Of a DNA stretch of 35,486 bases, positions 1-35,486 are shown piece after piece. Each line of letters begins with the position of its first letter. Position 1 is the first letter of the stretch. Under the pieces are notes generated by a model that was not told the DNA's origin, did no database searches, and saw nothing but the letters and a program-made list of their open reading frames with translations. The translations under genes and the position numbers were made by a program. Source of the DNA: Leuconostoc inhae KCTC 3774 (GTDB taxonomy: Bacteria > Bacillota > Bacilli > Lactobacillales > Lactobacillaceae); contig AEMJ01000219.1 in assembly GCA_000166735.2 (NCBI GenBank), positions 1-35,486 of the forward strand, given 5' to 3'.

Positions 1-382
1 TCTCACAACATTACCCCACACAGGTGTTTGGCATGTCGTTGAAACAATTATGATTTTGGCCGTTGAATTCAAATGATGTAACTGAGAAACAGTTTGGTAA
101 AAAGCGCCAATATAAGATTGCTTTGCAGTATCATCCTTATGACCAATTGGCACATTAGCGAGCCAATCATCGTCAGTGCCTTGTAAAATATACAAATCAC
201 ACAGGTCCAGATATTGAGATTGTTGAAAAATACTTTTTTCGACCATTATCGGATAAATGCGCCCCTGAATACGCTAAGTTTTGAACTACGCCTCCGGTTA
301 TTTTTTGAAGGTATTGACCATAATTCATGCTAGATTTTAACCCAAAAGAAACACTATCACCAATAATTCCGATTGTTTGCAC
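1..382 (-). CDS. SGNH/GDSL-type hydrolase, partial at window edge and frameshifted
   Basis: The first frame carries the SGNH block I motif GIIGDSVSFG close to the N-terminus, the site of the nucleophilic serine in lipase/esterase-like hydrolases. After about residue 40 the homology passes to the next frame, which reads DLYILQGTDDDW, resembling the block with the conserved G-x-N/D, and continues open to position 1. The shift lies near the T-run at 234-239: removing one T, or adding two, joins the frames. The gene runs off the window, so the C-terminal catalytic Asp/His block is not visible. The start is uncertain. A GTG at 380-382 is possible but lacks a clear Shine-Dalgarno, and the same frame stays open upstream for about 40 codons. 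Substrate unknown. Given the other homopolymer shifts here, sequence error is as likely as a real pseudogene. Confidence 0.6.
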
Positions 383-570
383 GCTTTTCAGCTCGCTACT
401 TTGTAAATAATTATTATTCTTTACCTTTGATTTTAATTTATTTTTGAAATTAAAAAAATTTTGATTAACATTTTTGTTCTTCCATTAAAAATTTTATTTA
501 TCAACAATTTTTAATATATTGTTGATAGTTTGAAGCTATACCTAAAATTTATAATAACATACGCTACAAG

Positions 571-603
571 AAAAATAACTCACTAATTTGTAAGTTATTT
601 TTT
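571..603. terminator. Hairpin with T-runs on both strands
   Basis: AAAAATAACT and AGTTATTTTT form a 10-bp stem around a 12-base loop. Six T follow on plus and five T on minus, so it could work in both directions as a second stop behind the coiled-coil gene. Confidence 0.5.
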
Positions 604-646
604 CATTTGTATACAACACAATAAATCAATATTATACAATCTTGAG

Positions 647-685
647 TAAAATAAAGCAAGCTACTTAGTAGCTTGCTTTATTTTA
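647..685 (-). terminator. Strong intrinsic terminator after the coiled-coil protein gene
   Basis: A perfect inverted repeat of about 17 bp (AAAATAAAGCAAGCTAC and its complement, loop TTAG) ends in a T-rich arm. It lies about 70 bases beyond the stop codon at 754 and is nearly symmetric, so it may also stop transcription from the other side. Confidence 0.8.
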
Positions 686-753
686 GATGAATTTATAGAA
701 AAAGCTGAGATTTTTTATCAACTCGGTTTTATGTTGTGATAGATATTAGTATT

Positions 754-1334
754 TTACTTTTGCTGTTGATTTAAAACATCTTGTGCATGTGTTTCAGTAT
801 TTTTAGCATCTTGTAATGCGTTATCCAGTTGTTTTTGCAAATCAGAATTTTTGTTTTCTGAATCATTTGATTTTTGTTGCAAACTATTCAACTGTTGCTG
901 CAAATCTGATGCTTTTGAATTGGCAGCAGTCAATTGCGATTGTACACCGTCCAATTCTTTTTGTTTATCAGCAACCTTTTGATTGCCTTCTGCTATTTTT
1001 TGGTTAATTTCATCAATTTTTTGCTGTAATTGGGTTTGGAAAGCGGCATTGTCATTTGTTGCTTGGGTCTGTAGACTAGCTACCTGATTTTGCAATGACA
1101 TTAAATTGCTCTTGGCATCAGTTAACTGACTTTGATAAGTTGTGCTTTGCTGACTTAATGTAGAAATGGTAGCAGATTGCGTTGTCAACTTATCACCTAA
1201 TTGGTCAATAATACTACGTGTGTGGGCTAAATTGGGTGTTCCAATCCACGAACCACTATCGGCAAGTGCTGCTCCTGCTCCAAAAGATATGGCGGCTGCA
1301 GCAGTAATTGTGATGATTGTTTTTTGTACTTCAT
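754..1334 (-). CDS. Secreted coiled-coil protein of unknown function (frameshifted at the start)
   Basis: The protein begins with a typical signal peptide: basic MKYKK, a hydrophobic Ala-rich core and a likely cut after AALA-DS. The rest, about 160 residues, is a low-complexity Q/N/S/K-rich coiled coil with heptad-like repeats, and ends without an LPxTG anchor or a catalytic domain. I choose the ATG at 1332-1334 because GAAGGA stands 5 bases before it and it gives a proper signal peptide. That start needs one more A in the run at 1320-1325 (six seen, seven needed). The uncorrected frame would start at 1353 with no Shine-Dalgarno and a poor N-terminus. A consensus promoter lies just upstream and a strong terminator downstream, so the gene is monocistronic. 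Similar coiled coils occur at the N-terminus of secreted peptidoglycan hydrolases, but no such domain follows. Function unknown. Confidence 0.7.
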
Positions 1335-1390
1335 AATATCCTTCTGTTTTCACTTACTTTTTGTAAAAATATATTTAACACAACTTTGAT

Positions 1391-1419
1391 ATCATATAAT
1401 GTATATATACAATTGTCAA
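1391..1419 (-). promoter_or_regulatory. Sigma-A promoter of the coiled-coil protein gene
   Basis: On minus, TTGACA (1414-1419), a 17-base spacer and TATGAT (1391-1396) form a near-perfect vegetative promoter, about 56 bases upstream of the ATG at 1334. This predicts strong expression. Confidence 0.8.
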
Positions 1420-1664
1420 TAGATTTTATACATTTATCTTGTCTAGACATGTTTGTTACAACAGCACGATAATAATAAGCGCTTCTTTTTAGGTAATTGG
1501 GTTTAGAAAGCAATGATTAATTGCTGGATAAAAAAATTGAAACTTCAAAAGCATTGACTGAATTAAATAAACTGTAGCACTAACAAGTGAAAATATTGTT
1601 TTTGGTTAAACATAAATGAACGTTATTAAACACTGAAAATAACGTCATACAAACGTTTACAGAC
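1420..1664. other. Intergenic, nothing recognised
   Basis: This AT-rich spacer separates the coiled-coil gene promoter from the tRNA terminator. A short frame reading through it has no start signal and no protein-like composition. I see no repeat or RNA motif. Confidence 0.5.
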
Positions 1665-1701
1665 AAAAAAGCTATTCTATCAAATTTATTGATAAAACAG
1701 C
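1665..1701 (-). terminator. Terminator after tRNA-Ser
   Basis: On minus, GCTGTTTTATCA and TGATAGAATAGC pair with small mismatches, followed by six T. It begins 6 bases after the tRNA 3' end and ends the typA-tRNA unit. Confidence 0.75.
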
Positions 1702-1707
1702 CAATAA

Positions 1708-1795
1708 GGAGCTAGCGGGATTCGAACCCGCACACCGCCAAAAGCGGCTCGACGGATTTCGAGTCCGTTGCAGTACCGGATTGTGCCATAGCTCC
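1708..1795 (-). tRNA. tRNA-Ser (anticodon CGA)
   Basis: A full cloverleaf can be drawn: acceptor GGAGCTA/TAGCTCC, D-arm GCA/TGC, anticodon loop CTCGAAA with anticodon CGA on an ACGGA/TCCGT stem, a long class II variable arm (GCCGC..GGCGG) and T-arm GCGGG-TTCGAAT-CCCGC. The anticodon and long variable arm identify a serine tRNA reading UCG. CCA is not encoded. The base after the acceptor stem (position 1707) is U on the tRNA strand, whereas bacterial serine tRNAs usually have G there. The gene lies 38 bases downstream of typA on the same strand. Confidence 0.93.
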
Positions 1796-1800
1796 GTAAT

Positions 1801-1822
1801 AGAAAATCTAGTCAGATTTTCT
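1801..1822 (-). other. Perfect hairpin between typA and tRNA-Ser
   Basis: AGAAAATCT and AGATTTTCT form a 9-bp stem with a 4-base loop, 12 bases after the typA stop. There is no proper T-run, so it is more likely a processing or stability hairpin (or a leaky terminator) ahead of the co-transcribed tRNA. Confidence 0.5.
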
Positions 1823-1833
1823 GTCACTACTAT

Positions 1834-3675
1834 TTAATTTGTTGAGGCCTTACGACGTTTAGCAGACTTTTCACGTTCTGCTGTATTCAAAATAGCTTTA
1901 CGAATACGAACATTTTCAGGTGTTACTTCAACATATTCATCATCATTCAAAAATTCCAAAGATGCTTCTAAGTTCATAAGACGTGGTGTCTTAATAGACG
2001 AAGTTTGGTCTTTGTTTGATGAACGAACGTTTGATTGTGGCTTTAGTTTCGTTACGTTAACAGAGATATCATTGTCACGTGCGTTCATACCAACAATCAT
2101 ACCTTCGTAAACTTCAATACCAGCACCAATGAACATTTGTCCACGATCTTCAACACCCATGATAGCATAGTTAGTTGTTGTACCTTGCGTAATTGACACT
2201 AATGCACCATTACGTCGGCCTGGTTCCCAATTACGCACTACTGGACGATATTCAGCATAAGTGTGGTTAAAAATACCATAACCGCGTGTTGCTGACATAA
2301 ATTCAGTTGCATAACCAATTAATCCGCGAGAAGGTGCCATATAAGTCAAACGTGTTTGTCCATTACCAACAGACTCCATGTTTATCATTTCACCCTTACG
2401 TTGGTTCAGAGAATCAATCACAGTCGATGAATATTCATCAGGTGTATCAATTTGAACTGATTCATATGGTTCTGACTGTACGCCATCAATCTCACGATAG
2501 ATAACTTGTGGACGTGATGCTTGTAATTCAAAGCCTTCACGACGCATTGTTTCAATCAAAATTGACAAATGTAATTCACCACGACCAGACACTAACCAAG
2601 CACCAGCTTGGCCTGTGTCTTCAACACGTAATGACACATCAGTATGCAATTCACGTCGCAAACGATCTTCAATTTGACGAGCTGTAACAAACTTACCTTC
2701 TTTACCTGCAAAGGGACTGTCATTTTGACGGAAAGTCATTTGCAAAGTTGGTTCATCAATACGTAAGATTGGCAATGGATCGGGATGAGCTGGATCTGCA
2801 ACTGTTTCCCCAACAGAAATATCTTCCATACCAGAAACGGCAATCAAATCACCAGCTTTGGCTTCTTGAATATCAACTTGATCTAAACCAATGAATCCAG
2901 CTAGTTTTGTTACACGGAAAGTTTGTGTTGTGCCATCAAGTTTCAAAACTTCAACAGCATCACCAATCTTAATTGTTCCACGCTTCACGCGGCCAATACC
3001 AATACGACCAACAAAGTCGTTATAGTCTAACATAGCAACTTGAAATTGCAAAGGTTCATCTGAATTGTCAATTGGTGCTGGAATTGTATCAAAAACAGCA
3101 TCAAAAATTGGCTTCATTGAATGCTCTTGATCAGCAATAACAGGTGACAATGATGCTGTCCCATTCATAGCTGAGGCAAAAATAACTGGGAAATCAAGTC
3201 CCTCATCATCAGCACCTAATTCAATAAACAAATCCAATACTTCATCAACAACTTCTTCAGGGCGTGCGCCCGGACGATCTACTTTGTTAACGATAACAAT
3301 AGGTGTCAAATGTTGTTCAAAGGCTTTTTTCAAAACGAAACGTGTTTGAGGCATTGTACCTTCGAAAGCATCAACTACTAATAACACGCCATCAACCATA
3401 CCCATGATACGTTCAACTTCACCACCGAAGTCCGCATGACCTGGTGTATCAAGAATGTTAATTTGCTTGTCTCCGACCTTAACGGCCGTGTTCTTTGACA
3501 AGATTGTGATACCACGTTCTTTTTCAATATCATTCGTATCCATTGCACGATCACCCAATTCTTTGCGTGAGTCCAATGTATCTGATTGCTTCAATAATTC
3601 ATTAACCAACGTCGTCTTTCCGTGATCGACGTGGGCAATAATAGCGATGTTACGAATATCTTCGCGATTTGCCAA
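1834..3675 (-). CDS. typA: GTP-binding protein TypA/BipA
   Basis: A ribosome-associated translational GTPase of the EF-G/LepA superfamily, needed in many bacteria for growth in cold or stress and for late ribosome assembly. The N-terminus shows the G-domain motifs in order: AHVDHGKTT (P-loop), DTPGHADF and NKVD. The EF-Tu-like domain 2 and the BipA C-terminal part follow (for example SRGELHLSILIE and APSRGLIGY). Length is 613 residues, as usual for the family, and the frame is intact. The start is TTG at 3673-3675, with AAAGGAG about 10 bases before it, and gives the expected N-terminus MANREDIRNIAIIAHVDHG. The hairpin at 3719-3747 separates it from the upstream phosphatase gene; I see no clear promoter between them. 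Confidence 0.95.
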   Translation of the reverse strand: MANREDIRNIAIIAHVDHGKTTLVNELLKQSDTLDSRKELGDRAMDTNDIEKERGITILSKNTAVKVGDKQINILDTPGHADFGGEVERIMGMVDGVLLVVDAFEGTMPQTRFVLKKAFEQHLTPIVIVNKVDRPGARPEEVVDEVLDLFIELGADDEGLDFPVIFASAMNGTASLSPVIADQEHSMKPIFDAVFDTIPAPIDNSDEPLQFQVAMLDYNDFVGRIGIGRVKRGTIKIGDAVEVLKLDGTTQTFRVTKLAGFIGLDQVDIQEAKAGDLIAVSGMEDISVGETVADPAHPDPLPILRIDEPTLQMTFRQNDSPFAGKEGKFVTARQIEDRLRRELHTDVSLRVEDTGQAGAWLVSGRGELHLSILIETMRREGFELQASRPQVIYREIDGVQSEPYESVQIDTPDEYSSTVIDSLNQRKGEMINMESVGNGQTRLTYMAPSRGLIGYATEFMSATRGYGIFNHTYAEYRPVVRNWEPGRRNGALVSITQGTTTNYAIMGVEDRGQMFIGAGIEVYEGMIVGMNARDNDISVNVTKLKPQSNVRSSNKDQTSSIKTPRLMNLEASLEFLNDDEYVEVTPENVRIRKAILNTAEREKSAKRRKASTN

Positions 3676-3718
3676 TTTCCTAGTGCTCCTTTAATTTAAT
3701 GCTACTTATCTCACAGTA

Positions 3719-3747
3719 AAAGCTAGGGTCTGTTGTGCCCTAGCTTT
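3719..3747 (-). terminator. Terminator at the end of the inositol phosphatase gene
   Basis: AAAGCTAGGG and CCCTAGCTTT form a 10-bp stem with a 9-base loop and a short T-run on minus. The stop codon of the phosphatase (3740-3742) lies inside the stem. Confidence 0.7.
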
Positions 3748-4525
3748 GATGCAACATGAGAATATCACGATGCGCACGATTTGTAGCCACTAATACTATG
3801 TTAGATGATAACATATCTAACGGTCTGCCGTCAATATCTGAAATCGATAAACCTAGTGTTTTTGCTAAAACTTGCCCCGCTGCAAAATCCCATGGCATCA
3901 TTTTTGAAGAATAACCCACGGCACGACCAGAAATCACACGTAAAAATGAGGGTCCGGCGGCGCCAATAACACGATATCCTAAAGCAGCTTTGGCAATTTT
4001 ATCATAGCCAAACATACCATAAAGTAAACGAGCACCACTTAACAATACAATGCCATCACTTAATGCATCATTGTTTGGTTGCTCTAACCGCAATTGATTA
4101 GCAAAAACACCAACTTGTGGTCCCCCATGATAAACAACATTATTAACCACATCTAAAATCCAGCCTAGTACAGGCTCATTATCGATATAAAGGGCAATCA
4201 TTACTGCAAAATCTGCCTGCTCTTTAACAAAATTCATTGTGCCATCAATAGGATCAACAAACCATACATTGCCTTGCATATTCTTTTGATGGTCCCCAAA
4301 ACCTTCTTCACTGACAATACTGGCCTCTGAATCATAGGACCTAATTTTAGCGTTTAGAAATTGTTCATTGTCTCGATCAACATTTGTCACTAAATCTCTT
4401 GCATCATGTTTGATAGAAATATCTAAATGCTGCTGCATGGCAATTAATGTTCTTTTCCTGACCTCATCTAACCATAATAAAACGGTTTGATTGATATCTT
4501 GTATTTCAAACTGACTTAACGTCAT
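3740..4525 (-). CDS. Inositol monophosphatase family protein
   Basis: A member of the Mg2+/Li+-dependent phosphatase superfamily (IMPase, CysQ, FBPase), which hydrolyses small phosphomonoesters; the exact substrate cannot be read from sequence. Family motifs are present: the metal-binding EE in VSEEGF near residue 72, DPIDGT near residue 92, and WDFAAGQVL near residue 216. Length is 261 residues, typical of the family. The start ATG overlaps the stop of the UPF0223 gene by 4 bases (ATGA), with AAGGTG just before it, so the two are translationally coupled. The UPF0223-IMPase pairing is common in Lactobacillales (family knowledge). The frame is intact. Confidence 0.88.
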   Translation of the reverse strand: MTLSQFEIQDINQTVLLWLDEVRKRTLIAMQQHLDISIKHDARDLVTNVDRDNEQFLNAKIRSYDSEASIVSEEGFGDHQKNMQGNVWFVDPIDGTMNFVKEQADFAVMIALYIDNEPVLGWILDVVNNVVYHGGPQVGVFANQLRLEQPNNDALSDGIVLLSGARLLYGMFGYDKIAKAALGYRVIGAAGPSFLRVISGRAVGYSSKMMPWDFAAGQVLAKTLGLSISDIDGRPLDMLSSNIVLVATNRAHRDILMLHQS

Positions 4526-4794
4526 CCCCGCACCTTATCTTTTGTTGTTCCTTGTGCTAATTTTATTGTTTTATAAATACTGTGTCCAGTTTGACGTTCA
4601 AAATCTTTGTCGAATTGTTTTTGCTCACTCTGTGCTGGTAACACATCACGAAACGCGTTGTATCGTATCAATAATTTTGATTTTAATACACCGGTTTCAT
4701 AAACATCTAAAACACTATCTACAAGGTTAGATATTTTAACAATATCATCCACTGTCCAATTGCCATCAATTGGTAATATATAATTTTCACTCAT
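4522..4794 (-). CDS. UPF0223 family protein
   Basis: A small acidic protein of 90 residues resembling the YktA/UPF0223 family by its N-terminal pattern (YILPIDGNWTVDDIVKI...) and length. No biochemical function is known to me. The start ATG at 4794 fits the family but has no Shine-Dalgarno. Instead an extended -10 element (TG-T-TAAAAT, 4801-4806 with upstream TG) stands 6 bases before it, so the mRNA may be leaderless. It is followed with a 4-base overlap by the phosphatase gene and is divergent from def across 53 bases. Confidence 0.8.
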   Translation of the reverse strand: MSENYILPIDGNWTVDDIVKISNLVDSVLDVYETGVLKSKLLIRYNAFRDVLPAQSEQKQFDKDFERQTGHSIYKTIKLAQGTTKDKVRG

Positions 4795-4802
4795 ACAACT
4801 AT

Positions 4803-4830
4803 TTTAACATGTTGTACAGTTTGATATACT
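4803..4830 (+). promoter_or_regulatory. Promoter of def, overlapping the divergent UPF0223 promoter
   Basis: On plus, TTTAAC, 16 bases and TATACT lie 17 bases before the def ATG. The minus-strand extended -10 of the UPF0223 gene (4801-4806) overlaps the -35, so the two promoters may interfere. Confidence 0.55.
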
Positions 4831-4847
4831 AATAAAGAGGTAAAAAC

Positions 4848-5426
4848 ATGACAATTCGATTTACAATGGATAAAATCACACGAGACGGCGCTTCCGTCTT
4901 ACGAAAAACAGCTGCATCTGTTCCTTTTCCTTTAAGCGAGGAGCATGCACAACTGGCTAAAGATATGATGACATATTTAGTCATTTCACAAGATGAGTCA
5001 CAAAATGAACAATATGGCCTACGCCCAGGTGTTGGTTTGGCTGCGCCACAAGTCAATTATTCATTGCGAATGGCGTCTATACTGGTACCTTCATTAGATC
5101 CACATGAATCCGATGAGACCCCTTATTTTAAGGGTACGATATTTAATCCTACAATTATTTCTGAATCAATTAAACGCGGTGCATTAGATGTTGGCGAGGG
5201 TTGCTTATCAGTTGATAAAGATGTCCCTGGTTTTGTTCCCCGTGCTGATCGCATTACGGTACGATACCAAGATGAAACTGGCGCCACAAAAATTATTAAA
5301 TTACGCGATTACCCAGCTATTGTCTTTCAACATGAAATTGATCATCTGCACGGACATCTGTACTACGATCACATTGATTTAAAGGCGCCGTGGGAAGTTA
5401 ATGATGAAACAAAATATATTGACTAA
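4848..5426 (+). CDS. def: Peptide deformylase
   Basis: Removes the formyl group from the N-terminal methionine of nascent proteins, an essential cytosolic step. All three metal-site motifs are present: GVGLAAPQ (residues 61-68), EGCLS (117-121, Cys ligand) and HEIDH (162-166, two His ligands and the catalytic Glu). At 192 residues with long insertions before motif 1 and between motifs, it matches the Gram-positive class II enzymes. ATG at 4848 is preceded by AGAGGT. It is a single-gene unit with its own promoter and terminator, on the opposite strand to its neighbours. The frame is intact. Confidence 0.95.
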   Translation: MTIRFTMDKITRDGASVLRKTAASVPFPLSEEHAQLAKDMMTYLVISQDESQNEQYGLRPGVGLAAPQVNYSLRMASILVPSLDPHESDETPYFKGTIFNPTIISESIKRGALDVGEGCLSVDKDVPGFVPRADRITVRYQDETGATKIIKLRDYPAIVFQHEIDHLHGHLYYDHIDLKAPWEVNDETKYID

Positions 5427-5465
5427 ATATATTTATCAAAAGTCCTCTAAAAATTAGAGCTCATA

Positions 5466-5500
5466 AAAGCACCTATACCACATGGTATAGGTGCTTTCTT
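5466..5500 (+). terminator. Terminator of def, probably bidirectional
   Basis: AAAGCACCTATACC and GGTATAGGTGCTTT form a 14-bp stem with loop ACAT, then TCTTT. On minus the arm ends in TTTT, so it can also stop the dnaJ transcript arriving from the other side. Confidence 0.8.
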
Positions 5501-5563
5501 TATAACAAAAACTACCAATTAACATAGAAATAAATGTGTAGGATCATACGACACATCTAATCT

Positions 5564-6466
5564 TTATAATTTGTCAAAAAAGCTCTTCTTTTTGGTACCG
5601 TCAGTTGCTTCTTGATAAGCTTCTAACGCCTTTTTTTGATCTCTATTTAGCTTTGTCGGTACATCCAATTTCACAACGACGTATTGATCTCCATGACCTG
5701 TCCCCCGCAGACGTGGGGCACCCTTTCCACGTAAGCGGAAGCGTGTACCTGTTTGTGTACCAGCAGGAATTTTCAAATTAACATCGCCATGAACTGATTT
5801 AACCTGCATTTCAGTACCTAGTGCCGCTTGAACAAAATCAATAGCTTGCTCTAAATAAATATCTGCCCCATCACGCTCAAATCCATCTTTAGACGGTGAA
5901 ACTTGGAACACCACAAATAAATCACCTCGTGGTCCGCCATTAGCGCCTGCTTCGCCTTGTTCAGACAATCGCATTTGTTGACCCGTTTCAACGCCTGCTG
6001 GCACTGTCACTTTAATTTCATGAGGACCATCACCACGATTAAATTTAATGGTTTCTTCTTTACCAAACACTGCCTCTTCAAAACTCAGATGCATACGATA
6101 CTGTAAATCTTGTCCTTTGCGTGGACGGTTTGGATCAAAACCACCGCCAAACATTTGACTAAAAATATCTCCCAAATCAGAAAAATCACCAAATCCGCCC
6201 TGCTGTTGATAACCACCAGGTCCACCTTGCCCACCAAAGCCACCATTGGCTCCTGCTGGTCCGAATTGGTCATACTGTGCACGCTTTTGTTCAGTCCCTA
6301 AAGTTTCAAAAGCTTCTTGGACTTCTTTATACTTTTCTTCCGCACCGGCATCATGATTCAAATCTGGATGGTATTTTTTAGATAATTTACGGTATGCTTT
6401 TTTTATATCATCTTGACTGGCATTTTTTTCCACACCAAGACGATCATAGAATTCTGTATTATTCAC
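5564..6466 (-). CDS. dnaJ: DnaJ-type co-chaperone without zinc finger (type II J protein)
   Basis: The J-domain (residues 1-70, HPD at 33-35) stimulates the DnaK ATPase. A Gly/Phe-rich linker follows (about 70-115), then the two beta-sandwich substrate-binding domains. At 300 residues it is about 75 shorter than ordinary DnaJ, because the zinc-binding domain with four CxxCxGxG repeats is absent. The chain goes straight from [16 protein letters not shown] into the first C-terminal domain, and there is no cysteine at all. The frame is continuous and both ends look normal, so this is a true domain loss or a CbpA-like protein, not a break. Start is GTG (6464-6466) behind AAGGAGTGGG. It is the last gene of the hrcA-grpE-dnaK-dnaJ cluster, presumably under HrcA/CIRCE control. 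Confidence 0.9.
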
Positions 6467-6496
6467 TTACCCACTCCTTATAATATTATGTACACA

Positions 6497-6520
6497 AACC
6501 GCACTCAATTGAATGCGGTT
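6497..6520 (-). other. Palindrome in the dnaK-dnaJ gap
   Basis: AACCGCA(C/T)TCAATTGA(A/G)TGCGGTT is a 24-base palindrome with one G-T pair and no T-run. It probably forms an intercistronic mRNA hairpin affecting stability or the dnaK:dnaJ ratio. Confidence 0.45.
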
Positions 6521-6547
6521 CGCTTGATATTTATTAATAAAACGCTA

Positions 6548-8392
6548 TCAGTCCTTCTTCTTATCAGGATCAACTTCTTCGAAATCGCCATCTACTGTAT
6601 TATCATCAGCTGGTTTAGCTTCACCTTCAGCACCTTCTTGTGGCGCTGCTTGCTGATACAACTTCATAGCCAATTCTTGGGCTGCTTTTCCTAATTCTTC
6701 AGACTTAGTCTTCAATTCTGTTAAATCAGCATCATCAGCTGCTGCATCTTCCTTTGCCTTTTTCAAAGCTTCCAATGCATCTTGTGTTGCCTTTTTATCG
6801 TCATCACCCAACTTATCGCCAACTTCTTCCAAAGTCTTCTCTGTAGAGAAGATCAATTGATCCGCTTCATTACGTGTATCAACTGATTCCTTCTTTTTTG
6901 CATCAGCTTCTTCATTAGCCTTAGCATCATTCATCATTTGCTCAATTTCATCATCTGACAAACCGCCTGCAGCTTGGATAGTGATTTTTTGTTCTTTCTG
7001 TGTGCCTAAATCTTTAGCAGAAACAGACACAATACCATTACGATCAATATCAAACGTTACTTCGATTTGTGGTACACCACGTTGTGCTGCAGGAATGTCT
7101 GACAATTGGAAACGACCAAGTGTCTTGTTATCCGTAGCCATTGAGCGTTCACCTTGTAGCACATGAATATCTACAGCTGGTTGATTATCAGCAGCGGTTG
7201 AGAAAACTTGAGACTTTGATGTTGGAATTGTTGTGTTACGGTCGATTAACTTTGTGAATACACCACCCATTGTTTCGATACCAAGTGACAATGGTGTTAC
7301 ATCTAACAATACAACGTCTTTCACATCCCCAGTAATCACACCACCTTGAACAGCAGCGCCTAAAGCAACTGCCTCATCTGGGTTAATTGAATGGTTAGGT
7401 TCCTTACCAGTTAACTTTTTAACAGAATCTTGAACGGCTGGAATACGAGTTGATCCACCATTTAAAATAACTTCATCGATATCTGAAAATGACAAACCAG
7501 CATCTTTCAAAGCGTTCAAAACTGGTTGTTCAGCTTTCTTTACCAAACTAGCTGTAATCTCGTTAAACTTAGCACGTGATAATGACGTTTGCAAATGCAA
7601 TGGGCCTTGTTCACCTGAGGCAATAAATGGCAAATCAATTTGTGCTTCAGTTGCTGATGACAAAGTCTTTTTTGCTGATTCAGCAGCATCCTTCAAGCGT
7701 TGCAACGCTAATTTGTCTGACTTTAAATCGACACCATTATCAGACTTGAATTGTGCTGCTAAATAATCAATAACTGCATTATCAAAGTCATCACCACCAA
7801 GATGTGTATCACCATTAGTTGACAAAACTTCAAACACACCATCGCCTAATTCAAGGATAGATACATCAAATGTACCACCACCCAAATCATAAACTAAAAT
7901 CTTTTCATTCTTATCTAGCTTATCTAAGCCATATGCTAAAGCTGCTGCAGTTGGTTCATTTATAATACGCTCAACTTCTAATCCAGCGATCTTACCAGCA
8001 TCCTTTGTTGCTTGACGCTGAGCATCATTGAAGTATGCTGGTACAGTAATAACAGCTTTATCAACTTTTTCACCTAAATAATCTTCAGCATAGCCTTTAA
8101 TATATTGCAAAATCATTGCTGAAATTTCTTGTGGTGTATAGTCCTTGCCATCAACGTTAACTTTATAATTAGCATCACCCATATGTGACTTAATTGAAAT
8201 AATAGTATCTGGGTTTGTTATAGCCTGTCGCTTAGCAACATCTCCAACTTGGTTTTCACCATTTTTAAATGAAACAACTGATGGTGTTGTACGACCACCA
8301 TCGGGGTTTGTAATAATTTTTGGTTCCCCACCTTCAAGAACAGCCACTGCTGAGTTTGTAGTTCCTAAATCAATACCGATTATCTTTGACAT
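6548..8392 (-). CDS. dnaK: Chaperone protein DnaK (Hsp70)
   Basis: The ATP-dependent Hsp70 chaperone for nascent and stress-damaged proteins. The N-terminal ATPase domain shows [14 protein letters not shown], the phosphate-2 motif [13 protein letters not shown] and the adenosine motif LNGGSTRIP. The linker [19 protein letters not shown] and a substrate-binding domain follow, then a helical lid ending in the acidic tail [14 protein letters not shown]. Length is 614 residues, normal for Firmicutes. ATG is preceded by AAAGGAAG at about 11 bases. It lies 108 bases downstream of grpE and 81 bases upstream of dnaJ. The frame is intact. Confidence 0.98.
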
Positions 8393-8500
8393 GAATTTAT
8401 TCTTCCTTTACATTTAAGTTTAATTTTGTCTTTTTTAGGTGTAGTGCGTTGTGCTGAATCACCATAACATTATCATTATTTAAAATTAATAATACTGCAA

Positions 8501-9085
8501 TTATTTAGCCACTGCCACCATTGCTGGACGTAGCACACGATCTTGTAGTATATACCCTTTTTGCAAAACAGATGCAATTTGGTCTGAGTCGACATCATCT
8601 GAATCAACACTTTGAATCGCTTGATGTTTTGTGGGATCAAATGTTTCACCAACTTCACCAGTTGCAGAAATACCATTGTCAGTTAAAGCTTGCACCAACG
8701 TTTTTAATGTCATTTCAACCCCAGTTTTAATTTGTTGTGCAACTGCATCTTCAGATTCAACCAACAACGCACGTTCTAAATTATCAACTGCTGGTAACAC
8801 TGCACTAGCCAATTTTTGTCCATCATACTTATGCACATTTTGAATTTCACGTGCATGTCGTTGCTGCATATTTTGGATTTCAGCCTGTGAACGAAGTAAT
8901 TGATCTTCCAAGCTTGAGACACGCGCTAAGGCTTCATTAAGCTCAGTTTGCTTAGGATCTATTTCTTCCTGCACAACATTTTCATCTTCAATCATCTCTT
9001 CTACTGATGTAGCATTACTTGCTGTAGTATCACTATCTTCTGTTATTTTGTCATCTTTTAGTTTGTTTTCAGTTTCATCTGCCAC
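8501..9085 (-). CDS. grpE: Nucleotide exchange factor GrpE
   Basis: Releases ADP from DnaK. The 194-residue protein has the family layout: a charged disordered N-terminus (to about 45), a long coiled-coil helix (about 45-100) and a C-terminal beta domain with the family region FDPTKHQAI and a tail of the VLRPAMVAVAK type. Start is GTG (9083-9085) with AGGAGGT at good spacing. It lies 17 bases after hrcA, so the two are co-transcribed. The frame is intact. Confidence 0.96.
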   Translation of the reverse strand: MADETENKLKDDKITEDSDTTASNATSVEEMIEDENVVQEEIDPKQTELNEALARVSSLEDQLLRSQAEIQNMQQRHAREIQNVHKYDGQKLASAVLPAVDNLERALLVESEDAVAQQIKTGVEMTLKTLVQALTDNGISATGEVGETFDPTKHQAIQSVDSDDVDSDQIASVLQKGYILQDRVLRPAMVAVAK

Positions 9086-9102
9086 GTAAGTGACCTCCTA
9101 AT

Positions 9103-10131
9103 TTATGTATACTCAATCATTTTTTGACTCAATGCTTCACCAAATGCATCCATTAACAAGACATTACGTGCATAACTCATACGAATCGGACCTAATAAGG
9201 CAATGACGCCATCTCCTTGATTCGGTACAGTGAATGCCCTTGTAATTAAGCTAAAGGACTTTAATAATGGTTCATCGATTTCTTTAGCAATTTTAATGGT
9301 GACATGATGTGCTGTGGTTGTGGCGACTCGACGAACATCAGCTGCAGAAGTTAGAAACTCTAATAGTTGCTTAACGTTTTTCGTGTTTTGATCATCATCA
9401 CTAAAATCCAACACATTTAACCGGCCACCAATGTGCACTTTATCGCCAATTGATCTTGCTAACACATCCCCAAATAATTGTAAGAATGCTGCTGGCGTTT
9501 TAATCATTCGGCTCATTTGTGTTGGTAGTTCATCCGACTGCATCATCTGTAAAACTTCCAAAACAGGTCTCCCATTAGTCTGGTCATTGATGTATTTAAT
9601 CATACTATCTAATGATGAAACCGCCAATTCTCGAGGTAGTTTAAATGTTTGACTCGTTACTTTCCCGTCATTAGTTACCAATACCGCAATCAATTGCTGA
9701 TTTTCTAATGGTACCAAACGAAACCCGGAAACAACTATATTTAAACGTTCTGGTTTTAAAATTAGCACCGTTGCCCCAGTAAGTTGTGACAAGGTTCGGG
9801 CTGACTCATCCAGTAAGTCATCTATTTCATGAAAATTACCACGAAAAGATTGCATGACCAAAGCAATATCTTGTTGTGTAGCCACACGTGCCATCATCAA
9901 ATTATCTAGATAATATCTATATCCAGCTCGTGATGGTACGCGTCCAGCAGATGTATGTAATTTTTTAATCAATGCTGCTGATTCTAAAGCCGCCATTTCG
10001 TTACGAATTGTAGCAGAACTCACTTTAATATTAAGTTGTTCCTGAAGACTCTTTGAACCGACCGCATGCGCTGTTTGTGTGTATTCGTAAATGATGGCAC
10101 TTAAAATTAATTTTTGTCGTTCTGTTAGCAT
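9103..10131 (-). CDS. hrcA: Heat-inducible transcription repressor HrcA
   Basis: Represses the class I heat-shock genes by binding CIRCE, with GroEL modulating its activity (family knowledge). The 342-residue protein starts with a winged helix ([17 protein letters not shown]..., including [14 protein letters not shown]) and continues into the inserted GAF-like HrcA domain. ATG at 10131 follows GGAGGTGG at 6 bases. It heads the cluster hrcA-grpE-dnaK-dnaJ, and the two CIRCE elements directly upstream show autoregulation. The frame is intact. Confidence 0.96.
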
Positions 10132-10146
10132 GCCACCACCTCCATT

Positions 10147-10173
10147 TTAGCACTCAATAACACTCACTGCTAA
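10147..10173. promoter_or_regulatory. Degenerate CIRCE operator (proximal)
   Basis: TTAGCACTC, a 9-base spacer and CACTGCTAA. The left arm is perfect and the right arm has 2 of 9 changes from GAGTGCTAA. It sits between the promoter and the hrcA start, as expected for an HrcA operator. Confidence 0.75.
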
Positions 10174-10181
10174 CATCTATA

Positions 10182-10209
10182 ATAATACACCTTTTCAAAA
10201 ATATTGCAA
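10182..10209 (-). promoter_or_regulatory. Promoter of the hrcA-grpE-dnaK-dnaJ cluster
   Basis: On minus, TTGCAA (10204-10209), 16 bases and TATTAT (10182-10187) lie between the two CIRCE elements, so HrcA bound on either side would block it. Confidence 0.65.
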
Positions 10210-10214
10210 GCTTT

Positions 10215-10240
10215 TTAGCACTCTTTTTTAAGAGTGCTAA
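10215..10240. promoter_or_regulatory. CIRCE operator (distal) with an 8-base spacer
   Basis: Both arms are perfect (TTAGCACTC and GAGTGCTAA), but the spacer is 8 bases (six T and AA) where CIRCE has 9. One missing T in the run at 10224-10229 explains this and fits the homopolymer shortening elsewhere in the window. The element is also a strong hairpin 16 bases after the ribF stop and may help terminate that operon. Confidence 0.9.
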
Positions 10241-10256
10241 AAAAACACACTTAACA

Positions 10257-11206
10257 TTAGTTAAGTGCATCAAAATATTGTCTCGTAGCAATTTCATCTT
10301 TTTTTAGTTGCGTTACTAATTCTGGTATATTCGTAAACTTTACTTCACCTCGAAGATAATTATACCAATTAACCGTGACATTTTCGCCATATACCTGCTG
10401 ATTAAAATCTAATATATTTATTTCAACAGTAATTGGCCGCGCGTCGCCAAATGTGATATTGCGACCTATACTAGCCATTCCTAAGTGCCAATCATCACCA
10501 ATCATTATTTTAACTGCATAAATTCCAATAGTGGGCAGCCATTCTAATTCTGGTGTCTTAATGTTAACTGTTGGGAAGCCTAGTTCACGACCACGTGCTT
10601 CACCATGTATTACTAAACCAGTTGTCTGATGAATACGCCCAAGTTGGCTATTCACAATATTCATGCTGCCTAGTTCTAGTGCCTTTCGGATAGACGACGA
10701 ACCAATTTTTTGGTTATTAACATCCAATTCTGAAACTGATACAACATTAAAACGTTTCTTTGCATATTGAGGTAAATGATCCATATCTGCTATACTAACA
10801 TCTCCGCCATATACATGATCAAATCCGCCCACCACGGTTACTGGATTTAAACGCATAATAACTTGATTAACAAATTCTTGTGGTGCCAATTTCGCCAATT
10901 GTGAAGTGAATTGCATGACATACATTGTATTAACGCCAAGGTCAGCTAATAATGCTGCTTTTTGATTAATTGATGTTAAGTAACGTAAAGGCTGTGTCAG
11001 CATTTCAAATACAACAATTGGTTGCGGATCATAGGTTAGCACTGCAAGAGGTACACCTTGTTTATCAGCTTCAAGTTTAGCCTGCTTAATAACGGCTTGA
11101 TGCCCCAAATGTACACCATCAAAAAACCCATGGCAACAACCTGTGGTGTTGGGTCTGGTATTATTTTCTTTAAGATTGGATAATGCAATTTAATTACTTT
11201 AATCAT
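10257..11206 (-). CDS. ribF: Bifunctional riboflavin kinase/FAD synthetase (frameshifted)
   Basis: Makes FMN from riboflavin and ATP, then FAD. The N-terminal nucleotidyltransferase domain should begin with the GFFDGVHLGHQ motif, which the frameshift splits: with seven T instead of six at 11121-11126, the frame runs from ATG at 11206 (MIKVIKLHYPIL...) through the motif to the C-terminal flavokinase domain (GRIHQTTGLVIHGEARGRELGFPTVN). The corrected length is 316 residues, normal for the family. Uncorrected, the intact frame would begin only at a TTG at 11108, inside the motif. It starts 2 bases after truB with no clear Shine-Dalgarno, so coupling is likely. The truB-ribF order is classic. The break is probably a sequence error, since FAD synthesis is essential. 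Confidence 0.9.
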
Positions 11207-11208
11207 TA

Positions 11209-12116
11209 TTATTCATTCGTAAACACGTAGCGCGATTGCCAGACGTTATCTTCTTTATTATAAGCATACACCGCTTTAACATCATCATGATAGGTGAGTT
11301 GCAAATAAGTATCACTTGCAGGCCACGTTGCTATCTTTTGACCATTTTTAACAGCAAACCATTCATCATCTGATAGCGCTTTTGTCGGCCACGTCAGTAC
11401 ATCCTTTATTGGTATGATTAGTTTTAATAATTCTGATTGTGCAATGGTAGCAATGTCATCTAAATTCGCAGCATGCGCGATTGTTATACCACTGCCCATT
11501 GTGCGTGTCAGACTGCTCATTGTCGCAGGAACACCAAGCTGCAAACCAGTATCCACTGCTAAAGTTCGAATATAAGTTCCCTTGGAAACAGTTGCCTCAA
11601 AATCAAAATGTTGTTGCTTATTTTCATAAATCGTGGCACCAATACGTTTGTAATCATAAATTAACGCTTCTCGAATTGGTCTTGTTACATCTTCTCCTGC
11701 TCTCGCATATTCATAAAGTCGTTTACCACCAACTTTAACAGCTGAAAACATAGGCGGCACTTGTTTTATAGCGCCATTTAAATTAGCTATAGCAGTATCA
11801 ATTGCAGCATCAGTAAACGGCACATCAATATCAACTTTTGATATTACCTCACCATCTAAATCTTCTGTTTCTGTTGCAAAGCCTAATGTGATACTACCAA
11901 CATACTGTTTAGGCCTTGTTTGCAGTTCATCTATTAGTTTTGTAGCTTTACCCAGAGCCACTACGAGAACGCCGTCAACATTTGGGTCTAACGTACCCGC
12001 ATGCCCTACCTTTTTTGACCAATTGCACGACGAACCTTGGCAACGACGTCAAACGATGTCACACCACGTGGTTTATTAACAACAATAAGACCATCGACGT
12101 TATTATTATGTTGCAT
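11209..12116 (-). CDS. truB: tRNA pseudouridine-55 synthase TruB (frameshifted)
   Basis: Forms pseudouridine at U55 in the T-loop of tRNAs. The corrected protein (302 residues) starts MQHNNNVDGLIVVNKPRGVTS and carries the catalytic GHAGTLDP motif with Asp near residue 44. The run at 12011-12016 has six T on plus; seven joins the N-terminal frame (ending at Lys-Lys 35-36) to the rest. Without correction, a TAG follows and the remaining frame lacks the catalytic Asp. ATG at 12116 overlaps the stop of the EIIA-like gene by 11 bases, and ribF follows directly. Likely a sequence error. Confidence 0.9.
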
Positions 12117-12627
12117 CTTCATCCTCTTGATACTGCCAAATACTTTGCCCAGCATACACAGCGCCATAATTTACATATGGCACGACGCTATCTTCAAAAA
12201 ATACATAGACACGAACATCGTTTTGGTCCATTGCATGCGCAGTTCCAATCAAATCACCCGCATGAAGCTGTTGGCCTGTCCCATAAGTTGCTAAACGTGT
12301 TCCTTGCAGCATCTCATTGCGTGCTTGAACTTGAACTGTCACTTTATCATGATTCACACTTTTAATGATAACAGTATGCTCATCTGAGGCTGTTACAATG
12401 CCTGATACCGGAGACATAATATTATTCCCGTCTGGTAACATCATAAAGCCATTTTTACTATGGTTTTGCTCATTATCACCATCAATTTTTTGTAGTTGTC
12501 CTGTGACAGGGGCAACTACAACAGGAAATTTTGACTTACGGGCAACATGAACTGCATTCATCTGTCCGGTCGTTTTAACACGATTATACTTATTTTTCTG
12601 ATTAAATACATTTTGCCACCAGTTCAT
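12106..12627 (-). CDS. EIIA(Glc)-like protein lacking the phosphorylatable histidine
   Basis: A 173-residue soluble protein. Residues about 35-145 follow the glucose-type PTS EIIA fold (duplicated hybrid motif): FPVVVAPVTGQL, then MLPDGNNIMSPVSGIVTA, then HTVII with one conserved His (84). By my alignment, the active-site pattern L-I-H-x-G-I-D-T-V is replaced by VTVQVQAR, putting Gln (about 99) at the phosphorylated His. It is therefore probably not a working phosphocarrier. It could be a regulatory pseudo-EIIA or a divergent member with another role. The gene lies 14 bases after the aminotransferase gene, behind AAGAGG, and overlaps truB, which places it in that operon. The frame is intact. 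Confidence 0.65.
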   Translation of the reverse strand: MNWWQNVFNQKNKYNRVKTTGQMNAVHVARKSKFPVVVAPVTGQLQKIDGDNEQNHSKNGFMMLPDGNNIMSPVSGIVTASDEHTVIIKSVNHDKVTVQVQARNEMLQGTRLATYGTGQQLHAGDLIGTAHAMDQNDVRVYVFFEDSVVPYVNYGAVYAGQSIWQYQEDEDAT

Positions 12628-12641
12628 AAATTGCCTCTTAC

Positions 12642-13820
12642 TTATTTTCCACGCAGTTGATTAATGTGCGCTGTCAATCGTCGCATGCCCTCATCCAAAT
12701 CAGCATCAGATGCCGCATAAGAAATTCGAATATATGCCTTTGCAACTTCACTAAAACTAGACCCTGGGATAACCGCTACCTTGCCTTCATGCGCCAACCT
12801 TAGAGCAAATTCATCGCCATCATCACCTATATCAGTAGGTAATTTGGCAAACACATAAAAGGCACCTTCCGGTGATACCACATCAAACCCTAATGCTTGT
12901 AGTTGCGGCACAATGCGGTCACGACGAGATTTATAGGCATCACGCATAATTATCGGTGTGTCGGATACATCACGTAAAGCGATTAAAGCAGCATCTTGAA
13001 TAAACGTTGGAATGGCAAATGTTAATGCCCCATGCACTTTTTGCATTTCAGCTATCACATCAGCTGCTCCTAATATAAATCCAACACGATAACCTGTCAT
13101 AGCATGTGACTTTGATAACCCGTTAATATAAATTGTCTGTTCCGGAATAATTTCTGCAAAAGATACATGTGCCTGATCGTATGTTAACAACGAGTATATC
13201 TCATCAGAAATAACCCAAAGATTATGTTTTTTAAATGTTTCTGCCAACGCAATGACTTCTTGACGCGAGTATGTCACACCAGTTGGGTTTGCAGGATAGT
13301 TCATCAAAATAGCGCGGACAGGAACTGTCGCACTGGCTACTGCTTTATCAACCATTTCTGGTGTTAATTTAAAGCGATTAGGGGTTGTATCAATCGCTAT
13401 TTTTGTCCCATGCGCTATGTCCAACGACGTAAAATAGGGGCCATAAGTTGGTTCAGGCATTAATAGACCGTCATCTGTACCCAATAAGGTATCTAAAACA
13501 ACATTAATCGCCTCACTCACACCTAATGTCACAATAACATTCTCTTCACCATGAAAGTTTAAATGATATCGTTTATTAAAATAGTTAACTGCTTCTAATC
13601 GTAATGCTTGTTCTCCTTGGCTTTCTGCATAATGAGAACGGTCACTGTTAATTGCCTCAGTAGCTGCTTTTTTGATACGTTCATCTACTGAAAATCCTGG
13701 TTCACCTAACGTTAATTTTAAAATACCTGGAATATCTCGCACTGATTTTTGAAATCCTAGTAACTTATCGGGTGCCATTTCAGTAATGATTGGGTTGAGT
13801 GGTTGTATAAAATTAGCCAT
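12642..13820 (-). CDS. PLP-dependent aminotransferase, class I/II (AraT/PatA-like)
   Basis: Fold type I aminotransferase of 392 residues. Seen: the substrate-loop region GEPGF, NPTG (178-181), DEIYS with the PLP-binding Asp (206), the Schiff-base Lys in NGLSKSHAMTGYRVGF (237), and a C-terminal RISYA with the carboxylate-binding Arg. This pattern fits the aromatic or N-acetyl-diaminopimelate aminotransferase group of lactic acid bacteria, but the amino acid used cannot be decided from sequence. ATG follows AAGGAA at about 8 bases. It heads the run aminotransferase, EIIA-like, truB, ribF. A terminator upstream (13871-13899) separates it from rbfA. The frame is intact. Confidence 0.88.
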   Translation of the reverse strand: MANFIQPLNPIITEMAPDKLLGFQKSVRDIPGILKLTLGEPGFSVDERIKKAATEAINSDRSHYAESQGEQALRLEAVNYFNKRYHLNFHGEENVIVTLGVSEAINVVLDTLLGTDDGLLMPEPTYGPYFTSLDIAHGTKIAIDTTPNRFKLTPEMVDKAVASATVPVRAILMNYPANPTGVTYSRQEVIALAETFKKHNLWVISDEIYSLLTYDQAHVSFAEIIPEQTIYINGLSKSHAMTGYRVGFILGAADVIAEMQKVHGALTFAIPTFIQDAALIALRDVSDTPIIMRDAYKSRRDRIVPQLQALGFDVVSPEGAFYVFAKLPTDIGDDGDEFALRLAHEGKVAVIPGSSFSEVAKAYIRISYAASDADLDEGMRRLTAHINQLRGK

Positions 13821-13870
13821 TTTTTAAATTCCTTATTTTTAATCAGATTATTGTAATTCTATTTTAACAC

Positions 13871-13899
13871 AAAAAACGCTACCCTTTAAAGGTAGCGTT
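13871..13899 (-). terminator. Terminator of the rimP-rbfA operon
   Basis: AACGCTACC and GGTAGCGTT form a 9-bp stem; on minus a run of T follows. It lies about 17 bases past the rbfA stop. Confidence 0.85.
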
Positions 13900-13915
13900 A
13901 AATTATGAACAATTA

Positions 13916-14269
13916 TTAATTTTCAGAATGTAACTTACGAATCAAATCTTCAATATGATTGCCATATTGAACAGATTGATCACGCACAAATTTCAACTCT
14001 GGGGTTTTATAAACTGTTAAACGCGAACCTAATTCTTTACGAATTAATCCACTAGCAGCTTCTAACCCAGCTTGTGCTTTCTTACCATCACTGGCTAGAT
14101 CAGACAAAATTGAATAATAAATTGTTGCAATTTGCAAATCACCCGACAGCTCTACACTAGTTACTGTAACATCTTGCACACGCGGATCATTAATACGTTT
14201 AAGCAATAGAGATGTTACATCACGTTGTACTTCTTGTGCGAGACGACCTGCTCGTTGTGGATTAACCAT
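13916..14269 (-). CDS. rbfA: Ribosome-binding factor A
   Basis: A KH-like assembly factor for the 30S subunit and 16S rRNA 5' end. The 117-residue protein has the family pattern: RAGRLAQEVQRDVTSLLLKRINDPRV at the N-terminus, VTVTSVELSGDLQIATIYYS, then the C-terminal PELKFVRDQSVQYGNHIEDLI. Normal length. ATG at 14269 follows AAGAGG. It is last in rimP-nusA-ylxR-ylxQ-infB-rbfA, with a terminator directly after. The frame is intact. Confidence 0.95.
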   Translation of the reverse strand: MVNPQRAGRLAQEVQRDVTSLLLKRINDPRVQDVTVTSVELSGDLQIATIYYSILSDLASDGKKAQAGLEAASGLIRKELGSRLTVYKTPELKFVRDQSVQYGNHIEDLIRKLHSEN

Positions 14270-14317
14270 AACTTTTGCCTCTTTTCTAAATATCGGATTA
14301 AAATAATAGTGTTAACG

Positions 14318-16827
14318 TTACTTTGCTTTAACTTCTGCCATCACATAGGCTTCAACAACATCGCCAACTCTAACATCATTATACTTAGCAACTGTAAAGC
14401 CAAACTCAAATCCCATCTTAACTTCGTTAACTGAATCTTTACCACGTTGTAATGACGCAATTTCACCGTCAAAAGCAACAATACCGTCACGAATAATACG
14501 AACCTTAGCTTCTTTGGTAATTTTACCCTCTTCAACCATGGCACCAGCGATAATTCCAACCTTAGAGAATTTGAACAACTCTTTGACCGTCACTGTTCCG
14601 ATAACCTTTTCTTCATAAACTGGTTCAAGTTGGCCCTTCATAGCTGCCTCAACGTCATCAATCGCATTATAAATGACATTATAAAAACGAATATCAACTT
14701 TCTCAGAATCAGCTTGAGATTTTGCCAAAGGTGTTGGACGGACATTAAATCCAATAATAATTGCTCCTGAAGCAGATGCCAAAGTAACATCCGATTCATT
14801 AATAGCGCCAGCAGCTGTATGAATAATATCTACACGTACACCATCTACTTCGATTTTCTTCAAAGAGCCGGATAACGCTTCAACAGATCCTTGAACATCC
14901 GCTTTAACAATAACTGGTACAGTCTTCATTGCTTTTTCAGACATTGTACTAAATAATGTATCCAAAGTAACAACTGCGCCCGAATTACGGATAACTTCTT
15001 GTGCACGTTTGGCACGTTCTTCACCTGCTGCACGGGCCGTTTTCTCATCTGCCATAACAATGAAACGGTCACCTGCTTGTGGCACGTCATTTAGACCGGT
15101 GACCTGAACAGGTGTTGCTGGTGAAGCCTCTTCCAGTTCAACGCCACGTTCATTAGTCATTGTTCGTACACGTCCATAAGTATTACCTACAACAATAGGA
15201 TCTCCAACACGCATTGTACCTTGCTGTACCAATACAGTTGCAACCGGACCTCGACCTCTATCCAAACGTGCCTCAACAACTGAGCCACGTGCTGGCATAT
15301 CAGGATTAGCCTTTAATTCAAGTACTTCGGCTTGCAATAGTATCATTTCAAGCAATTCGTCAACATTTTGACCAAATTTAGCTGATATTTTAACAAATAT
15401 TGTGTCTCCACCATATTCTTCAGGAACCAAATCATACGCCATCAATTGATTCATTACGTCATCTGGCTTTGCACCTGGCTTGTCAATTTTGTTAACAGCC
15501 ACAATAATAGGTGTGTTAGCAGCCTTAGCATGATTAATTGCTTCGATTGTTTGTGGCATAACACCATCATCTGCTGCCACAACTAATATAGTCAAATCTG
15601 TAACATTAGCACCACGAGCACGCATTTCTGTAAACGCAGCATGTCCAGGTGTATCTAAGAAAGTAATTGTTTTACCATTTAATTGAGTTTGATAAGCACC
15701 TATATGCTGTGTAATACCACCGGCTTCACCCTCAGTAACATGTGAATTACGTAAATAATCCAACAAAGTTGTTTTACCATGATCAACGTGACCCATGATT
15801 GTGACAACTGGTGGACGTGATACTAACTGACCTTCATCAATATTCTCATCATCGAAGAAGCGGTCAATATCGGCAACGTCTTCTGCTGCTTTAACTTGTG
15901 CTTCAATACCATAATCCGCTGCTAAAATTTCAATCGTATCCGTATCAAGTGATTGGTTTTGGTTTGTCATAATACCAAGCAAGAATAGCTTCTTGATAAT
16001 TTCAGCTGTATCACGATGTAATAACTTGGACAAATCTTGAACGTTCATACCAATACGATATTCTAAAATTTCAGGTAACGGTTGTTTCTTACGTTCGGTT
16101 ACTGGTGCGACAGGTCCTCTTTTAGCGGCAATACGACGTGACTTTTTTGAACCTCGTGGCTTATCATTACGGCGTGGTGTCTGTTGACCAGTTCCAGCTG
16201 TATTGCGTTTACGAGAATTATTGCGCGCTGAATTATTTCCAGAAGCTAGTGCCCCACCAAATTTGCCTGCACCAGCTGCTGGCGCTGCAGTTGTTGGTTT
16301 TGCTACTTTGGGCTCTGTTTTTTATTTTCAACTGGCTTTGCCACCGGCTTTGGCTTCTGTGGTTCTTTAGCCGCAGCTACAGCTTGCTTACGCTTTTCAT
16401 TTTCGCTCACATACTGCTTTAAACTATTGTCTTTTTGCTTTGAATAGTCTACTTGACCTTCACGCGGTTTTGTTGACCAATTTTTTGTTTCGCGCATAGC
16501 TGGACGGCCCTCTGCTGCTCGAACACGTGATCCACCAGGTCGACTATTACGATTTTGCCCACCATTGTTTGAACGGTTACCACCGGCATTAGTTCCAGTA
16601 GCTGTGCCATTCGTACGATTCTGGTTAGAGGCGCGATTTTGTTGACCTTGTTGACCTGATCGTGCTGGTTTGCTTGGACGAGACGCTGTATTATTGGGTG
16701 TCACCGTTGTTCCATCTGTCAATTTTGCCGCATGTCGGCGTTGTGAGGCAGGTAACTCTTTGCGTTCTGGAACTGCCTGTTTTCTTGCAGGACGGTTTGA
16801 CCCTGAGAATTTCTTTTCTTCTGTCAT
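14318..16827 (-). CDS. infB: Translation initiation factor IF-2 (frameshifted)
   Basis: The GTPase that places initiator tRNA on the 30S subunit. Corrected length is 836 residues. The N-terminal 250 or so are a low-complexity region rich in N, G, R, P and K. The IF2-N domain follows ([25 protein letters not shown]), then the G domain with [14 protein letters not shown] and NKID, and domains II-IV. The run at 16318-16323 has six T on plus; a seventh joins the N-terminal frame (174 residues, then TAG) to the rest. IF-2 is essential, so an error is likely. Alternatively, the downstream part could be made from the internal ATG at 16048, as IF-2 short forms are in other bacteria, but I see no clear Shine-Dalgarno there. 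ATG at 16827 follows AAAGGAG and abuts the ylxQ stop. Confidence 0.93.
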
Positions 16828-17150
16828 TTAGTTCCGCTCCTTTTCTGAAATTAATTGTTTAATTTTTCGACTAAATCCACGATCAGCAATTGCAAATACA
16901 CTGCGATTTACTCCGATAGCATCGGTTAATTGTCTCTTGGTATAGTCTTGAATCAGTGTCACATTATAAAAGCTTGATTTATCAGCAAATTTTTTGCTTT
17001 GGCTTTGCCCACCATCACTAGGAAAAAAGCCATTTGAACCTTATTACCACGAATAGCTGTTAATGTTGAATCAGAGCCCAGCACTAACTTACCCGCACGC
17101 ATCGCTAATCCGAGCAAATTTAAAATTTGTTCGTCTTTACTTATCAGCAT
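16828..17150 (-). CDS. ylxQ: YlxQ/L7Ae-family RNA-binding protein (frameshifted)
   Basis: A small protein of the L7Ae/L30e/Gadd45 family, always found between ylxR and infB in Firmicutes and thought to bind RNA. The corrected length is 107 residues: MLISKDEQILNLLGLAMRAGKLVLGSD at the N-terminus, a middle SDGGQSQSKKF region, and an end near KQLISEKERN. The run at 17023-17028 has six A on plus, and seven restores the frame; otherwise the protein is cut about halfway. The start ATG (17148-17150) overlaps the end of ylxR by 14 bases, and its stop touches the infB start. Confidence 0.85.
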
Positions 17151-17451
17151 TAGCAAACAACTCCCTACGCGCCTGCTGATGATCCACATACGCAATAAGT
17201 TCATCATAGAATTCATCTGGTATTTTCATCTCAAACGCTTGATCAAAAATATGCTTTTTCTTGGCTTCAGCTGCAATGGTACGATCCAATCCAATATATG
17301 CACCACGGCCATTAGCTTTGGAAGTTGGGTCTAGGTTAACGTTTCCCTCTTTATCACGAACGACACGAACAAGATCTTTTTTGGGAAACATTTCACCTGT
17401 AACAATATCTTTTCGCATTGGTATTTTTCTAGGTTTCATAATATTTAGCAT
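17137..17451 (-). CDS. ylxR: YlxR family protein (RNA-binding/regulatory, DUF448)
   Basis: A basic protein of about 100 residues with the family signature near the N-terminus (MKPRKIPMRKDIVTGEM) and GRGAYI in the middle. YlxR proteins are reported to bind RNA and affect RNase P or transcription; that is family knowledge, not visible here. Two starts are possible: ATG at 17451, directly after a hairpin that separates it from AGAAGGG, or ATG at 17439, which gives the usual N-terminus MKPRKIP. Neither has a near Shine-Dalgarno. It lies between nusA and ylxQ, overlapping the latter. The frame is intact. Confidence 0.9.
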   Translation of the reverse strand: MLNIMKPRKIPMRKDIVTGEMFPKKDLVRVVRDKEGNVNLDPTSKANGRGAYIGLDRTIAAEAKKKHIFDQAFEMKIPDEFYDELIAYVDHQQARRELFANADK

Positions 17452-17488
17452 GTCTTAGCTAGTCTTACAAAAACAAATAGCTGCAGAC
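17452..17488 (-). promoter_or_regulatory. Hairpin between Shine-Dalgarno and start of ylxR
   Basis: On minus, GTCTGCAGCTA and TAGCTAAGAC form a 9-bp stem with a small internal loop and a 16-base loop. AGAAGGGAAAT lies directly 5' of the stem and the ATG directly 3', so folding would bring them together. An 11-codon frame starting at the ATG overlapping the 5' base of the hairpin ends at a TAA 3 bases before the ylxR ATG, in the same frame. Confidence 0.45.
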
Positions 17489-17504
17489 ATTTCCCTTCTA
17501 AAGT

Positions 17505-18596
17505 TTATTCGCCACTTTCAGCTTTTAAAGGTGACTGTTTTGACAAGCTATTTGCTGCTTCACTTTCAGATTTAATATCAATTTTAAAACCTGTTAGCCT
17601 TGCAGCCAAACGAGCATTCTGACCTTTTTTCCCAATTGCTAATGATAATTGATTGTCGGGAACAATGACCGTCACTGCACGTTCATTTTCAGGATTAAAG
17701 ATAACATCTGCTACCTCGGACGGGTTCAACGCGTTAGCAATATATTGCGCTTCATCTTCAACCCATTCAACGATATCCATATTTTCGCCACCAAGTTCGT
17801 TAACAACAGCTTGTACTCGTGCACCTCGCTGTCCAACCATTGCACCGACAGGATCCAAATCTGTATCATGTGTATAAACAGCTATTTTTGAACGATCACC
17901 GGCTTCACGCGAAATATTCATGATTTCAACTGTGCCATCATAAACTTCAGGTACTTCTTGTTCAAATAGACGTTTTACCAAGTCTGGTGCCGTACGTGAG
18001 ACGAAGATTTGTGGTCCCTTTGCGTTATTTTCAACTTTATTTACCAAAACTTTAATACGGTCTCCCATACGATACCGTTCATTTGGCATTTGATCATTTG
18101 GTGCCATAGCAGCTTCTTGGTTACCTGGAAGTGTCATATACAAGAAGCGTGCATCTTGTCGATCAACCTCACCAGTAATGATCTCATCTTGATAATCAGC
18201 GAACTTATTATAAATCGCTTCACGACCGGCTTCACGCATTTTTTGTACAATAACTTGCTTTGCTGCTTGAGCAGCCATTCGTCCAAAATCTTTTGGTGTC
18301 ACATCAAAACGAATTTCATCACCCGCTTCATATGCACGATTAATCACTAACGCATCTGTTAGACTGATTTCTGTATCTTCATTTTCAAAATCGTCATCTA
18401 ATACGACGTTTTTGACTTGCTTAATTGCTACGTTCCCTTTTTTTGTATCAAATACTGCTTCAACGTTCTGTTCAGCATTATATTGCTTCTTGTAAGCTGC
18501 TCTTAGCGCATCTTCAAGTGCTGCAACAACAATCTCACGTTCTATACCACGCTCGGCTTCAAGGGCATCGAGCGCATCGACTAGTTCTTTACTCAT
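17505..18596 (-). CDS. nusA: Transcription termination/antitermination protein NusA
   Basis: Binds RNA polymerase and nascent RNA and controls pausing, termination and antitermination. The 363-residue protein shows the NusA N-terminal domain (ELVDALDALEAERG...), an S1 domain and two KH domains including VGQRGARVQAVVNELGGENMDIVEW and AIGKKGQNARLAARLTGFKIDIKSE. Firmicute length without the C-terminal acidic repeats of E. coli. I choose ATG at 18596 (GAGGATAGG just upstream) over an in-frame TTG 18 bases earlier. The frame is intact. Confidence 0.96.
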   Translation of the reverse strand: MSKELVDALDALEAERGIEREIVVAALEDALRAAYKKQYNAEQNVEAVFDTKKGNVAIKQVKNVVLDDDFENEDTEISLTDALVINRAYEAGDEIRFDVTPKDFGRMAAQAAKQVIVQKMREAGREAIYNKFADYQDEIITGEVDRQDARFLYMTLPGNQEAAMAPNDQMPNERYRMGDRIKVLVNKVENNAKGPQIFVSRTAPDLVKRLFEQEVPEVYDGTVEIMNISREAGDRSKIAVYTHDTDLDPVGAMVGQRGARVQAVVNELGGENMDIVEWVEDEAQYIANALNPSEVADVIFNPENERAVTVIVPDNQLSLAIGKKGQNARLAARLTGFKIDIKSESEAANSLSKQSPLKAESGE

Positions 18597-18716
18597 TCGC
18601 CTATCCTCATTCAATTAGTAGAGTATATACTGATATTTACTGTATTATCATAGAACAACGTTTTCGCAGTTCTTATCAAAAATACAGATTTTAAATTACC
18701 AATACATACGTTTATG

Positions 18717-19193
18717 TTAAAACTGGATATCTAACACTGCTTTTGCAATTTCATCAAAATTAAGAATTATCTCACCATGATCAGTTAGTAAAACTAAACC
18801 ATTATCAGTTAATGTCTTAATCTTTCCTTGCCATTTCTTTTGACCATTCTTTGCAACGAAAAGTGACATTAGAATATTTTCGTTGCCATCTTGTGCCCAT
18901 TTAAAATGCCAAGGCTGTTTTAACGGTCGATCAGCTCCCGGTGATGAAATGTCTAGTAAGTATGCCTCTGGAATAGGGTCAGGGTCAGATGTATCCAAAA
19001 GTTCGTTAACTTCCTGTGTGAAAGCCGTTAAATCAGCCATTGTGATAAATTGATGGTTTGGCTTATCTAATAAGATACGTAAAACTTTTTGCCCACCTTC
19101 TTTAGTGTACGTCAAGTCCCATAACAGTTCTTTTCGTCTATCAACAATTGGTGTAATCAATTCTATGATTCTTTGTTCAACTTTATTTACCAT
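18717..19193 (-). CDS. rimP: Ribosome maturation factor RimP
   Basis: A 30S assembly factor. At 158 residues it shows the two-domain family pattern: an N-terminal domain with LLWDLTYTKEGGQKVLRILLD, then EVNELLDTSDPDPIPEAYLLDISSPGADRPL, and a C-terminal Sm-like domain. ATG follows GGGAGGGG at about 8 bases. It is the first gene of the operon, separated from nusA by 120 bases that hold no clear feature. The frame is intact. Confidence 0.95.
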   Translation of the reverse strand: MVNKVEQRIIELITPIVDRRKELLWDLTYTKEGGQKVLRILLDKPNHQFITMADLTAFTQEVNELLDTSDPDPIPEAYLLDISSPGADRPLKQPWHFKWAQDGNENILMSLFVAKNGQKKWQGKIKTLTDNGLVLLTDHGEIILNFDEIAKAVLDIQF

Positions 19194-19251
19194 TTATCTG
19201 CCCCTCCCTGATGAATTTCTAATATTTATTGTAAGCAAGTGCCAATCCCAT

Positions 19252-19291
19252 AAAAAATGAGCCGGCCGCATCGGATGTGACCCGCTCATTT
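19252..19291 (-). promoter_or_regulatory. Terminator-like leader hairpin upstream of rimP (possible attenuator)
   Basis: On minus, AAATGAGC and GCTCATTT close a stem extended by GG/CC across a mismatch, with a GC-rich 15-base loop, followed by six T. It lies about 20 to 60 bases after the expected start of the rimP transcript, which places a terminator inside the 5' leader. No alternative antiterminator pairing was worked out. Confidence 0.5.
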
Positions 19292-19319
19292 ACAAAATCT
19301 ATGTAAATTAACAACTATA

Positions 19320-19348
19320 ATTGTAACGCTAAAGCCAAAAAAATGCAA
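19320..19348 (-). promoter_or_regulatory. Promoter of rimP-nusA-ylxR-ylxQ-infB-rbfA
   Basis: On minus, TTGCAT (19343-19348), 17 bases and TACAAT (19320-19325). It lies just after the rpsN terminator. Confidence 0.6.
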
Positions 19349-19369
19349 ATACGTATCCCATAATACAAC

Positions 19370-19394
19370 AAAAAATCACATTACTGTGATTTTT
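19370..19394 (-). terminator. Terminator of rpmG-rpsN
   Basis: AAAAATCAC and GTGATTTTT form a 9-bp stem with a 6-base loop and a T-run on both strands. It lies about 140 bases after the rpsN stop. Confidence 0.8.
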
Positions 19395-19534
19395 ACTAGT
19401 TTGTGAACCTTTATGACCCCATTCGCTTTGCTCATTGAGGCAGTCACTGTATTTAGCTGATGCTATAATAATTGACTTTTAACGTGCCCACGTAATGCTT
19501 ACGGTGTAAGTTACGTTACTGACGAAACTTTAAT

Positions 19535-19804
19535 TTACCAAGAAGCTTTACGAACACCAGGAATTTGACCCTTGTGTGCCAATTGGCGGAAGTTCAAACG
19601 TGACATACCAAACTCACGCATATAAGCATGAGGACGACCATCAATCCAGTCGCGATTGTGTACACGTACAGGAGATGAATCTTTTGGCAAAGCAGCCAAA
19701 CCGATAAAATCACCTGCTGCCTTTAATTCGGCGCGCTTGTCAGCATATTTCGCAACCAAAGCTTCACGCTTTTGCGCTTTTGCAATCTTTGACTTTTTTG
19801 CCAT
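19535..19804 (-). CDS. rpsN: 30S ribosomal protein S14, zinc-independent type
   Basis: A small-subunit protein of 89 residues, the longer form of S14 without the CxxC zinc ribbon (no cysteine seen). The C-terminus [31 protein letters not shown] is characteristic. ATG at 19804 follows AAGGAG, which overlaps the end of rpmG. It is paired with a likewise zinc-free L33, as in the zinc-starvation paralogue pairs of other Firmicutes. Whether another copy exists cannot be seen from this window. Confidence 0.97.
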
Positions 19805-19805
19805 T

Positions 19806-19955
19806 TTACTTAATCTCCTTAAATGTTACAACTTTGCGAAGTTTTGGTGAGTACTTCTTTAACTCAAGACGATCTGGTGTATTACGACGGTTTTTAGACG
19901 TCAAGTAAATACGTTCGCCAGTTTCATCATTTCCTAGAACAACGTGAATACGCAT
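19806..19955 (-). CDS. rpmG: 50S ribosomal protein L33, zinc-independent type
   Basis: A 49-residue large-subunit protein, [20 protein letters not shown] at the start and [17 protein letters not shown] at the end. The middle reads [17 protein letters not shown], where zinc-binding forms have two CxxC pairs; no cysteine is present. ATG (19953-19955) follows AAGGAG. It lies 1 base before rpsN and shares its promoter. Confidence 0.95.
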
Positions 19956-20013
19956 ATTCTTACTCCTTAGTGTGTGGTTTGTTAAAATTATTTGCTTGTC
20001 AATACAAATAGTT

Positions 20014-20042
20014 ATTATACATGAACATTGAGGTGGTGTAAA
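20014..20042 (-). promoter_or_regulatory. Promoter of rpmG-rpsN
   Basis: On minus, TTTACA (20037-20042), 17 bases ending in TG, and TATAAT (20014-20019). It is a strong vegetative promoter. I see no clear Zur-type palindrome over it. Confidence 0.75.
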
Positions 20043-20125
20043 GTTATTTTATAAATCCAAGCGAAAATCTGTTCGATGAAAGTGATTTCATTGCTTAACA
20101 GCCAAACATTTCTTCAACATCACTT

Positions 20126-21031
20126 TTAAAATTGTTTTTCTAATGGTGGTACAATTTGTTTTTTACGTGAAACAACACCAGGTAGATCAATCACATTGTC
20201 ACTGATTTTTGCCCCAAAGGCTGCTTCGATAGACGTTGTGGCATCACCAAGATATAGTGCTTTTGAATTTGAATTTAAAATATCAGTGATCACAAACAAG
20301 AAATCCTCATAGTCCTCAGCAACCATAGCTGCTTCAATACCTGATTGACGTGTCAAAACATCAGCAATATCTACTGTATTGACCTGACCAATGCGGAACT
20401 TGTGTCCCCCTATTTCAAAGGACTTTGCATCCCCATCAATGAGTTCTTTATCAGTTCGTGAGGATAAATCTGTTCCTGCTTTCAACAGCGACAAGCCATA
20501 TTTTTCATAATCATCGAGACCAGCAATAGCGGCTAAATCCTCTAATGCAGGTTTATCATAAGCCGTTGTTGTAGGGCTTTTCAGCAACAACGTGTCTGAT
20601 ATAATCGCTGAGGCCATCAAACCAGCAACTTTTGAAGAGATGTCGATGTCTGCTTGTTTAAATTCGTAATACAGAATTGTTGCAACAGAACCCCATGGTT
20701 TGGCATTAATGTACAATGGTGTACTATTTGTGAACGAAAATTTATGGTGATCGTAAATACCTTCAACAATAACTTCTGATAAATTATCAATAGATTGTGT
20801 CGCCTCGTTATGGTCAACTAGGACAACAGTTTCAGTATCGGCTGATGTCGTAATTCTTGGTGCAGTGACTGAAAAAAAATCTAATGCAAACTGCGTTTCA
20901 GCATTTGGTGTGCCTTGCGCAACTGCCTCTGTATCACCACCAAGTTGATTTAATAAATAACTCGCAGCAATTGCTGAAGCGATTGTGTCAGTATCTGGGT
21001 TCTTGTGCCCGAAAACTAATGTCTTAGCCAT
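20126..21031 (-). CDS. ppaC: Manganese-dependent inorganic pyrophosphatase (family II)
   Basis: Hydrolyses pyrophosphate and so pulls biosynthetic reactions forward. It is a DHH-family enzyme of 301 residues with GHKNPDTDT (metal ligands) at the N-terminus, VDHNE and DHHK in the first domain, and the C-terminal DHHA2 domain ending SRKKQIVPPLEKQF with the substrate-binding SRKKQ. No CBS insert. ATG follows AGGAG at 10 bases. It lies 47 bases after parC on the same strand. The frame is intact. Confidence 0.96.
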   Translation of the reverse strand: MAKTLVFGHKNPDTDTIASAIAASYLLNQLGGDTEAVAQGTPNAETQFALDFFSVTAPRITTSADTETVVLVDHNEATQSIDNLSEVIVEGIYDHHKFSFTNSTPLYINAKPWGSVATILYYEFKQADIDISSKVAGLMASAIISDTLLLKSPTTTAYDKPALEDLAAIAGLDDYEKYGLSLLKAGTDLSSRTDKELIDGDAKSFEIGGHKFRIGQVNTVDIADVLTRQSGIEAAMVAEDYEDFLFVITDILNSNSKALYLGDATTSIEAAFGAKISDNVIDLPGVVSRKKQIVPPLEKQF

Positions 21032-21078
21032 TCGTTCGTATCTCCTAAAAGTTTATAAATCTATTTTAGCAAAAAAGC

Positions 21079-23513
21079 TTATTTTGTCGCATGAATCGAT
21101 AACGGTTTAATCAACCAAGGTGTCCCATTCTTCTTAACATCGACAACATATTGTCCATTACCAATGCGTTGCGATGGATGATAGTCGCTTAACTGTAGCT
21201 CTTGAGCTTGCCAGCGCGTTGTCAAAATTTCCAATGCCGTTTCATGAGCCTCAAAAATAGTCGCAGCAGCAACATGATAGGCAACCGTCTTTTTTGTGTG
21301 AAAATTAATAATCCTTTATTTGCACGTTTTGAACGATTGATTTCTGAAATCGGCATATATTTAAACGCCCCATTACTAGCTACAATTGCCACTTGCTGTG
21401 AATCATTTGTAATAAACAATGCTGCCATAATTGTGTCAGTTCCACGTAAATCCATTGCCTTGACACCAGCTGTACGTGGCCCAATTTCTGGGACATCTGT
21501 TACTTTAAATCGAAGACCCACACCATCGTGAGATAGTAGCAAAACATCTTGTTGCTTAGCTTGTTTGAAATAGGCGATACCAACTACATAACTACTATCT
21601 GTCTTAAGTTTAATTGCCATGCTTGTTTTTCTTGTAAGCCTTTGGTAACATATCGCTTAATATTGTCTGCTTTATAAAGCCATCATTAGTCACAACAGTA
21701 AAAGCACCTTCTTGTTCAAGATTGTCAATAGCAATAACCTTAATAACAAACTCATCTGCATGCCAATTTGATAGCTGCTGTGAAAAATGTTCGCCAGTAT
21801 CTTTCCATTTTGAATCCGGTAATTCGTGAACTGGTCGATAAATGATGTTGCCTTTGTTAGTGAACATAAACAAATGCTGCGTTGTATTGAGCTGACCTTC
21901 AAAAATAGCTAAATCATCCTCAGCCAAACCATTATCAGAGTCTGAGGCTTTATAAGACCGTAAAGATGCACGTTTATAATAACCATTGCGAGAGACTAGC
22001 ACTTGTACGTCCTCTTCGGCGATAGTAATGGCTGAATCAATGATCAGGTTTTCAACCTCAGCTTCAATTTCTGATCGGCGTGGTGATCGATATGTTGTTG
22101 TAATTTCTGCAATTTCGTCACGTATGACATCATTTAAGGCTGACGATTCATTAATAATTAAGTTTAAACGCACAATTTTAGCCGCAAGTGTCGCAAATTC
22201 TTCTTCTAGCTGTGTCACATCTGTGTTCGTCAAACGATACAATTGCAATGTAACAATTGCTTCTGCTTGTGGCTGTGTGAATTGATAGCTGTCAATCAAG
22301 TTTTGTGTGGCATCTTTTCGATTCTTTGAGGCACGAATCGTCGCCACGACTTCATCTAATATTGACAACATACGGATCAAACCTTCAACAATATGTTGTC
22401 GCGCCTGCGCTTTCGCTAATTCATACGCTGAGCGTTTCAAAACAACTTCTTTACGAAAGTTCAAAAAAGCTTCCAGACCTTGTTTCAAACTCACATGAAC
22501 TGGCCTCTGATCATGAATGGCCACCATATTAAAGTTGTAAGAAATTTGCAAATCTGTTTTTTGAATAAATAAGTCAATATACCGGCAGCATTAACATCTT
22601 TATTAAGTTCTATAACAATGGACATACCTTCCCGATCAGACTCATCACGAACTTCAGATATGCCAGCAACCTCTTTGTTTAATCGAATACCATCAATTTT
22701 TGCTACTAAATTCGATTTCACAACTTCATATGGCAATTCGGTAATTTCAATTTTCTTTTTGCCACCCTTAATTTCTGAAATGACCGTTTTGGCACGAACC
22801 ACAATTTTACCGCGACCAGTTTTATAAGCCTTTTTAATGCCATCAAGACCTTGTATAATACCACCTGTTGGAAAATCCGGTCCTTTAACATAACGCATTA
22901 ATGCAGATAAAGGTGCTTCCGGATGATCGAGTAAATAGGTTAAAGCACCATTTATTTCTTTTAAATTGTGTGGTGGGATTTCTGTCGCATAGCCTGCCGA
23001 AATGCCAGTGGCACCATTAATAAACAAACTCAAAACTCGTGATGGTAAGACAGTCGGCTCATACGTCGTGTCATCAAAATTCAAAACCATATCAACAGTT
23101 TCTTGTCCTAAGTCTGTCATCATCTCCCCAGCAATTTTTGACAAGCGCGCCTCAGTATAACGCATGGCCGCCGCTGGATCATTATCAACCGAGCCATTGT
23201 TACCGTTCATATCAATTAATGGTTCGCGTACTTTCCAGTTTTGTGACAACCGAACCATTGCTTCATAGATGGATGAATCACCGTGAGGATGGAAATTACC
23301 CATGACATTACCAACTGATTTTGCTGATTTACGATAAGGATGGTCAAACGTATTGCCATCCTGATCCATCGCAAATAAAATACGCCGTTGTACGGGTTTT
23401 AAACCATCACGGATATCCGGTAATGCACGTTCTTGAATAATATATTTTGAATAACGCCCGAAGCGCTCGCCCATCACTGCCTCGAGTGAAAGTTCAGTTA
23501 TACGATCTGCCAT
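21079..23513 (-). CDS. parC: DNA topoisomerase IV subunit A (three frameshifts)
   Basis: The breakage-reunion subunit of topoisomerase IV, for decatenation of daughter chromosomes. The N-terminus carries [17 protein letters not shown], with Ser and Glu at the usual quinolone-resistance sites (wild type), and the catalytic Tyr in [10 protein letters not shown]. The beta-propeller C-terminus continues to the stop at 21079. The frame breaks three times: one base missing at 22557-22562 (six T on plus, seven needed), one extra at 21626-21630 (five, four needed) and one missing at 21290-21295 (six, seven needed). Corrected, it is 811 residues, normal for ParC. Three shifts in one essential gene point to sequence error. 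ATG at 23513 has no close Shine-Dalgarno; AAAGGA is beyond a hairpin. It follows parE. Confidence 0.93.
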
Positions 23514-23522
23514 ATATATGAT

Positions 23523-23545
23523 TGTCTATTATTACTAAATAGACA
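23523..23545 (-). promoter_or_regulatory. Hairpin between Shine-Dalgarno and start of parC
   Basis: TGTCTATT and AATAGACA form an 8-bp stem, extendable past a 2-base bulge. AAAGGA lies 5 bases beyond it and the ATG 9 bases on the other side; if folded, spacing is about 14 bases. Confidence 0.45.
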
Positions 23546-23573
23546 CAATTCCTTTCAAATAAAATTACTACGC

Positions 23574-23603
23574 AAATACCGTATACAATTGTACACGGTA
23601 TTT
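23574..23603. repeat. 30-base palindrome in the parE-parC gap
   Basis: AAATACCGT, TACAATTGTA and ACGGTATTT form a palindrome with a single mismatched position per arm. There is no long T-run, so it may be a processing hairpin or protein site and not a terminator. Confidence 0.5.
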
Positions 23604-23661
23604 CAATAGCTAGTCAGATTAATGACTCACTGTTACAGTCTATTAACATACAGCAAGGTAA

Positions 23662-25743
23662 TTATTTATCATCTTTTTGCCACGTTGTAATTACGGGTTC
23701 ACTTGTTTTTATATCATTGCTTACAACTGAATCGGTCTTTTCATGGTTCCGCACTTTTTCGAAAATATCACTTGCGTTACTATCATAACCTTCAACTGTA
23801 TCCAATATTGAGCCTGCTTCATCCAACGTAAAGTGGACATTTGCTTCAATCCATTCACGACGTGGTTCAACTTTATCACCCATCAAAGTTGTCACGCGCT
23901 TTTCAGCAAGCACAGCATCATCAATTTTCACACGAATCAACGTACGCGATTCAGGATCCATTGTCGTTTCCCACAATAATGGTGCATTCATTTCGCCCAA
24001 CCCTTTAAAACGCGTTAATTCATAGCGGGCATCATTTTGATTTGTAATCGTTTCTAGTTCGTCGTTTGTCCAGGCAAACTTATCCTCGAACTTTTTAGAC
24101 GCATATTTAACACGATACAATGGTGGTAAAGCAATATAAACTCGGCCGGCTTCAATTAACGGTTTCATATACTTATAAAAGAAAGTTAAAAGCAATGTCT
24201 GTATATGCGCCCCATCATCATCAGCATCAGTCATAATAATGACTTTGCTAAATGCAGTATCAGCAACCTTGAAATCTGTTCCAACACCACCACCTATAGC
24301 GTAAATAAGCGTTGAAATCTCTTCATTTTTCAAAATATCAGCAAGCTTGGCTTTCTCTGTGTTTAAAACTTTACCACGTAACGGTAAAATTGCTTGGAAC
24401 TTACGATCTCGGCCTTGCTTAGCTGAACCGCCGGCTGAGTCACCTTCCACCAAAAACAATTCATTATGTTCTGCATTTTTTGACTGCGCTGGTGCTAATT
24501 TACCAGACAATAGTCGATCCTTTTGACCTTTTGTCTTGCCTGTTCGGCTTTCATCACGTGCTTTACGTGCAGCTTCACGTGCTTCACGTGCTCGAATTGC
24601 CTTTCGAATGAGATTTTGACCAAAATCACCATTTTCCATTAAAAATCGACCTAAAGTCTCGTTAACCACGGCATCAACAATGCCACGTGCTTCTGGTGTT
24701 CCTAACTTGCCCTTGGTTTGCCCTTCAAACTGCAAAAATTGTTCCGGCACACGCAATGAAATAACAGCTGCTAAGCCTTCTCGAACATCAGTGCCTTCAA
24801 GATTTTTATCTTTTTCTTTTAATAAGTTAACTTTTCTAGCATATTCGTTAAATGCTTTAGTCCATGCTGTACGGAAGCCTACTTCATGTGTACCACCGTC
24901 TTGCGTGCGCACATTGTTAACAAACGATAATAATGTTTCTGAATAGCCATCATTATATTGTGCAGCTACTTCGACAGCAATACCATCTTGCTGTCCTTCA
25001 AACGTCATAATTGAGCCAATGGTTTCCTTTTCTTCGTTCAAAAAACCAACAAAAGCCTCTAGTCCCTTTTCATAATGATACTCTTCAACTCTTTTTGGCT
25101 TTACCCGTTCATCAGTTAAACTGAATTTAACACCTGACATCAAAAAGGCTGACTCGCGCAATCGTTCAGACAAAGTATCATATTTATAAACCGTAGCACT
25201 GAAAATAGTTGCATCTGGTTTAAAGGTTACTTTTGTGCCACTAGGCTCTTTGGTCACACCTAAATCGCGTAACGTACCTACCGGTTGTCCACCTTTAATA
25301 AAATCTTCTTGCCACTTGTGTCCATCACGAACAATTGTCACTTGTAAGCTTTCAGATAAAGCATTAACAACTGAAGAACCAACACCATGCAAACCACCAG
25401 AGGTCGCATAACCACCCTGCCCAAATTTACCACCAGCATGCAGCACGGTCAAAATAACCTCAGGCGTTGGTTTGCCAGACTCATGCATACCAACAGGCAT
25501 GCCACGGCCAAAATCCTGCACCGTAATGGCATTATTTTCGTGAATTGTCACCCGAATATCATGACCATAACCGCCTAAGGCCTCATCAACGGCATTATCG
25601 ACAATTTCATAAACTAGGTGATGCAAACCACGGCCATCTGTTGAGCCAATATACATTCCTGGACGTTTACGAACTGCCTCAAGTCCTTCTAAAATTTTTA
25701 TTGAATCTGAATCATAATGGTTTTTTCTGCCATGAATACTCAT
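23662..25743 (-). CDS. parE: DNA topoisomerase IV subunit B
   Basis: The ATPase subunit of topoisomerase IV. The GHKL domain shows GLEAVRKRPGMYIGST, YEIVDNAVDEA and the DFGRGMPVGMH lid region; the TOPRIM domain shows EGDSAGGSAKQGRDRKFQA and DADDDGAHI. I prefer ATG at 25743 (MSIHGRKNHYDSD, 693 residues), with AAGAAAG before it, to an in-frame TTG at 25800, which adds 19 residues with no Shine-Dalgarno. Both sites are weak. The gap to parC is 148 bases and holds two inverted repeats. It is divergent from plsY. The frame is intact. Confidence 0.95.
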   Translation of the reverse strand: MSIHGRKNHYDSDSIKILEGLEAVRKRPGMYIGSTDGRGLHHLVYEIVDNAVDEALGGYGHDIRVTIHENNAITVQDFGRGMPVGMHESGKPTPEVILTVLHAGGKFGQGGYATSGGLHGVGSSVVNALSESLQVTIVRDGHKWQEDFIKGGQPVGTLRDLGVTKEPSGTKVTFKPDATIFSATVYKYDTLSERLRESAFLMSGVKFSLTDERVKPKRVEEYHYEKGLEAFVGFLNEEKETIGSIMTFEGQQDGIAVEVAAQYNDGYSETLLSFVNNVRTQDGGTHEVGFRTAWTKAFNEYARKVNLLKEKDKNLEGTDVREGLAAVISLRVPEQFLQFEGQTKGKLGTPEARGIVDAVVNETLGRFLMENGDFGQNLIRKAIRAREAREAARKARDESRTGKTKGQKDRLLSGKLAPAQSKNAEHNELFLVEGDSAGGSAKQGRDRKFQAILPLRGKVLNTEKAKLADILKNEEISTLIYAIGGGVGTDFKVADTAFSKVIIMTDADDDGAHIQTLLLTFFYKYMKPLIEAGRVYIALPPLYRVKYASKKFEDKFAWTNDELETITNQNDARYELTRFKGLGEMNAPLLWETTMDPESRTLIRVKIDDAVLAEKRVTTLMGDKVEPRREWIEANVHFTLDEAGSILDTVEGYDSNASDIFEKVRNHEKTDSVVSNDIKTSEPVITTWQKDDK

Positions 25744-25935
25744 ATCTTTCTTAATTTCATACACACACGACAACAATAATTGTTCATCATCACGCGTCAA
25801 TCTATATTATCATAGATGAAAAAATGCATTCTGACAAGTATAAATATTTTAATTTGATTAAGTCACCCCCTCTACTATCTATTTTTATGCTAAAATTAAA
25901 TTTATGCTAACGCATCAATATGAGGAGTTTAAATC

Positions 25936-26553
25936 ATGTTTTCAACGATATTAATGTTCGTTTTCTCTTATTTACTTGGGTCTCTAATGCCCGGATTTTG
26001 GATTGGTAAATTCTTTTACCATAAAGATATCCGCGATGAAGGGTCTGGTAATGTCGGTACAACAAATTCATTTCGTGTTCTTGGCACTGCAGCCGGCATT
26101 GTAACATTAGCACTTGATTTATTGAAAGGTACTGCAGCCGGCCTATTACCTCTATTATTCAACAGTAACATTAATCCAATGTTAGTTGGCGTTGCTGCCA
26201 TTATCGGTCATACATTTTCAATTTGGCTCAAATTTAAAGGTGGTAAGGCCGTTGCGACATCCGCTGGCATTCTATTAGCCTATAATCCATATTTTTTTAT
26301 TTTAGCCATCAGTGTATTTATTTTAGTATTGCTGTTAACATCAATGGTTTCAATGAGTGCTATGATTAGTTTTAGTTTCGCAGTTTGTGCCTCATTATTT
26401 TATCATGATTTAGTTTTAACAATTGTCACTATTATATTAACTATATTTGTTTTTTATCGACACCGTTCGAATATTTCTCGCATTAAAAACGGTACAGAAA
26501 GCACAGTACCCTTTGGTTTATACAATAGCATTCGTCAAAATAGACATCAATAA
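25936..26553 (+). CDS. plsY: Glycerol-3-phosphate acyltransferase PlsY
   Basis: An integral membrane enzyme that transfers acyl from acyl-phosphate to glycerol-3-phosphate, the first step of phospholipid synthesis. At 205 residues with about 5 hydrophobic segments, it has the family motif GSGNVGTTNSFRVLG near residue 36 and FKGGKAVATSAG in the second cytoplasmic loop. ATG follows GAGGAG. An extended -10 (TG-C-TAAAAT) stands about 40 bases upstream, without a good -35. It is divergent from parE (an arrangement often seen in lactobacilli) and convergent with dtd. The frame is intact. Confidence 0.95.
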   Translation: MFSTILMFVFSYLLGSLMPGFWIGKFFYHKDIRDEGSGNVGTTNSFRVLGTAAGIVTLALDLLKGTAAGLLPLLFNSNINPMLVGVAAIIGHTFSIWLKFKGGKAVATSAGILLAYNPYFFILAISVFILVLLLTSMVSMSAMISFSFAVCASLFYHDLVLTIVTIILTIFVFYRHRSNISRIKNGTESTVPFGLYNSIRQNRHQ

Positions 26554-26595
26554 AAAATGGTATTTGCCTCATGCAAATACCATTTTTTATTGATG
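26545..26595. terminator. Bidirectional terminator shared by plsY and dtd
   Basis: A perfect 23-bp stem (GGTATTTGC core) with a 5-base loop CTCAT has A-runs and T-runs on both sides. The stop codons of plsY and dtd are within its two arms. Confidence 0.9.
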
Positions 26596-27032
26596 CGCTG
26601 TATCAAATAATATCGTAACCGGCCCATCATTAACCATTGATACCTGCATATTAGCACCAAATTCACCAGTTATGACTGACAAACCACTTGCACGTAGCGA
26701 TTCATTAAAATGATCATACATCATCGATGCAAATGCTGGTGCACCAGCATCCGTAAAGCTGGGTCGATTACCTTTTTAGTGTTAGCAAATAATGTGAACT
26801 GTGAAATAGACAATATGGCACCATCTATATCTTTAATACTTAAATTCATACGCTCATTATCATCTTCGAAGACACGTAATTGACTAATTTTTCGAACAAG
26901 ATAGTCAATTTCTAATTGGCTATCAGCATCTGCCACACCAACGAATAAAACAAATCCATGCTCAATTTCACCAATTTTATCACCCGCAATACTGACACAT
27001 GCCTGTGTCACACGTTGTAATACTATTTTCAT
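26587..27032 (-). CDS. dtd: D-aminoacyl-tRNA deacylase (frameshifted)
   Basis: Removes D-amino acids (and mischarged glycine) from tRNA. The N-terminus is [15 protein letters not shown], with SQFTL in the middle, the first of the two catalytic cross-motifs. The second, [12 protein letters not shown], is recovered only if the run at 26773-26777 is lengthened from five to six; the corrected protein is 148 residues, as usual. Uncorrected, the frame drifts and ends at 26721 without the second motif. ATG at 27032 follows AGGGG. An in-frame start further upstream adds sequence unlike the family. It lies 96 bases downstream of rel, the usual rel-dtd pairing. Confidence 0.92.
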
Positions 27033-27128
27033 TTTTACCCCTATATTTTTGACAACACAATCTGCTAAAAAACTTTTTACCAAACTATGCAACACGAATA
27101 ATATTCACTTTGAAAATGCCCATAAATC

Positions 27129-29366
27129 TTAATGAAAAGTGCGCTCGACATCATAAACCGCAGGTAGTGTATTTAGTGCATCCATTATACCATTGAGTTG
27201 CATACTATTTTTGACACCAAGTGACAATGATACCTGCGCCATACCATTTTTTGTCACATGTCCGTTAACTGAATTCACAAATCGTGTACGCCCATTAACA
27301 GCACGTAAAACGTCATTAAGTAAACCATTACGATTTTCACCGTGAACTGTCAAATCAGCATCATAATTAGGTTTTAAGCCTTCTTCATCTTCCCATTGTA
27401 CATCAACTAATCGTTGTCCCTGTGTTTCTGCCGCACGAATATTCGGACAACCAACTCGGTGAACAGAAATACCACGTCCCTTTGTAATATAACCTATCAC
27501 TTGATCCCCAGGAACTGGTGTGCAACAACGACCCAAACGGATTAAAAGATTGTCAACACCAGCAATCACAATATCATCTGCTGAACCCTTTTGACGTTGT
27601 GTTAATGCCGTTTCGCCACGCTTAATTTCATGTCCTTCTTCAAGTAATTCGCGCTGTAATTCAGCTGTTTCAGCTTCTTGTTGTGCTTCACGGATACCCT
27701 CGGTCAACTTGTTCACAACCCCAGGAACTGTAACATCCCCATAACCAATTGCTGCAAACATATCATCGTATGAATGATAATGTAGTACCTCAGCTGTTTT
27801 AGTTAAATTCTCTGTTGACAAAATAGCTATCGTACTAAATCCTGTATCACGCAAATTTCGTGTTACTAATTCTCGTCCTGCTTCAATATTGTCATCACGG
27901 TCTAACTGCTTAAAATATTGTTTGATTTTATTACGTGCACGACGGGTTGACACTAAATCTAACCAATCTCGACTCGGTTTGGCGGATGTACTTGTAATAA
28001 TTTCAATAATGTCGCCTGTTTTAATTTTATAATCAAGTGGCACAATTCGACCGTTAATTTTTGCGCCTGTTGTTTTAATACCAACATTCGTATGGATTGA
28101 AAAAGCCATATCTAGTGGTCCTGCACCTTTAGCTAACTCAAAAACATCTCCTCGTGGTGTAAATGCATAGACACGGTCACTAAATAAATCACCTTGAACT
28201 CCATCCATGAAATCTTCAGCATTTTTCGCATCTTCTTGCAATTCTAAAATACCTTGGATTACATTTAGTGCTTGTTGGCTATGATCATTAATTTTAACTT
28301 CTTTATTAGCACCTTTATTTTGTTTATAAGCCCAGTGTGCTGCCACACCAAATTCAGCCACTTCATGCATCGTATGTGTTCTAATTTGTACTTCTAATGG
28401 TCGACCTCCAGGGCCAATCACGGTGGTGTGCAAACTTTGGTAACCATTGGCTTTTGGCAATGCAATATAATCTTTGAATCGACCAGGCAACGGCATCCAT
28501 TTTGAATGAATCGCGCCAAGTACAGCATATGTATCTGGAATTGTTTCTGTCAAAACACGTACCGCAGATAAATCGTAAATTTCTTCGAAAGCTTTATGTT
28601 TGTCTGTCATTTTACGATAGATTGAATAAATATGTTTTGGTCGACCATAAACATCGATATGTTGTAATTCAAGCTCTTGAATGGCTGTTTCAATTTCAGA
28701 AACTGCTTCCTGTACATACCTAATACGTTCGTCACGTTTCATATTCATTCGTGATGCAATACTATGATATTTTTCTTGATTTAAATAACTTAAAGATAAA
28801 TCCTCAAGTTCCCATTTGATTGTACTAATACCTAAGCGATCGGCCAATGGCGCGTAAATATCTAACGTTTCACTTGCAATACGATGTTGTTTTTCCTCAC
28901 GTAAAGCACCTAAAGTTCGCATATTATGCAACCTGTCAGCCAGCTTAACAATAATAACGCGAATGTCCTTTGACATCGCCAAAAGTAATTTACGATGATT
29001 TTCTGCAAGTTGCTCTTGTGAATTTTTGTACTGAATCTTACTAATTTTAGTAACACCATCAATAATTTGGCTAATCGTTTCGCCAAATTTTGCTTCAACA
29101 TCTGCAAGTGTTGCTGGCGTATCTTCAACAACATCATGTAAATAACCAGATATGACAGTTGCCGTGTCCATCTTTAATTCAGCTAAAATACCAGCAACTT
29201 GAATGGGATGAATAATATAAGGTTCGCCCGATTTACGCAACTGTCCTTTATGTAAATCTGATGCCCATTCATATGCAGCCCTAACTTTTGCAGTATCTGC
29301 ATCAGACATGTATTGCCCAACTAAGGTCAGTACTTCTTCGCCTGTATATTTTTTTGTTTTTGCCAT
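27129..29366 (-). CDS. rel: Bifunctional (p)ppGpp synthetase/hydrolase Rel
   Basis: Makes and degrades the stringent-response alarmone. Domains in order: an HD hydrolase with HDVVEDTP (so hydrolysis is likely kept), a synthetase with RFKDYIALPKANGYQSLHT, TGS (VYAFTPRGDVFELAKGAGPLDMAFSIH), a conserved cysteine region (GRCCTPVPGD) and a C-terminal ACT domain. I give ATG at 29366 (MAKTKKYTGEEV, 745 residues) as start because it matches family length, but it lacks a near Shine-Dalgarno. An in-frame ATG at 29417 has GAAGGGA just before it and would add 17 residues. A hairpin lies between the two. The promoter is at 29500-29528. The frame is intact. Confidence 0.95.
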   Translation of the reverse strand: MAKTKKYTGEEVLTLVGQYMSDADTAKVRAAYEWASDLHKGQLRKSGEPYIIHPIQVAGILAELKMDTATVISGYLHDVVEDTPATLADVEAKFGETISQIIDGVTKISKIQYKNSQEQLAENHRKLLLAMSKDIRVIIVKLADRLHNMRTLGALREEKQHRIASETLDIYAPLADRLGISTIKWELEDLSLSYLNQEKYHSIASRMNMKRDERIRYVQEAVSEIETAIQELELQHIDVYGRPKHIYSIYRKMTDKHKAFEEIYDLSAVRVLTETIPDTYAVLGAIHSKWMPLPGRFKDYIALPKANGYQSLHTTVIGPGGRPLEVQIRTHTMHEVAEFGVAAHWAYKQNKGANKEVKINDHSQQALNVIQGILELQEDAKNAEDFMDGVQGDLFSDRVYAFTPRGDVFELAKGAGPLDMAFSIHTNVGIKTTGAKINGRIVPLDYKIKTGDIIEIITSTSAKPSRDWLDLVSTRRARNKIKQYFKQLDRDDNIEAGRELVTRNLRDTGFSTIAILSTENLTKTAEVLHYHSYDDMFAAIGYGDVTVPGVVNKLTEGIREAQQEAETAELQRELLEEGHEIKRGETALTQRQKGSADDIVIAGVDNLLIRLGRCCTPVPGDQVIGYITKGRGISVHRVGCPNIRAAETQGQRLVDVQWEDEEGLKPNYDADLTVHGENRNGLLNDVLRAVNGRTRFVNSVNGHVTKNGMAQVSLSLGVKNSMQLNGIMDALNTLPAVYDVERTFH

Positions 29367-29378
29367 ATTTTCAACTAT

Positions 29379-29414
29379 GTTACTTAGACAACCATAGTAT
29401 GGTGTCAATGTAAC
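29379..29414 (-). promoter_or_regulatory. Hairpin over the rel translation start region
   Basis: GTTAC...GTAAC closes a 36-base hairpin with about 13 pairs and two mismatches (inner GACA-CCAT with ATGG-TGTC around one bulge). GAAGGGA lies just 5', an in-frame ATG overlaps its 5' side, and the ATG at 29366 is 12 bases 3'. It could choose between two Rel starts. Confidence 0.4.
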
Positions 29415-29499
29415 CATATTTCCCTTCATATCTTCCGGAAGACACATTGCTATTTTAAAAACCGCAGTGTGCCTTATAACGCTTTTTATGCGTAATTTA

Positions 29500-29528
29500 A
29501 TTATAATAAAATTTTAATATTTTCACAA
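29500..29528 (-). promoter_or_regulatory. Promoter of rel-dtd
   Basis: On minus, TTGTGA (29523-29528), 17 bases and TATAAT (29500-29505). It is back to back with the MFS promoter. Confidence 0.65.
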
Positions 29529-29552
29529 GGCCAGTCTTAGAGTGTGCATATT

Positions 29553-29580
29553 TTTACAAATAAGCATAAACTAGTAATAT
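29553..29580 (+). promoter_or_regulatory. Promoter of the MFS transporter
   Basis: On plus, TTTACA (29553-29558), 16 bases and TAATAT (29575-29580), 18 bases before the ATG. Confidence 0.5.
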
Positions 29581-29598
29581 TACTTTTAAAGAAGGAAT

Positions 29599-30840
29599 AT
29601 GCAAATGTCTGAAAATTATAACACCAAATTAGATGATTCTGAACCAATTTGGCAACAGAATGTTTTTGTTCTTTGGTTTGGTGTGTTTATGACTGGTGTT
29701 GCTCTAAGTGAAGTGATGCCATTTTTATCACTTTACATTGATACGTTAGGTACTTTCAGTAAAAATCAATTAAGTTTTTATTCTGGTGCTGTATTTGCCA
29801 TTTCATTTCTTGTGACAGCAATTGTGTCACCTTTTTGGGGCAAACTCGCTGACAGAAAAGGCCGAAAATTAATGCTATTACGGGCTGCTCTTGGCATGTC
29901 AATTGTGCTATTTTTAATGGGCAATGTGACAAATGTGTGGCAATTACTTTTTTTACGAGCACTACAAGGTGGCATGGGTGGCTTTATATCAAATGCGAAT
30001 GCACTTGTTGCTACCCAAACACCTAAAAAACATGCTGGTAAAGCGCTGGGTATTTTGGTCACTGGCATGACTGCAGGCAATTTAATTGGCCCTTTATTTG
30101 GCGGTACTTTAGCAACTTTTTTTAGTTACCGTACGTCATTTCATATCACCGGTATCATTTTGTTTCTAGTATTTGTACTGACATTATTTTTAGTCAAAGA
30201 AACGCCTCATATATCAACACCCCGTATTGCTAATGCTTCGACTAAGTATCTCTGGACACATATTCCAAATAAGCAGTTGATTATTGGTCTATTTGTGACA
30301 ACCATGTTAGTTCAAACTGTGAATACAGCCATCAATCCGATTATTAGTTTATTTGTTCGTGAATTAATGCATAATGCCTCAAATACGACTTTTATTGCTG
30401 GTATGGTTGCTGCCATGCCCGGTATTGCAACTGTCATAGCGGCCCCACCTTTTGGCCGTATCGGAGACCATTTAGGCACCGATCGTATGATTAAAATTGG
30501 TTTTATGATAGCTGTTATTGCCTTCCTCCCAACAGCATTTGTCACAAGTGTTAGTATGTTGATGTTTTTTCGTTTTTTAGTTGGTATTAGTGATGCCACA
30601 ATGTTACCCGCAATCCAAACTTTGTTATCCAAAAACTCACCTACTGAAATGACCAGTCGCATATTTAGTTATAACCAAAGTTTTCAATCACTAGGATCAG
30701 TCATGGGTCCTATGTTTGGTGCATTAATTGCGAGTCTATTTGATTATCGTGGTATATTTGTTTTCTGTACCATCATTATCATTATCAACGCAGTATTATT
30801 TAATGTATCAACACGTCATTTAGAACATGAATCAATCTAA
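29599..30840 (+). CDS. MFS transporter, DHA1-like (probable drug or metabolite efflux)
   Basis: A 413-residue membrane protein with 12 predicted hydrophobic segments in two halves. Loop 2-3 carries the MFS signature WGKLADRKGRKLMLLRAALGMS, and segment 5 has the antiporter-like run GILVTGMTAGNLIGPLFGG, which fits proton-driven export (NorA/PmrA/TetA-like). The substrate cannot be inferred. AAGGA serves either ATG at 29599 or the second ATG at 29605 (MSENYN), which has better spacing. It is a single gene with promoter and terminator, divergent from rel. The frame is intact. Confidence 0.88.
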   Translation: MQMSENYNTKLDDSEPIWQQNVFVLWFGVFMTGVALSEVMPFLSLYIDTLGTFSKNQLSFYSGAVFAISFLVTAIVSPFWGKLADRKGRKLMLLRAALGMSIVLFLMGNVTNVWQLLFLRALQGGMGGFISNANALVATQTPKKHAGKALGILVTGMTAGNLIGPLFGGTLATFFSYRTSFHITGIILFLVFVLTLFLVKETPHISTPRIANASTKYLWTHIPNKQLIIGLFVTTMLVQTVNTAINPIISLFVRELMHNASNTTFIAGMVAAMPGIATVIAAPPFGRIGDHLGTDRMIKIGFMIAVIAFLPTAFVTSVSMLMFFRFLVGISDATMLPAIQTLLSKNSPTEMTSRIFSYNQSFQSLGSVMGPMFGALIASLFDYRGIFVFCTIIIIINAVLFNVSTRHLEHESI

Positions 30841-30860
30841 ATTGAATTCAGAGACAACAT

Positions 30861-30913
30861 AAAAAACGTGCATATAGAAAATAACAAAAATATTTTCTAT
30901 ATGCACGTTTTTT
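30861..30913. terminator. Bidirectional terminator between the MFS gene and the carAB-like operon
   Basis: ACGTGCATATAGAAAATA and its complement form a stem of about 18 bp (more with the A/T arms) around ACAAAAA, with six A before and six T after. It ends both convergent units. Confidence 0.9.
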
Positions 30914-30924
30914 CTATTTAACTG

Positions 30925-31218
30925 TCATAACCAATCTTTTAACAATTCGAGACTAACTTGTTGGCTGGTCCAACGTTGTAACGAGGAATAATTATGTCGT
31001 TTGTTAAAAGCCAATTTTTCAGTATTTAGCACAGCTATCGCCTGGCCTTTTTCCGTTAAAAAAACCTGCCCAATTTGTTTAAATTTTCCTTTAGTATGTT
31101 TTCCGGTTCGCCAAACATTAGGTGTAACACCAGTTTTAGGTCGATACCGGCCCGAGGCGTCCTGCTCTACCACGACACCAGTAAACAATTGTGTGTCGTA
31201 TTTTTTACTATCACTCAT
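30925..31218 (-). CDS. Small protein of unknown function, last gene of the pyrR-carAB-like operon
   Basis: A 97-residue basic, soluble protein with no signal peptide, no membrane segment and no motif I recognise. It is rich in K, T, Q and G in its first two thirds (RYRPKTGVTPNVWRTGKHTK; FLTEKGQAIAVL reads like a beta hairpin) and ends in a short amphipathic stretch. The ATG overlaps the stop of the CarB-like gene by 8 bases, so translation is likely coupled. Transcription ends at the bidirectional hairpin just after its stop. Its position suggests it works with the CarA/CarB-like pair or PyrR, but this is inference only. The frame is intact. Confidence 0.7.
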   Translation of the reverse strand: MSDSKKYDTQLFTGVVVEQDASGRYRPKTGVTPNVWRTGKHTKGKFKQIGQVFLTEKGQAIAVLNTEKLAFNKRHNYSSLQRWTSQQVSLELLKDWL

Positions 31219-33723
31219 AATAATTCACACCGACACCTATTTCAAATCTTGTACCATCAATCACTTCGTTAGGTTGGAGATGCAGGCGATAATTCACATC
31301 GGCAGCTATCATGCTTAATGGTTGAACAATAGGTTGCTGGTTAATCATTGCCAATGTTGTAACATCTTGATCAGTTAGTTCATGCAATGCCGCTCGTATG
31401 GTTAATCTTATCCATTGTACATCCATAACTTTTGTCATATAAGCAATTTGACCAAATGGCATGGGTCGTAACCAAGAATCATGAACAATATCTGCTGCAT
31501 CGACAGTGTCAATCCATGTGACCGTATTTTGATACCAAATAATTTGATAAACACCAGGACTCTCTATTTCTTTTTGAGCTATTTCTTCTGGTAAATTCGC
31601 CAGTTGGGGAATAATACGCACTTCACCTGCCATATGTTGCGTGAAATTTATCGGATACATATTTTGCCCATCATAAAATAAATTCAATGCAAATTCTGAT
31701 TGATTTTCATTTGGACCGCTTGGTGTATGCTTTTCCTTTGGTAAAATAATAACCTGCTGACCTAGATCTCGTAAAGCCTTAATGAGTTTACGGCGATTAC
31801 CAGGGATCACAATAGCTTGAGGTTTTTCTAACTCTACTACTCGCATAACATCCGATATTTCAAGCGGCTCAAGGTACTGCTTATCAGCCAAATGTGGTAA
31901 TAACGTTGCATCACTTGGATTATTGTTCATAATGATTGTCGGGTATTGTAATCGGCGTAACTCAGACATCGTAATTGTCGTAGCATATCCCCCTGACGCT
32001 GCATCTCCCATTCTAAAAGCACCAGAACCAATAACAAGCACTGAGTCTGCGTTAATTTGTACCGATTCATTTTCCGCTTCATAGGTCGCATAATATTGGC
32101 GTGCGTTTTCAGGAAATTCACCAGCAGAAGGCTCAACTGCCTTGTAAGTGACGTCAATATGATTCTCTTTTGCTAAAGTTCTGATAATGTTAAAATCGGT
32201 ATGCCAAAAGCGTGCGAGTAATCCGTCGGATAAACCATATTTTTTACCACGTCGTAAGGATTTAATGCTATCGATATCCGCCTCAACCTCTTCCTCCAAT
32301 GTATGCAAATGTTTCAGTTGATAAAAATAGAATTCATCAATAGCTGTTAATTCTGCTAACTCATCAATTTCATAACCACGTTTGATAGCTTCAATTAACA
32401 ATAACACACGGTTATCCTGTGGGTGAATCAGTTGCTGAATCAATTCATCATCATTAATATATGCCATATTTGTTGGCGAAAAACTAGCATTATTAAAATG
32501 GGCTGAGCGAATTGCTTTTTCTAAGGCCTCAATAAATGTTCGGCCAAATCCAAGGGTTGTCCCGATGGACTTTTGCACACTATTGAGCTGTCGGTTAACA
32601 TGCACACCTGCTTGAACTAATTCTCCAAACGGAAACACAGGCAACTTTACAACCACATGATCCATCATTGGTTCCATTATGGCAGTATTTTTACCAAAAT
32701 TATGTGGCAAAACGATATCTTCTAATGCGACACCTAGTGCTAAGTTGATCGTTACAAGCATCGTTGGATACCCTGTGGCTAATGACATACGCGTTGCCAT
32801 TTGGTCTATATAAGGTGATACTTTGATAATATAAATCTTGTTTGTATCATCATCAACAGCAAATTGTACATGCATCACACCTTGTAATTGCAATATATCA
32901 GCTACCCTAAATGCATAATCACGCATTTTGCTAATCAACTGATCTTGAATTGTTAAAATGGGCGATACGCTAAGTGAATCTGCTGTATGAATGCCAATAG
33001 GATCCATATCCTCGCTTGCACCAATCTGCATTTTATTGCCACGAAAATCGCGCAATACCTCTATACTGACTTCCTTTAATCCATTAATTGCTTTAGAGAT
33101 GATGACTTCTTGCGTAACAGATTGTAATTTTGCAAGATTAATAGCATCCTCAAAGTCATCTAAACGTTCCACAATATGGCGTGTATTTGTTTGGTTTGGA
33201 TGTAAAGCCCGTATCATCAATGGTAATTGTAATTCACGTAACAGCTCGTTAGCTTCATCTTGTGCTTTCAGCACATAATTATTGATGACCGGTAACCCAT
33301 TTTTGGCCATATACGCAGTTAGGGCTGGAATATTATTCACTTTGAGTAACATCTCAATACTCAGTCCAAGTGTATTTGGTACAGGCCCATCACCATGCGA
33401 CCAGCTTTGTACGACTTCTGCCCACAAACGTAACGATGCTTCACCTCCAAACAAAGGTGCAACCGTATCGATGTTATTTTCTTTGACTATTTTTTTAAGT
33501 TTTCAATCGTTAAGGGCTGCCAAAAAGTTGTCGCTGCCAAACTTTCCAGCGACAATGCGTAAGGATTTTCATCAACGACAAAAACTTCAATGCCATGCCC
33601 TCGTAATTCCGGCATCACTTGATATATTGCCGCATCATGCTCTGCTTCACGGCCAAAATCATTTGCGCCAGCACCGATAAATAATATTTTTTTGATTTTA
33701 TTATTGATTGTAATGTTCGACAT
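31211..33723 (-). CDS. CarB-like carbamoyl-phosphate synthase large-subunit homologue, degenerate (frameshifted)
   Basis: Resembles CarB over most of its length: an N-terminal pre-ATP-grasp domain (KKILFIGAGANDFGREAEHD), a first ATP-grasp, the oligomerisation region (IKRGYEIDELAELTAIDEFYF) and a second pre-ATP-grasp (SVLVIGSGAFRMG). At 837 residues it is about 220 short of normal CarB. The Gly-rich loop after IRP is replaced by IRALHPNQTNTRH (about 171-183). The metal site EVNPRVSR is KVSPYIDQ (about 301-308), so Glu and Asn are lost. The second ATP-grasp is shortened, with WIDTVDAADI where IEVNPRASR belongs, and the allosteric MGS domain is missing. Carbamoyl phosphate synthesis is therefore unlikely. 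One base is missing in the run at 33490-33496 (seven T on plus, eight needed). It overlaps carA-like by 23 bases and the orphan gene by 8. Confidence 0.8.
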
Positions 33724-34785
33724 AATCTTCTACCGTTTCAAAGAAATCTGCAAATACAGTTGTTGCTTCAAGCGGACCTGGCGCAGCATCAGGAAAGAAT
33801 TGTACACTAAAAGCCGGGAATTCACGATGTCGTAATCCTTGAACTGCGCCATCTACAAGATCACGATAAGTCACAAATAGTTTTTACGGTTAATTGATGA
33901 CGCATCCACCGCGTAGCCTTGACCCTGCATCGCATAAAAAATTTGGCGAGTAATAATTTCTTGGATGGGATGGTTCATACCATGATGTTCTGATGGTAGG
34001 GGCATTAATTCTGCATCGTTTGCTAGTGCAAACAATTCATGTCCTAGACCAATTCCTAACATAGGCACTTTCGATTGTAAAACACGAATTAACGTTAAAA
34101 CACTATCTGGCAATGTTCTAGGATCTCCTGGACCGGTAGACAAAATAATACCATCAGGATCCAATGTCAGAACTTCTGCCACACTGGTCGTATAGGGTAG
34201 GACTGACACATTAGCATCATAATCACCCAACATACGTAAAATACCATGTTTTAGACCAAAATCAATGACAACAATATGCCGACCACGACCAGGATTAGCA
34301 TATGGTTTTGGCGTTGCAGTACTTTGCACCTGTTTGTTTGTCAAAACAGTTGCAACCAATTGATCAATAGCATGTTCATCCGCAAAATCAACGATGCTCG
34401 CTTTTTGTGGGCCAGTTTCACGTAAATGTCTAATGAGTTGACGCGTGTCAACTTGATATAGTCCAGGAATATTATGTTGCTTTAAAAACCGATCTAAATT
34501 CATACGGCGCTGACGGTTAACAGATACTTCAGCCAAATCATGAACAATCATGCCACTAATAGTGGGTTTAACTGACTCATATGCTTCTGCATGAATGCCT
34601 GATGCACCAACAACAGGCGTCGCAAAAACGATCATTTGACCATCATATATCGGGTCAGTAATGATTTCTTGATAGCCAGTCATGGCAGTATGAAAAATAA
34701 TTTCTCCAAAAGTGGTTGCCGGTGCCCCAAAGCCAAGTCCCGGAAATATCGTCCCATCTTCAAGAATTAAGTGACGTTGTATCAT
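33701..34785 (-). CDS. CarA-like carbamoyl-phosphate synthase small-subunit homologue without glutaminase triad (frameshifted)
   Basis: Full-length CarA architecture (361 residues corrected): an N-terminal CPSase domain (RHLILEDGTIFPGLGFG, MTGYQEIITDP, GLYQVDTRQLIRHLR) and a class I amidotransferase domain (PGRGRHIVVIDFGLKHGILR, LSTGPGDP). All three catalytic residues are changed. GICLGHQ reads GIGLGHE (Cys to Gly, 246), and VQYHPEASPGP reads VQFFPDAAPGP (His to Phe 331, Glu to Asp 333). Glutamine hydrolysis should be impossible. One base is missing near 33875-33877 (three A on plus, four needed); without it the frame stops 57 residues early, before the His-Glu motif. ATG at 34785 gives the family N-terminus, yet the good Shine-Dalgarno GAGGAG is about 60 bases upstream, right after pyrR. 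Confidence 0.85.
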
Positions 34786-34855
34786 ATTTTTACACTTGTA
34801 AATTCACATCATCAGTAAAATTATTACTCTGAACTCCGTGCACCTACTTCTCCTC

Positions 34856-35383
34856 TTAATGTACGATTTCGACGGCATCATGGCCATCAATTTCTTGAAC
34901 CAGTACTTTGATTTTTTCATTTTGAGCTGTTGGAATGTTTTTGCCAACAAAATCGGCACGTATTGGTAATTCACGGTGACCACGATCTACCAAAACAGCT
35001 AAAGAAATACTATTTGGTCGCCCTATATGTATCAGCGCATCTAATGCGGCACGTATTGTTCGGCCAGTAAATAAAACATCATCAATCAAAACAATATTTT
35101 TATCAGCAATATTATTTTTTTCTGCCTCATTTAAGCCTAGGCTATCCTCTTGATTCAAAACATCATCACGGAAATTAGTGATGTCAATTGCCATAACGGG
35201 AATTTTCACACCTTCCAGTTGCTCTAAACGACTAGCAATACGTTGCGCTAAAAATTCGCCACGCGTTTTAATACCAACAAGAATTAAATCTTGGCCACCC
35301 TTGTTTCGTTCAATAATTTCATATGTAATACGCGTCAATGCACGTTGCAACGAGGCACTATCAAGCACTTCTTTATTTGTCAT
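34856..35383 (-). CDS. pyrR: PyrR bifunctional pyr operon regulator/uracil phosphoribosyltransferase
   Basis: An RNA-binding attenuation regulator that senses UMP/PRPP, with weak uracil phosphoribosyltransferase activity in the family. The 175-residue protein has [19 protein letters not shown] at the N-terminus, the PRPP-binding motif [13 protein letters not shown] (97-109) and [21 protein letters not shown] at the C-terminal side. ATG at 35383 fits the family but is separated from AAAGGAG by a hairpin. If one A were missing in the run within that hairpin, an ATG at 35413 with good spacing would add 10 residues. It leads into the carAB-like genes, not into pyrB/pyrC. No PyrR-type attenuator is visible in the 48-base gap upstream. 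The frame is intact. Confidence 0.93.
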
Positions 35384-35392
35384 AATAGTTGC

Positions 35393-35414
35393 GTATGTTA
35401 TTTTAACAACATAC
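35393..35414 (-). promoter_or_regulatory. Hairpin between Shine-Dalgarno and start of pyrR
   Basis: GTATGTT and AACATAC pair (7 bp, extendable by a G-T pair), with AAAGGAG 2 bases 5' and the ATG 9 bases 3'. A 4-codon frame (ATG TTG TTA AAA TAA) starts in the stem at good spacing from the Shine-Dalgarno. Confidence 0.45.
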
Positions 35415-35431
35415 TTCTCCTTTCAAATAGC

Positions 35432-35486
35432 TTAATTATTGTTTTGAATAATTGGTGTTAAGGTTGCTAAAGCATCTTTAAAATAA
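35432..35486 (-). CDS. 3' end of an unidentified gene upstream of pyrR
   Basis: The last 17 codons of a frame read YFKDALATLTPIIQNNN and stop at 35432-35434, 48 bases before the pyrR start. In many lactobacilli rluD (23S rRNA pseudouridine synthase) precedes pyrR, and the ending would fit, but the fragment is too short to identify. Confidence 0.4.
   Translation of the reverse strand, partial: YFKDALATLTPIIQNNN

Follow-up and report, generated by a model that had tools for sequence, protein, structure and literature searches.

How is translation of parC initiated in Leuconostoc inhae KCTC 3774, where the Shine-Dalgarno sequence (SD) lies farther from the start codon than a functional linear distance and no SD occupies the ordinary position? 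In the window, by which we mean the whole stretch of 35,486 nucleotides analysed here (contig AEMJ01000219.1; L. gelidum group), the N-terminal part of ParC (340 aa in this draft) is encoded at 22491..23513 on the minus strand, as identified by family search and the same-species frame of genome G004, and opens with an ATG at 23511..23513. Upstream of this codon, on the same strand, we observed a 9-nt 3' exterior linker (23514..23522), a hairpin of eight perfect base pairs with a 7-nt loop and a stability of -7.3 kcal (23523..23545), a 4-nt 5' exterior linker (23546..23549), and the sequence GAAAGGA (23550..23556), which constitutes a 7-nt SD because the 16S tail from the same genome is GGATCACCTCCTTTCT. 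The earlier note on this DNA had described the same 8-bp hairpin, with an SD about 38 bases from the ATG and a folded spacing of about 14; the stem, the distal SD and the shortening all stand, and the distances are instead 36 nt along the chain and 13 nt outside the hairpin (the 4-nt and 9-nt linkers combined). Prediction and the covariation described below both indicate that the intervening RNA folds so as to bring SD and AUG closer while leaving the two outside the fold.

An in-frame TAG falls within the 3' arm of the hairpin (23526..23528, minus strand) and is followed by no ATG, GTG or TTG before the parC ATG, the only start-like codons there being ATC and ATA, so that an upstream start at one of these three codons is excluded, as the earlier note had argued for upstream starts. 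The ParC N-terminus is invariant over 19 genomes apart from E7D in three and A2V in one, and this conservation favors the ATG at 23513 and speaks against the internal Met14. The parC frame is disrupted near residue 320 in this 893-contig draft and the match to relatives stops there; in the complete same-species genome G004 (1,954,080 bp) parC runs uninterrupted for 816 codons, and the break is possibly a draft error. ParC of the window and ParC of genome G005 share 99% identity. When a 121-nt parC region was folded, it reached z = -2.5 with 5 of 200 shuffles equally stable, and this chance test from a single sequence is only moderate taken alone. Two further observations concern the same leader: in its predicted fold, TGAAAG of the SD region (23550-23556) pairs with CTTTCA in codons 8-9, and upstream of the SD the parE-parC gap holds another perfect inverted repeat, TACCGTGTAC-AATT-GTATACGGTA (23577-23600), part of which is found again in close relatives.

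The parC hairpin is conserved in relatives. The order SD, hairpin, ATG was observed in 12 of 19 Leuconostoc genomes with 11 distinct stems, while a close SD was present in the other seven. Named species with the hairpin are gelidum, inhae, miyukkimchii, rapi, lactis, holzapfelii, citreum and palmae; by eye, none was found in pseudomesenteroides, carnosum, falkenbergense or litchii, nor, among 40 of 80 loci, in Weissella, Oenococcus or other Lactobacillaceae. Most of the Fructobacillus and Convivina parC leaders among those 40 loci carried GAAAGG about 14-18 nt from the ATG.

We then assessed covariation, a check that the earlier note had proposed, using the 11 distinct aligned bridged leaders, 500 shuffles and six slid registers. 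Standard pairs filled 93.2% of the stem cells, and both sides had changed at 5 of the 8 pairs (14 cells). The covariation score was 0.593, compared with 0.10-0.17 for the slid registers and 0.286 for the shuffles, none of which (0/500) reached the observed value. Weaker measures were less discriminating, in that five both-side-changed pairs were also reached by 9 of 500 shuffles and further pair types showed no excess over shuffles in this 11-leader test (9 versus 9.6). The ends of the aligned leaders were invariant, with GAnAGGA at the SD end and, at the other, ATATATG, formed by the last linker nucleotides together with the start codon; within the hairpin only a C and an A of the 3' arm did not vary. 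Read from these alignments, the changes are compensatory and preserve the parC pairing, and it is this comparative evidence that is decisive.

Closer inspection of the window bore out the earlier note's claim that three more genes are built alike, each having an SD, a hairpin and an ATG, with stems that differ in other species. The identities of PyrR, YlxR (RnpM), RelA/SpoT and ParC were confirmed via family searches, and all four genes lie on the minus strand. In pyrR, the SD GAAAGGAG (35417-35424) is followed by 2 nt, a 9-bp hairpin (35393..35414), 9 nt and the ATG at 35383. The window pyrR locus is cut off in the set of 18 pyrR leaders and was read from the window directly; within that set the hairpin was scored in 11 leaders with 8 distinct stems, L. 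palmae being scored canonical through an AAGGAG that falls within its 3' arm. The ylxR (rnpM) hairpin (17450..17490) stands between the SD GAAGGGA (17492-17498) and a start taken as the second ATG, at 17439. It was scored as bridged in 12 of 13 leaders, a count in which rapi was missed by the filter and two cases are doubtful, palmae, whose hairpin has -1.2 kcal, and carnosum, where a GGAGG precedes a fold of 92 nt. The rel hairpin (29379..29414) likewise follows a GAAGGGA (29421-29427) and precedes a start taken as the ATG at 29366, and it was scored as bridged in 11 of 13 leaders, with inhae scored canonical despite folding like its neighbours. In citreum and palmae this hairpin has a stem of 4 bp, and in L. 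lactis it reaches 79 nt and -35.8 kcal, yet the SD and the ATG side are kept across species. The longest open reading frames would start at 29447 for rel and 17451 for ylxR; the start of rel at 29366 (MAKTKKYT) is the sole one listed for L. gelidum and is matched by one in each of the other Leuconostoc species compared, and cross-species comparison favors the shorter forms of both genes, such that the longest-frame starts are probably not the real ones.

For purR, a bridging hairpin was scored in all 19 Leuconostoc genomes, with 16 distinct stems. Outside the genus, inspection by eye of 15 genomes revealed purR hairpins, once more with different stems, in four (Convivina, Fructobacillus pseudoficulneus, F. 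fructosus and bacterium L1_55_11), no clear site in ESL0958, and no hairpin in the ten others, from Oenococcus, Weissella, Lactiplantibacillus, Ligilactobacillus, Lacticaseibacillus and Pediococcus. In the MAFFT alignment of purR the 3' arm is one column off in a group that we label, as a guess, mesenteroides-like (G009, G013 and G018); pairs were not counted on that alignment, and stems were compared in register. Different stems at the same place were also observed across species in thyA, yfcE and a gene encoding a VIT-like protein, and yfcE, ylxR and parC have a plain close SD in some species.

The largest inserts were found in ychF, whose identity was confirmed via family search and which was flagged as bridged in G011; in G004 it lies outside the part of the genome scanned. 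Five further genomes have ychF hairpins, with a near-identical stem in lactis and different stems in holzapfelii, citreum, carnosum and palmae. Six gelidum-group genomes (loci L415, L418, L414, L419, L411 and L413) lack an SD within 90 nt of the ATG and instead carry GAAAGGAAACGTG, with GAAAGG 104-117 nt before the ATG, and the whole gap is predicted to form one closed domain of 91-104 nt that ends 9-12 nt from the ATG. The pattern thereby extends to 12 of 19 genomes, G000 having been read to 90 nt only, and no distal SD was found for ychF in litchii, falkenbergense, pseudomesenteroides, G009, G013 or G018.

To assess how widely this arrangement occurs, we compared a 1.2-Mb part of G004 with a 0.8-Mb part of G011, which realizes in part the genome-wide scan that the earlier note had suggested. 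Among 497 ortholog pairs sharing a start, a close SD was present in both species for 215 and in one for 64, a bridged hairpin in both for 18, and neither for 200. Thirty-five pairs were eligible, since in each species their SD was distal with none close to the start, and hairpins occurred in both species in 18 of these at -3 kcal, 16 at -6 and 15 at -8. In 60 shuffles of the same gaps the corresponding means were 3.75, 1.15 and 0.35, with maxima of 7, 6 and 2. The bridged genes recovered included those for dUTPase, rnz, tsaD, thyA, lysS, threonylcarbamoyl-AMP synthase, an RluA-type synthase, two rlmD-like genes, walK and mutL. For rlmD, mutL and walK, the hairpin is weak in at least one of the two species, and rlmD of G010, G011 and G006, with a hairpin formation of 0.12-0.16, gives doubtful hits; a GntR regulator is probably a false hit, as its gap differs little between the two species and resembles coding sequence of the preceding gene.

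Counts within single genomes pointed the same way, with 29 bridged genes versus 7.6 expected in the G004 part (185 eligible of 1041 genes) and 31 versus 6.2 in the G011 part (115 eligible of 708), some evident false hits being included in both. A simpler scan of G004 for perfect stems, with 15 shuffles, showed no excess for stems of at least 5 bp (66 versus 65.7) or at least 6 bp (24 versus 24.4), 13 genes versus 7.7 at 7 bp or more, and 9 versus 3.0 at 8 bp or more. Because single-sequence statistics and this simple scan are weak, the ortholog test and covariation were needed. By extrapolation, the excess scaled to whole genomes corresponds to roughly 35 to 56 genes.

In the loci examined, the excess is bound to the clade. 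Twelve Leuconostoc parC loci contained 18 bridged leaders versus 2.0 expected (38 eligible; at least one plainly false). In the parC neighbourhoods of other groups the counts were at chance: 6 versus 4.75 in the Fructobacillus/Convivina clade (60 eligible), 2 versus 3.45 in Weissella (48 eligible), 0 versus 0.3 in Oenococcus (9 eligible) and 4 versus 7.2 in other Lactobacillaceae (138 eligible). Among the loci examined, bridging is confined to Leuconostoc plus, for purR, its nearest relatives. A lack of ribosomal protein S1 was considered as an explanation and rejected, given that an S1-like match was present in 41 of 41 genomes, weak in G036 and in none above the family cut-off.

We next evaluated geometry and predicted folding across 134 bridged leaders, which belong to 23 genes, comprise 125 distinct segments and, being orthologs, are non-independent. 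The filter required a hairpin 3-16 nt before the ATG and at most 10 nt after the SD, with SD and ATG outside the stem, and the bridged class omits leaders with an SD word of at least 5 nt at 4-14 nt. Contig ends cut pyrR and the VIT-like gene of G000, thyA of G005 and probably that of G003; the cut G000 pyrR was left out of the leader count, and the other cut leaders are counted among those in neither class, bridged or close SD (20 of 183). Linear aligned spacing in the bridged leaders was 40.1 +/- 12.5 nt (22-105), and exterior aligned spacing 10.0 +/- 2.8 nt compared with 6.9 +/- 2.1 nt for ordinary SD genes (178 values), a difference of about 3 nt that counts against a bridge. Hairpin length was free, at 13-92 nt in this set (92 being a doubtful case) and up to about 100 nt when ychF is included. 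The linkers were constrained: the one before the ATG was 9 nt in 45 of 125 segments (36%; null 6.8%) and the one after the SD was 2 nt in 37 of 125 (30%; null 13%). For 98 of the 125, no more than 5% of 30 shuffles matched the stability of the segment itself. Predicted formation of the hairpin pairs averaged 0.90 over 84 leaders, as a ratio that may exceed 1 in an individual leader. Over those leaders the SD was predicted to be 62% and the ATG 45% unpaired, which, like the alternative pairing open to the SD in some leaders, parC among them, speaks against a pure bridge.

We consider it probable, at roughly 85%, that parC and an estimated few dozen further Leuconostoc genes have a split, or bridged, translation initiation region. 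A strong SD (GAAAGGA or AAAGGAG) is too distant from the start codon along the chain, and the RNA between it and the AUG would fold into a hairpin or closed domain that brings the SD helix and the AUG to a separation of, most often, 2 + 9 nt. A single 30S subunit could then hold SD and AUG together with the folded RNA looped out, the fold standing in for the fixed linear spacer. If the fold replaces the spacer in this way, pairing and the two linkers would be under selection and the sequence of the stem and the size of the insert would be free. A bridge like that of phage T4 gene 38, which the earlier note had envisaged, is thus supported by the covariation and the scan. From this pattern, and from T4 genes 25 and 38, we infer that the hairpin stays folded while initiation takes place and that SD and AUG are used jointly by the ribosome across it.

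The hairpins might instead be regulatory elements (sensors of a ligand, temperature or protein) or RNA-stability elements that merely happen to lie between SD and ATG, a reading suggested by their location in leaders and by the presence of regulators (purR, pyrR, walK and rel) among the genes. We regard it as unlikely, since neither stem nor loop sequences are conserved among genes or orthologs, and a stability element would need no 2 + 9 nt, whereas the linkers are peaked around inserts of 13 to about 100 nt. The SD and ATG moreover remain outside the stem, as the filter requires. No Rfam family matched the hairpins at the gathering threshold in the five sources scanned, where the sole match was a tRNA at 1707-1795 of the window and no known leader RNA was found.

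More doubtful still is initiation at a GTG, ATG or TTG 3-11 nt after the SD, within the hairpin, with translation of a short leader ORF and reinitiation at the gene's ATG. GTG does occur at this distance in the 5' arm in 53 of 125 segments, compared with 18.7 in shuffled (maximum 31 of 100) and 35 in reverse-complemented segments, and any of the three codons in 79 of 125, compared with 59.4 (maximum 71) and 63; bridging does not predict the GTG enrichment, and GTG itself is missing from some orthologs. However, 46 of the 125 segments contain none of the three codons there, their presence is inconsistent within genes (7 of 11 for parC, 10 of 16 for purR), and reinitiation leaves the covariation and the peaked 9-nt linker unexplained. 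An upstream ORF was rejected as the main mechanism on account of this inconsistent presence and the 46 segments that lack any such codon.

That the hairpins are neutral palindromic insertions, tolerated without selection, appears highly improbable. The plain close SD of yfcE, ylxR and parC in some species does imply that inserts come and go, but the compensatory changes at parC indicate selection for pairing, and the hairpins of 20 G004 genes had no repeat copies in the 1.2 Mb part. A repeat-family origin was rejected from that same comparison, in which matches beyond self were self-complementary or 14-16 nt long. As an account of where the inserts came from, neutral insertion is compatible with bridging. 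Least probable of all are DNA-level operators or transcription terminators, which would account for inverted repeats near gene starts but not for repeat sequences that vary between genes at a position tied to SD and ATG, and at parC, the only gene inspected for this, an intrinsic terminator was rejected as no T-run follows the stem (ATCATATATATG).

To our knowledge, bridged SD-hairpin-AUG sites are known from two phage T4 genes. The published account of these describes a hairpin between SD and AUG in gene 38 that reduces 22 nt to 5, and in gene 25 a structure that reduces 27 nt to 11, occurs in close T-even phages and is missing from more distant ones, and was studied with reporters and probing; mutations that destabilize the structure reduce initiation in both genes (PMC3014915, which for gene 25 draws on Nivinskas 1999 and Malys and Nivinskas 2009). 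The Leuconostoc sites resemble gene 25 in an SD and AUG too far apart, a structure between them and a clade-bound occurrence, and the commonest linkers (2 + 9 = 11 nt) equal its value; gene 38, at 5 nt, shares the hairpin between SD and AUG, parC going from 36 to 13 nt where gene 38 goes from 22 to 5. They differ from gene 25, a single phage gene in the account, in comprising many bacterial chromosomal genes with inserts of 13 to about 100 nt and compensatory change, and in being known from sequence and prediction. In the split thrS ribosome binding site of E. coli, a single-stranded stretch farther upstream is set apart from the SD and AUG by a hairpin that acts as an operator for a repressor. 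Unlike the hairpins of Leuconostoc, this one is not known to lie between SD and AUG. For the split thrS site, the ribosome is reported to accept a long hairpin and leave it folded (PMC3936740). Among the matches listed in our literature search, no title or opening of an abstract describes SD-hairpin-start sites in Leuconostoc, though coverage of subscription journals was thin and an earlier description is possible; PMC5217627, which names Leuconostoc and SD, reports no such sites in its excerpted text. Within the literature searched, a kind of site already known from T4 is thus new for Leuconostoc and as a many-gene bacterial feature.

We lean, with less assurance than for the split initiation region itself, toward a broader proposal: in Leuconostoc and its nearest relatives, domains of 13 to about 100 nt that are looped out may be a standard third type of start, in addition to close SDs and SD-less starts, used by several dozen genes per genome, as the excess over shuffles suggests, with universal housekeeping genes included. 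Such sites would be gained and lost gene by gene, possibly with a clade-specific ribosome or factor making them efficient. Predictors of start sites or expression that use linear SD spacing are expected to miss or misplace bridged starts, and the finding raises the question of how a spacer expands without loss of expression. The Leuconostoc leaders amount to natural compensatory mutants with inserts of 13 to about 100 nt, which makes the reach of the 30S subunit across folded RNA directly testable.
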